In this document: positions 1 to 48,544 of the stretch, piece after piece
Position numbering within the stretch: position 1 is the first letter of the stretch
How the letters are laid out: every line of letters starts with the position of its first letter
Source: Haloferax larsenii JCM 13917
Lineage (GTDB): Archaea; Halobacteriota; Halobacteria; Halobacteriales; Haloferacaceae
Assembly: GCF_000336955.1 (NCBI RefSeq)
Contig: NZ_AOLI01000018.1
Location: 1 to 48,544, forward strand
Direction: 5' to 3'
Length of the DNA: 48,544 nt
Translations under genes and position numbers: made by a program
Notes under the pieces: generated by a model
The model's database searches: none
Seen by the model: only the letters and a program-made list of their open reading frames with translations
What the model was told of the DNA's origin: nothing

Positions 1-125
1 TGTTTAACGCGATCGTTGATGATCCAGTTCAACACATACAAGGAGGAAACCTAACCAGACTCAAGAGTGCTAAACGATGACCCAAGTGGTTGAGTTTCTC
101 GGTAAAACGACAGGGTGAGAAAAAG

Positions 126-272
126 TCACTGTCTAGTTGGGGTCAGTTTGAGGAACGAGCAGGTCGGTGAATGAGTTTGGGATGTCGCTGGCAGACCTGC
201 TCAGCGAGTGCGGTACGACGGAGTATGAAGAAACGTGGGCGCGTGAGCGGACGGCGACATACTGCGTCCCCG
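126..272 (+). mobile_element. Truncated left end of an IS6-type element
   Basis: The segment begins with CACTGTCTAGTT and continues with sequence closely matching the left end of the fuller element at 580. It includes the start of a transposase reading MSLADLLSEC, then a Glu/Thr/Trp-rich stretch ending RERTAT, from the ATG at 182. After about 272 the similarity stops and the frame runs into unrelated residues. It is therefore a left-end remnant without catalytic residues. The two left ends lie in the same orientation about 455 bp apart, which fits one insertion beside another followed by deletion. Confidence 0.7.
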
Positions 273-579
273 CCGACCATCCAACCTGCTGTGAGACGAA
301 GACAGCGCCCACTCCCGCAGGAGACTCCAACAGGGGCACACACCACGAGCCGACGACTACCGCGTGATCGTGGTCGGTCGGAACCGTCCCAGCAGGGACT
401 TCCTGCAGACCTTACTTTCGGGGTGAGTCCTGCGCCATACGCTTCGCCACCCCTCGTAGAGGCGACAGACACTCCAGGATACTTCTTTAGTGATCTAGCT
501 ACCAATAATTGACATTCAATAATCAATTCTGAGTTACAGTTACAACAGTACTACCGTCACAGAATATGAATGACACAAC
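273..579. other. Spacer between two IS6-type left ends, no gene recognised
   Basis: About 300 bp lie between the two IS ends. Short open frames occur on both strands, but none resembles a family I know and none has convincing coding character. The segment is GC-rich up to about 480 and then AT-rich. It may be a remnant of another mobile element; I cannot support a specific assignment. Confidence 0.4.
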
Positions 580-1376
580 GGCACTGTCTAGTTAAACCAG
601 TTTGAGGAACGAGCAGGTCGTTGGATTAGTTGGTCATGACGCTCGCAGACCTGCTCAGCGAGTTCTTTGAGACGGATTTAGAAGAGACTTGGGAGCGTGA
701 GTGGACAGCAACGTTCACCAGAGCAGAGCTCTCATGCAGCCCATCAGAACGCGGAGCGTTCTGAGGACGCCCGTCAGGGTGTTCGCCGTCCAGCTTCACT
801 CGACCGGTTGTTCACTTAGAGAGGCAAAAGAAATTCTTCGGTCACTCGGCGTTAAACGGTGTCACCAAGCCGTTTGGCAGTGTATACATCGACTGTCTGA
901 TATCAGATACAACCCGCCTAGGGCGACGCCGACGCGGGGTACAATGGACGAGACCGCTGCCAAAATAATGGCGGGCGGTCTTGGTTGTCCGCTGCAATAG
1001 ACACCGAAACAACGTTGATTTGTGACATCGAATTGTTTGGACGACATGCGAATAACCCGGTAGCTGCGTTTCTCCATAGACTCAACGAGAAACATGATTG
1101 TTCAGAGACTGGGTCCCTGGCAGATTTCTTTGGCTATTGGACATCTATCATCGGATTAGATTCGAATGTTCGGGCCGGCTACACAGACCAAAGCCTGATT
1201 GAAAAGTTGTTTCAAACGTCCAAATGAAGGTCGAAGGTTTCCACAACTCATGAGTGGGCAGGGCTGGTCGTCCGCCAGTGTCTTGCTTAAAATATGAATT
1301 ATTATGACTTTCAGCCACCGCATCAAGCACCCGACAGACGAACACCAGTTGGGAGGTCATTAACGAGACAGTGTCT
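580..1376 (+). mobile_element. Decayed IS6-family insertion sequence, nearly full length
   Basis: The left end (from 581, GCACTGTCTAGTTAA) and the right end (1360-1375, TTAACGAGACAGTGTC) form a terminal inverted repeat with the shared core CACTGTCT-GTTAA. The distance of about 0.8 kb is normal for haloarchaeal IS6-type elements. The single transposase gene inside is broken. I could not see a clean target duplication at the flanks, consistent with an old insertion. Confidence 0.8.
636..1368 (+). pseudogene. IS6-family transposase pseudogene
   Basis: The start MTLADLLSEFFETDLEETWE at 636 is typical of haloarchaeal IS6 transposases. The reading then moves to a second frame (VFAVQLHSTGCSLREAKEIL, then the catalytic-region motif MDETAAKI) and to a third frame (SAAIDTET, the second Asp in LADFFGYW, and the Glu in LIEKLF). 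Two in-frame stops follow before the C-terminal part, which still reads like the family's YNHQRPHQALDGRTP ending. There are thus at least two frameshifts and two stops, although all three DDE positions survive. It would have carried out cut-and-copy transposition of the element; it is now non-functional. Confidence 0.85.
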
Positions 1377-1421
1377 CCAGTATAATAATAATCATTCACT
1401 GATATTCCAACAGTGACACTC

Positions 1422-2081
1422 ATGGATGGGTTCGGCAAGTGCGTAGACGGGTACGTCGACGTTCGAGACCAGTTGTCGCGGTACGTGTTGGACCGTGCTG
1501 AGGACCACTTTGCAGCCGAACGCGTCGAAAAGCGGGCTCTCGACTCGCGGAGCGAATTCGAAACACGACGAGAACAAGTCCGGGAGACGTTTCTGTCGAG
1601 CATCGGCGGGTTACCCGAGCGAATGGACAATCCATCGGTCGAGACAGTCAAGCGACTCGACCGAGACGAGTATTCGGTCGAGTCGGTCGTCTTCGAGAGT
1701 CGACCGAACTTCCACGTGACCGCAAACTGTTACGTGCCCGATGGCGAGGGGCCGCACCCCGCGGTACTCTTTGCTGTGGGCACCTCGACACGCCGAAAAC
1801 AGGTTTCACGACGCGAGGTGCGAACTCAACCATTTCGACTAGCGAGCCGACACAGATAGTACCAGAATCGGCGCCTATCACGCACTGTACACTGCGGCCA
1901 TCGCAGAGAACGTCGGAGGAGCGAACTTCGGGACCTCGGCCCCAGTTTCGTCGAGATGGCAACCGAGTCGGACGTTCCGTTTCGCCCACAACTCACCGTG
2001 TTCGACGTGGTCGGTGTGTGCGACGTTCCACACGTTGCCGCCACCCTCGACGAACGGGGTGTGCCCATCGAGACAGAGTGA
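1422..2081 (+). pseudogene. Broken alpha/beta-hydrolase (acetylxylan-esterase-like) gene
   Basis: The open part from 1422 carries the N-terminal half of a hydrolase: RETFLSSIGGLPER, then ESRPNFHVTANCYVPDG and HPAVLF, as in alpha/beta hydrolases related to acetylxylan esterase or dienelactone hydrolase. The frame then degenerates and stops at 1859. Downstream, a second frame gives IGAYHALYTAAIAENVGGAN (from 1867). The first frame resumes with a conserved-looking C-terminus, FDVVGVCDVPHVAATL, ending at 2081. The catalytic middle (nucleophile elbow) is missing, so this is an internally deleted, frameshifted pseudogene. It lies just after the IS element, so IS-associated decay is likely. Confidence 0.7.
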
Positions 2082-2122
2082 CGAACGGCGGGGGTATTCT
2101 CAAAAACACGCACTGAAGCCAT

Positions 2123-2757
2123 ACAGTTCACCTACACAGTTCACCTATACTGTATAGCTATAACAAGTGGCTATATTATATGGCCTGAATCTAGCTATAC
2201 TCTACGGCAGTATCCCGCTGTGCTGCTGTACCTGCGGAGCACCGTGATTATTCGTTCCGACAGGTCCACCAACGAAAAATCGAGGGCACAAAGACTGGAT
2301 AGTCTCCTGTAGGATGGCGCGCATTTGAGCCGGCCACAGCAATAGCCAACAGCCATGATTCATCCCCAGAGTCCATAGCCGCAGCTAACAACTGTAGTTC
2401 ACACCAGTAATGTATAGCTATACCCCACACACATATTTTACAACTATATTTCCCACCTATGCCGCACAGCTATATTTTCCACCTATATCCAACAACTACA
2501 CTCTACACCTACACCTCACACCCCTAGTCTGCAGATTAGCGTCCCAACTATGGTAGACACTAGACCAGATAACTGAGCCACGAACGATACCGCTCTACAG
2601 CAGTATTGCCCAAAAGTTGTAGGTACAGACCGTATCTGACCACAATCGCCACACAGCACACCCACGATAGTTGAACACACGCTGTAGCTAGAAATTATAG
2701 TTACAAACTATAGCTATACTTCATAGTCATAAATAATAGCCAGACGTCATCGCTACG
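2123..2757. repeat. AT-rich array of degenerate 13-bp repeats upstream of parA
   Basis: About 630 bp without a gene and rich in CTATA/TATAG words. From 2414 consecutive 13-mers read atagctatacccc, acacacatatttt, acaactatatttc, ccacctatgccgc, acagctatatttt, ccacctatatcca, acaactacactct, acacctacacctc, so the approximate consensus is ACAnCTATAtttc. Units at 2128-2179 (tcacctacacagt, tcacctatactgt, atagctataacaa, gtggctatattat) are in the same 13-bp phase as those at 2414-2517. Another run with TATAG every 13 bp occupies 2683-2752 in a different phase. The middle (about 2200-2335 and 2531-2680) is more degenerate. The position directly before parA suggests a partition centromere or iteron-type site; this is inference. 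Confidence 0.65.
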
Positions 2758-2802
2758 TTGTCTGACCTAGATTTATATTCACGGTCTCCAACTAATGCGC
2801 AA

Positions 2803-3660
2803 ATGCTCACGTATGCGCCGGTTTCGGAGGCAGGAGGCGTCGGGAAGACGACGACCGCGGCGACGCTCGCGGCGAGTCACGCGCGCGCCGGACACGACGT
2901 TCTCGTAATCGACATGGACACGCAGAACGGGAGCCTGACCTACTTCTTTGGCCCCGACTACGACCGCGGAGACCCGAACGTGGACAACCTCGTTCGGCAC
3001 CTCGTCGGCCGACCGAAGGGAGACTTCCACGACCTCGCTATCGAGGTCGAAAGCGGTATCGACCTCATTCCTTCCCACAACATGCTCGAAGACCTCCACG
3101 AATTCCTCCTCAACGAGAAACAGCAGGCCGAGAACTTCGGAGAGTCCTACAGCATGTACCACCAACTCCATCGCGTCCTCCGGGAGGCGAACGTCCGCGA
3201 CGAGTACGACGTCGTCATCGTCGACTCCGCCGGGAAGGCGGGGCCGATTCTCTACAACGCGCTCGTCGCAGTGCGGAACGTGGTCATCCCGTTCGAAGCG
3301 ACCGCGAAAGGACAGGAGTCCATCGAGGGACTCGACGACCTCGTCGACGGACTGGAACAGAGCATCAACGTCGACGTGGGCGTCCTGTCTGTCCTGCCAA
3401 TCGGCTACAAAGATACGCGCGACCAGCGGGAGATTCTCAGTGAACTCCGCGAAAGCGGCTTCCCGGTCCCGGTCGTCGTCGGCGAACGCGGGTCGCTGAT
3501 GGAAGGGTGCTGGAAACAGCAGTGCAGTCCTTACACGTACGTCGAAGAACATCGCGACCGGAAGCGCGACTACGAACTCGAAACGCTCGACCAGTTCGAC
3601 GAACTCGCCCGACACCTCGAACGCGAGGCCGGTCTGGAAGCCCCCGAGGTGACTGCCTAA
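2803..3660 (+). CDS. parA: ParA/Soj-family partition ATPase
   Basis: A 285-residue P-loop ATPase of the ParA/MinD group, expected to drive DNA segregation by ATP-dependent assembly on the nucleoid. A deviant Walker A box, EAGGVGKTTTAA, lies near the N-terminus. A switch motif follows (LVIDMDTQNGSLT) and a Walker B-like DVVIVDSAGKAG. The usual signature lysine of KGGVGKT is replaced by Ala, a change I have seen in haloarchaeal ParA proteins. I chose ATG 2803 because MLTYAPVSEAGG matches the family's normal N-terminus. An in-frame TTG at 2758 would add 15 residues and run into the repeat array. The next gene overlaps its stop by one base (TAATG), so the two are co-transcribed. Confidence 0.9.
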   Translation: MLTYAPVSEAGGVGKTTTAATLAASHARAGHDVLVIDMDTQNGSLTYFFGPDYDRGDPNVDNLVRHLVGRPKGDFHDLAIEVESGIDLIPSHNMLEDLHEFLLNEKQQAENFGESYSMYHQLHRVLREANVRDEYDVVIVDSAGKAGPILYNALVAVRNVVIPFEATAKGQESIEGLDDLVDGLEQSINVDVGVLSVLPIGYKDTRDQREILSELRESGFPVPVVVGERGSLMEGCWKQQCSPYTYVEEHRDRKRDYELETLDQFDELARHLEREAGLEAPEVTA

Positions 3661-4172
3661 TGGGACTCAAATCAGGCTCTCGGGACGCCGGTCTGGACGA
3701 CACGGACGAAAAGGAACCACCCGCAGAGACGGAACAAGAACCTGCGGGGGCGGTGGACGAGGATACCGAACCTGAAAGCACGTCCGCAAGCCCTACTGAG
3801 ACACAGACCGCTGAGGCGCAGACTGCCGAGACGGACGCTGTGGAGTCAGAGTCGGGGGCCGAGACGGAGTCAAAATCAGAGTCCGAGTCAAAGTCAGAGT
3901 CGCAATCGACGTCCCAGCGACCGACGATGGACTCGATTCCGTACAAGCTTCGACGCAACAAGGTAAACGAGGGACGCGAGCAGGTTCCGTATTTCCTCCG
4001 AGAGGAGGTTATCGATGGGGAAGCGGAACTCCAGGATACGCTCGAAGAACTCCTCGGAGAGAACGTCTACAAATCCGATTACCGTGAAGCCGCGATGGTC
4101 GTCGCCCAGCGGAATCCAGAGCTAATCGCTGGCGTGCTCCGAGAGTGGGGCTACGACCTCGATACCGCCTAA
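3660..4172 (+). CDS. Acidic ParA-linked protein, candidate partition adaptor
   Basis: A 170-residue protein whose ATG overlaps the parA stop. Residues 1-90 are low complexity, dominated by Glu, Ser, Thr and Ala with a run of SES/SKS units, and are probably disordered. Residues about 92-170 look folded, with a basic patch (PYKLRRNKVNEGRE) followed by helices rich in Glu and Leu ending in WGYDLDTA. The family is not one I can name. Gene order and the basic segment suggest the DNA-binding or adaptor partner of ParA that would recognise the 13-bp array upstream, by analogy with parAB operons. That role is inferred from context only. Confidence 0.75.
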   Translation: MGLKSGSRDAGLDDTDEKEPPAETEQEPAGAVDEDTEPESTSASPTETQTAEAQTAETDAVESESGAETESKSESESKSESQSTSQRPTMDSIPYKLRRNKVNEGREQVPYFLREEVIDGEAELQDTLEELLGENVYKSDYREAAMVVAQRNPELIAGVLREWGYDLDTA

Positions 4173-4256
4173 GAGGCCGACAGCTGCACGTTATTTCAGG
4201 CCCCTCACGACAAACAGCGCAGTCGCTATCGGCGACATGTGTCCTAAAAATAAGAT

Positions 4257-4700
4257 ATGAATGAGTTCTGTGAGTATCTCGCGCCATCGATGGACGACGC
4301 ACGAAAAGTTCTCCTACATGACTTTCTCTTGGGGGCATCTGGAGTGTGGATACTCTATCAGTTCGCCTTCTTCGGCGTGCCATTCGACATCTCTTTGACC
4401 CACCTGCTGACCGCCGGGGTCGTCGCCAGCGGTTGCGGTTGGTTCCAATACCTATCTGAACATCAAGCCTTCCCGCCTCGGTTCTACGATGTCCGAGACT
4501 ACCTACGGAGCCACCCGCTGCAGACGGTTTTGTTCACCGCGATTGGGATTGTAACCCTCTGTCTCCCGCTCGTGTTGAATTCGGCACTCGTGGGACTCTA
4601 CTACGCCGGATTCACCGGCATGTATCTCGGATTCCTCGGGTATCGCTTCGTGTTCGGAGTGGTACGTCCGGTCCCCGAAGAGGCTCTCAACAGAATGTAA
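4257..4700 (+). CDS. Small integral membrane protein of unknown function
   Basis: A 147-residue hydrophobic protein with about four predicted membrane spans: VLLHDFLLGASGVWILYQFA, HLLTAGVVASGC, VLFTAIGIVTLCLPLVLN and YYAGFTGMYLGFLGYRFVF. A short charged loop follows span 2 (FPPRFYDVRDYLRSHP). No catalytic motif or known family is recognisable. It stands alone between the partition genes and the beta-propeller gene, with an 84-bp gap upstream that contains an AT-rich stretch (CCTAAAAATAAG) suitable for a promoter close to a nearly leaderless start. Confidence 0.7.
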   Translation: MNEFCEYLAPSMDDARKVLLHDFLLGASGVWILYQFAFFGVPFDISLTHLLTAGVVASGCGWFQYLSEHQAFPPRFYDVRDYLRSHPLQTVLFTAIGIVTLCLPLVLNSALVGLYYAGFTGMYLGFLGYRFVFGVVRPVPEEALNRM

Positions 4701-4756
4701 GAGCAACTCCTCACGTATCGACACTAATTATGTGAACAAACCAGAAGATGGGGTAG

Positions 4757-5974
4757 ATGGTCCCCTCCAGACGCCGATTTCTCGAACTAACCGGACTCGC
4801 CGTGACCGGGACACTGGCGAGTAGCGTCGTCGCAGGCGGCCCGAAGTCTGCTTCCACACCTGCATACGACTGGCCGATGGACCGGTACGACCCCGAAGGA
4901 ACCGGGTTTAATCCCACAGCAAGTGGGCCAAAAGACGGCGTGAAGGTCGCGTGGTCGCACGACTCGACAGACTGGTTTCGCGGAACAGAGTCTCCGATTC
5001 TGCTGGGCGATACACTCTACGCCGTTGGAGAAGGGCTGCTCGCACTCGATGCCGAGACGGGGGCCAAAAAATTCGGCCACCCCGGTCCCTATCAGTCGCC
5101 GCCGGCCCGTTCTCACTCGTCAGTCTACAACACCGACACGCTGGCGGTCGGGTCCTCGGCTGGAGTGTTCGGCCTGAATGCTGACGGCGGGGTCGGACTT
5201 CCACTCACAGGAGCCCAGTTCGGGGTCGAACGGTGGAACCAACGATACGAGACAGGAGGCCTCTTCTTTGGTCCAGCAGAGCCGGTGGCACCGGTCGTCG
5301 CCGACGGGGAAATCTACACGCCAGTTCCGGGAGAGAGCGACATCACTGCACTCGACCCAAACGACGGAGAGACTCGATGGCGAACGACGATAACCGAAGA
5401 CGACACATTCGGTGCCGACTTCAACAGGCCCGCGGTGAAAGACGGACTCGTCTACGTCACGTACTGGCCCAATGGAGTGGCCGCGCTCCACACAGAGTCT
5501 GGAGAGAAACACTGGCAACGCAACGTCGACGAGCAGTTACTCTTACCGCCAATTGCGACCGAAGCAGGTCTCGTCGTCCCCTCCCGTGAAGTGGTTTGGC
5601 TACTGGACCCCAACGATGGGACGACACTCTGGAAACGCACGCTAGACGCGAACGCGACCGAAAGCACACCGGCGGTGGCCGACGGGAAGGTCTTCGTTAC
5701 CGACGAACTGGAGTCGCTGCACGCCCTCGACCTCGAAACGGGAGAGACGCTGTGGACCGCGCCATTCGGTGGCGCGACGGCACCGGTCGTCGCCGACGGC
5801 GTCGTCTATGCTGTCAAAGAGGGCTATTCGCTCTTCGCGTTCGACGCCGAAACGGGTGCCAAGCGGTTCGAGTTCCAACCTCCGCAGGTCCCGCTCTCTG
5901 CGCCGGTCGTCGGCGACGGCGTTCTCTATGCAGTGAACCGCGAGCGCGTCATCGCACTGGAGGAAGCAAAATGA
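4757..5974 (+). CDS. Tat-exported PQQ-type beta-propeller repeat protein
   Basis: A 405-residue protein with a twin-arginine signal at the N-terminus (SRRRFLELTGLAVTGTLASS), so it is probably folded in the cytoplasm and then exported. The rest is built of repeats of the type LALDAETGAKKF, ALDPNDGETRWR, LHALDLETGETLW and FAFDAETGAKRF, separated by APVVADGxVYA strands. This is the signature of PQQ/quinoprotein-like seven- or eight-bladed propellers. Such proteins often act as assembly or binding scaffolds; no dehydrogenase active-site residues are evident, so an enzymatic role is not supported. The following membrane protein overlaps its stop by four bases (ATGA), indicating an operon. Confidence 0.88.
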   Translation: MVPSRRRFLELTGLAVTGTLASSVVAGGPKSASTPAYDWPMDRYDPEGTGFNPTASGPKDGVKVAWSHDSTDWFRGTESPILLGDTLYAVGEGLLALDAETGAKKFGHPGPYQSPPARSHSSVYNTDTLAVGSSAGVFGLNADGGVGLPLTGAQFGVERWNQRYETGGLFFGPAEPVAPVVADGEIYTPVPGESDITALDPNDGETRWRTTITEDDTFGADFNRPAVKDGLVYVTYWPNGVAALHTESGEKHWQRNVDEQLLLPPIATEAGLVVPSREVVWLLDPNDGTTLWKRTLDANATESTPAVADGKVFVTDELESLHALDLETGETLWTAPFGGATAPVVADGVVYAVKEGYSLFAFDAETGAKRFEFQPPQVPLSAPVVGDGVLYAVNRERVIALEEAK

Positions 5975-6783
5975 CGAGTAAGAGAGAACACGGCGCGGCC
6001 GACACCGAACCAACGGCCTCGGAGTCCAGACGATGGCTGTCGACCCCAGTCATACTCGACGCGGTGAAAAGGCACGTCAGTCGCGACCCGGGGCTCGTCG
6101 TCCCGTTCATGGTTGTGGGCCTCTTCGTCGCCTTCGCCGACTGGGTTCGCATGCGTGACCCGATTCCACTGTCGGCGTCGGATGGACTCAGTCAAACGTT
6201 CAGCATCCAATATTCCGTGTTTCCGATGGGGACCGCCAGAACAGCCAGACGCGCCGCCGTGTTCGTCGACCTCCGACTCCCGTATTTGGTCGGTGGCCTA
6301 ACACTCGAACTCCTCGCGGTGCTAGCCGCTGGAGTCGCTGGCTGGTTGACGATTACTCGCGCACTCGGCGTCGAGCGGTGCCGCAGTTCGCTCGCCAGAT
6401 ACCTCGGCGGGATGTCGACAGTGACGATTCTTCCCTGGATGCTCGGCTCTCCGAGTATCGACGTTGGGAGCCTCGTACTCGGGGCACTATTGTTTCTCAC
6501 CTTCACGCTCGTGCTGGTTCGGGTCTTCCTCGTTCCCGGATTTCTGGCCGCAGACGAGGGGTTCAAGGTGGCACTCTGGAAGAGCGTCCGAGCGTCGAGT
6601 GGGATTCGCATGACGCTGTTCTGGCTGCTGAGTCTGTTTGGCCTTGCATCGTGGGGGCTCGCGCAGATACCGATTGCGGGCGGGCTTCTGAGTACGGCCG
6701 TGGTCGGACCGGTTCACGCCATCTCGCTTGCCGTGGTGGTGCGCCAAACACGGATAGAGAACGCCACCGAGAGAGACGGCTGA
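5971..6783 (+). CDS. Integral membrane protein, five to six spans
   Basis: A 270-residue protein overlapping the propeller gene by ATGA. The N-terminal 35 residues are hydrophilic. Predicted membrane segments follow around LVVPFMVVGLFVAFADWV, YLVGGLTLELLAVLAAGVAG, LVLGALLFLTFTLVLVRVFL, MTLFWLLSLFGLASWGLA and GGLLSTAVVGPVHAISLAVV. The pattern resembles haloarchaeal membrane proteins of unknown function. Translational coupling suggests it works with the exported propeller, for example as its membrane anchor or partner. No motif lets me be more specific. Confidence 0.75.
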   Translation: MTSKREHGAADTEPTASESRRWLSTPVILDAVKRHVSRDPGLVVPFMVVGLFVAFADWVRMRDPIPLSASDGLSQTFSIQYSVFPMGTARTARRAAVFVDLRLPYLVGGLTLELLAVLAAGVAGWLTITRALGVERCRSSLARYLGGMSTVTILPWMLGSPSIDVGSLVLGALLFLTFTLVLVRVFLVPGFLAADEGFKVALWKSVRASSGIRMTLFWLLSLFGLASWGLAQIPIAGGLLSTAVVGPVHAISLAVVVRQTRIENATERDG

Positions 6784-7302
6784 CTACTGAAGCAACCAAT
6801 CCAGACTGGAGGCACAGACCGAAGACCCACTCGCGCCGTCCGGTTCGAGCGTCAGCCGGTGTTTTTGTTCTCGCTCGGTGCAGGTTTTGATTTCGGTCAT
6901 CGTATGCGTCTCGTTGTCGCCGAGGTCCTCGACGATGTACACCGTGACGTTGCCGGGTTCCCACGCCTCGATAGTCGTCGTCACTTCGTCGCCGGGTTCG
7001 ACCGTGACACGCTGCGTTGGAATCCCGTCGTCCGCCAGTGTCACGTTCCGATATCCATCGGGCCAAACCAACTGCGAGAGCGTCGCAAGACGACGTTCAC
7101 CGTCTCGTGTGGTGACTTCGAAGTTCATCAGGAGTGCGGCTTGCGTACTCTCTGCGGTGTACGCAGTCACCCGATAGGTCGTGTTGTCTTCGTTCGAAAG
7201 TGTGAACGTCGGCGGTGAGTCGATAGCTTCGCTCGCAGCGACAGAGACGCCGCTGAGGAGAACCAGACCGACGAGGAGGAACGACACTCGGCGAGAGACC
7301 AT
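6784..7302 (-). CDS. Secreted or membrane-anchored small protein with signal peptide
   Basis: A 172-residue protein convergent with the preceding gene and abutting it directly (stop codons back to back). The chosen ATG at 7302 gives a clear Sec-type signal, VSFLLVGLVLLSGVSVAA. The mature part is a beta-rich, Thr/Asp/Glu-rich domain (YRVTAYTAESTQAALLMNFE; VTLADDGIPTQRVTVEPGDE; EPGNVTVYIVEDLGDNE) resembling small Ig-like or DUF-type haloarchaeal surface proteins. Two cysteines near the C-terminus (KTCTERE, SSVCASS) could form a disulfide. An upstream in-frame start at 7437 is unlikely because it would bury the signal. Confidence 0.7.
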   Translation of the reverse strand: MVSRRVSFLLVGLVLLSGVSVAASEAIDSPPTFTLSNEDNTTYRVTAYTAESTQAALLMNFEVTTRDGERRLATLSQLVWPDGYRNVTLADDGIPTQRVTVEPGDEVTTTIEAWEPGNVTVYIVEDLGDNETHTMTEIKTCTEREQKHRLTLEPDGASGSSVCASSLDWLLQ

Positions 7303-7460
7303 AGAAGGTGTGAGGAAGGCCACGGAAAAATAAGCCCGGCATCTATCGAGAGCGGGTGCGGCCGAGAGACTACACCGAAGTTCGGCCAAGTCACTGCTGA
7401 ACCCGCTGGGCACGTTTCTGTCCTGAATGTTTAACATATCACCACCGCCACTCGGACTCT

Positions 7461-7838
7461 ATGGCACGTCAACTCCCACTCCCTGCGGTGTCTCCGACGC
7501 AACTGTACCTCTCGAAACCGAAGCTCGTCGAGGTACTGGAGTGGTTCGACTGCGACGACCCACAGTACGACCCACTTCCCGTGTTCGAGCACGAAGGGCA
7601 GTGGTATCTCTCAGACGGCCACACGCGGGGCTTCGCAGCAGCACTCGCTGGCGAAGACACGCTCTGTGTCGAACGAGACGAAACGCTCCGCGAGGAGTTC
7701 GATTTCGAGGCGTATCTAACCTGTATCGACTGGTGTGAGGAGGCTGGAGTCCAGTCAATTCACGACCTCCACGGCCGAGTCGTCGAACAAGACACGTACG
7801 AGAGAAAGTGGATTAGTCGATGCCAGCGCCTCGGCTAG
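7461..7838 (+). CDS. ParB-like nuclease-domain protein
   Basis: A 125-residue acidic protein. The central segment (PLPVFEHEGQWYLSDGHTRG followed by FAAALAGED) matches the N-terminal ParB/Srx-type domain, in which a pair such as DGHTR binds nucleotide. The small single-domain form is common in haloarchaea with no assigned function. It is not next to parA (about 3.3 kb away) and shows no helix-turn-helix, so a partition role is not implied. Two Cys-containing stretches occur at the C-terminus (YLTCIDWCEEAG). Confidence 0.65.
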   Translation: MARQLPLPAVSPTQLYLSKPKLVEVLEWFDCDDPQYDPLPVFEHEGQWYLSDGHTRGFAAALAGEDTLCVERDETLREEFDFEAYLTCIDWCEEAGVQSIHDLHGRVVEQDTYERKWISRCQRLG

Positions 7839-7890
7839 AGAACCGATTGCTGCTGGCAGGATGTGAAGATTCACCGAAATTATTATCTTG

Positions 7891-7922
7891 TCGTAAACTC
7901 CGTTGCCTAGCGTGGTTTACGA
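7891..7922 (+). promoter_or_regulatory. BirA-like operator overlapping the bioB start
   Basis: TCGTAAACT (7891-7899), a 14-bp spacer, and GGTTTACGA (7914-7922) form a perfect 8-bp inverted repeat. The arms and spacing resemble the known biotin-repressor (BirA) site TTGTAAACC-N14/16-GGTTTACAA. An AT-rich element (ATTATTATC, about 7879-7887) lies at a suitable TATA distance, so the site would cover the transcription start and the GTG start codon of bioB. Repression by biotin-loaded BirA is the natural reading; the birA gene itself is not in the window. Confidence 0.75.
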
Positions 7923-9027
7923 GACTGGTAATCAGACGGTCGACGAGTCGGTCGCCAAGGTTCTCGACGGGGACCAAATCGACCGGACAGAGGCGTTAGC
8001 GCTCATCGCACAACCAGTCGAAGACCTCGCACCAGCCGCCGACGCGGTGCGAGCACACTTCGGAGATGACACGGTCGACGCCTGCAGTATCGTGAACGCG
8101 AAGGCGGGCAACTGCGCGGAGGACTGCGGGTTCTGTGCGCAATCGGTCCACTTCGATACCGGCATCGAGACCTACGGCTTTCTCGACCCAGAGGAGATTC
8201 TCGACGCGGCGAAGCGCGCGGAACGAGACGGCGCACAGCGATTCGGTATCGTGGTCGCCGAGAAAGGAGTGAGTAAGGAAAAACGCCCGGACGAGTGGGC
8301 CGACGTGTTGCGAGCAATCAGGCTCGTCCGCGACGAGACCGACATCGAAATCGACGCGAGCCTCGGCATCCTGACCGAAGAAGAAGCCGAGATTCTCGCC
8401 GACGAAGGCATCAATCACTACAATCACAACATCGAAACGTCACCGCGATACTTCCCGGAAATCGTCTCGACGCACCGATTCGAAGACCGGGTGAAGACGC
8501 TCGAACGCGCAAAGGCGGCGGGCATGGACCTCTGTGCCGGCGTCATCCTCGGCATGGGCGAAGCCCCGACCGACCGGGTCGACGCGGTGCTCGCCCTCCG
8601 CGACATCGGCATCTCCTCGCTCCCGGTGAACATTCTGAATCCAGTCGCCAAAACGGAACTCGGCGACGAACTCGGCGACGCCGCCGACATCACGACCGAG
8701 GAGATTATCAAGACGATTGCGGTCTACCGGCTCTTGCTCCCGGACGTTCGCGTTCGGTTGACCGGCGGCCGTGAGGTCAACCTCGACAAAGACGAACAGC
8801 ACCTGCCATTCGAAGCAGGGGCAGACGGCATCCTTACTGGCGACTACCTCACGACCGAGGGGCAGTCACCCGGTGACGACATCGAGATTGTCGAGCGAGC
8901 GGGACTCAAGCCCAATATGGAGGCCAACGAGTTCGACCCCGAAGCGGTCAAAGCCCGCTCGAAGGACGTGGCCGACGGCGTGACAGAATCAGCGACCGCT
9001 GGGGGCGACGCCGAACTCGACGACTGA
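7912..9027 (+). CDS. bioB: Biotin synthase
   Basis: A 371-residue radical SAM enzyme that inserts sulfur into dethiobiotin to make biotin, the last step of the pathway. The CxxxCxxC motif for the 4Fe-4S cluster is at Cys68, Cys72 and Cys75 (NCAEDCGFCAQS). Other family motifs include YNHNIETSPRYF, CAGVILGMGE, and RLTGGRE in the region that in other BioBs carries the arginine ligand of the second cluster. The C-terminal 40 residues are an acidic tail. I chose GTG 7912 (reading MVYETGNQTV) over TTG 7903 because it gives the family-like N-terminus and a nearly leaderless transcript. It is the first gene of bioB-bioU-bioF-bioD. Confidence 0.96.
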   Translation: MVYETGNQTVDESVAKVLDGDQIDRTEALALIAQPVEDLAPAADAVRAHFGDDTVDACSIVNAKAGNCAEDCGFCAQSVHFDTGIETYGFLDPEEILDAAKRAERDGAQRFGIVVAEKGVSKEKRPDEWADVLRAIRLVRDETDIEIDASLGILTEEEAEILADEGINHYNHNIETSPRYFPEIVSTHRFEDRVKTLERAKAAGMDLCAGVILGMGEAPTDRVDAVLALRDIGISSLPVNILNPVAKTELGDELGDAADITTEEIIKTIAVYRLLLPDVRVRLTGGREVNLDKDEQHLPFEAGADGILTGDYLTTEGQSPGDDIEIVERAGLKPNMEANEFDPEAVKARSKDVADGVTESATAGGDAELDD

Positions 9028-9051
9028 ACAGCAGACGAACACGCATCGGCG

Positions 9052-9090
9052 GACGACCAACCGACGACTAACTGACGACCAACCGACGAC
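9052..9090 (+). repeat. Direct 17-bp repeat in the bioB-bioU gap
   Basis: GACGACCAACCGACGAC occurs at 9052-9068 and again at 9074-9090, a 22-bp period, and the second copy ends just before the bioU start. The 69-bp gap between the two genes is built mostly of this repeat. It may be a simple slippage product; a role in translation of bioU is possible but unsupported. Confidence 0.7.
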
Positions 9091-9096
9091 ACGACG

Positions 9097-10125
9097 ATGA
9101 ACGACGTTACATTCGCAGTACTCGGAGCGGGTGGTATCGGCCGACGGACGCTCGAAGTTTCGACGCACAAAGACGGACTGACACCGGTCGCGGCGTGTGA
9201 CCGCCACGGCGTCGCAGTCGACCACGACGGACTGGACGTAGACGAACTCCTCTCGGCGACGGAAGGAAACATCGCCTCCGACGGCGGCGCGACAGCGGTC
9301 AAAGAGACCGGCGAGATGAAAGGCGTCGCCGCCTCGACGCAGGCGGTTCCGACCGACACGCCAATCGACGATATCATCGAAGAAAGCGACGACATCGACG
9401 CGATACTGATTGCGCTGCCGAACTTCGAACACGACTTTATTCCGCGGGTCGCCGACCGCTTCGTCGATGCGGGCTACTCGGGCGTCCTCGTGGACGTTCT
9501 CAAGCGCTCTCGCGTCATCGGGATGCTCGACGAGCGCACCGAAGCGTTCGAGGAATCGGGAATCACGTTCGTCTGCGGAGCGGGTGCGACGCCCGGGTTC
9601 CTCACGGGTGCAGCAGCGCTCGCCGCACAGTCGTTCGTCGAAGTCGACGAGGTCGAAATCTGGTGGGGCGTCGGCCTCAAATCAGGCTACGAGGACAACC
9701 GCGGCACGGTCCGCGAAGACATCGCGCACCTCCCCGAGTACGACATCGACGACGCCCGCGAGATGAGCGACGAGGAGATTGCTGACGTCATCGACGAACA
9801 CGACGGCGTCATCGAGTTCACCGATATGGAACACGCCGACGACGTGCTGTTGGAACGCGCTGGCATCTGCGACGCCGAGGATGTCACCGTCGGCGGCATC
9901 CTCGACGTGACCTCGGACGAGAAGCCCACGACGACGACCGTTCGCGTGACTGGGACGACCTTCGACGGCGAACGCGGGACCAACACCTTCCAACTGGACG
10001 ACAACACTAGCATGGAAGCCAACGTCAACGGCCCAGCACTGGGCTACTTGAAATCGGCCGTCCGACGAAACCGCGCGGGAGAGTATGGCGTCTTCGGCCC
10101 GGCAGAGTTGCTGCCGCGGTTCTGA
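9097..10125 (+). CDS. bioU: BioU-type diaminopelargonate-forming enzyme
   Basis: A 342-residue NAD(P)-dependent oxidoreductase with an N-terminal Rossmann motif (FAVLGAGGIGRRTLE) and an alpha/beta C-terminal domain. It lies between bioB and bioF, in the slot where a bioA aminotransferase would be expected. No bioA is present in the operon. In cyanobacteria BioU replaces BioA: a lysine of the enzyme itself donates the amino group to 7-keto-8-aminopelargonate, so each molecule works once. A candidate donor here is Lys136 in VLVDVLKRSRV. The assignment rests on context, length and overall fold signature; generic annotation would be saccharopine-dehydrogenase-like. Confidence 0.8.
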   Translation: MNDVTFAVLGAGGIGRRTLEVSTHKDGLTPVAACDRHGVAVDHDGLDVDELLSATEGNIASDGGATAVKETGEMKGVAASTQAVPTDTPIDDIIEESDDIDAILIALPNFEHDFIPRVADRFVDAGYSGVLVDVLKRSRVIGMLDERTEAFEESGITFVCGAGATPGFLTGAAALAAQSFVEVDEVEIWWGVGLKSGYEDNRGTVREDIAHLPEYDIDDAREMSDEEIADVIDEHDGVIEFTDMEHADDVLLERAGICDAEDVTVGGILDVTSDEKPTTTTVRVTGTTFDGERGTNTFQLDDNTSMEANVNGPALGYLKSAVRRNRAGEYGVFGPAELLPRF

Positions 10126-10135
10126 CAGGTCCACG

Positions 10136-11413
10136 ATGACCGAACAAGCGGACCTGCACGCTGACGCCGAGGTGGGAGGTTCCAACCACGGATTCGACCC
10201 CGCCGCGCGTCTCGCCGAGCGACGGGACCGAAATCTCGACCGCGACCTCCAACCGGCGGACCGCGTCGCGGCGCGAACGCGGATGGCACCAGACCCACGC
10301 GGTACCCGGCCCGACTACGGCGACGAGCGACTCGTCTTCGCGGCGAACAACTACCTCGGACTGGCGCAGGACGACCGAGTCGTTCGCGCTGCACAACAAG
10401 CAGCCAGGTCGGTCGGCACCGGCGCTGGGGCGAGTCGGCTCGTCACCGGAGATACAGGGTTACACCGCGCGTTAGAGAGAGACATCGCCGTGGCGAAAGG
10501 GACCGAACGCGCCCTACTCTTTTCGTCGGGATACGCGGCGAACGTCGGAACCATCACCGCACTCGACCCCGACGTGATATTCTCCGACGAACTGAATCAC
10601 GCGAGTATCATCGACGGCTGTCGGCTCTCCGGGGCCGAGACAGTCGTCTACGACCACTGTGACCCGAATTCGCTCGCCGAGGAGATGGCCGCTCGCAACA
10701 TTAGCGGCGAGGCCGACGAACAGTGTGACGCCAATGTGCAGCGCGACGCCGACGAATCGTGGCTCGTCGTTACCGACTCGGTGTTCAGCATGGACGGCGA
10801 CGTGGCTCCGCTGGCCGAGATTTGCGACGTTGCCGAACGGTTCGGAGCGTGGGTCATGGTCGACGAGGCCCACGCGACGGGTCTCTACGACGGCGGCGGA
10901 ATCGTCCAACGCGACGGACTGGCAGACCGCATAGAGGTACAGATGGGAACGCTCTCGAAAGCACTCGCCAGTCAGGGCGGCTACATCGCCGGAAGCGAGC
11001 CCCTCGTCGAACACGTGGTGAACGCCGCGCGGTCGTTCGTCTTCTCGACCGGTCTGGCACCGCCCGCGGTCGGTGCTGCCCGCGAAGCCCTTCGAATCGC
11101 CCGCGAGGGCGACCGTCGCGAGCAGTTGTGGGACAACGTCGAGTACCTCCGCGACGGTCTCACGTCGCTTGGGTACGACGTGCTGGGCGAGACGCAGATT
11201 CTCCCGGTGCTGGTCGGCAGTCGCGACGACGCAGTCGCCCTCGCAGACCGCATTCGAGACTGCGGCATCGTCGCCCCCGCGATTCGCCCACCCACCGTTC
11301 CCGAAGGGACGAGTCGCATCCGCGTCGCACCGATGGCGACCCATACGACAGCCGAACTCGACCGCTGTCTCGACGCCTTCGAAATCGCAGGACAGGAGCG
11401 TGGGTTGCTATGA
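10136..11413 (+). CDS. bioF: 8-Amino-7-oxononanoate synthase
   Basis: A 425-residue PLP enzyme of the alpha-oxoamine synthase family. It condenses pimeloyl thioester with alanine to give 8-amino-7-oxononanoate, the substrate for the bioU product. The PLP lysine is Lys275 in MGTLSKALASQGGY, preceded by VMVDEAHATGL and by NNYLGL near residue 71. A stretch at about 190-208 (GEADEQCDANVQRDADES) is an extra acidic insertion compared with bacterial BioF. The start MTEQADLHADAE at 10136 lies 10 bp after the bioU stop; the upstream in-frame ATG at 10085 is inside bioU and is rejected. The 3' end overlaps bioD by ATGA. Confidence 0.95.
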   Translation: MTEQADLHADAEVGGSNHGFDPAARLAERRDRNLDRDLQPADRVAARTRMAPDPRGTRPDYGDERLVFAANNYLGLAQDDRVVRAAQQAARSVGTGAGASRLVTGDTGLHRALERDIAVAKGTERALLFSSGYAANVGTITALDPDVIFSDELNHASIIDGCRLSGAETVVYDHCDPNSLAEEMAARNISGEADEQCDANVQRDADESWLVVTDSVFSMDGDVAPLAEICDVAERFGAWVMVDEAHATGLYDGGGIVQRDGLADRIEVQMGTLSKALASQGGYIAGSEPLVEHVVNAARSFVFSTGLAPPAVGAAREALRIAREGDRREQLWDNVEYLRDGLTSLGYDVLGETQILPVLVGSRDDAVALADRIRDCGIVAPAIRPPTVPEGTSRIRVAPMATHTTAELDRCLDAFEIAGQERGLL

Positions 11414-12129
11414 CCCAACCCGAGACGTTGGACGACGCGTTCGCCGTCGTCGGGACAGACACGAACGTCGGCAAGACGTTCGTCACAGCGGGGCTCGTCG
11501 GTTGGTTGCGTGAGTCAGGGTCCGACGCACGAGGTGTGAAACCGGTTCAATCGGGCTATCCACCGGACGACGACGCGTCGTTCATCGCCGACGTGTGTGG
11601 GACTGCCGATGCGGCGACGTGCCCGCGACGACTCAAACCCGCGCTGGCCCCCGCCGTCGCCGCCGACGTTGCGGGCGAAACTGTCGAATACGAGACGATT
11701 CGAGACGACGCCCGCGCGCTGCTCGCCGACTCGAATCCGGGCGTGCTGGAAGGTGTCGGTGGGTTACGAGTCCCACTGGCCGACGGCCACGAGGTGATTG
11801 ATTTGGTCGCCGACTTGGGCATTCCCGCAGTGCTCGTCGCTCGGTCGGGACTGGGAACGCTGAATCACACCGCGCTGTCCGTCTCGGCGCTCCGGAATCG
11901 AGGTATCGACGTCTCGGCAGTCGTGTTGAACCACTACGAAGGCGAGACACTCGCCGAGCGAACCAACCCCGACGTGCTCGCTGAGATGACCGACTGTCCG
12001 GTGTACACGCTGCCGCCGCTCGACGTTTCGGAGCCGTCAGATGTGGTCGCAGGCGTCCGGAAACACCTTCCGCTGGACGTGTTTCCCGAACGTATCGTTT
12101 CGGGGAGCGCGTCCCCCGCTGACGACTAG
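11410..12129 (+). CDS. bioD: Dethiobiotin synthetase
   Basis: A 239-residue P-loop enzyme that closes the ureido ring of dethiobiotin using ATP and CO2. The P-loop is at residues 15-22 (GTDTNVGK), followed by KPVQSGY with the conserved lysine. LEGVGGLRVPL corresponds to the family's EGAGGxxxPL motif. It overlaps bioF by four bases. BioU is reported to make a carbamate of diaminopelargonate, which BioD accepts. The bioU-bioD pairing therefore fits biochemically. It is the last gene of the operon; an opposite-strand fragment begins 34 bp downstream. Confidence 0.94.
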   Translation: MTQPETLDDAFAVVGTDTNVGKTFVTAGLVGWLRESGSDARGVKPVQSGYPPDDDASFIADVCGTADAATCPRRLKPALAPAVAADVAGETVEYETIRDDARALLADSNPGVLEGVGGLRVPLADGHEVIDLVADLGIPAVLVARSGLGTLNHTALSVSALRNRGIDVSAVVLNHYEGETLAERTNPDVLAEMTDCPVYTLPPLDVSEPSDVVAGVRKHLPLDVFPERIVSGSASPADD

Positions 12130-12163
12130 GTGAAGCCGACGTGGATATTCTGAAGTCGTACAC

Positions 12164-12298
12164 CTACGTCGAAAGGTTCTCTGACGGCACCCACCCTTCC
12201 GCGCCGGACGACGTTTCACACCACTCCCAGTCCGCGAGCGATTCGTGAGAGACGACAGTCTCACCAGCCTCGACGCTCAGTTCGACCGCAGAGTAGTG
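12164..12298 (-). pseudogene. SH3-like domain fragment
   Basis: The minus strand encodes VELSVEAGETVVSHES followed by LADWEWCETSSGAEGWVPSE and NLST, a compact SH3-like beta-barrel of the kind found in small haloarchaeal proteins (W-x-WCET-G-x-GWVP). There is no good start codon: the frame continues upstream through a repeated region and into the 3' end of the next minus-strand gene. I read it as a remnant of a once longer gene, or as a short gene with an unusual start. Confidence 0.4.
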
Positions 12299-12327
12299 GT
12301 TTATCGCAGGCCAGCAGTGCTGCTCGC

Positions 12328-12370
12328 CTACAGCAGGCCAGCGATTATACCAACTACAGCAGGCCAGCGA
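12328..12370. repeat. 26-bp tandem repeat over a gene 3' end
   Basis: CTACAGCAGGCCAGCGA is present exactly at 12328-12344 and 12354-12370, and a partial third copy (GCAGGCCAGCAG) lies near 12306. On the minus strand the copy at 12354 contains the stop codon of the membrane-protein gene, so the 3' end of that gene has been duplicated downstream. This is a likely slippage or recombination scar next to the SH3-like fragment. Confidence 0.75.
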
Positions 12371-12794
12371 CGACCAAAAGCGCGACTGAAACAGCACTTG
12401 CACTGCCGAACCATGGGCGCGCTGCAGCCGCCACGTTCGCACCAGACTGTTCGTCAGTGGGGGCAGATAGTCGTCTCAACCCAACGCCGAGGAGCACCGA
12501 CAGGAGAAGCCAGAGACCGAGCATTGCGAGGACGAGGGTCCCTCTGCTCGTCGATTGGAGTGATTCGAACGTGTAGAGCGTTCCGGCCAGATGCCCGCCA
12601 GTGGCCATCAGCAACACCACCGACGCAATCGTGAGATAGGAGAACCGCCGGGCGATGAGTGAGATTGCCTGTGTCGAGAGCAGGCCTTTCCGAGCGGCTG
12701 GAAGGACGGCACCAGCAATCACGAGTGTGCCGCCGGTCCAAACCGCAGCAAAGAGAGTGTGGATGGAAAGCACGATGTCGAGCATCGACATCAT
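12354..12794 (-). CDS. Four-span membrane protein, CopD-like
   Basis: A 146-residue membrane protein. Predicted spans are IVLSIHTLFAAVWTGGTLVIAG, RFSYLTIASVVLLMATGGHL, LVLAMLGLWLLLSVLLGVG and SAVSVALLVVAGLL. The first carries a His and the motif HTLFAAVWTGG, as in CopD/DUF2269-type transporters or cytochrome-like proteins. Start choice: the ATG at 12794 or the adjacent ATG at 12791 gives the family-like MSMLDIVLSIHT. The longer frame from 12938 would cross a palindromic operator site. Its upstream region is shared with the divergent regulator gene and contains the GTCCCA palindrome. Confidence 0.7.
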   Translation of the reverse strand: MMSMLDIVLSIHTLFAAVWTGGTLVIAGAVLPAARKGLLSTQAISLIARRFSYLTIASVVLLMATGGHLAGTLYTFESLQSTSRGTLVLAMLGLWLLLSVLLGVGLRRLSAPTDEQSGANVAAAARPWFGSASAVSVALLVVAGLL

Positions 12795-12919
12795 GGCCGT
12801 CCCTCCGGGGGGAGATGCATTTGGAACGCGCTGTTCTGATAGGACAATCGAGTGTGTCCGTCGCGGATAATCATCGTCACCACCGAGTTCGACGACGAGA
12901 GATAAACACCGCTGGAAGG

Positions 12920-12936
12920 GTCCCAAGATGTGGGAC
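12920..12936. promoter_or_regulatory. Palindrome GTCCCA-N5-TGGGAC
   Basis: A perfect inverted repeat with 6-bp arms around AGATG. The same 17-bp architecture recurs at 12984-13000 (one arm degenerate, GTCTAA) and at 13915-13931 (perfect, spacer CGTTT) in front of the MMPL gene. The distribution fits the binding site of the linked winged-helix regulator. Confidence 0.6.
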
Positions 12937-12983
12937 AACTGGGAGAGGGACAGGATACTCGAAACGTGCAGACAGTCTTACTA

Positions 12984-13000
12984 GTCTAACGTTCTGGGAC
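12984..13000. promoter_or_regulatory. Imperfect copy of the GTCCCA-N5-TGGGAC palindrome
   Basis: GTCTAA-CGTTC-TGGGAC keeps the right arm and the outer GTC/GAC pair. It lies about 90 bp before the ATG at 13087 and 165 bp before the preferred start at 13165, so it could control the regulator gene itself. Confidence 0.5.
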
Positions 13001-13164
13001 AACTCCATACACCTAAACCGACGCGGGTACCAAGACGAGAGTACCAGACGTCGTTTCCGAGCACCGATACACGACACCTCTCCCGAATGACTGAAAAATA
13101 TCTCACTCCACGTCGGCTCTCTTTGATACCAACACGTGCGAATAGGACCGAAACGGCAGCCAAG

Positions 13165-13542
13165 ATGGGCCAAGGGACAACCGAGAACGAAGACGAACCG
13201 CCCGTATCTACGGTACTGCAGTCACTGGAGGACGACAAGTGCCGGGTGATACTCGAAGCGCTCCGCGAGCCGAAATCTGCGAGTGAACTCCAGAATAGCT
13301 GTGAGTTGCCGCGCTCGACGGTGTATCGGAAACTCGAACGGCTCAGCGACGCGGCCCTCGTCAAAGAGTACACGGAGATTCGGCGCGACGGGCCGAACGC
13401 GACGCTGTACGAACGGGATTTCACCGACATCTCCATCAGCATCGACGACGAGGACGAGTTCGAAGTCACAATCAACAGACCGACAGGCGATGCAGAAGAC
13501 CGTATGGCTGCATTCTGGTCCGCGATGAAGGACGAATCATGA
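13165..13542 (+). CDS. Winged-helix transcriptional regulator
   Basis: A 125-residue DNA-binding protein. The helix-turn-helix spans about residues 12-70: SLEDDKCRVILEALREPKSA, SELQNSCELPRSTVYRKLER, LSDAALVKEYTEI. A C-terminal beta/acidic segment follows (ISISIDDEDEFEVTINRP). It belongs to the ArsR/TrmB-like winged-helix group that haloarchaea often pair with DUF7521-type membrane proteins. It overlaps the next gene by ATGA. I prefer ATG 13165 (MGQGTTENEDEPP); a longer form from 13087 is possible. It is the likely reader of the nearby GTCCCA palindromes. Confidence 0.85.
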   Translation: MGQGTTENEDEPPVSTVLQSLEDDKCRVILEALREPKSASELQNSCELPRSTVYRKLERLSDAALVKEYTEIRRDGPNATLYERDFTDISISIDDEDEFEVTINRPTGDAEDRMAAFWSAMKDES

Positions 13543-13817
13543 CCGAGAGTATCATCTACCTCGTCGGCGGCGTCAAAATCGCAGCACTCCTCCTCGGGAG
13601 CGTCGTCACTTGGTTAGCGTATCGGGCGTACCAGCGAACCCAAATCGAAGGGTTGCAGTACTTCGCACTGGGCCTCCTCGTCATCACGATTGGGACGTTC
13701 CTCGTCGGTATTCTCCACCATATCTTCCACGTCCCGAGTATACAGGGAATGCTCTACGAGAGCATCATCGCCTGTGTCGGGTTCGTGGTCATGATTTACG
13801 GTCTCTACGGGCAATAG
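13539..13817 (+). CDS. DUF7521-type small membrane protein
   Basis: A 92-residue protein with three predicted spans (KIAALLLGSVVTWLAYRAY; YFALGLLVITIGTFLVGILH; YESIIACVGFVVMIYGLYG). The middle has His residues in ILHHIFH. Small proteins of this shape are commonly coupled to a winged-helix regulator gene in haloarchaea, as here (ATGA overlap). The coupling suggests that it senses or transmits a membrane signal to the regulator; the biochemical function is not known. Confidence 0.8.
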   Translation: MTESIIYLVGGVKIAALLLGSVVTWLAYRAYQRTQIEGLQYFALGLLVITIGTFLVGILHHIFHVPSIQGMLYESIIACVGFVVMIYGLYGQ

Positions 13818-13914
13818 CCCGCGTTAGGGGGTGAAAGTCCGTGGTCACGGTTTCATCGAATCGAGAGCAGGCAGTACTTCCTGAGCTACGTACGACGGCG
13901 TTCGTCTCGTAGTT

Positions 13915-13931
13915 GTCCCACGTTTTGGGAC
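13915..13931. promoter_or_regulatory. Palindrome GTCCCA-N5-TGGGAC upstream of the MMPL gene
   Basis: A perfect 6-bp-arm inverted repeat around CGTTT, matching the site at 12920 exactly in arms and spacing. It lies 123 bp upstream of the transporter start, in the gap after the small membrane protein. It suggests shared control of the transporter by the linked regulator. Confidence 0.6.
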
Positions 13932-14053
13932 GCCTCCTTCGTTCCTTATCGACAGTACGCGGAGGATGTAGTGATGAAGGATACAAGGATACCACACAGT
14001 CGGTCGTGCTTCATCTCACACCGACCACGGAATCGGCGGGAGGCAGGAGCGCG

Positions 14054-16645
14054 ATGAGACGAACGGTCGCTTCCAGATTCAGTGAGGTACTCGTCGAGCG
14101 GAGTGTACCCGTGATTGTCCTCGTGCTTCTCCTGACCGCCGCGGTCGGTGCAGGAGCAGTGCTTGGAACGACACCAGAGCAAGATATCGACCAAACGGGA
14201 ATCGATTCCGAAGAGCAGGCTGCACTCGACCGTATCCAAGCGACGTACGAAACCGACGATACAATGGTGAGTCAAATCGTCGTCAAGGATACCGACACAG
14301 ACGTTCTCAGCCGCGAGTCCTTACTGCGGAGTCTTCGAGTACAACGAGAGCTACGCGAGGACGAGTCGATTAATGTGACACTCCAAACGAAAGCAGGCAT
14401 CGTCGGAATCGAGAACGTCGTCGCCACCGCCGCGTACGCTGCGGACCGACAGGCCGCGAACGCGGAAAGCAACACAGGACTACAACAGTCTGAGACGCGG
14501 CCAGTTGCACCGTCGCTCGACGAACAAATCGAGGCGCTCGAATCGCGCTCACCAGCAGAAGTGGCGACACTCGTCGAGCGCGTGCTCGATTCAGGGACGA
14601 CCACACCCGGTCGCGACCCAACGAGATTCCTCCCGTCGTCCTATCAGTCGGGGACGACCGACGTCGACGCGAGGGTAACGTTCGTCTTTCAATCACCCGA
14701 AACTCCTGGCGCAGGCGAGACTCCACAGGAAGCCTACGACGCACAAGTGGCAATAGCGACAGTTGTCGACGAGCGGTTCGAAAGCGCGTTCGTGTTCGGT
14801 CGCGGGATTGTCGATTCAGCCTCGTCACAGGCTGTCGGAGACAGTTTCGTCATCATCACACCCATCGCGCTCGTGCTCGTGCTTCTGGCGCTCAGTATCG
14901 CGTACCGTGACCTCGTCGACGTCGTCGTGAGTGTGTTCGGTATCGCCATACTGCTGGTCTGGGTCAGTGGTATCCAGGGCTGGCTGGGAATTCCGTCGAG
15001 TTCGATACTCATCGCAGTCCCGTTCTTACTCGTCGGGTTGAGTATCGACTACTCCCTTCACGTGGTGATGCGCTACCGCGAAGCGCGTGCCGGGAATAAC
15101 AAGGACGAACAACCCACCGCAGCGCCACGAGACCCAAAATCGGCCATGCGAGTCGGGATGGCGAGCGTCGTCGTCGCACTCGCCACCGCCGCGTTCACGA
15201 CCGGAATCGGGTTCTTCGCGAACTACGGGAGTCCGCTCGGGTCGATTCGGGACTTCGCAGTGCTGAGTGGAACCGGTATCGTCGCGATGTTCGTCGTCTT
15301 CGCGGCACTCGTCCCGGCGCTGAAACTCGAAGTCGAGAAGCGACTCGTCCGTCTCGGACGCCCTCGCGAGAAGACCGCTGTCGGAACCGAACCGGGACCG
15401 CTCGAAGGAGTGCTTTCGCGCATTGCAGTCGTGTCCAGACGGGCACCTCTCGGAATTCTCGTCGTCGCGCTGCTTGTGGCCTCGGCAGGAGCGTACGGCG
15501 CGACCGGACTGGATACAGAGTTCAACCAAGCTGATTTCTTGCCGCAGGACGCTCCCGAGTGGGCGAAATCGCTTCCAGAACCGTTCGAGCCGAGCGAAAC
15601 CGACGTCCGAAGCGACCTCGAATATCTAAGCGAAACGTTTCATCCAGAGGGGCAGAATTCGGAGGGACAGATACTGATACGCGGGGCGGTGACGTCACCT
15701 GACTTCCTCACAGCAGTCGATGAGTCGAGCGGTAGGGTAAACAAAGGTGGGACAGTCGCCCTCGACGCCCGTGGGAAAGCGATGGGCCAGAGTCCAGTTT
15801 CCGTCCTGCGGTCTGTCGCCGCCGAAAACCAGACCCTCGCGACAGCAATCGACGACCGAGACGACGATGGAGACGGCCTTCCAGATTCGAACGTCTCAGC
15901 GGTGTACGACGTTCTGTTCGACGTCGCCCCGGAGCGAGCAGCGACAGTCCTACACCGGACGGAAAGCGGCTCCTACGCCTCCGCTCGGATGGTCGTCGGT
16001 GTGAAGTCCGACGCGACAGCCCAGTCAGTCGCGGGCGACGTTCGAACCATCGCGACGGGAATCCAGTCTGGTGCGCCAGTGACCGCAGTCGCAACCGGTG
16101 GCCCGGTCATCACAGCCGTGGCGCAGAACGCATTGTTCGAAACGTTGGTGACGGGGTTCGCAGTTACGATAGGCGTCATTTTCGTCTTCCTCGTGGGTCT
16201 GTACTGGTGGCGGTATCGTGCGCCGGGGCTCGCGTTCGTCTTCCTCGTTCCCGTCGTCCTCGCGCTTGCGTGGCTGCTCGGTGCAATGTCGGTGCTCGAC
16301 ATCCCATTCAACAGCGAGACGGTCGTCATCACCAGTCTGGCTATCGGGCTCGGAATCGACTACACCATCCACCTCGGTGAACGGTTCGTCGACGAGCGCA
16401 GTCGGGCGTCCTCACTCGACGACGCGCTATCTGCGTCCCTCACGGGGACTGGTGGAGCACTGTTCGGGAGCGCACTCACGACGGCCGCAGGGTTTGGCGT
16501 GCTCGCCCTCGCGCTGTCGCCTCCACTCAGACGGTTCGGAATCGTGACTGGGTTGAGCATCGTCTTCGCGTTCGGGGCGTGCCTGACAGTGTTACCGAGT
16601 CTGCTCGTGCTTCGTGAACGCCTCGTCGGCGAGGTCATCAGCTAG
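14054..16645 (+). CDS. MMPL/RND-superfamily exporter
   Basis: An 863-residue membrane transporter made of two similar halves. Each has one N-terminal span, a large extracellular loop (about residues 40-265 and 500-690), and a five-span bundle. The bundles contain the typical VPFLLVGLSIDYSLHVVMRY and SLAIGLGIDYTIHLGERF motifs, with the paired Asp residues of the proton pathway (GLSIDY, GLGIDY). It probably exports lipids, hydrophobic compounds or other toxic small molecules using the ion gradient. ATG 14054 gives MRRTVASRFSEVLVERSVPV, a usual N-terminus; upstream starts lie in the regulatory gap. A palindrome shared with the regulator gene precedes it. Confidence 0.9.
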   Translation: MRRTVASRFSEVLVERSVPVIVLVLLLTAAVGAGAVLGTTPEQDIDQTGIDSEEQAALDRIQATYETDDTMVSQIVVKDTDTDVLSRESLLRSLRVQRELREDESINVTLQTKAGIVGIENVVATAAYAADRQAANAESNTGLQQSETRPVAPSLDEQIEALESRSPAEVATLVERVLDSGTTTPGRDPTRFLPSSYQSGTTDVDARVTFVFQSPETPGAGETPQEAYDAQVAIATVVDERFESAFVFGRGIVDSASSQAVGDSFVIITPIALVLVLLALSIAYRDLVDVVVSVFGIAILLVWVSGIQGWLGIPSSSILIAVPFLLVGLSIDYSLHVVMRYREARAGNNKDEQPTAAPRDPKSAMRVGMASVVVALATAAFTTGIGFFANYGSPLGSIRDFAVLSGTGIVAMFVVFAALVPALKLEVEKRLVRLGRPREKTAVGTEPGPLEGVLSRIAVVSRRAPLGILVVALLVASAGAYGATGLDTEFNQADFLPQDAPEWAKSLPEPFEPSETDVRSDLEYLSETFHPEGQNSEGQILIRGAVTSPDFLTAVDESSGRVNKGGTVALDARGKAMGQSPVSVLRSVAAENQTLATAIDDRDDDGDGLPDSNVSAVYDVLFDVAPERAATVLHRTESGSYASARMVVGVKSDATAQSVAGDVRTIATGIQSGAPVTAVATGGPVITAVAQNALFETLVTGFAVTIGVIFVFLVGLYWWRYRAPGLAFVFLVPVVLALAWLLGAMSVLDIPFNSETVVITSLAIGLGIDYTIHLGERFVDERSRASSLDDALSASLTGTGGALFGSALTTAAGFGVLALALSPPLRRFGIVTGLSIVFAFGACLTVLPSLLVLRERLVGEVIS

Positions 16646-16696
16646 GCAGGTCTACGACGAGGCCACACTGCCTGCTACTGGCAGTCGAACGCTCGG

Positions 16697-17959
16697 TCAG
16701 CCATCGACCAAAACGACCACACACACCCCAGCGACCGCAGTCGCACCACCAGTTGCGACAAACGGCACGGCGAAGCCGACTGTCGAGAGGACGCCGGTAA
16801 CGACGGGGCCGACCGCGAATCCAATGCTGAAGGCGGTTGTTACGAACCCCATCTGAAGACCGGTTCGACCGGCGTCGGCCAAGTCCGCGGCGAGTGCGTA
16901 GACCGGAGCGATGACACCGGCGAGCGCGACACCGAGCAGCGCGCGCAGCGCCACGAATCCCCAGAGCGTCTGGGCGAAGCCCATCAGTGCGACGAGTGGT
17001 GCGCTGAGAAACAGTCCGGCCGCGATGAACGCCATCCGGCCGAAGCGGTCAGTCGCACGACCGACTGGAATCTGAACGACGAGGCGAGTAATCGTGGTAC
17101 TCGCGAAGACGAGTCCGAAACCCGCTTTCGACCCGCCGATTCGTTCCAAAATCGGCATCTCCATCGAGATGACCGCAGAGACGCCAATCATGACGGTGAT
17201 GACGGCGACGACGAGTCCGCAGAACGACCGCGCCTGCGACCACGAGGAGAAAACGCGTCCAGAGTCGGCGTCCGCCGTGTGTTCGTCCGTCTCGTCGCCT
17301 GCGGTCGAAACGTCGGGGACGCCGACTCGAATTACCACGACCATCGCCACGATGAGCACTGCACCGAGGGTGAAGGTGGCCTGAAGGCCGTATGCGTCGG
17401 CGACTGCACCGCCGACGATTGGTGCGACCCCCCAGCCGAGAGTTCGAAGCGACGAGAAGAACCCCATCGAACTACCGCGGGACTCACCGACAGTGAGCCG
17501 TTCGAGAAGCGCCATCAGCGCCGGTGTCGAAATCGCGAGTGCGACGCCGTGGAGTGCGCGTACCGACAGCAACACGCCGAGTGACCCGGTGATACCGTAC
17601 GCGTAAATGACACCGGCAGTGACGAGCAATCCGGCCTCGACGAACGGTTTTCTGGCACCGATTCGGTCCGAGAAGTGCCCCATCGGAAGTTGAACCGCAG
17701 AGCGAACGACGCCGAAGACGGCGAAGAACACGCCGACCTGCACCTCTTGAGTGACGCGAATCCCGGCGACCGTCGCAGGAACCATCGGCGACTCCACACC
17801 GGCCACGAGCGGAGCCAAAAGCGGGATAATGAGCCCAGCACCGAACGACGCCCCTGCCTGCGAGATCGACAGAATGGCGAGGCTCCGAGAGATACCCCAC
17901 CGCTCGACCACAGCGGTAACGAACCTCGACCGCCACGACGCGCCGGACTCCAGAGACAT
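16697..17959 (-). CDS. MFS transporter, candidate siderophore or precursor exporter
   Basis: A 420-residue major facilitator with about 12 spans. The first inter-span loop has the MFS motif GHFSDRIGARKP and the second half has the equivalent GRATDRFGRM. A hydrophilic central loop (DETDEHTADADSGR) separates the two six-span halves. It starts 37 bp after the ddc gene on the same strand, so it probably belongs to the iron-controlled dat-ddc operon. Export of the siderophore, or of diamine, is the simplest role. Sequence alone does not fix the substrate. Confidence 0.85.
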   Translation of the reverse strand: MSLESGASWRSRFVTAVVERWGISRSLAILSISQAGASFGAGLIIPLLAPLVAGVESPMVPATVAGIRVTQEVQVGVFFAVFGVVRSAVQLPMGHFSDRIGARKPFVEAGLLVTAGVIYAYGITGSLGVLLSVRALHGVALAISTPALMALLERLTVGESRGSSMGFFSSLRTLGWGVAPIVGGAVADAYGLQATFTLGAVLIVAMVVVIRVGVPDVSTAGDETDEHTADADSGRVFSSWSQARSFCGLVVAVITVMIGVSAVISMEMPILERIGGSKAGFGLVFASTTITRLVVQIPVGRATDRFGRMAFIAAGLFLSAPLVALMGFAQTLWGFVALRALLGVALAGVIAPVYALAADLADAGRTGLQMGFVTTAFSIGFAVGPVVTGVLSTVGFAVPFVATGGATAVAGVCVVVLVDG

Positions 17960-17996
17960 CAGTCGGTGGACAAAGACGTGCGTTCGGCGAGTGTGT

Positions 17997-19553
17997 TCAT
18001 CGAGACGCGTCAGTCGTCGCTTCGAGGTCGCTCCCGATGCGTTCGATATCGTCGAGGAGCGACTCGACGTCAGCCCACGTCGCTCGGGGGTTGAGCAAGG
18101 TGAACTTCAGACTCGCGACACCATCGACCTCGGTACGAGCGACGACGGCACGGCCCTCGTTCAGGAGGGCGTCCCGAATGCGCTCGTTGAGTGTGCCGAC
18201 GTACTGGTCTGTGTCGGTATCGGATGGAACGTGTTCGGGCACGTATCGGAAGACGACCGCGTTCAGTGTCGGCGTGTGAAGACACGCGAACCGGTCGCTA
18301 TCTTGCAGATACGCCGCGGTCTCCGAGGCCAGTTCGAGGGTCGAGTCGACGAGTTCCGCGAGTCGCTTTCGACCCAGTGTTCGGAACGTCACGTAGGGTT
18401 TGAGGGCGTCGAACCGGCGTGTCGTCTGGACCGACTTCGAGACGAGGTTCGGGACGCCGGCCTCGTCGTCCGATTCGGGGTTGAGGTACGCCGCGTGTCG
18501 CTGAATGTACTGGTAGTTCGTTCCGTCCTGCAGGAGGAACGCACCGCAGCTAATCGGTTGATAGAACAACTTGTGGAAGTCGACGGCGATAGAGTCAGCA
18601 CACTCGATGGCGGCCAGTTTCTCGTGGTGCGTGTCGCTAAATGCGAGTGCGCCACCGTAGGCGGCGTCGACGTGGAACCACAGGTCGTGTTCGTGCGCGC
18701 GAGCAGCCAGTTTCGGAAGTGGGTCGATGCTGCCGAAATCAGTCGTTCCGGCAGTCCCGACAAGCGCGAAGGGAACGAGGTCTTCGTCGTCCAACCTGTC
18801 GAGCGTCTCGTCGAGCGCGTCGACTGACATGCGGTGTTCGTCGTCGGTCTCGATAGACACGACCGCGTTCTCGCCGAGTCCCAACTGCGCCGCCGACTGT
18901 TTGGCCGTGAAGTGGGCGTCTGCCGAGCAGAGAATCCGCAGTCGGTCGGCCTCCGGGGGCAGTCCGTCTTCGGTCACCCAGTGGTCGAACCGCTTGTCCG
19001 CCACCTTGTTGCGGGCCAAGAGCAGCCCCATGAAGTTCGACTGCGTGCCGCCGCTCGTGAAGACGCCGTCGGCTTCGTCGTCGTATCCGAACGTCTCAGC
19101 CAGCGTCTCCACCATCCGCTGTTCGAGGATGGTCGCCGCACCGCTTTGGTCCCACGAGTCGAGCGACTGATTCGCAGCCGTCAGCAACACCTCGGCCGCG
19201 AGTCCCGGAATCACCGGCGGGCAGTGAAGGTGCGCACCGCATGCGGGGTGCGCAACGCGAATCGTCTCCGCGAGAATCTCCTCGGAGACGTGGTCCAGTG
19301 TCTCGTCGAGTCCCACGCCCTCCTCGGGAAGGCAGTCGAACGAAGCCAGTTGCGCTTCGACGGCTTCCGGGCTCGCACCCGTGTACGGCGAGTCGGCCTC
19401 GCCGAACGCCTCGGCGACGATATCGACAGACTGCTCGATTGCGTCACGGTAAGACTCGGCTCCGACCTCGCTCCCGAGGAAGAGCGAATCGACAGACTCT
19501 GCGTCGGAAGCGGAGCGAGACTCGGGCGGAGCATCGAGCGACTCGTGGCTCAT
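17997..19553 (-). CDS. ddc: L-2,4-diaminobutyrate decarboxylase
   Basis: A 518-residue PLP-dependent group II decarboxylase. Substrate binding and PLP motifs are visible: HPACGAHLHCPP, FTSGGTQSNFMGLLLARN, WFHVDAAYGG, and the Schiff-base Lys328 in VDFHKLFYQP. With the preceding aminotransferase it would convert aspartate semialdehyde through 2,4-diaminobutyrate to 1,3-diaminopropane, the diamine used in hydroxamate siderophores. The ATG at 19553 overlaps the dat stop by four bases. An open frame continues upstream but only inside dat. Other group II decarboxylases (glutamate, aromatic) are less likely given the adjacent dat. Confidence 0.92.
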   Translation of the reverse strand: MSHESLDAPPESRSASDAESVDSLFLGSEVGAESYRDAIEQSVDIVAEAFGEADSPYTGASPEAVEAQLASFDCLPEEGVGLDETLDHVSEEILAETIRVAHPACGAHLHCPPVIPGLAAEVLLTAANQSLDSWDQSGAATILEQRMVETLAETFGYDDEADGVFTSGGTQSNFMGLLLARNKVADKRFDHWVTEDGLPPEADRLRILCSADAHFTAKQSAAQLGLGENAVVSIETDDEHRMSVDALDETLDRLDDEDLVPFALVGTAGTTDFGSIDPLPKLAARAHEHDLWFHVDAAYGGALAFSDTHHEKLAAIECADSIAVDFHKLFYQPISCGAFLLQDGTNYQYIQRHAAYLNPESDDEAGVPNLVSKSVQTTRRFDALKPYVTFRTLGRKRLAELVDSTLELASETAAYLQDSDRFACLHTPTLNAVVFRYVPEHVPSDTDTDQYVGTLNERIRDALLNEGRAVVARTEVDGVASLKFTLLNPRATWADVESLLDDIERIGSDLEATTDASR

Positions 19554-20920
19554 GCTGCCCCCTGGAGTGGCTTTCGAGCCTCGACCGCAGCGCGGACCGC
19601 CTCGTGGAATCGGTCGGCAATCTCGTCGATGTCGGTCTTGTTGACGATAAGCGGTGGGAGGAACCGGGCCGTACAGCTGTGCCGGCCGCCGAGTTCGATG
19701 ATAAGACCGCGGTCGAAGCACTCCTCTCGAACCCGCTTTGCGAGTTCTGGATTTTCTGGGTAGTGTCCCAAGGAATCTGGCTCGCCAGTCGGGTCGACGA
19801 ACTCGACGCCGAGCATGAGTCCGCGTCCGCGGACGTCGCCGACGACCTCGTAGTCGCGGTCGAGGTCTTCGAGGTGGTCACGCAGTCGTGCACCCATGTT
19901 CGCCGCATGGGTGTGCAAGTTGTTTTCGACGACGTGTTCGATTGTGGCCCGACCGGCAGCCATCGCGACCTGATTCCCGCGGAAGGTTCCGGCGTGCGCA
20001 CCGGGCTCCCAGACGTCGAGGTCCTCGCGGTAGAGGACGACAGAAAGCGGGAGGCCACCGCCGACAGCCTTCGACAGGGTGACGACATCGGGGACGATAT
20101 CTGCGTGCTCGAAGGCGAATAGCTCGCCCGTGCGCCCGAGTCCCGTCTGAATCTCGTCCACGATGAGCGGGATGTCACGCTCGCGAGTGATGCGGCGAAT
20201 CTCTCGCGCCCACTCGTCGGGGGCGGGAACCGCGCCACCCTCGCCTTGGACGAGTTCGAGAATCATCCCCGCGGGGTCGACGATACCCGACGACGGGTTG
20301 TCCAGCAAGCGTTCGACGTACTCACTGGAGACGCGGTGTGACTCGTCGCCGCCGATACCGAACGGACATCGGTATGCGTACGGATACGGCAGGTGGTGAA
20401 CGTCGCTCATGAGTCCCGGAACGGACTCTTTGGGACCGGTGTCACCCATGAGGCTGAGCGCCCCGTTTGTCATGCCGTGATACCCGCCCTGGAACGCGAG
20501 CATGCTCCGGTTTCCGGTTGCAGTCTTCGTCAGCTTCATCGCCGCTTCGACGGCGTCAGTACCGGCAGGACTACAGAATTGAATCTTCGCGTTGTCGGCG
20601 AACTCGGACGGAAGACTGTCGAAGAGTTCGTCGACGAACGCCTCCTTGACCGGCGACGTGATGTCGAGTGTGTGGAGCGGGCGTGTCTCCGAGAGCACTC
20701 GCTCGATTGCGTCTGTGACCACGGGGTGATTGTGGCCGAGCGCAAGTGTACCCGCCCCTGCGAGACAGTCGAGGTACTGGTTCCCGTCCATATCAGTGAC
20801 CGTGATACCACGGGCCTCGTCGATGGCGAGCGGGAGGTGACGTGGGTACGTCCGCGCGTTCGACTCCCGGACTGCTTGTTGACCCAAGAGGCTGTCGTCC
20901 GATGCGTCCACGTACTTCAT
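19550..20920 (-). CDS. dat: Diaminobutyrate-2-oxoglutarate aminotransferase
   Basis: A 456-residue class III PLP aminotransferase making L-2,4-diaminobutyrate from aspartate semialdehyde and glutamate. Motifs are LAGAGTLALGHNHP, FQGGYHGMTNGA, VDEIQTGLGRTG, and the PLP Lys284 in LSKAVGGGLPLSVV. The N-terminus (SNARTYPRHLPLAI) resembles ectoine EctB and siderophore Dat proteins. The neighbouring ddc selects the siderophore route over ectoine, since no ectA or ectC is present. It is the first gene of the operon; two iron boxes lie 70-121 bp upstream. It could be mistaken for bioA, but that gene would be expected with the biotin operon. Confidence 0.93.
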   Translation of the reverse strand: MKYVDASDDSLLGQQAVRESNARTYPRHLPLAIDEARGITVTDMDGNQYLDCLAGAGTLALGHNHPVVTDAIERVLSETRPLHTLDITSPVKEAFVDELFDSLPSEFADNAKIQFCSPAGTDAVEAAMKLTKTATGNRSMLAFQGGYHGMTNGALSLMGDTGPKESVPGLMSDVHHLPYPYAYRCPFGIGGDESHRVSSEYVERLLDNPSSGIVDPAGMILELVQGEGGAVPAPDEWAREIRRITRERDIPLIVDEIQTGLGRTGELFAFEHADIVPDVVTLSKAVGGGLPLSVVLYREDLDVWEPGAHAGTFRGNQVAMAAGRATIEHVVENNLHTHAANMGARLRDHLEDLDRDYEVVGDVRGRGLMLGVEFVDPTGEPDSLGHYPENPELAKRVREECFDRGLIIELGGRHSCTARFLPPLIVNKTDIDEIADRFHEAVRAAVEARKPLQGAA

Positions 20921-20989
20921 CGGTTCTCACCCACGGTGTCGCCGTGGTTCGTACGAACTGTGGTGCCTGCCAATTGTTGCTGCATATGT

Positions 20990-21005
20990 TTTAGGCTAGC
21001 CTAAA
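20990..21005. promoter_or_regulatory. Iron box 1 (DtxR/Idr-type palindrome)
   Basis: TTTAGGCTAGCCTAAA is a perfect 16-bp palindrome of the DtxR/SirR/Idr kind (TTAGG...CCTAA core). It lies 70 bp upstream of dat. Binding of an iron-loaded repressor would shut off the operon in iron-rich cells. Confidence 0.85.
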
Positions 21006-21025
21006 CCAATGTAATGCGTTTCGGT

Positions 21026-21041
21026 TTTAGGTTGGCCTAAA
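21026..21041. promoter_or_regulatory. Iron box 2 (DtxR/Idr-type palindrome)
   Basis: TTTAGGTTGGCCTAAA differs from a perfect palindrome only in the central bases. It repeats box 1 at a centre distance of 36 bp. Two phased boxes suggest cooperative or dual-regulator (Idr1/Idr2-like) control of the dat promoter between them. Confidence 0.8.
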
Positions 21042-21810
21042 GATATTTGTGCAGTCCCCTACAACTGTTGGAGTTGTCGTCGTGAAGCGGTGCTCGAAGC
21101 CACGGTGGGAGGTCGTAGATTGAGTGGGGTGGATGAGGTTGAGTGGAATGAGAGGAGATGGATAAGAGGAGATAGGAGATGGGAGAAGGTAGGATAGGAT
21201 AGGATAAGAGGAGAGAAGATGGGCTGCGACGAGTGGTGGAAAACGGGAGACAATTCACCAGTCACTGGCCTTCGTATGGGGAACCACAGCAGAACAGTTG
21301 ATAAGATAGTACACAAGCAGATGCAGAAAGATAAGAGGAAGACAACGAGAGATAAAACTGAATGTCGAAATTAGTCAGTGAGAGTGTACATTCAAAAACA
21401 TTGGTGATTCCAGACACACATCTTAAATCAGAGTACATATAGAGAGAATACTTCATCAGCAGGCATTCAAATTCAGTGTTTGGGACCAGAGCAGAGAAAT
21501 TTGATAGTATACATTTCTTGATGTTTCCTGTCTACAGTTGAATTCTAGTTTCGGGAGAGACAATTCGCGAGGGGAAAACACATAGTGTCACCTAGATAGT
21601 AAATACTCCCCAATAGTGTTCTAGTTGTACAAGTACCTCAAATGACCCCATTACAGACATACGTGTGTAAATGGTAATTACCAACTACTAACAACATAAC
21701 CCTCGTTTGTTCAGGGAGTACCTTCGTCCGTCCACGGAGTCGGTCGTCGCCGGAATATCACGTCAACGGACTAAAACTTGATTATCCAAGCTGGAGAATG
21801 TGTGAGTGTG
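21042..21810. other. Long intergenic region with a purine-rich, C-free tract
   Basis: About 770 bp without a convincing gene. From 21115 to 21223 the plus strand contains no C and is mostly G and A with scattered T, including GGATA and GAGAT repeats. The part after about 21300 is AT-rich. Short frames on the minus strand in the tract are low-complexity Ser/Pro/Leu/His translations and are not genes. The promoter of the universal stress gene must lie in the last 100 bp. Confidence 0.6.
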
Positions 21811-22233
21811 ATGTACAACCATATCCTCATCCCCATCGACGGAAGCGATGGGTCCATGCGCGGTGTCGAGTACGGACTCGACATCGCACAGAAGTACGGC
21901 GCGACTGTGCACGCACTCTACGTCGTCGACCGGCGAACGTACGGCGATACGCCGGCACTTTCGAGTGACGAGTTGTTCTTCGAGCAGGTCGAAGACCACG
22001 GTGAAGAGATGCTCGGGGCAGTCGAAGAGAAAGCCAACGAACTGGGACTCGAAACAGTCACTGTCTGTAAGCGGGGGCTCCCGCACGAAACCATCCTCGA
22101 CTACGTGGAAGAACAGGGTATCGACCTCATCGTGATGGGAAAACACGGCCACTCGGATTTCGAGCTTCCACACATCGGAAGCTGTACGGACCGCGTGGTT
22201 CGGTCGGCGAAAGTTCCGGTCCACCCAATCTGA
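21811..22233 (+). CDS. UspA-family universal stress protein
   Basis: A 140-residue single-domain Usp protein. It opens with YNHILIPIDGSDGSMRGVEY and ends with the ATP-binding signature IDLIVMGKHGHSD, then IGSCTDRVVRSAKVPVHPI (G-2x-G-9x-G-S/T type, here G-KHGHS followed by GSCTDRV). Usp proteins bind nucleotide and are induced by stress or starvation. Here it converges with the phaC gene (20 bp apart). ATG 21811 is the family start; an open frame from 21778 is upstream and unlikely. Confidence 0.9.
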   Translation: MYNHILIPIDGSDGSMRGVEYGLDIAQKYGATVHALYVVDRRTYGDTPALSSDELFFEQVEDHGEEMLGAVEEKANELGLETVTVCKRGLPHETILDYVEEQGIDLIVMGKHGHSDFELPHIGSCTDRVVRSAKVPVHPI

Positions 22234-22253
22234 GCGGTGCGACCGAGAACCGT

Positions 22254-23681
22254 TCAGTTCACTTTCTCTGACGCCTGCTTGACCCAAGCGGTCACGCGCG
22301 AAACCGGCACGTCGATAGCGTCTGCAATCTCCGGTGGGTCGGCCGCAGCCAATGCGGCCACAGACGACACTCCCGCATCGGCGAGCCGTTCCGCATACGT
22401 CGGCCCAACACCGTCGATGGCTTCGAGTCCGCCTGCGTGAGCGCCGTTCGACTCATCTCCCTGCGACCCGCGCGGTCCGTCCGGGGAGTCAGGTGTATCC
22501 TCGTGTGGCTCGCCTGCCGAGTCGGTTGCATCCTCGTGTGACTCCTCGGCCGTCGTAGGTTCGTCTTCAGCCTTCGGCTCTGGTTCCTGCGAGTGGGTTG
22601 GCACCGAACGCTCGGCGAACCAGTCACTCACGGCTGGCCACAGGTCTCTGTGGGACCGCGACGAGACAGAGAGGCCGATGTGTCCAGTCGCTCCTTCGAT
22701 GACGTCCGTGTCCTCGCTCGGAACGAGGTCGTTGAAGGGTTTGCTCGCCTCCGGTGGGATGAGGTGGTCGTACTCTCCCACGATTTGAACGATGGGCATG
22801 TCGAGTCGTGAGAGGTCGATGTGCTTTCCATCCAGTTCGAGTTCGTTGTTGGCGAGTTTGTTGCCCTGATAGACGTCCTCCAAAAACTGCGTATACGTCG
22901 CGCCCGCGACGTCGATACCGTCTGCGAGCCAACGCTCCATCCGGGAGAAGTTCTCCACGAAGGACTCGTTTTCCACGTTTTCGAAGAACCGGACGTACTT
23001 GGTGACGAAGTTTTCGACGGGGTCCATCAGCGCGAATCCGACGTCGAGGAACTCCGAGGGAACGTTGCCGAACGCGCCAGTGACGGCCGACGGTGAGTAG
23101 TACTCTTCGTCACCCCAGCGTTCGAGAACGCCACCCGTGTCGTCGAAGACGAGTCCCGCAGCCATCAGCCCGAGGTTCTGAACCTTCTCGGGGAACAGCG
23201 AGGCGTACATCACGCTCATCGTGCCGCCCATACAGTATCCGAGGAGGTTGATGGAGTCCTGTCCGGAGCGGTCGCGAACGACGTCGACGCAGTTGTCGAT
23301 ATACCGCGAGACGTAGTCGTCGAGCGTGAGGTGTCTGTCGAGCGGCGACGGCTCACCCCAGTCGATGAGATAGACGTCGAACCCCTGTTCGAGGAGCGTC
23401 CGAACGACGCTTCGGTCGGGCTGGAGGTCGAGGATGTACGGCCGGTTGATGAGCGCGTACACGATGAGAATCGGCACGTCGTGTTGTGTCTCGGTCTGTG
23501 ACTCGTAGTGGAGGAGTTCGAGTTTGTTCTCCTCGTAGACGACCTCGCTCGGGGTTTGTCCGACTTCGACCTGAGACATCGTTTCGGTGCTTTCGGAGGC
23601 AGACGCCGCCCTATCGATGAGTTTCGCGGCCTCCTCCCACTGGCGTCGCTGCAGGTCCAACGTGAATGTCACCGGTGTCAT
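22254..23681 (-). CDS. phaC: Class III PHA synthase catalytic subunit
   Basis: A 475-residue polyester synthase that polymerises (R)-3-hydroxyacyl-CoA on the granule surface. It has the alpha/beta-hydrolase fold with the lipase-like box GYCMGG. The nucleophile is Cys150, and the likely partners are Asp305 (GEYDHLIPP) and His334 (GATGHIGL). Family motifs are [18 protein letters not shown]-like and FDVYLIDWG. The last ~110 residues are an acidic extension ([18 protein letters not shown] and similar) ending in a helix-hairpin-helix-type domain ([19 protein letters not shown]). Bacterial class III PhaC lacks that extension; long tails are a haloarchaeal trait. It overlaps phaE by four bases, and the two form the active enzyme. 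Confidence 0.97.
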
Positions 23682-24226
23682 TCCTCCACGTCCATCGCAT
23701 CGAGGATTCGGTCGAGTTTTTTCTCGACGGCGTGCTGACGACGTTCGAGTTCGACGAGACGTTTCGCGACTTCGTCGATATCGTCCTCCGTGGCGAACCC
23801 GAGCGTGCGTAACGTCGATTGTGCGGCCTCGTCGACCTCTTGTTGCATTTCGAGGACATCCTCGACGGTCTGTCCAGTCGCGGCAGCGAACGCCGAGGTA
23901 CCCATCACTTCTTTGAACGCCTCGTTCGCCGAGTTCAGCCAGATATCACGGAACTCGTTGAGAGAGACGTCCTCGCCCTCGAACGCATCACTCGCACGCT
24001 CGAACTGTTGTTCAGCAGCCTCCATCCACACTTCGTACGCTCTGGAGTAGCCATCGAGCCCCTCGTTCAGTTGCTCTGAAGACATTTCAGGCGTCTCGTC
24101 GAGTACGTCGAACCAAGACTCGACGAACTGCGCTTGGGCTTCGAGGTTGCGTTCGAGTGCCGCAATCATCGTCTCGTTCATCTCTTCTGCATACATCGTC
24201 CACTCGTCGCCGGATTGTTTTGACAT
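23678..24226 (-). CDS. phaE: Class III PHA synthase subunit PhaE, haloarchaeal short form
   Basis: A 182-residue helical protein required with PhaC for synthase activity. The N-terminal half is a helical, Glu-rich and aromatic segment ([38 protein letters not shown]) as in PhaE. The C-terminus is a predicted coiled coil ([25 protein letters not shown]-type heptads). It is much shorter than bacterial PhaE (about 350 residues), which is typical of haloarchaea. Its stop overlaps the phaC start by ATGA, and phaP precedes it by 45 bp. Confidence 0.93.
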
Positions 24227-24271
24227 TGTTATGGTGTACTTTCGGCCGGGGTAAAATAGTTCCTCAGCGAA

Positions 24272-24736
24272 TTACTCTGAGGCGTCTGGCGTGACCTGTG
24301 CCGAGGCCTCTTCTGCGTCGTGCAGGCCTTCGAGGTAGACGTCAGTCGCCTCGTCGAGGTACTCGACAGAGTGGTCCATGAACTCGTCCATGGCCTCTGC
24401 GTTCTCCTCGAAGCTCTCTTCCATGACCTCCCAAGTCTCGGCGGTCATTTCGTCGATGTTGTCGAACTGGTCGTCCATCATCCCCTTCATGTCCGCGTAC
24501 ATGTGGGCGTCTCCCGGCATCGCCGAGTCCATCATGTCGAGATACGACTTGAAGGCGGTCCGGGCGAAGTCGGTTCCCTTCCGGTTGACCGACTGTTGTG
24601 CCTTCATGCCGTCGACCATCATCCGGGTTAGCTGTTTTTGGAACTCGATGCCCTGATGCATGCTTCGCTGCGTCTGTTCGATTGAACGGCGCTGCATCTG
24701 GAAGAACTGTGCGAACGGATTTGCTTGCTCACTCAT
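24272..24736 (-). CDS. phaP: Phasin, PHA granule surface protein
   Basis: A 154-residue amphipathic helical protein. The N-terminus (FAQFFQMQRRSIEQTQRSMH, then GIEFQKQLTRMMVDGMK) resembles phasins, and Met/Gln/Phe-rich helices continue through YLDMMDS and EFMDHSVEYLDEATD. It coats PHA granules and controls their size and number. It begins inside the end of phaR (8-bp overlap at 24729-24736), so the two are translated together. ATG 24736 (MSEQANPFAQFF) is the natural start; the longer upstream frame lies within phaR. Confidence 0.9.
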   Translation of the reverse strand: MSEQANPFAQFFQMQRRSIEQTQRSMHQGIEFQKQLTRMMVDGMKAQQSVNRKGTDFARTAFKSYLDMMDSAMPGDAHMYADMKGMMDDQFDNIDEMTAETWEVMEESFEENAEAMDEFMDHSVEYLDEATDVYLEGLHDAEEASAQVTPDASE

Positions 24737-25061
24737 TTGAATCACCACGTGGTTGTTTGATTGGGACGACGAACGCTTGGACCAGGTCTCCTTCCTCGAT
24801 GTCGAGAGCGTCGCGCTCTGCGTCGGGGATACTGATTCGGCCCCCACTCTGCACGCGCGTCTTGAACACTGCCGTCTGCAGACTCATCGACCCGAGGTCG
24901 GGGAAGTCACCCATCGGGGAACCGTCCGACATGCCCGAACCCGCCGTCAGTAATTCTTCGAACAGTTGGAGTTGCTGCTGGGTGAACTCTTCGCTGGCTT
25001 TCTGCATCTGTGATGCGAAAAGCGCCGGCGGCCAACTCGCATCGTTTGCGTCGTTCGTCAT
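24729..25061 (-). CDS. phaR: AbrB-type regulator PhaR of the PHA operon
   Basis: A 110-residue protein with an SpoVT-AbrB DNA-binding domain near the C-terminus (FKTRVQSGGRISIPDAERDA, then LDIEEGDLVQAFVVPI). An N-terminal helical segment (LFASQMQKASEEFTQQQLQL) may associate with granules or phasin. In related haloarchaea an AbrB-like PhaR represses its own phaRP promoter and links expression to PHA accumulation. The promoter in front has a palindrome (25108-25134) that could be its site. Confidence 0.9.
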   Translation of the reverse strand: MTNDANDASWPPALFASQMQKASEEFTQQQLQLFEELLTAGSGMSDGSPMGDFPDLGSMSLQTAVFKTRVQSGGRISIPDAERDALDIEEGDLVQAFVVPIKQPRGDSNE

Positions 25062-25107
25062 CTCCTATCAGCCTGTTGTGGCCGAGACAACAAATAGATT
25101 CCCATAG

Positions 25108-25134
25108 ATACCATTTGATGGCAACAGATGGTAT
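25108..25134. promoter_or_regulatory. Palindrome in the phaR promoter, candidate PhaR operator
   Basis: ATACCAT (25108-25114) and ATGGTAT (25128-25134) form a perfect 7-bp inverted repeat with a 13-bp spacer; further ATGG words flank it. A likely minus-strand TATA element (TCTATTTG, about 25091-25098) lies between it and the phaR start. The repeat therefore sits at or just upstream of the BRE/TATA region. Confidence 0.5.
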
Positions 25135-25167
25135 TAGATGGGTCCAAATGTCTCGACGTGTCATTAA

Positions 25168-25205
25168 ATTCACTCGTTGAGAGGTGTGAACACACCGAAG
25201 TGAAT
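25168..25205. promoter_or_regulatory. Nested palindromes in the phaJ promoter
   Basis: An outer pair, ATTCACT (25168-25174) and AGTGAAT (25199-25205), encloses a perfect inner palindrome, GGTGTGAACACACC (25183-25196). The outer left arm overlaps a TATA-like TTAAATT. Such nesting near the expected start of the plus-strand phaJ transcript suggests an operator separate from the phaR one. Confidence 0.45.
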
Positions 25206-25244
25206 AAGTTGGGTGGGTGCTGACCGCAGAAACGACCGTAGAGC

Positions 25245-25904
25245 ATGCCCCGCGAGAACACCGCCCCAGACAGAACAACGCCTTCCCCGTCGACAGGAAT
25301 GCAACAGCTGACGAAATCGTGGCTCCGCGCCTCGGACCACCTAGCAAACAGCGTCCTGGAAGCAAACCGCGCGACGCTCGCCGCCCTCGGTTTCAGTAAC
25401 GGTGGCCAAAGCGAGAAGAGACAGACGAAACCGAACGTCGAGTCCGTCGCGTACGACGAACAGGACTGGACAGACACGAGAACCGTCGAAACGCCCGAAG
25501 ACATTCAGCCGGGCGACGTCGTCACGTTCTCCAAGACTATCAGCGAAGAGGACGTCCACTCGTTTGCGAGAGCGAGCGGCGATACGAACCGGCTCCACTT
25601 GGACGACTCGTTCGCATCGGAAACGCGATTCAAAGGCCGTATCGCCCACGGAACCCTCGTCTCGGGACTCATTAGCGCAGCCCTCGCCCGCCTCCCGGGA
25701 GTCGTCGTCTATCTGTCCCAGGACACCCGGTTCCTGAGTCCCGTCGAGATTGGGGAGCGACTCACTGCCGAAGCCGAAGTCGTCGAAGTGCTGGACACGG
25801 ACCGCTTCCGCCTGTCGACGACGGTGACGAACGAAGACGAAGAGGCCGTCATCGATGGCGAAGCAGTCGTGCTCGTCGACCCGGCCCCAGACGGAGGCGA
25901 GTAA
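25245..25904 (+). CDS. phaJ: MaoC-family (R)-enoyl-CoA hydratase with N-terminal extension
   Basis: A 219-residue protein. The C-terminal 130 residues form a MaoC/hydratase-2 hot-dog domain. The catalytic motif is FARASGDTNRLHLDDSFA with Asp113 and His118, then FKGRIAHGTLVSGLIS. It would supply (R)-3-hydroxyacyl-CoA to PhaC. The first ~60 residues are extra: a helical segment (LTKSWLRASDHLANSVLEAN, then RATLAALG) looks like a phasin motif and may attach the enzyme to granules. It is transcribed divergently from phaR with 183 bp between starts. An internal start at 25299 (MQQLTKSW) is possible and would keep the helical segment. Confidence 0.85.
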   Translation: MPRENTAPDRTTPSPSTGMQQLTKSWLRASDHLANSVLEANRATLAALGFSNGGQSEKRQTKPNVESVAYDEQDWTDTRTVETPEDIQPGDVVTFSKTISEEDVHSFARASGDTNRLHLDDSFASETRFKGRIAHGTLVSGLISAALARLPGVVVYLSQDTRFLSPVEIGERLTAEAEVVEVLDTDRFRLSTTVTNEDEEAVIDGEAVVLVDPAPDGGE

Positions 25905-26085
25905 CCAGACCTGCGACCGGAGGTATCCACTCTGCAGGCCTGTGGTCGAGACAGTCACGACTCGTACGCAAAGAGACTCACTCTACGCCGAGTACGTGGA
26001 TACTCCGGAAAATGTGAGCGTGCAAAGAGTTTTTGCGAAGTTCAACGTAGTGACAATCCCAGCACCTCGACTGGTAGAACTCGAT

Positions 26086-26559
26086 ATGACCACGAACACA
26101 GACGAAGCAAAGCACGTGAAGTTATTCCTCCGCGCCGACGCGGAGGTCGGCGTGGAGCGTACGAAAGAGGCAGCAGTCGAGAAGCTTGCAGAACTCGACG
26201 CCGCAGGTCGAATCGACGACTACGACGTCCACGTGTGGGGCCGTGAACTACGTGCCGACGGACCTCTCACGGATACAGGACACGGAGCCGAATTGCTCGG
26301 CTACGTCGAGGCGTTCAGAGAGTGGGCGAGAGAACACGACGTCTCGTTCGAATCGACATTCAAGGAGCACACCATCGAGTCCTCGTTCGCCGACGAACAA
26401 TACGAAGTCGTCTCGCTGCCCACTATCTGTATCGCCATCTACGAGGGCGAACAGGTAGCCAGCGTGTACCCCTGCCACACCGGAGAGCAGGACTGTTCGG
26501 CCGTCGAGTACCTCGAAACCTTCGAGAGCAAACGGCGACTCTCTACTCCGCCGGCTTAG
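26086..26559 (+). CDS. Haloarchaeal HTH-less conserved protein, unknown function
   Basis: A 157-residue acidic alpha/beta protein with VKLFLRADAEVGVERTKEAA, WGRELRADGP and VVSLPTICIAIYEGEQVASV. It ends with TGEQDCSAVEYLETFESKRR. The layout is that of a conserved haloarchaeal family without a known function. It lies between phaJ and phaB on the same strand, so a role in PHA physiology is possible, but I see no motif to support one. The frame is open upstream to 25855 inside phaJ; ATG 26086 is preferred. Confidence 0.6.
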   Translation: MTTNTDEAKHVKLFLRADAEVGVERTKEAAVEKLAELDAAGRIDDYDVHVWGRELRADGPLTDTGHGAELLGYVEAFREWAREHDVSFESTFKEHTIESSFADEQYEVVSLPTICIAIYEGEQVASVYPCHTGEQDCSAVEYLETFESKRRLSTPPA

Positions 26560-26827
26560 AGTCGAGTGAATTTCGATACGTTCTGCGTCAATCCTTCGCC
26601 ATATTCGTGACAGCCGTGCACATCCAACACATTTGGTTGAGGAACATAGTCAAACGACTAAGTATCATCAATCTAACCGGAGAAATTACTATATGCAATG
26701 ACGGCGAGTTAACAATTGAAGTGGCGTAAGACTACCACGCAGGCGATACGTCCGACGCGCCCCGAGATATCGAGTATAGAACAGGGGCGAGACAGACTCG
26801 TGTGCGAATAGTGACTACTACACAAAA

Positions 26828-27574
26828 ATGAACGATTTGACAACGCAAACGTGCCTGGTGACGGGTGCATCGAGGGGAATCGGTCGGGGAATCGCGACGG
26901 AGTTCGGAAAGGCGGGGGCAAACGTCGTCGTAAACTATCGCAGTTCCGAGGCCGAAGCGTACGACGTCGTCGACGAAATCGAGGAAGCCGGTGGGACCGC
27001 CATCGCGCTGCAGGCGAACGTCTGTGAGTTCGACGAAGTAGCGGCGATGCGCGACCGGATTCACGAGGTTCTCAGTCCAGTGGACGTACTCGTGAACAAC
27101 GCGGGCATCACCGTCGACCGGACGTTCGACAACATGACACGCGAGGAGTGGGACCGCGTCATGGACGTCAACCTCGGCGGCGTGTTCAACGCGACGAAAG
27201 TCTTCTACGACGATTTAAAGCAAGCCGACCACGGCCGTCTCATCAATATTTCGAGCGTCGTCGGCCAACAGGGCAACTACGGGCAGGCCAACTACGCGAC
27301 GACCAAGAGTGGATTGTTCGGGTTCACTCGTACCATCGCGCTCGAACTTGCCCGGCACGACACGACGGCTAACTGTGTCGCACCCGGGTTCACGAAGACG
27401 GACATGCTCGCCGACGTTGGTGAGGAAATCCAAGACAAGATTCGCCAACGGATTCCGTTGCGGCGGTTCGCCGAGGTGGACGATATCGCCGGTATCGTCC
27501 GATTCCTCGCCAGCGAAAAGTCGGACTACATGACCGGGCAGGTGCTCGGTGTCAACGGCGGAATGGAATGGTGA
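26828..27574 (+). CDS. phaB: Acetoacetyl-CoA reductase, SDR family
   Basis: A 248-residue short-chain dehydrogenase that reduces 3-ketoacyl-CoA to (R)-3-hydroxyacyl-CoA for PHA synthesis. The NADP-binding TGASRGIGRG is at residues 12-21, NNAG at 90-93, and the catalytic set is Ser143, Tyr156 and Lys160 (YATTK). The sequence is closest in type to FabG/PhaB reductases; the nearby phaJ and phaRPEC genes favour PhaB. Start and spacing are consistent with a short leader. The next gene overlaps or abuts its stop. Confidence 0.88.
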   Translation: MNDLTTQTCLVTGASRGIGRGIATEFGKAGANVVVNYRSSEAEAYDVVDEIEEAGGTAIALQANVCEFDEVAAMRDRIHEVLSPVDVLVNNAGITVDRTFDNMTREEWDRVMDVNLGGVFNATKVFYDDLKQADHGRLINISSVVGQQGNYGQANYATTKSGLFGFTRTIALELARHDTTANCVAPGFTKTDMLADVGEEIQDKIRQRIPLRRFAEVDDIAGIVRFLASEKSDYMTGQVLGVNGGMEW

Positions 27575-27576
27575 CG

Positions 27577-27852
27577 ATGTACACTGAAGACCCCCGACTC
27601 CCGTCGTCGACACCGTCGTTAGACGCGGACGAGCAACTGGACTGGCTCGTCGAGCCGGTCCCCGACACACTCACGTCGTCGCAGACGAAGCTCGTCTACC
27701 TCTACCTGTCAATCCGGCGTGGCGGTACCGTCGAAGAGCTCCGAGACGCACTGGGGATGAAAACAATCACGCTCTATCCGGTCTTGGACCATCTCGTCGG
27801 CCTCGGACTCGTCGACCGAGACGACGACCGGTACGTGCTGCAGGCAGCCTGA
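27577..27852 (+). CDS. Small winged-helix regulator
   Basis: A 91-residue protein with a single winged-helix domain: SSQTKLVYLYLSIRRGGTVE, ELRDALGMKTITLYPVLDHL and VGLGLVDRDDDRYVLQAA. It follows phaB closely. An alternative ATG at 27568 overlaps the phaB stop and adds three residues; both are plausible. Co-transcription with phaB suggests that it controls PHA precursor supply or its own operon. No effector domain is present. Confidence 0.75.
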   Translation: MYTEDPRLPSSTPSLDADEQLDWLVEPVPDTLTSSQTKLVYLYLSIRRGGTVEELRDALGMKTITLYPVLDHLVGLGLVDRDDDRYVLQAA

Positions 27853-27952
27853 AACGCCGAGCGTCGACCGACTTCTTTGAGTGACTGCGACGGAGCGACG
27901 GCGACGGAGCGACTGCGCTGTCAGCTCATCCGAAAAACGGAGAAAGAACCGA

Positions 27953-30900
27953 TTACAGATTGTGCGGCGGACGCTGGGCAGGCACGTCCATGTGGATGAG
28001 CCCGATAATGTTCAGCGTGCCAATGCCGTCTCGGCTCATCTTGTTTCCGCCTCTGTATTGCGCGCCTTCGATGTATTCGTCGTCGGGACGCGGGTCGAAG
28101 ACACCCTGGTCTTTGACCTTCACTCGAACCTCGATATTGTTGTCACCGGGGCAGTTCGGGTCGTAGACGTGGATTCGAGTGGTGTCCCCAGTCTCGATGT
28201 AATCGTACGCAAGAACCTGGTGGTTGTTCCAGATGTTTCCGTCGCCGGCGCGGACGTACACGAGTCCGAGAACAGTCGGGTCGCCGTCGTCCAGCGCCCG
28301 TTTCAGACTGCGTAGCTCCTCGACCGACCGCGCTCGGGTGAACGTGGTCGGGAGATAGAACTGGACGAACTTGCGCAGATGTCGGTAGGTGTGTTCGTGG
28401 TCGAACGTGTCCATCTGGCGCTTCCAGAGATACTCGAACAGAGGACCAGACTGTGGGGTTTCGTCGTCGGCGGTGTCCGGAACCTGGCGGTCGTAGAGGA
28501 AGAAGTCCAGCGCTGCGAGCGCCATCCCACCACACAGCCCGTATCTGGCGTCGATGTTCTCGATTTTGTCGTCGAGGTTGCCCGGGAGGGTGGGAAGGTC
28601 AGGAAGCTCGTTGAACGAGTTGACGAACTCGAACCCGTGACAACTCGGGTGGAACTCCGACACCGACCGGCGGTTCCCGAGAATCAACTGCGGAGTCACG
28701 AGGTAGCCGACTGTTTCCTCGGTGTGTGTTGCGGAGCCAGCTTCCTCTTCTTGCAAGCGGACCTCGGCCCCGTCGGAACGAATAGCCTGGTTTCGCGTGA
28801 CGACTGCGTCACCGCCGTTGTGGGTCTGACAGTGTGTGAGGAACACCGGGTTACACTGGAAATCACTGGCGAACGAGACGGTTCCGAATGTATGGTCTGT
28901 CTTTGTAGTCCCGACCTCGATGGGAACTTCGCCTTCGATTTCGTGGGCGCCTCGTTCGATTGCGACGTACCCGACCGACTCTTCGATGTGTGCCCCGTTG
29001 AGGGAGTCCCATTCTTCGATTTTGTACTCGAAGGAGTCCGAACCGACGTTGCGAATCCGCGTGTGACACGGGTCGCTTCCGTTGTAACTCATCACCTGTG
29101 CGAAGACGACCGGGTCCGAGTAGGATTCGTCCAAGTCGCAGGAGTGCCAGTGGTCGGCGGCGGGTTGGTGTGTCCGCACGACCCCTGCTTCGCCGATTTG
29201 CTCTCCTTTCTCGTCGAGGATTGCACCTGCTGACGTGGCGACGATTCCGACGTCTTCGGTGGTATGAGCCGTCTCGTCGTCGCCCGAGGTCTCTTCTTCG
29301 AGGAACAGTTCCATGCCGTGAGACCCGACATCTCGCAACCGAACACCGACCGTGTTTCCGCCGTTGAAGCTCTGTAACGACGCGAGCGCGACGGGTTCGG
29401 TCGATGGAATACCGGACAGCCCGACGGACGACCACTCCTCCGTCGCTTCGATAGTGCCCGTGGTGATATCGGCGGTCGTTCGCGGGGCGACCAGATAGCC
29501 GATGGTTTCGGTCGTGTGCTCACCGTCTCGCCCCTGTTCTTCCTGCAATCGGACGTCGGCCCCGTCCGCCGTTACCTGACGGTGCCGCGTGACCACTTCG
29601 TTGTGACCGTTGTACGTCTGACAGCGACTGATTACGACCGGGTCGCCACCGACGTCGCCATCGAAGTTCAGTCCAGTCCACGAGTCAGTTCCGTCTGTCG
29701 TCCCGACCTCGACGTAGCCACTGCCCGAAAGGTCGTGGCCACCGCTTTCGAGGACGATGTAGCCGATTTCCTCTTCGTAGTGCTCGCCATCGAGGTAGTC
29801 CCACTCCTCGATTTGGAACTCGAACGAGTCTGAGGCGACGTTCTGCACCCTGATGTGGCAGGGGTTGGTCCCCTCGTAACTCATCACCTGTGCGAAGACG
29901 ACCGGGTCCGAATACCGTCCGTCGAGAGCGACAGAGTGCCACTGGTCGCTTCCGGGTTGGTCCGTGCGTATCACTCCCGTTTCGCCGACACGTTCGCCCG
30001 AGGAATCGAACAACGGCCCAGTCCTGGTTTTGAAGAACCCGAGAACCTCCTCGGCGTGGTTCATCTCGTTGTCTTGGGAGGCCTCTTCCTCGACGAACAC
30101 CTGCATCCCACTCGCACTGACGTTCCGCATTCGAACGTCGGCGGGGTTGGCACCGTTGTAGGTGTCGATAGAGGCGACGACGACAGACTCCGACGGCTGA
30201 GCCCCCGAGAAGTTCACGTCAGTCCACTCGTGAGCCGACGCGACTCGTTCGGACGTGTACTGAGAGAGCGTCTGCGGGAGGACCAGATACCCGACTGTTT
30301 CGTCGGTGTGCTGGCCACCGCGGGCCTCTTCTTCTTGGAGTCTCACCTGTGCACCGTCACTCGCCACACGGCGATTTCTGGTGACGACCTCGTGCTCACC
30401 ATTTCGGGTCTGACAGTGCGTGATTAACACGGGGTCGCTTCCAACCTTGGCGGTGAAATCGACCGACTGCCACGCGTGGCCGGTCGTAGTCGTGCCGACT
30501 TCGACGGGAATCCCACTGGATAGCAGATGGACCCCCGCTTCGAGCACGACGTATCCGATTTCCTCTTCGTTGTGTGCGCCGTCGAGATGCTCCCACTCCT
30601 CGATTTGGAACTCGAAGGAGTCCGGGCCGACGTTCCGAATCCTCGTGTGACACGGGTTCCGCCCGTGATAGCTCATTACCTGTGCGAAGACGACCGGGTT
30701 CGAATAACTCTCGTCGAGGCTGACCGAGTGCCACTGGTCGTCATCGGCTTGCCTCGTCGCAACGACTTCCGACTCACCGATGGTGTGGCCGAATTGGTCG
30801 GTGATTTTCCCCGGTTCGGTGCTAAAGAAGCCAACTACCTCTCGGTTGTGGCGCGTCTCGCTGTCGCTCGACTGCTCTTCTTCCACGAAAAACTCCATGC

Positions 30901-31060
30901 CGTCGGAGTCGACGTTCCGTGTTCGAACTGCAGCAGTGTTATCCCCGTTGTACGTCTCGATTGACGCCAAAACTACTCTCTCGTCAGATTCACCGTTTGG
31001 AATCGATACTTCTGTCCACTCGTGTGACGACATCGCTCGGCCTGACAACTGAGTTGTCAT
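27953..31060 (-). CDS. Nine-module H-lectin-like protein with papain-like C-terminal domain
   Basis: A 1035-residue protein. Residues 12-789 are nine related modules of about 70 residues arranged as three A-B-C triplets: A at 12-81, 276-345 and 541-608; B at 107-176, 372-438 and 636-704; C at 194-262, 459-526 and 721-789. B modules carry QWHSVxLDxxYSDPVVFAQV and PCHTRIRNV. C modules carry the pattern DPVLITHCQTxNGxxxVVTR and VRLQEEE. They resemble H-type lectin repeats. The C-terminal part (about 800-1035) has YGLCGGMALAALDFF (Cys843), NNHQVLAYDY (His947) and VYDPNCPG (Asp967), a papain-like triad. No Sec or Tat signal and no membrane anchor are visible. The function is unknown; sugar binding plus peptidase or transferase activity is inferred. 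Confidence 0.8.
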   Translation of the reverse strand: MTTQLSGRAMSSHEWTEVSIPNGESDERVVLASIETYNGDNTAAVRTRNVDSDGMEFFVEEEQSSDSETRHNREVVGFFSTEPGKITDQFGHTIGESEVVATRQADDDQWHSVSLDESYSNPVVFAQVMSYHGRNPCHTRIRNVGPDSFEFQIEEWEHLDGAHNEEEIGYVVLEAGVHLLSSGIPVEVGTTTTGHAWQSVDFTAKVGSDPVLITHCQTRNGEHEVVTRNRRVASDGAQVRLQEEEARGGQHTDETVGYLVLPQTLSQYTSERVASAHEWTDVNFSGAQPSESVVVASIDTYNGANPADVRMRNVSASGMQVFVEEEASQDNEMNHAEEVLGFFKTRTGPLFDSSGERVGETGVIRTDQPGSDQWHSVALDGRYSDPVVFAQVMSYEGTNPCHIRVQNVASDSFEFQIEEWDYLDGEHYEEEIGYIVLESGGHDLSGSGYVEVGTTDGTDSWTGLNFDGDVGGDPVVISRCQTYNGHNEVVTRHRQVTADGADVRLQEEQGRDGEHTTETIGYLVAPRTTADITTGTIEATEEWSSVGLSGIPSTEPVALASLQSFNGGNTVGVRLRDVGSHGMELFLEEETSGDDETAHTTEDVGIVATSAGAILDEKGEQIGEAGVVRTHQPAADHWHSCDLDESYSDPVVFAQVMSYNGSDPCHTRIRNVGSDSFEYKIEEWDSLNGAHIEESVGYVAIERGAHEIEGEVPIEVGTTKTDHTFGTVSFASDFQCNPVFLTHCQTHNGGDAVVTRNQAIRSDGAEVRLQEEEAGSATHTEETVGYLVTPQLILGNRRSVSEFHPSCHGFEFVNSFNELPDLPTLPGNLDDKIENIDARYGLCGGMALAALDFFLYDRQVPDTADDETPQSGPLFEYLWKRQMDTFDHEHTYRHLRKFVQFYLPTTFTRARSVEELRSLKRALDDGDPTVLGLVYVRAGDGNIWNNHQVLAYDYIETGDTTRIHVYDPNCPGDNNIEVRVKVKDQGVFDPRPDDEYIEGAQYRGGNKMSRDGIGTLNIIGLIHMDVPAQRPPHNL

Positions 31061-31660
31061 ATTCTAATTATATTTATTTATCATATTAAATCTAGGCCGA
31101 GTTTCTGAATTGAGTGAACGAATGAACAAGGGGAGTCGAGACCAGCACCCAGACGGCTATTAACAGCGAGTTATACCAATTGTGAGATTCACAAAGTCCG
31201 TATATTGGCAGTTTACACCGGCAAGAGGTACTACCAAAATACGCACGACAGCAGTCTGAGATAACGCGTTATAGACCGCTTCATCTGCCACAAACCGATT
31301 GTGAGAAAAACACAGTTTCAATTTATTTAATCACGGACTCGGGGTCGCGCTTCCTCGCCGGACGAGACAATCGAAGTAGTGTGAGAAGAACCGTCGGTCT
31401 TTGTGACCCTCGCCCGATAGACACGACGAGCAAACGCAGTCAATCTTGTATGTTAATAACATCTCTATATTCACTAATGCATTGTTCACAAATTTATGAC
31501 CGAATAATATAATCTAGTGGTTAGGCCATCTATCTGAGCAATCGCTCAGTTTTAGTGACAGAGTAGAATATTTCTCCGAGAGGAACCACACAGAGTACCT
31601 CACAGACCAGGCTGTTCCAGACTAATCGTGTCTTTTCAAATCAATACTGGTTCCTGGCTC
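31061..31660. other. AT-rich intergenic region upstream of the lectin-like gene
   Basis: About 600 bp with no gene. It contains a perfect TTGTGA-gat-TCACAA repeat (31180-31194) and a related ATTGTGAGA...CACA at 31298. It also holds a 12-bp palindrome ATAACGCGTTAT (31261-31272) and a small hairpin at 31534. The promoter of the minus-strand 1035-residue gene should be at its left edge, where the sequence is very AT-rich (31061-31095). Confidence 0.6.
31534..31549. terminator. Small hairpin downstream of kdgK
   Basis: CTGAGC-aatc-GCTCAG is a perfect 6-bp stem followed by TTTTAG on the plus strand. It lies about 110 bp past the kdgK stop. It could end transcription of kdgK, although the T-run is on the other strand, so the evidence is thin. 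Confidence 0.35.
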
Positions 31661-32626
31661 TCAGCGACTGATACCGCCACTGGGGTGCTCACGAACGGCA
31701 TCGACCTCCTCCTGCGTGACGACCGCCAAGTCACCGTCGAGTGTCCGCTTGAGTGCGGCCGTTGCTGCACCTTGTTCGAGTGCTGGAGCGAGGTCATCTC
31801 CCCGGATTCGAGCTGCGAGATATCCACCGACGAAGGCGTCGCCCGTCCCAATCGGGTCGAACGTCTCGGTCTCGAACGCTCCCTGCTCGTACACCGTCTC
31901 ATCTGATACTGCCACCACACCTTCGTCGCCACGCGTGACCAGAACCGTCTCGAAACCGTGCCGGTCTGCCAGTGCTGTCGCAATCGCCGACGCATCACCA
32001 TCGAGGTCGAGGACGGTTCGCGCATCGCGAGCCGCGACGACGAGAACGTCGATGTGAGAGAACAGCGGTTCGAGCGCCTTCCGAGCCTCCTCGGGGTTCC
32101 AGAGCTTCGTTCGATAGTTCAGGTCGAACACGGTCGTCGTTCCGGCTGACTGCGCAGTTTCGAGCAAAACCCGCGTCGTTTCACGGAGTTGGTCCGATAG
32201 CGCCGGTGTGATTCCACTCGTGTAGTAGTAGCTCGCATTCTCGATTGGTTCGGTCGGGAGTTCCTCGGGGGTGGCCGTCGTCACCGCGGCATCGCTTCGG
32301 TCGTAAATGACTGCCGTGTCTCTCGGGGCGCTGCCGTGTTCGAGATAGTAGGTGCCTTGACGATAGTGGTCCGTCCAGACGACCTCCGCGGAGACACCAT
32401 GTCGGCGGAGGTCTGTAACGACTCGACGACCGAGCGCCGAGTCCGGAAGTTTCGAGAGCCACGTCGCCTCAGCACCGAGTCTGCTTGCGGCGATTGCGAC
32501 GTTCGACTCCGCGCCCGCCGTGCTGAACCGAAGCGTCTCTGTCGTCTCCAACCGACTCCCGCGTGGCGGCGAGAGTCGAAGCATCGTCTCACCGAAAGTC
32601 ACGAGGTCAGCCGTCACAGCGTCCAC
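31661..32626 (-). CDS. kdgK: 2-keto-3-deoxygluconate kinase, PfkB family
   Basis: A 321-residue sugar kinase with the PfkB layout. It begins LVTFGETMLRLSPP, has the substrate motif GAESNVAIAASRLG, and carries the C-terminal signature DPIGTGDAFVGGYLA with the catalytic Asp. It phosphorylates 2-keto-3-deoxygluconate to KDPG in the semi-phosphorylated Entner-Doudoroff route. I placed the start at GTG 32626; GTG 32617 and an ATG at 32674 remain open. It diverges from the KDPG aldolase gene across about 190 bp, so the two may share a promoter region. Confidence 0.9.
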   Translation of the reverse strand: MDAVTADLVTFGETMLRLSPPRGSRLETTETLRFSTAGAESNVAIAASRLGAEATWLSKLPDSALGRRVVTDLRRHGVSAEVVWTDHYRQGTYYLEHGSAPRDTAVIYDRSDAAVTTATPEELPTEPIENASYYYTSGITPALSDQLRETTRVLLETAQSAGTTTVFDLNYRTKLWNPEEARKALEPLFSHIDVLVVAARDARTVLDLDGDASAIATALADRHGFETVLVTRGDEGVVAVSDETVYEQGAFETETFDPIGTGDAFVGGYLAARIRGDDLAPALEQGAATAALKRTLDGDLAVVTQEEVDAVREHPSGGISR

Positions 32627-32812
32627 TCTCCTGGGGGGTGGTCTCCATATGCGTTTCTCGTGGAGTCGCGGCATAGTTCCTCTGTTTTCGACGATGTTTG
32701 CTCTGGTGTGTCGTCTTTCGCTGGGTAACCACGAACCGACCACGACTGGGACTGAGCACCTATTCCCGCCTGTATCCCGAACATTAAGAGGCGCGTCTTC
32801 GTGATACCAGTG

Positions 32813-33460
32813 ATGTCCGCAGATATCGTCCAGCGAGTCGTAGAGACGGGTGTCGTCGCAATCGTCCGCGGTACGAACCCCGAGAGGGCAATCGAGACCG
32901 TCGATGCGCTTCAGCGCGGTGGCGTCTCGGTCGTCGAGGTGACGGCGAACACCGACGGTGTCCTCGATATGATTCGAGAGATATCCTCGACGTTCACAGC
33001 GGACGAGGTGGTCGTCGGTGCGGGGACAGTGCTCGACAGCGAAACCGCGCGGGCGACGACGCTCGCAGGTGCTGAATTCATCGTTACGCCGTCGTTCGAT
33101 ACGGAGACGATACAGACCGCGAACCGCTACGGGGTTCCCTCGGTGGTCGGCGTCGCGACACCGACCGAAGCCGTCGACGCGTACACCGCAGGGGCCGACA
33201 TGGTCAAAATATTCCCGGCAGCGTCACTGGGTCCGGGGTTCGTTTCGTCGTTACAGGGACCGCTCGGCCACATTCCAACTGTTCCCACTGGCGGCGTCTC
33301 ACTCGACAATGTCGGCGCGTTCATCGACGCCGGTGCGACCGCCGTCGGCGTCGGGAGTTCGCTCGTCGACGGCGAGGCAATCGAGCGCGGCGACTACGAG
33401 GTGCTGACGGCGAACGCACGGGCATTCGTCGATGCCGTCGCCACTGCCCGCACCGACTGA
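32813..33460 (+). CDS. kdpgA: KDPG aldolase
   Basis: A 215-residue class I aldolase of the bacterial Eda type. It splits 2-keto-3-deoxy-6-phosphogluconate into pyruvate and glyceraldehyde 3-phosphate. The Schiff-base residue is Lys132 in GADMVKIFPA, and Glu42 (VVEVT) matches the catalytic glutamate. Other motifs are VVGAGTVLD and PTGGVS. It is the step after KdgK and lies divergent to it. ATG 32813 is preferred over the upstream 32801 start. Confidence 0.93.
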   Translation: MSADIVQRVVETGVVAIVRGTNPERAIETVDALQRGGVSVVEVTANTDGVLDMIREISSTFTADEVVVGAGTVLDSETARATTLAGAEFIVTPSFDTETIQTANRYGVPSVVGVATPTEAVDAYTAGADMVKIFPAASLGPGFVSSLQGPLGHIPTVPTGGVSLDNVGAFIDAGATAVGVGSSLVDGEAIERGDYEVLTANARAFVDAVATARTD

Positions 33461-33505
33461 GCCGAAACAGACGATTCTGACCGCGTCTTCACGTCAGCCG
33501 TCCAC

Positions 33506-33880
33506 TCACGCTTCGGCGACGACCTCGATTTCCACGTCGATATCGACCGGGAGTTTCACGACTTCGACTGCGCTCCGTGCAGGATACGGTGCCGACATGT
33601 GTTCCCCGTAGACCTCGTTTACCTCGTCGTAGTACCGCATGTCTTTCAGGAACACCGTCGCCTTCACCACGTCCGCGAGCGACGCACCGCCCGCTTCGAG
33701 GATGGCTTCGATATTTTTCAGCGTTCGCTCGGTCTGTTCGCCCGGTGTGCCCGGCACGACATCGCCGGTTTCGGGGTCGACAGGCCCCTGCCCGGAGACG
33801 TAGATTCGGTCTCCCGAGACGATTCCTTGCGAAAACGGTCCGATACTGTCCGGTGCGTCGTCGGTGGATAGCTCTCTCAT
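33506..33880 (-). CDS. RidA/YjgF-family enamine/imine deaminase
   Basis: A 124-residue RidA-like protein that hydrolyses reactive enamine or imine intermediates. Family motifs are IGPFSQGIVSGDRIYVSGQG, EQTERTLKNIEAIL, VVKATVFLKDM and PARSAVEVVKLP, with the conserved Arg of the active site in ARSAVEV. It ends the operon that starts with the dehydratase or the dehydrogenase. A GTG start at 33889 would overlap the SDR gene stop; the ATG at 33880 is preferred. A lactonase-like or detoxifying role in sugar-acid catabolism is possible. Confidence 0.88.
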   Translation of the reverse strand: MRELSTDDAPDSIGPFSQGIVSGDRIYVSGQGPVDPETGDVVPGTPGEQTERTLKNIEAILEAGGASLADVVKATVFLKDMRYYDEVNEVYGEHMSAPYPARSAVEVVKLPVDIDVEIEVVAEA

Positions 33881-33885
33881 TGGTG

Positions 33886-34737
33886 TCACTCGTGGTCGTT
33901 TCGTGTCGGTACGTCGTCCGTTTGGTAGACTTCGTTGATAAACGACGTCGGGAGGCTCGTCGTGAGTCCGCCGTCGAGGACGATGTTCTCGCCGGTGATG
34001 AAGCTCGAAAACTCGGAGGCGAGGAACAACGCCGTGTCCGCAACTTCGCTGGGTCTACCGAATCGGCCGAGCGGATACTGGTCGAGCCAGCGTTCTCTGG
34101 CGCTGGACTCTCCGGTTCGGCCCTCCGTGTTCTCCATCTCGTCGCGACGGGTGGCAGTCTCGATGGTCCCCGCGGAGATGACGTTCGAACGAACGCCGTG
34201 TTGGCCGTAGTGGGCAGCGAGGTTGCGCGACATCGAGAGCAGTCCGCTCTTCGCCTCAGAGTAACCCGAGAGTCCGATTCCGAACAGCCCGTTGACCGAG
34301 CCCATGTGGACCATCGACCCGCCACCGGCGGCGACCATCGCCGGGAGAACCTCTTTGCTCATCATGAACTGGCTCTTGAGGTTCAAATCGAGCATCCACT
34401 CGAACGTCTCTTCGTCGCAGCGGTGGATGGTGTTAGACGGCTCGTCGGAACCGCCAGCGTTGTTCACCAGGACTCGAATTTCGCCGAACTCGTCGAGTGC
34501 GGTATCGACGAGGTTTCGGATTTGGTCTCGTTCCGTGACGTCGCACTCGACGGGAACGACTCGGCCGGGGTGTGCGGCGGTCAGTTCTTCGGCCACCGGC
34601 TCGACGTCCTCGTAAGACTGCGAACAGATAGCGACCTCTCCGCCAGCCTCAGCGAACCGGGCCGCGATTTCGCGGCCGATACCGCGAGATGCCCCGGTCA
34701 CGATTGCTGGACGGTCTCGTAGTGATAACTCAACCAT
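33886..34737 (-). CDS. SDR-family dehydrogenase, candidate sugar dehydrogenase
   Basis: A 283-residue short-chain dehydrogenase. It has the Rossmann TGASRGIGRE (residues 14-23), NNAG (92-95), and the catalytic Ser147, Tyr159 and Lys163 (YSEAK). A variable region after about 195 (ETATRRDEMENTEGRTGE) is the substrate-specificity loop. It lies between a RidA gene and a dehydratase, so oxidation of a sugar to the lactone or acid is the likely step. The exact sugar is not readable from the sequence. ATG 34737 (MVELSLRDRPAIVTG) is the natural start. Confidence 0.87.
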   Translation of the reverse strand: MVELSLRDRPAIVTGASRGIGREIAARFAEAGGEVAICSQSYEDVEPVAEELTAAHPGRVVPVECDVTERDQIRNLVDTALDEFGEIRVLVNNAGGSDEPSNTIHRCDEETFEWMLDLNLKSQFMMSKEVLPAMVAAGGGSMVHMGSVNGLFGIGLSGYSEAKSGLLSMSRNLAAHYGQHGVRSNVISAGTIETATRRDEMENTEGRTGESSARERWLDQYPLGRFGRPSEVADTALFLASEFSSFITGENIVLDGGLTTSLPTSFINEVYQTDDVPTRNDHE

Positions 34738-34809
34738 AGCAGGCAAATCGACGCGGTCGCACCTCTTCAACCTTGTCATGGTCTCTCACCGTGTCCGGTG
34801 CTTCGCTCG

Positions 34810-35982
34810 TCATATTCTGTACTCCTCGATTGCGTCGAGGTCGACAGAGATGCCGAGTCCCGGACCGCTCGGAGCGGGCAGACAGCCGTCGGTGACCTCG
34901 AACGGGTCGTCGATAACGTCGCCCTCCCAAGCGTAGTACGTCGAGTCCGGCGGGAGCGAGAATCCGGGGATACCGCTGACGGCGTGGAGAATCGCCGCCG
35001 TTCGAATGCCGAGGTCGAACGCGCAGTGGTGCGTGAACGGAACACCGGCGTCTTCGAGAACCGCCGCCTGTTGGCGAAGCCCGCTGATTCCACCCGCGGG
35101 CGTCAGGTCGATGACGCCGACGTCCATCGCCCCGGCTTCGACGAGCGAGGAGATGTTGTGGGAGATGTAGGTGTCCTCGTTCGGTGCGATGGGTTGCCGG
35201 AGACGCTGTCGTAACGCTGCCAGCGACTTGTGAGCGTCCACCCGAATCGGCTGTTCGAGGTACTGGAGGTAGATTCCCTCATCTTCCAGCATGGCACCGA
35301 CGCGAACCGCTTGGTCGAGCGTCCACCCCTGATTGGGGTCAAGGCGGAATTCGAGTTGTCCGTCCGTCTCGTCGTGCATCGCCTTGATTCGGGAAACGTC
35401 CTGCCGCCAATCCTTCCCGGCTTTCGTCTTGAGCACGTCGAAACCGGCGTCCAGCGCCTCGCGCGCTTTGACCCGAGACTCTTCGGGTGAGAGAATACCG
35501 AGACAGAAGGCGATGGGAACCTCCTGTGGCGTCAGGTCGTTTTCGCCCATGTTCTCCCGATGCCGAAGCGTGCTCTGAGTCGGGGCGGTCCACCCGCCGA
35601 GGAGTTCGTAGACGGGACGGTCGAGTGCTTTCCCGACGATGTCCCAACAAGCCGTCTCGACGGCGGCGAAGAACATATCGACGTTCGTGTACTCGACGAA
35701 CACCTGGCGACGAAGGCGTTCGATTTCGAACGGCGACTGCCCGGTAATCATCGGTCCGACGCCATCTTCGAGAATCGATTCGGTTGCAGACGGCGACAGG
35801 AACACGCGCATTTCGCCCCATCCGGCGATTCCCTCGTCGGTATCGACACGGACGAGCACGCGCTCCATCGAGTCGAGTTCGCCGTGGTTGGTCGTGTAGG
35901 GGCCGATACCCAGCGGTTCGTCGAGACTGGTCAGCGGAACGTCTACAGTAACCGCTGTCACGTCGGTTATCTCCATACCCAT
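34810..35982 (-). CDS. Acid-sugar dehydratase, mandelate-racemase subgroup of the enolase superfamily
   Basis: A 390-residue enzyme. The capping domain is N-terminal and the barrel holds the metal ligands Asp215 (RLDPNQGW), Glu243 (YLEQPI) and Glu269 (PNED). The acid/base set is Lys185-x-Lys187 (LKTKAG) on one side and His319 with Asp292 (DVGVIDLTP...FTHHCAFD) on the other. The 27-residue Asp-His spacing equals that of mandelate racemase. Such enzymes dehydrate aldonic acids to 2-keto-3-deoxy acids, which fits the neighbouring KDG kinase and KDPG aldolase. The actual acid (gluconate, galactonate, or another) is unknown. Confidence 0.88.
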   Translation of the reverse strand: MGMEITDVTAVTVDVPLTSLDEPLGIGPYTTNHGELDSMERVLVRVDTDEGIAGWGEMRVFLSPSATESILEDGVGPMITGQSPFEIERLRRQVFVEYTNVDMFFAAVETACWDIVGKALDRPVYELLGGWTAPTQSTLRHRENMGENDLTPQEVPIAFCLGILSPEESRVKAREALDAGFDVLKTKAGKDWRQDVSRIKAMHDETDGQLEFRLDPNQGWTLDQAVRVGAMLEDEGIYLQYLEQPIRVDAHKSLAALRQRLRQPIAPNEDTYISHNISSLVEAGAMDVGVIDLTPAGGISGLRQQAAVLEDAGVPFTHHCAFDLGIRTAAILHAVSGIPGFSLPPDSTYYAWEGDVIDDPFEVTDGCLPAPSGPGLGISVDLDAIEEYRI

Positions 35983-36017
35983 GGTTGTACGGGGTGGCAG
36001 TAAGAAAGTATCGTTCG

Positions 36018-37169
36018 TTACAATCTCGCAGAGTGCGTCGCCGCCCGAATCCAGTCGAGTGACTGCTCCGGCAACAGCCCGTAGTTGTAAAAGGATACCC
36101 GCGGAACACCAGCGGTTCGCAGTGCGTCCACGATGTCGACGAGCGTCTCCTCGTCATGTATCGCCGGATGACCCGGCAAGAGTCCAACGTGAAGCGGGAC
36201 ATCCGGTGACAGCGCATCGACGGCCTGGTAGGCGTCCATCACTTCAGCCGCCGACGACTCGTACGCCGGGAGGCAGTAGTAATCGACGTGCTCGGACAGC
36301 TGTTCGAGGTCCGCGCCGAGCATCCACTCTCGTCCGGGTTCGGGCGCACCGACGTAGTAGCCGAGCGGTGTCTGCCCGCTGGCCGCCGCGAAGTCAGCAT
36401 AGAGGTCCGCCAGCGTCTTTGCTCGAACGCCGACGTACTCGGCGACTGCGCCGTGTTCGCGGAGCCACAACTCCGGCGAGAGGTCGTGTGGAGTCGAACC
36501 GGCGATGACGGAATCGAGGGCGTCGGCGACGGTGGTTCGAACGTCATCGACATCGATTCCGGTGTCTGCGGCGTTCTCCCGACAGTGGTCACAGAAGCAC
36601 AGTCCGAAGAGAAACTCGCCGAGTGTCCCGAGTTGTGCGTGAATCTTCTGGTGGTGCCAGCCGAACCCGGTGCCGTAGAAGTAGTCGAACGTCTCCAGTT
36701 CGATGCGGTCGAAGTGCTCGCGGGCGGCGAGGTCGCGGACGAGTGCGACGAGGTACTCTTGGACGTCAGGATTCGACGGACAGAGGCCGAACACCAAGTC
36801 GTCGCCGTGGGCCGAAGTCAACGTCACATCGGGATGCTGCATCCCGAGCCGCGAGTTGTGACAGCCGACCGTCCACGAATTCAGCCGGACACCGTCGAGT
36901 TCGGCGGCGATGTCGGCGACCCAGTCACCTGTCATTCCCTCGTACGGCACCGGTTCGAGACGCCCGTAGCCCTCACCGGGGTCGAAGTACGAACTCGCGC
37001 GGGCGAAGAACGTCCGGCGTTCGGGGTTGTGCGGTGCGAACGCCTGTACAGTGTGGTAGTTGGTTGCGAGGGTTATCTCACCGACGCCGAGTTCGTCGAG
37101 TCGGTTCGTAACCCGTGTCGGCCCTTCGTCTAACAGGTCCCACGGGTACGCCCAGAGAGCGAATTCCAT
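36018..37169 (-). CDS. Putative TIM-barrel glycosidase-like protein
   Basis: A 383-residue cytoplasmic protein with no signal peptide. It has a barrel pattern: ALWAYPWDLLDEG, GVGEITLATNYHTVQAFAPH, RIELETFDYFYGTGFGWHH, LPLHVGLLPGHP-like and FYNYGLLPEQSLDWI. A Cys-rich motif, FGLCFCDHCREN, is like those in uncharacterised glycoside-hydrolase-like proteins. Acidic residues on the strand ends (ELETFDYF) could be catalytic. It lies in the sugar cluster, 35 bp upstream of the dehydratase gene on the same strand. I would expect it to act on an imported oligosaccharide; this is inference. Confidence 0.65.
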   Translation of the reverse strand: MEFALWAYPWDLLDEGPTRVTNRLDELGVGEITLATNYHTVQAFAPHNPERRTFFARASSYFDPGEGYGRLEPVPYEGMTGDWVADIAAELDGVRLNSWTVGCHNSRLGMQHPDVTLTSAHGDDLVFGLCPSNPDVQEYLVALVRDLAAREHFDRIELETFDYFYGTGFGWHHQKIHAQLGTLGEFLFGLCFCDHCRENAADTGIDVDDVRTTVADALDSVIAGSTPHDLSPELWLREHGAVAEYVGVRAKTLADLYADFAAASGQTPLGYYVGAPEPGREWMLGADLEQLSEHVDYYCLPAYESSAAEVMDAYQAVDALSPDVPLHVGLLPGHPAIHDEETLVDIVDALRTAGVPRVSFYNYGLLPEQSLDWIRAATHSARL

Positions 37170-37299
37170 ACGATGCCGTCTCGTGGGCCGATAATAAATA
37201 TGGAGGACGGGGTGAGAGCGAGCCTGCGTGAGCAGGCCGCCCAGCGGGGGGTGCAATCAGTGAAGGGAGTGAGGCGTGGTTCGATTCGTGCGTCAAGTG

Positions 37300-37360
37300 C
37301 CGAGGATGGTCAGTCCGAGGTGGTGAACGCGGCCGAGGTGGTAAACGCGGCAGAGGTGTG
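37300..37360. repeat. Short tandem repeats before the permease gene
   Basis: GGTGAACGCGGCCGAG and GGTAAACGCGGCAGAG follow each other at an 18-bp period, with a third partial copy (GGTCAGTCCGAG) before. They lie in the gap between the glycosidase-like gene (start 37169) and the permease stop at 37370. No function is evident. Confidence 0.45.
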
Positions 37361-37369
37361 AGGAGTGGG

Positions 37370-38215
37370 TTACTCCTTGACTGCGCCGGCGGTCATCCCG
37401 GCGACGATGTACTGTTCGAGGAAGGCGAACAGGATGAGAAGCGGGATAATGCCGATAACCGAGACCGTCAGCATCATCCGCCAATCCGTCTGGAGCGCCC
37501 CGACCATCGAGAAGACACCACGCGGAATGTTGTACTTCCCGCTGTCGGTCAGGAACGTCAGCACGAACAGCAGTCGGTTCCACGCGTACAGGAACGTGTA
37601 GGTGATACTGGCGACGAGTGCGGGCTTCGTCAGCGGAAGGACGATTTTCGTGAGCACCTGTAACTGGTTGGCTCCGTCGATGCGAGCCGACTCCTCCAGT
37701 GCGACAGGAACCGTCTTGAAGTAGCCGTAGAGCATCCAGATGTTGAACGGCAACGTGAACGCCGCGGCGGGGATGATGACGGCGAGGTAGGTGTTGAACA
37801 ACCCGAACTGCGTGATGACGTCGAACAGTCCGACGATGAGTACGACCGGTGCGAACATCTGGACGACGAGCACGGCGAGCAGGAACGTCCGCTTGCCGAC
37901 GAAGTCGTTCCGCGCACACGAGTACGCGGCCGGAATCGCGAGCAGGAGCGTCAACACGACGGTTCCGAGCGAGATGACGAAGCTGTTTGCGACCCACAAC
38001 ACGACGTCGGTCTGCGTCCAGACGTCGAGGTACGCACTGACAGACGGGTCTGACGGCACCAGCGTCGCCGGAGCCGAGAAAATCTCTGACTCCGGTTTGA
38101 ACGTGCTGGAGAACATCGCGTAAAACGGGAACATCATAATCCCGAGGAGCGCGATGAGGACGCCGTAGACTCTGACCCGACGGAGACCGGACCTATCGTG
38201 ACCTGCCATCGTCAT
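37370..38215 (-). CDS. Carbohydrate ABC transporter permease, MalG type
   Basis: A 281-residue membrane permease with six predicted spans. The conserved EAA motif for contact with the ATPase is EESARIDGANQLQVLTKIVLP, near residues 174-194. This makes it the CUT1-type inner membrane component partner of the MalF-like permease upstream, whose gene it overlaps by ATGA. It completes the importer with the binding protein (39163) and ATPase (41427). Confidence 0.93.
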   Translation of the reverse strand: MTMAGHDRSGLRRVRVYGVLIALLGIMMFPFYAMFSSTFKPESEIFSAPATLVPSDPSVSAYLDVWTQTDVVLWVANSFVISLGTVVLTLLLAIPAAYSCARNDFVGKRTFLLAVLVVQMFAPVVLIVGLFDVITQFGLFNTYLAVIIPAAAFTLPFNIWMLYGYFKTVPVALEESARIDGANQLQVLTKIVLPLTKPALVASITYTFLYAWNRLLFVLTFLTDSGKYNIPRGVFSMVGALQTDWRMMLTVSVIGIIPLLILFAFLEQYIVAGMTAGAVKE

Positions 38216-39150
38216 AGCTCGTCACCTCCGCGGGTGTACACCCGCAGATAGACGATTGCGAACAACAGGAGGAACAGGAACCCGATGACGCTGTACGCAG
38301 CGCCACGGCCGAGGTTCCCGTTCTGCAGGCCGACCTGGTAGATGTGGATGACGAGCGTCGCGGTCGTGCTAATCGGCCCGCCACCGGTCATCGTCCAGAT
38401 GACGTCGAAGCTGACGAACGTCCAGATAGTCGAAAGCAGCGTGGCCATCAGGATGACGCTCTTGAGTTGCGGCAGCGTGATGTATCTGAACTGGTGCCAT
38501 CGCTCGGCCCCGTCGATTGCGGCCGCCTCGTAGAGGTCCTGTGGAATCGACTGGAGCCCCGCGAGGAAGATAATCGCCATGAACGGCGTTCCAATCCAGA
38601 TGTCGGCGACGACGACGCCCAACCATGCGATGTCGGGGTTGCCGAGGATGCCGATACCCTGTTCTATCACGCCGAGTTTGAGCAACACTGCGTTGAGGTA
38701 GCCGAACTGCGGGTGCTCTATCCACCGGAAGACGACAGCAGAGATGGCGTACGGGATACCCCACGGAATCAAAAATGCCGTCCGGAAGAACTTCCGGCCC
38801 TTGATATCGCCTTTCAGGTGAACCGCGATGAGCAGTCCGAGGAGGGTCTTGCCGGCGACGCCGACCAGCACCCAGCGACCCGTCTGCCAGATGAGCCGGT
38901 AGAAGATGTCGCTGTTGACGATTTCGACGTAGTGTTGCAGGCCAACGAACGTCTCGATAGTCGAGTCGGCCGGTGAGCGGTACAACGATAGGCGGAACGT
39001 CTCCAGTATCGGGTAGCCGACGACGGCGAGCAAGAACACCGCAGCGGGCGCTATCAGGAGATAGGCGCGTCGGTTCCGCCTGAGGTGTGCAACGGACTGC
39101 GAGAGGCGAGAGTCCCCGTCCGTCCCGGTGTATTCTTCAGCGAGACTCAT
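38212..39150 (-). CDS. Carbohydrate ABC transporter permease, MalF type
   Basis: A 312-residue permease of the CUT1 family with six or so spans. The EAA loop reads LYEAAAIDGAERWHQFRYIT, then LPQLKSV. The N-terminal 30 residues are cytoplasmic and charged. It pairs with the MalG-type permease downstream. I chose ATG 39150 (MSLAEEYTGTDGD); a GTG at 39159 would add three residues. The binding-protein gene lies 12 bp upstream. Confidence 0.93.
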   Translation of the reverse strand: MSLAEEYTGTDGDSRLSQSVAHLRRNRRAYLLIAPAAVFLLAVVGYPILETFRLSLYRSPADSTIETFVGLQHYVEIVNSDIFYRLIWQTGRWVLVGVAGKTLLGLLIAVHLKGDIKGRKFFRTAFLIPWGIPYAISAVVFRWIEHPQFGYLNAVLLKLGVIEQGIGILGNPDIAWLGVVVADIWIGTPFMAIIFLAGLQSIPQDLYEAAAIDGAERWHQFRYITLPQLKSVILMATLLSTIWTFVSFDVIWTMTGGGPISTTATLVIHIYQVGLQNGNLGRGAAYSVIGFLFLLLFAIVYLRVYTRGGDEL

Positions 39151-39162
39151 GTCTTTCACTCA

Positions 39163-40551
39163 TCAGTTCATCGCGTCTTCGAGGTCGCTTTGAGCGTCAT
39201 TCAATGCTTTCTGCGGGCTCTTTTGGTCGGCGAGCGCCTCCTGAATCGCTTGGACCATCCGGTCGTTGAACTCACTGAAATTACTGAGCTTCGGCCGGGC
39301 GCGGGCGTACTGGCCCGCCTCGACGAACGGAGCCCAGTTTTTCGACTCGGAGAAGTACGACCGCTCACCGACCGATTTGACGACCGGCAAGAACCCCTTC
39401 TGCTTCGAGTACTGGAACCGACGCTCCTCGTCGAAGTAGAACCGAATCAGGTCCCGGGCGATGTCCTTGTGCTCGCTTTGGCTCAGGATACCGAGCGTGT
39501 CGATGGTAAAGAGGCTGTACCGTCCCTCGGGCCCCTTCGGAACTTGCGCGATACCGTATTCGAAATCGACGTCGCCGTTTTCCTGCGACTCCGTGATGTT
39601 GAGCCCGGTGTACACGTGTCCGATGACCATCCCGAGGTCGCCGTTTTCGAACAGTTGCCGGATGTCCTGCCGGGTCGAAGAGAGCGGCGAGGCCTGCGTG
39701 ACGCCGTGTTCGAGATGCAGATTGGCGTAAAACGAGAGCGCATCGACAGCGCCGTCAGAGTTGACGACCGGCATTCCCTCGTCGTCCACCAAGTCTGCAC
39801 CGTACGACCAGTGGTAGTGGTAGTACTGCGACCCGGTCTCGATGGCGTCCGCACCGGCGAGTCCGAGTGCTGGGACGTTCACATCGTCGCTGTCGGTAAT
39901 CGTCTGTGCGGCAGACAGCATGTCGTCCCACGTGTCTAGAGACGGGTTCTCCGGGTCGAGTCCGGCGGCCTCGAACACGTCCTTGTTGTAGTAGAGACAC
40001 TTGTTCGAGGCCGCCCACGGAACACCGTAGTGAGAGCCGTTGTACATCGTTCCCTCCGCCACTCCGTCGGCGAACTTCTCGCCGAACTCGCCGTCCATGA
40101 GGTCGTCGAGAGGTTCGAGCGCATCCTTGCCGACGAGTTGCGGAATCCACCGCGCAGGCCAGCGACTTACGTCGGGTGCCTGTCCCCCGTCGACGCGGTT
40201 GTTCACTGTCTGTCGCGCGTTGTCCCACGTGACGCTCGTGAACTCGACGTCGACGCCGTACTCCTCTTCGAAGGCAGTGTTGTTCTCTTCGAAGAACTGC
40301 TTGATGTTGTCGCCAACACCCATCGTGAGGAACTGGACGCTCTGTTTACTGCTGCCGCCGTCGTTCCCACCAGAGTCGTCGCCGCCACCGCCGCCATTGC
40401 CACCATTGCCATCACTACCGGCGTCATCGCCGTTTCCACCGCCGGTACACCCGGCGATAGCAATCATCCCGCCAGCACCGAACGCCTGAAGGAGTTGGCG
40501 ACGGTCGAGAGTCTCTTCACTAGGTTGGCCCTTGCTATCTTCTGGCATCAT
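39163..40551 (-). CDS. Tat-secreted lipoprotein sugar-binding protein
   Basis: A 462-residue family 1 solute-binding protein. The signal has twin arginines and a lipobox: DRRQLLQAFGAGGMIAIAGC, so it would be exported folded and lipid-anchored. A Gly/Asp/Asn-rich linker follows, then VQFLTMGVGDNIKQFFEENN and the two-lobed fold. Recognisable stretches are YGVPWAASNKCLYYNKDVFE, AAGLDPENP and SKQKGFLPVVKS. It binds oligosaccharide or sugar for the CUT1 importer. An SD-like GAGGTGA lies before the start, and a minus-strand TATA (ATTATATATA, near 40570-40580) supplies a promoter. Confidence 0.93.
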   Translation of the reverse strand: MMPEDSKGQPSEETLDRRQLLQAFGAGGMIAIAGCTGGGNGDDAGSDGNGGNGGGGGDDSGGNDGGSSKQSVQFLTMGVGDNIKQFFEENNTAFEEEYGVDVEFTSVTWDNARQTVNNRVDGGQAPDVSRWPARWIPQLVGKDALEPLDDLMDGEFGEKFADGVAEGTMYNGSHYGVPWAASNKCLYYNKDVFEAAGLDPENPSLDTWDDMLSAAQTITDSDDVNVPALGLAGADAIETGSQYYHYHWSYGADLVDDEGMPVVNSDGAVDALSFYANLHLEHGVTQASPLSSTRQDIRQLFENGDLGMVIGHVYTGLNITESQENGDVDFEYGIAQVPKGPEGRYSLFTIDTLGILSQSEHKDIARDLIRFYFDEERRFQYSKQKGFLPVVKSVGERSYFSESKNWAPFVEAGQYARARPKLSNFSEFNDRMVQAIQEALADQKSPQKALNDAQSDLEDAMN

Positions 40552-40624
40552 TGCTACCACTCACCTCTGTATATATAATTGTTTATGTTCATATTCTATT
40601 TTTTGCAAGTTTATCTCGCACAGT

Positions 40625-41425
40625 TTACGCATTATTCTCGTGGATAGCCCGCAACAGCGATGCGAGCTCTTCTCCGATTATCGACCGAATTCGCTCACCT
40701 TTCTCGGCGCTTGCCTCTTCGGGCAAGCCAATCGCACCGGAGTTGGAGTACACGTCGAAGGACCGATACACGCCGACCGAACCACCATCGAGAAGGTCCT
40801 GACCAGCCCATTGGTAGTGTTCGTCCATCGGTTCGCCGTCGCGCTCCGAGATATCGCCGACGAGGTCCGGGCGGACGGCAAGCATGAGTGACGTTTCGAA
40901 CTCACCCCCGTGGGCCATACCGCCCGTCTCAGTGTCTCGAAGTGCCTCGATACGGTCGGATGCGAGTTCGAAGTACGTCGTCCCGAGTACCTCGGCGTCG
41001 GTGTCGACACCGACCGTACTGACGACCGACCCGATGAGTGGACCGTTGCCTCCGTGGCCGTTCACAAAGAGAACGGCGTCGAATCCGTTTTCCAGTCCCG
41101 TGTGCGCGATATTCTCTAATATGGCGCGCAAATTCTCGAAGTCGAGCGAGAGCGTCCCGCCGAACGGGAGATGGTGCGGCGAAAAACCGCTCCAAACCGT
41201 GGGTGAGACCACGAGCGGAACATCATCGGTTCGTTCGACCGCAGCATCGACCATCGCTTCGACGAGAAGCGAGTCGGTGACGACCGGCAGGTGATTTCCG
41301 TGTTGCTCGATACTCCCGACCGGAATGACCATGATAGAGCCCGATTGTGACCCGATGTCTCGGACTTCGCGCGCCGTCATTCCCGCCCATTCGCTCTCCC
41401 GTCGACCGATAGTGTTGTACATCAT
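40625..41425 (-). CDS. Creatininase-family amidohydrolase
   Basis: A 266-residue metal-dependent hydrolase. It has VIPVGSIEQHGNHLPVVTDS (Glu40, His42 and Asp51 as metal ligands), FVNGHGGNGPLIGSV, and MAHGGEFETSLML. Creatininase homologues open cyclic amides or related rings; some act in cofactor biosynthesis. Its place between the ABC binding protein and ABC ATPase makes a ring-opening step, such as of a sugar lactone or amide, a reasonable guess. One base separates it from the ATPase stop. Confidence 0.88.
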   Translation of the reverse strand: MMYNTIGRRESEWAGMTAREVRDIGSQSGSIMVIPVGSIEQHGNHLPVVTDSLLVEAMVDAAVERTDDVPLVVSPTVWSGFSPHHLPFGGTLSLDFENLRAILENIAHTGLENGFDAVLFVNGHGGNGPLIGSVVSTVGVDTDAEVLGTTYFELASDRIEALRDTETGGMAHGGEFETSLMLAVRPDLVGDISERDGEPMDEHYQWAGQDLLDGGSVGVYRSFDVYSNSGAIGLPEEASAEKGERIRSIIGEELASLLRAIHENNA

Positions 41426-41426
41426 G

Positions 41427-42524
41427 TTAGGCTGAATCCGTCATTTGCAGTTCAGTAACCGGCATACGTTCTCCGTCGGCATCGAAGAGGTGGATATCCT
41501 CGATGTCGAACCCGAGTTCGATTTCGTCGCCGACCTCCGGACGGAAGTCGCTCTCGACTCTCGCAATCACTTCCGAGGTACTGCGAGTCGTCTTCAGATA
41601 GAGGTAGTTGTCCGAGCCAACAGGCTCGACCACGTCCACGATTGTGTCGATGTATCCGCCCTCTCGCTCGGCAGTGAGGTCCTCCGGTCGGACCCCAAAG
41701 GTGTACTCACCGGGCGGGACATCGATACCGAGTGTGAATTCACCGGCCGGTGATTCGAAGTGTGCACCCCTGTTGGAACTGGTCACCGCCACGTCGAAGA
41801 AGTTCATCGAGGGCGAGCCGATAAAGCCCGCGACGAACTCGTTGTTCGGTTCGTCGTAGCACTCCTCCGGCGGGGCGACTTGCTGGAGTTTTCCGTCGTT
41901 GAGGATGACGATTCTGTCTGCCATCGTCATCGCCTCCGTCTGGTCGTGCGTGACGTATATGGTCGTGACCCCGAGGCTCTCTTGGATGCGTTGAATCTCG
42001 GTTCGCATCTGCGTTCGCAACTTGGCGTCCAAGTTCGAAAGCGGCTCATCCATCAAGAAGACATCAGGGTCGCGGACGATGGCGCGTCCCAGCGCAACCC
42101 GCTGTTGTTGGCCGCCGGAGAGTTGCTTTGGGTAATCGTCCAGTAGCTCCGAGATTTCCAGCATCTCGGCGGCGTCATCCACGCGGCGCTGGATTTCGTC
42201 GGCGTCGTCACCTGCGAGCCGAAGCCCGAACGACATGTTTTCGCGCACGCTCATGTGCGGGTACAGTGCGTACGACTGAAACACCATGGCGATGTTTCGG
42301 TCTTGAGGACGGACGTCGTTGACGACGGTCTCGCCGATAGATATCTCACCGTGCGAAACAGTTTCGAGCCCCGCGACCATTCGGAGCGTCGTCGACTTCC
42401 CGCACCCCGAGGGTCCGACGACTACGACGAACTCACCGTCCTCGACAGTGAGGTCCAACCCCTCGACCGCGAGGATGTCGTCCTCGTATACCTTGCTAAC
42501 GTTCGACAGTCTAACCTTGCTCAT
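41427..42524 (-). CDS. Sugar ABC transporter ATPase, MalK/UgpC type
   Basis: A 365-residue nucleotide-binding subunit. The Walker A is at 37-45 (GPSGCGKST), the Q-loop is VFQSYALYPHMSV, the signature LSGGQ is at 135-139, the Walker B is VFLMDEP with Asp159/Glu160, and the H-loop is THDQTEAMTMADRI. The C-terminal 130 residues form the OB-type regulatory domain of CUT1 ATPases (FGVRPEDL). It is the first gene of the importer operon in transcription order (42524 to 37370), followed by creatininase, binding protein and permeases. Start ATG 42524 gives MSKVRLSNVSKVYED. Confidence 0.95.
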   Translation of the reverse strand: MSKVRLSNVSKVYEDDILAVEGLDLTVEDGEFVVVVGPSGCGKSTTLRMVAGLETVSHGEISIGETVVNDVRPQDRNIAMVFQSYALYPHMSVRENMSFGLRLAGDDADEIQRRVDDAAEMLEISELLDDYPKQLSGGQQQRVALGRAIVRDPDVFLMDEPLSNLDAKLRTQMRTEIQRIQESLGVTTIYVTHDQTEAMTMADRIVILNDGKLQQVAPPEECYDEPNNEFVAGFIGSPSMNFFDVAVTSSNRGAHFESPAGEFTLGIDVPPGEYTFGVRPEDLTAEREGGYIDTIVDVVEPVGSDNYLYLKTTRSTSEVIARVESDFRPEVGDEIELGFDIEDIHLFDADGERMPVTELQMTDSA

Positions 42525-42700
42525 GCAGAGTGAGAGATACTGCACTATCCTGCATAATAAATGTTGGCAGTGGTTGCAAAAACCAGCCTCTCAATCGTGT
42601 TGAAAGCCCACATCGAAGGCATTCACACCGTTTCCGGCGGTTCTGAGAATAGTATCCGACATAGAATTCAGCCTCGTTCAGTTGCCTCCTCGCCTAGTTC

Positions 42701-42738
42701 TCCAACAATACTCGAAGTGTTTCCAACGATACTCGATG
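42701..42738 (+). repeat. Direct repeat with 21-bp period in the ABC/IclR gap
   Basis: TCCAACAATACTCGAAG (42701-42717) and TCCAACGATACTCGATG (42722-42738) match at 15 of 17 positions and start 21 bp apart, two helical turns. The second copy is preceded by TT, giving TTCCAA, the arm of the palindrome at 43103. They may be half-sites for the linked regulator. Confidence 0.5.
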
Positions 42739-42771
42739 GAGCTCCGATTACACTCAAAAAGGTCGTCTCTG

Positions 42772-42850
42772 ACGGGTCTTTGGAGAGAGGGGACTTTGAC
42801 GGCACGCTAACGGTTGTAGCGGCACCAAGCATGCCCCAAAAAGACCCGTT
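42772..42850. repeat. Perfect 10-bp inverted repeat enclosing about 59 bp
   Basis: ACGGGTCTTT (42772-42781) is exactly complementary in inverted order to AAAGACCCGT (42841-42850). The intervening 59 bp has no coding character. It may be a small non-autonomous element, a structured RNA, or an operator pair; I cannot choose. Confidence 0.5.
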
Positions 42851-43102
42851 GCTTAAGCCGGAGTGTCGGTTCGAACCACAACGCTCGCTGTTTCAACATG
42901 GTCAAAAATTATAGATTCGGGGCAGTTGTGTCGTCGGTCACCAGAACGGCTTCGTAGCAGCCTCTAACACGGCATTGCCCCTAATACAGTCTTCATCCAA
43001 ATTTCAAGCGGTAACAAACACCATGGAATGCATGAACGTATCTCCTGTAAATTATAGTTTTTCGAATAGCTCCCACCAGGAATAAATTACCAACAAGCAT
43101 AC

Positions 43103-43119
43103 TTCCAATATCGTTGGAA
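43103..43119. promoter_or_regulatory. Palindrome TTCCAA-N5-TTGGAA before the IclR gene
   Basis: TTCCAA (43103-43108), TATCG, TTGGAA (43114-43119) is a perfect 17-bp inverted repeat ending 52 bp upstream of the regulator start. IclR-family proteins bind palindromes of about this size, so autoregulation is likely. Confidence 0.6.
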
Positions 43120-43171
43120 AGGCGTTTTACACCAGCAAAAACCTTTTCAGCCGGTGCGAAAATACGAAGCC

Positions 43172-43954
43172 ATGCCAACTGGGAACGATAAGACAATCGG
43201 GGCGGTCGAAACGGCGTTCGAGATTCTCTCGGCGCTCGGGGAGGTAGAGCCGACTGGACTCTCCGACCTCGCCTCGGCGGTCGACATCCCGACGAGTACG
43301 ACGTACATCCATCTAAACACGCTCGTCGAACAGGGGTTCGTCGTCAAAGAGTCGGGGCAGTACCGTCGTTCGTTCCGGTTTCTCGAAGTCGGCGGAAGCG
43401 TCCGGCAGCAACTGAGTATCGCTCGGCTACTCCGAAATAAGGTCGAAGAACTCAGTAATACGACCGGCGAGATAGTGGGTGCCGGTATCGAAGAAAACGG
43501 AAAACGGGTCATCCTCTACCGGAGTACTGGTGAGAAGGCGGCGGCCGACGAGATACCCATCGGAAACCACACCGAGATGCACTGGACCTCGCTCGGAAAA
43601 GCGATTTTGGCGTACCTCCCGGAGGACCGACGAAAGCACATCGTCGAGCAACACGGTCTCCCCGAAGGGACGAGCGAGACGCTCACGACGTTCACAGACC
43701 TCGAACGTGAGCTCGGTCGAGTTCGACAACAGGGATACGCAATCGACGACGAAGAACACCTGCGAGGGATTCGTGGGGTCGCCGTTCCGATTCTCGACGG
43801 AGACGAGAACGTCATAGCCTCGATTGGAATCACCGGTCCCAGAGACCGTTTTGCACCCGGGTATATGGCTGAACTACTCAACATACTACAGTACAGCAAA
43901 AACGAGATTGAAGTCCGTAATCAGTACTACGAGTACTCGTCGATAGACGGCTAG
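43172..43954 (+). CDS. IclR-family transcriptional regulator
   Basis: A 260-residue regulator. An N-terminal winged helix (residues about 10-70: TIGAVETAFEILSALGEVEP, TGLSDLASAVDIPTSTTYIH, LNTLVEQGFV) is followed by an IclR effector domain. The latter has HWTSLGKAILAYLPEDRR and IRGVAVPILDGDENVIASIG. IclR proteins sense small catabolites, often sugar-acid intermediates. Divergent from the importer operon, it is the obvious candidate to control this cluster, with the TTCCAA palindrome in front. ATG 43172 is preferred; a GTG at 43154 would add six residues. Confidence 0.93.
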   Translation: MPTGNDKTIGAVETAFEILSALGEVEPTGLSDLASAVDIPTSTTYIHLNTLVEQGFVVKESGQYRRSFRFLEVGGSVRQQLSIARLLRNKVEELSNTTGEIVGAGIEENGKRVILYRSTGEKAAADEIPIGNHTEMHWTSLGKAILAYLPEDRRKHIVEQHGLPEGTSETLTTFTDLERELGRVRQQGYAIDDEEHLRGIRGVAVPILDGDENVIASIGITGPRDRFAPGYMAELLNILQYSKNEIEVRNQYYEYSSIDG

Positions 43955-44624
43955 GGCCCGAGTTACGTCGTAGATGGAACTAATGGGCTCGTCTAGTATT
44001 ACAAAAGTACGTTTGTAATGGGTAGCACATCCTTGCTTCACGATAAGCCCGGTGACATGGGGTGGACAAATGACCACATTAATGTTTGTTATTAGCAATA
44101 CTCAGTGGCATCATCAACCCCTATTCTGGATTGTTTTGACCGACACTGATTGAGAACAGAGACAATCATATTATTATCAGTATTCAGGGTATTCATCATT
44201 TATTAGGGCGGACACCCTCAACAATCACCACTCTTTCGTCACTGTAACCATTATATGCAGCTCACAAAGACATCATACATAGACCAGAGAACTGACAAAC
44301 ATCATGTTCTATTTGATTTTATTCGATGCCCACGAACGACATCTAGTCTTGAAAGAGTACCAACTCCCCCAAGATAGTATTGTATAATAGAATCACTACC
44401 ATGGTGCCAGTAATCTCCGTCAGATTCAGCTGATGCGGGTCTACTGAGTACTCTCTATCCAAGTGTTTTGAATTGCACTACAGAGTGGGATGTCGCGTGT
44501 TCAGAACTCTCGAACAACAGGAGGAGACAACGGGCAGACACATACAGGCAGACGAGCAGACATCCAGACCGATAGTTCGAGCGGGTCGAACGAAACGTCC
44601 CCACCCGCCAGCGAAATACCAGAT
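43955..44624. other. AT-rich intergenic region after the IclR gene
   Basis: About 670 bp with no gene I can support. A perfect inverted repeat TTACAAA-agtacg-TTTGTAA lies at 43999-44018, 44 bp after the IclR stop, and could be a terminator hairpin or an operator. The short frame at 44490-44684 has low-complexity Ser/Gln/Thr content and is not called. The stretch from 44100 to 44450 is strongly AT-rich. Confidence 0.5.
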
Positions 44625-45236
44625 TCAGTCCTGCGTTTGACTGTACTTATCCACCCACTCTTTCAGCGTGATTCCCATCGCTGACTGAGTGATGGCGTTC
44701 GACGATGCCGAGTTCGCGCTCTTGACGAGTTCGGCTTCGAGCGTCCGCGTCGGCACCTCCCCGAGGAAGTGCGGAATCGCTCGCTGGACGTCCAGTGGGC
44801 AGCCAACCTCGTGAGCCAGCGCGTACCCGGAGAGAGAGTGCGGAATCTCCTCGTTTGCGTAGTGCTTCCTGTCAGGGTCGTCGAGGCGCTCGGCGTCGAC
44901 GTGGTCGACGTACTCGTAACACTTCCCGACGTCGTGAAGGAGACACGCCGCGACAATTGTGTCGATATCCGGGTCTGCACCGTGGAAGTCGCGCTGGATT
45001 TCGGCCGATTCGAGCGCGATTTTCGTGACGCCACGGACGTGTTCGACGTTCGTGACCTCGTGGATGTTCCACGCGTACGGAATATCGTGAATACTTCGCC
45101 ACCCACCACGTTCCAGTCCGAGTACCCAGGCCTCGACAACCTGCTCTCGAAGGTCGTCGTCGTCGATTCGGTCGAGTGACGGGAAGGCGTCTCGTACCTG
45201 CGTCTCGAAGTCAGGTCTGTGAGTTTCAGTAGCCAT
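44625..45236 (-). CDS. HD-domain phosphohydrolase-like protein
   Basis: A 203-residue protein with a metal-dependent HD domain. The key motif is AACLLHDVGKCYEY (His-Asp pair), preceded by the first His in NIHEVTNVEHVRGV and followed by PHSLSGYALAHEVG with further metal-ligand His residues. Single HD proteins may hydrolyse nucleotides or related phosphates. It overlaps the tandem EthD gene by 11 bp, so the two are probably expressed together. The specific substrate is not readable. ATG 45236 is preferred over 45248. Confidence 0.85.
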   Translation of the reverse strand: MATETHRPDFETQVRDAFPSLDRIDDDDLREQVVEAWVLGLERGGWRSIHDIPYAWNIHEVTNVEHVRGVTKIALESAEIQRDFHGADPDIDTIVAACLLHDVGKCYEYVDHVDAERLDDPDRKHYANEEIPHSLSGYALAHEVGCPLDVQRAIPHFLGEVPTRTLEAELVKSANSASSNAITQSAMGITLKEWVDKYSQTQD

Positions 45237-45960
45237 CGTGGGTCGCAATCGTGTTTTTCACGAGTCGTTCGCGACCGATAAACCGCGGGCGGTCCGCGAT
45301 AGCGAGGAAGTTGTCCACGTCTGCGCGCGCTTCTGCAGCCTTGCCGCCTTTCGCCTCGTAGTCACGCGACCCTTCGCTGCCCAGTGCATCGTAGAGTTTG
45401 TCGAGGTCATCGAAATAGAGCTCAGCGACGCCGTCGAATTCGGCGTGTTCGGGGTCCGTCGGGACGACCTGGCAGTAGCGAACGACACCCTCGATCTCCT
45501 TCGCGATGGGCGTGTGCGTGTTTTGCCAGTGGTCGAGGAACTCCTCGTGAGTCATCCCATCTTTTCGGACGAGGAACGCCGAGTGCTTGTAGAGTCCGTC
45601 GGTGTCGCCGTCGACTTCGTCCTTGACGACGCGTTCCTCGCCGATGAGTCGAGGGCGACGCTGTACGTCGAGGAAGTTATCGACGTCCTGTCGTGCTTTC
45701 GCCGCGACCTCTTTCGTCGGGTCGTAGTCACGAGAGCCTTCGCTTCCGAGTGCTTCGTGCAGTTCGTCGAGCGTCTCGAAATAGAGTTCGGCCAGCCCAT
45801 CGAACTCCGCGTGCTCGGGGTCGGTCGGGAGGACTTGCTGGTACCGCACGACGCCTTCGATGTCCTTCGCGATGGGCGTGTGGGTGGTTTGCCAGTGGTC
45901 GACGAACTCGTCGTGAGACAGCGCTGACTGACGCACGAGAAGTGCGATATGCTTGTACAT
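45226..45960 (-). CDS. Tandem EthD-domain protein
   Basis: A 244-residue protein made of two copies of an EthD/dimeric ferredoxin-like domain. Each copy has YKHxAxLVRxxxxxHxEFxDHWQ-type start, then TPIAKxIEGVVRY, a QVxPTDPEHAEFDGxAELYF strand and a SEGSRDY turn. The copies (about 1-115 and 120-240) are about 65 percent identical by eye, so the gene duplicated internally. EthD-like proteins are involved in degradation of organic compounds, usually as small accessory proteins. Co-expression with HD and 2-oxoacid dehydrogenase E1 genes is possible; the role is unknown. Confidence 0.85.
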   Translation of the reverse strand: MYKHIALLVRQSALSHDEFVDHWQTTHTPIAKDIEGVVRYQQVLPTDPEHAEFDGLAELYFETLDELHEALGSEGSRDYDPTKEVAAKARQDVDNFLDVQRRPRLIGEERVVKDEVDGDTDGLYKHSAFLVRKDGMTHEEFLDHWQNTHTPIAKEIEGVVRYCQVVPTDPEHAEFDGVAELYFDDLDKLYDALGSEGSRDYEAKGGKAAEARADVDNFLAIADRPRFIGRERLVKNTIATHDGY

Positions 45961-46049
45961 GGACTACGACTCGTCGTAGGGGCTAATAAAATGTGAGGAA
46001 TCAGTAAGGATTCGGGGGAAAAGAGGTCGGTCGCGTGACTGGGAAGAAC

Positions 46050-47072
46050 TCAAAACTCGACTGTCTCGAGGATGCCGTCTTGAATCCGGACGGCTTGCGG
46101 CAGGTAGTAGTCCTCGACGCCGTGAAGCGGCATCGGCGTGTCGAAGCCGGTGATACGCTTGATAGGCGCTTCCTGGTGTAACAGGGCTTCCTCCTGAATC
46201 GTCGAGGATATCTCCGCCCCCAATCCAGCCGTCTTCGGTGCCTCGTGAACGACAGCGGCGCGGCCGGTCTTCTTGAACGACTCGACAATCGTCTCGATAT
46301 CTAACGGTGACAACGTACGCAAGTCGACGACTTCGACGTCGACGCCGTACTCGTCTGCGAGGTTGTCCGCAGCGATGAGCGTCGGGCGCGTCATCGCACC
46401 CCACGTGTAGACGGAGATATCGCTTCCCTCTCGGCGGACCGACGCCTCCGAGAGAGGCACCTCGTAGCTTCCCTTCGGTACCTCTTGTTTGAACGCCCGA
46501 TAGATGAGCTTCGGTTCGAGGAAAATCACTGGGTCGGGGTCTCGAAGCGCTGCGATGAGGAGTCCCTTGGCGTCGTACGGCGTGCTCGGACAGACGACCT
46601 TCAGCCCCGGCTCGTGAACGAAGAACGCTTCCTTCGATTCTGAGTGGTGTTCCGGTGCGTGAATCCCACCGCCATAGGGCGCTCGAACGACCATCGGAAC
46701 CGTGTACTGGCCGTGGCTCCGACTCCGAAGCCGGGCGGCGTGGCTCACGAGTTGGTCGAATGCGGGGTAGATGAACCCCATAAACTGCATCTCGGCCACC
46801 GGGCGCATTCCAGAGAGTGCGAGACCGATTGCGGAGCCGACGATACCGGCCTCCGCAAGCGGGGTGTCGATAACGCGTTCTTCGCCGAACTCTTCGTACA
46901 GACCGGCGGTGGCACGGAAGACGCCGCCGTTCTTCCCGACGTCTTCACCCAAGACGACGACGTCGTCGTGTTGCGACATTTCGGTGTAGAGTCCGTCGCA
47001 GACGGCTTCGACGAGGTTCAGCTTCTCGATGGGAGCGCCGGTGTCGGTGCCGGGTTCCGCCGTCGAACTCAT
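46050..47072 (-). CDS. 2-Oxoacid dehydrogenase E1 component, beta subunit
   Basis: A 340-residue transketolase-like beta subunit of a thiamine-dependent 2-oxoacid dehydrogenase. Motifs are VVVLGEDVGKNGGVFRATAG, VIDTPLAEAGIVGSAIGLAL, MQFMGFIYPAFDQLVSHAAR and RAPYGGGIHAPEHHSES, with a C-terminal transketolase fold (YTWGAMTRPTLIAAD; VVDLRTLSPLD). With the alpha subunit it decarboxylates a 2-oxoacid (pyruvate, branched-chain, or acetoin-type). No E2 or E3 gene is in the window. It overlaps the alpha gene by 4 bp. Confidence 0.95.
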   Translation of the reverse strand: MSSTAEPGTDTGAPIEKLNLVEAVCDGLYTEMSQHDDVVVLGEDVGKNGGVFRATAGLYEEFGEERVIDTPLAEAGIVGSAIGLALSGMRPVAEMQFMGFIYPAFDQLVSHAARLRSRSHGQYTVPMVVRAPYGGGIHAPEHHSESKEAFFVHEPGLKVVCPSTPYDAKGLLIAALRDPDPVIFLEPKLIYRAFKQEVPKGSYEVPLSEASVRREGSDISVYTWGAMTRPTLIAADNLADEYGVDVEVVDLRTLSPLDIETIVESFKKTGRAAVVHEAPKTAGLGAEISSTIQEEALLHQEAPIKRITGFDTPMPLHGVEDYYLPQAVRIQDGILETVEF

Positions 47073-48217
47073 TCCAACACCTCTTCGAAGGCCTCGTCAC
47101 CGTACTTTTCGCGGAGTGCCGCGAGTTCGTCGCGCTGCTCGCGAAGTCGGTCGGGCATCTCCTCGTAGACGTGCTCGAACATCAGTTCGGGGTCTTCGCT
47201 TACGCTTTCGGCCTCCGTAATCGCGTTCTTGATGGTCGTTTCGATGCGCTCGTCCAGTTCGGCGTCGATTTCCTCGTCGAGGATGCCCTCCTTGTACAGG
47301 TACTTCTGTAACCGGTCGAGCGGGTCCTTGTCCTTCCACTCCTCTGCTTCGTCGTCGTCGCGGTACACAGACGGGTCGTCTGCCGTCGTATGCGCTCCAT
47401 ACCGGTACTGAACCGCCTCGATGAGCGTCGGGCGACGCTCACCGGCCGCGGGGTTCTTCGCCTTGGAGAGCGCCGCTTTCGTGACCTGATAGACTGCAAG
47501 CGGGTCGAGGCCGTCGACGCGGACGCTTTCGATACCGTACGCTTGTGCCTTCTGTGCGATAGTCTCGCTCGCCGTTTGGCGCTCTCGGGGGACAGAGATT
47601 GCCCACTGGTTGTTGTTGCAGACGAAGACCGCCGGAACGTCGAAGACGCCAGCGAAGTTCAGTCCCTCGTGGAAGTCGCCTTCGGAGGTCGCCCCATCGC
47701 CGAAGTGACAGAGGACAGCGTGGTCGACCTTTCCTTGCAGCTTGTTCCCCCACGCCATTCCCATCGCCTGCGGAATCTGCGTCGCGATTGGAATGTACTC
47801 GGGCATGACGTTGACGCCGTCCGGGACGGCATACCCCTCTCGAATCCCACGGAGTGGCTTCAGAAGCGCTGCCAGACTGACGCCGTGAACGTACTTCGCT
47901 GCGTGCTCGCGATACGTCGGGAACAGCCAGTCTCGTTGCTCCAGCGCGTAGCTAGTCGCGACCTGTGCGCCCTCCTGTCCTGTCATGGGCGCGTACGTTG
48001 CGATTCGACCCTGCCGCTGGAGGCTGATTGCGCGTTGGTCGAAGCGACGAGCGAGTTTGGTGTCCTCGTACATCGAAAGCAGTTCCTCGTCCGAGAGGTC
48101 AGGAACGGTCGCGTTCGGGCACACGCTGCCGTCTGCCTCTAAGACTTGGACTGGCTGAGTATCCGTCGTCACTCTACTGGTGGGTTCTTGCTGATTGAGT
48201 TCCTTTTGTGCACTCAT
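47069..48217 (-). CDS. 2-Oxoacid dehydrogenase E1 component, alpha subunit
   Basis: A 382-residue alpha subunit. The thiamine diphosphate motif runs from GDGATSEG (173-180) to CNNNQWAIS (200-208), the usual GDG-x26-NN arrangement. The N-terminus has MTGQEGAQVATSYAL and YREHAAKYVHGVSL. The rest follows the family (ERRPTLIEAVQYRYGAHTTA; DPLDRLQKYL). It is the first gene of the pair in transcription order. The 2-oxoacid used cannot be read from sequence; haloarchaeal homologues of this type have been linked to branched-chain amino-acid degradation. Confidence 0.95.
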   Translation of the reverse strand: MSAQKELNQQEPTSRVTTDTQPVQVLEADGSVCPNATVPDLSDEELLSMYEDTKLARRFDQRAISLQRQGRIATYAPMTGQEGAQVATSYALEQRDWLFPTYREHAAKYVHGVSLAALLKPLRGIREGYAVPDGVNVMPEYIPIATQIPQAMGMAWGNKLQGKVDHAVLCHFGDGATSEGDFHEGLNFAGVFDVPAVFVCNNNQWAISVPRERQTASETIAQKAQAYGIESVRVDGLDPLAVYQVTKAALSKAKNPAAGERRPTLIEAVQYRYGAHTTADDPSVYRDDDEAEEWKDKDPLDRLQKYLYKEGILDEEIDAELDERIETTIKNAITEAESVSEDPELMFEHVYEEMPDRLREQRDELAALREKYGDEAFEEVLE

Positions 48218-48544
48218 TGTTGTGGGCGATATACCGGTGGATGGTTTGTCACCTATACCACGGTTGGTTTGGGGGTTACAGGGCCGCTGGGTACGGAACC
48301 TGCAAGTTATGTCGAGATGGTGTGTCCGATGCGAGGGCGTACTCCCCCTCGCATCGGAGCGGCTGTTGTCCGTTTAAATGTAATGAGAAAAATCGCGCTA
48401 AAAAGGGCACCGAGATGGTGAATAGGCTTGGTTGCCGCGCGAATCCCTGCGTCACTAACGGACACCATATCTACATCAATTGTAGGGTAGTAACTTAATA
48501 TTTCTGTGACAACTAATCACAATGATTGATAATGACATAGGAAG
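48218..48544. other. Intergenic region upstream of the E1 alpha gene
   Basis: About 330 bp to the window end with no gene. It contains a strong hairpin (48326-48357, listed separately) and an AT-rich right end. The promoter of the minus-strand E1 alpha gene should lie at 48220-48270. Confidence 0.5.
48326..48357. other. Strong perfect hairpin, 12-bp stem
   Basis: CCGATGCGAGGG (48326-48337) and CCCTCGCATCGG (48346-48357) are exactly complementary, with an 8-nt loop (CGTACTCC). It lies about 110 bp upstream of the E1 alpha start. It could be a terminator for an upstream transcript or a structured leader. No T-run follows, so ordinary termination is not clear. Confidence 0.65.

What the first reader, a model, noticed from the sequence alone, without database searches (positions are those of the whole stretch)
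27953..31060. Nine-module lectin-like protein with a papain-like domain
The modules are arranged as three clean A-B-C triplets of about 265 residues, followed by a domain with Cys843, His947 and Asp967 in a papain-like order. I know no characterised haloarchaeal protein of this design. Lectin modules with a cysteine peptidase or transferase domain suggest recognition of a glycan-coated target such as an S-layer, a virus or another cell. No secretion signal is visible, so it may act inside the cell or be released by an unknown route. It lies beside the PHA genes but on the opposite strand.
Basis: partly seen in the sequence, partly recalled or inferred. Interest (0 to 1): 0.8.

Follow-up and report, generated by a model that had tools for sequence, protein, structure and literature searches.

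The report
Leaderless lectin-guided papain-like enzyme in haloarchaea
A salt-loving archaeon makes a protein that joins nine sugar-binding-like modules to an uncharacterised papain-like enzyme domain, with no export signal; relatives of this enzyme domain in bacteria carry quite different recognition modules, so it looks like a reusable aimed enzyme similar in plan to mushroom defence lectins.

Summary
ORF 27953-31060(-) encodes 1035 aa under purifying selection (dN/dS 0.13). Residues 6-800 are nine modules in three A-B-C triplets with a 264-aa period. Residues ~803-1035 carry Cys843, His947 and Asp967. Cys and His are identical in 45 of 45 sequences; Asp is Asp in 43 and Asn in 2. The domain matches no Pfam or NCBIfam family, yet 50 of 391 Halobacteria genomes have it. 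AlphaFold models (pTM 0.73, 0.77) put Cys at the start of a helix, His in a strand and Asp after the next strand. The best PDB matches are papain-like enzymes, but none is significant.

The domain tree splits in two. One clade (42 haloarchaeal proteins) has Tat-type export signals. The other has none: Haloferax, Halorubrum and Halovivax proteins with these triplets, plus bacterial relatives carrying an aegerolysin-like domain or a BP39L-like propeller. The same triplet sits on haloarchaeal subtilases, an astacin and other enzymes.

I read it as a leaderless, multivalent lectin-guided cysteine enzyme, probably a peptidase, working like the fungal chimerolectin MOA but not belonging to that family. 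Target, substrate and release are inferred. The link to PHA genes is positional only.

The parts
27953..31060 (-). ORF, 1035 aa: nine lectin-like modules plus papain-like domain
   Evidence: 92% identical 1035-aa orthologue in H. elongans, same-length orthologue on H. larsenii plasmid pHl5678-1; dN/dS 0.13
31064..31066 (-). in-frame stop just upstream of the ATG; excludes an upstream signal peptide
30761..31045 (-). module A1 (residues 6-100)
30500..30760 (-). module B1 (101-187)
30254..30499 (-). module C1 (188-269)
29969..30253 (-). module A2 (270-364)
29708..29968 (-). module B2 (365-451); carries the best H_lectin stretch (396-434)
29462..29707 (-). module C2 (452-533)
29177..29461 (-). 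module A3 (534-628)
28916..29176 (-). module B3 (629-715)
28670..28915 (-). module C3 (about 716-797)
27956..28654 (-). papain-like domain (about 803-1035)
   Evidence: alignments A1/A4/A6, models, fold searches
28532..28534 (-). Cys843, predicted nucleophile, in G-x-C-x-G-M
   Evidence: identical in 45 of 45
28220..28222 (-). His947, in N-H-Q-V-L-A-Y
   Evidence: identical in 45 of 45
28160..28162 (-). Asp967, in Y-D-P-N
   Evidence: Asp in 43 of 45, Asn in 2

Best explanation
A leaderless 'chimerolectin'. Each A-B-C triplet is a single-chain mimic of the trimer that H-type lectins form (inferred), so three triplets give a strongly multivalent glycan binder. The C-terminal papain-like domain uses Cys843-His947-Asp967 to form a thioester with its substrate, most likely cleaving a protein on or near the bound surface. 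With no signal peptide, it is made and stored in the cytoplasm and would meet its target only on cell lysis, by unconventional release, or when the cell is engulfed. Shown: architecture, conserved triad, fold-class resemblance, lack of signal, exchange of recognition modules between relatives. Inferred: sugar binding, peptidase chemistry, target, mode of release.
For: Triad conserved across archaea and bacteria. Cys at the start of a helix, His in a strand, Asp after the next strand. PDB fold matches led by papain-like enzymes TDE0362 and BtaeB CTD (probability 0.95-0.99), then cathepsins. Leaderless clade separated from Tat clade with 100/100 support. In the leaderless clade the domain carries H-lectin-like triplets (haloarchaea), an aegerolysin-like domain (L059/L060), or an aegerolysin-like domain split by a BP39L-type propeller (L055). 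The same triplet is fused to an astacin, subtilases, GH26- and GH32-like, deacetylase and CAP domains. Module counts of 3, 6 or 9 in 26 of 29 proteins listed. Fungal MOA combines a lectin with a papain-like protease (PMC8244254) and its nematotoxicity depends on glycolipid binding and protease activity (work cited in PMC3355094); fungal aegerolysins NigA are leaderless (PMC7763983).
Against: No sugar binding or enzyme activity is known for any member. Fold-search E-values are not significant (best 0.015) and TM-scores low (about 0.3). Module profiles do not reach a solved H-type lectin. Most other triplet-bearing proteins have export signals, so a leaderless lectin is unusual.
Confidence: 0.5

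Rival explanations
1. The C-terminal domain is a papain-fold acyl transferase, amidase or cross-linker rather than a peptidase, used to modify a glycan-coated target or the cell's own surface.
For: BtrH_N, a papain-like acyltransferase domain, gives a weak match over the His-Asp region of the Halorubrum homologue (E 0.19); phytochelatin synthase is among the weak fold matches; the HQVLAYxY/YDPN motifs resemble C39/BtrH-type enzymes (own knowledge).
Against: Better-ranked fold matches include the proven protease TDE0362 (PMC11833123) and cathepsins; the triplet is often fused to proteases.
Confidence: 0.25
2. An ordinary extracellular hydrolase that digests or remodels extracellular glycoprotein or biofilm, released by lysis or an unknown route, like the lectin-tagged subtilases of other haloarchaea.
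For: Same triplet on subtilases, an astacin, GH26-like, deacetylase and CAP proteins, many with Tat-type N-termini; the sister clade of the enzyme domain carries Tat-type signals.
Against: All nine tree rows of the fused clade, including bacteria, lack a Tat motif and none shows a clear N-terminal hydrophobic segment.
Confidence: 0.25
3. An intracellular defence or stress protein (anti-viral or PHA-related).
For: No export signal; neighbour of PHA genes in H. larsenii and H. elongans.
Against: No PADLOC hit; no shared neighbour in Halorubrum or Halovivax among the genes checked, so PHA linkage is not conserved; glycan targets are expected outside the cell.
Confidence: 0.08

Closest known systems
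Fungal papain-like chimerolectins (Marasmius oreades agglutinin, Polyporus squamosus lectin; Pfam PF18021/PF18022)
   Same: Lectin modules plus C-terminal papain-like cysteine domain
   Different: Lectin is beta-trefoil there, H-type-like here; no sequence match to those Pfam models; MOA not among the fold matches listed
H-type lectins (Helix pomatia agglutinin, discoidin; PF09458)
   Same: Whole-protein Pfam match above cut-off; modules in threes recall the trimer
   Different: Three different modules in one chain; single modules score poorly; no hit to solved members
Papain-like enzymes of clan CA (TDE0362/IdeS-Mac type, cathepsin B, C39/BtrH_N)
   Same: Cys-His-Asp/Asn order and predicted fold
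   Different: No significant sequence similarity to any Pfam or NCBIfam member; G-x-C-x-G-M, H-Q-V-L and Y-D-P-N signature of its own
Bacterial aegerolysin-like and BP39L-type lectin proteins (Paraburkholderia L055; IMG/VR L059/L060)
   Same: Same catalytic domain family, no export signal, recognition module attached
   Different: Unrelated recognition modules

Membership tests
H-type lectin (PF09458) | Pfam score above curated cut-off | tested here: met
   31.1 bits against 24 for the whole protein; relatives up to 63.6 bits
H-type lectin (PF09458) | Individual modules recognisable, similarity to solved H-type lectins | tested here: inconclusive
   1 of 9 modules at E 0.045; no PDB hit with profiles
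H-type lectin (PF09458) | Binds GalNAc or other glycans | not testable with these tools
   needs a binding assay
Papain-like clan CA | Cys-His-Asp/Asn in this order, conserved | tested here: met
   45/45, 45/45, 43 Asp + 2 Asn of 45
Papain-like clan CA | Helical lobe with Cys at helix N-terminus, then beta lobe with His and Asp | tested here: met
   DSSP of models, pTM 0.73 and 0.77; moderate confidence
Papain-like clan CA | Significant fold or sequence match to a solved member | tested here: inconclusive
   top matches papain-like, probability 0.95-0.99, E 0.015-0.022; profile search E above 0.2
Papain-like clan CA | Peptidase activity | not testable with these tools
   needs assay
MOA-type fungal chimerolectin | Beta-trefoil lectin domain and PF18021/PF18022 peptidase | tested here: not met
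   no such Pfam match at E up to 10
Polymorphic toxin with immunity gene | Conserved adjacent immunity gene | tested here: not met
   no shared neighbour between Haloferax, Halorubrum and Halovivax copies in the genes checked
Known anti-phage defence system | PADLOC model match | tested here: not met
   none

The most novel reading that the evidence does not exclude
A leaderless, lectin-guided cysteine protease kept in the cytoplasm as a defence protein, released on lysis or engulfment to attack a grazer or competitor: the first such chimerolectin in archaea, assembled independently of the fungal ones, from a catalytic domain shared between archaea and bacteria that swaps recognition modules.
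Probability: 0.2. Interest if true: 0.85.

Novelty: new variant of a known kind. Interest (0 to 1): 0.6.

Why it matters
It defines an uncharacterised papain-like family with no Pfam model, present in about 13% of sampled Halobacteria genomes and in some bacteria, and shows that its leaderless branch is joined to at least three unrelated recognition modules. If the protein binds glycans and cleaves proteins, archaea would have their own version of the lectin-protease plan known from mushrooms, and the question of whether haloarchaea defend themselves with stored proteins becomes directly testable.

Tried and rejected
Pfam, NCBIfam, PHROGs and PADLOC searches of the C-terminal domain: no family. 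PDB sequence searches with domain profiles: no significant match; the Ufm1-protease match (E 1.2) covers only the His-Asp region. PDB searches with module profiles: nothing. Phage collection: no relatives. 398 Pseudomonadota genomes: none, so the domain seems rare there (no positive control in that set). PHA-related role set aside because the neighbourhood is not conserved. BFVD fold search gave nothing useful.

Full report
What is there. The ORF at 27953-31060(-) is 1035 aa. The genome is close to Haloferax larsenii: H. larsenii plasmid pHl5678-1 carries a same-length orthologue, and H. elongans one of 92% identity. RefSeq annotates the H. larsenii copy from a later start as a hypothetical protein, which would cut into the first module. 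Between this window and H. elongans dN/dS is 0.135 for the lectin part and 0.128 for the enzyme part, so both are kept by selection. The whole-protein search finds only this one copy in the genome.

The lectin part. Nine modules of about 82-95 residues fall into types A, B and C; within a type identity is 39-68%, between types 20-33%. The whole protein passes the Pfam cut-off for H_lectin, and relatives with the same triplet pass it more strongly (63.6 bits). Single modules are weak, and profiles made of them do not find solved H-type lectins, so the assignment is good but not proven. A homologue scan with the module model counted 3, 6 or 9 modules in 26 of 29 listed proteins; the other three gave 4, 4 and 7, with partial hits. 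I infer that the triplet is the working unit and copies, in one chain, the trimer of H-type lectins (trimer: own knowledge; structural relatives of this fold in PMC6363177).

The triplet is a cassette. In 391 Halobacteria genomes, 39 have a match to the lectin part. In the relatives examined it is joined to an astacin, subtilases, GH26- and GH32-like, polysaccharide deacetylase and CAP domains, often with Tat-type N-termini. It also occurs in Rhodobacteraceae and in a MAG labelled Parcubacteria. So the triplet itself is not special to this protein; its tripling, its N-terminal place and the leaderless context are.

The enzyme part. Residues ~803-1035 match no Pfam or NCBIfam family. A profile finds the domain in 50 of 391 Halobacteria genomes, one per genome, in 19 of 86 genera. 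In an alignment of 45 sequences from archaea and bacteria, the residues equivalent to Phe812 and Asn814, the G-x-C-x-G block, His947, Leu950, and the Tyr and Asn of Y-D-P-N are invariant; Asp967 is Asp in 43 and Asn in 2, as expected for the third residue of a papain-like triad. AlphaFold models from 18 and 42 sequences (mean pLDDT 68.6 and 73.8, pTM 0.73 and 0.77) place the Cys at the start of a helix, the His in a strand and the Asp just after the next strand. The best PDB matches are papain-like enzymes: TDE0362, BtaeB CTD and cathepsins; probabilities of the first two are 0.95-0.99 but E-values only 0.015-0.022 and TM-scores near 0.3. The fold class is likely; the exact relationship is not settled.

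Two branches. A maximum-likelihood tree of 51 domains separates a leaderless branch from a Tat branch with 100/100 support. The Tat branch has 42 haloarchaeal rows: 40 carry a Tat-like motif by pattern, and the other two (L061, L082) show one by eye. The leaderless branch holds Haloferax, Halorubrum and Halovivax-group proteins with 9, 9, 6 and 6 modules, Paraburkholderia, Microvirga and two IMG/VR contigs. Long branches make positions inside it uncertain. In the window gene an in-frame stop sits just before the start codon, so a missed signal peptide is excluded.

Other recognition modules. In L059/L060 the domain follows an aegerolysin-like domain; in Paraburkholderia L055 that domain is split by a propeller matching BP39L lectin (E 2e-33), and its first half matches a solved 13.6-kDa insecticidal crystal protein (E 1.5e-6), which I place with the aegerolysin-like proteins from own knowledge. 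The two halves match L059 at E 2e-8 and 3e-8, flanking the propeller. In Halorientalis the Tat-type relative has a DUF5122-like propeller. Thus one catalytic family is fused to unrelated recognition modules. This is the strongest argument that the lectin part aims the enzyme.

Context. The gene lies beside PHA and KDG-pathway genes in H. larsenii and H. elongans. Halorubrum and Halovivax copies lie among genes for amino-acid metabolism, TatC and a transporter. No partner is shared among the genes checked, which argues against a toxin-immunity pair and against a PHA role.

How it may work. I think it most likely that the protein waits in the cytoplasm and, once released or engulfed, binds glycans through three triplets and cleaves a nearby protein with its papain-like domain. 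The plan matches fungal MOA, a lectin with a papain-like protease (PMC8244254), whose nematotoxicity depends on glycolipid binding and protease activity (work cited in PMC3355094). Cytoplasmic, signal-less defence lectins and leaderless aegerolysins are known from fungi (PMC3355094, PMC7763983). It is not a member of the MOA family: the lectin fold and the catalytic family differ. Searches of the open-access library for H-type lectins in archaea and for lectin-cysteine protease proteins in haloarchaea found no paper that appears to describe it; that library is incomplete.

Noticed in passing
L021-L033, L063-L103 (haloarchaeal loci): An apparently undescribed family of roughly 300-510-aa Tat-signal proteins carrying the same papain-like domain, one per genome; longer members have a further C-terminal stretch of about 120-185 aa.
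   Followed up: partly
L055:2480-5824: Paraburkholderia caribensis MBA4 plasmid ORF in which a BP39L-like propeller is inserted inside an aegerolysin-like domain, followed by the papain-like domain and more propeller repeats; no annotation in the collection's gene table.
   Followed up: partly
L059/L060:4572-5906: Aegerolysin-like plus papain-like protein on IMG/VR contigs, directly after a gene with a weak Peptidase_G2 match and glycine-rich repeats.
   Followed up: partly
L004-L014, L037-L053: H-lectin-like triplet attached to many different enzymes in haloarchaea and Rhodobacteraceae, apparently a general carbohydrate-binding-like cassette.
   Followed up: partly
L054:7805-10750: RefSeq start of the H. 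larsenii orthologue lies 54 codons downstream of the ORF start and would remove about half of module A1; probably misannotated.
   Followed up: no
window 21001-22000: Drop in G+C to 47% with strong GC skew just before a universal-stress-protein gene.
   Followed up: no
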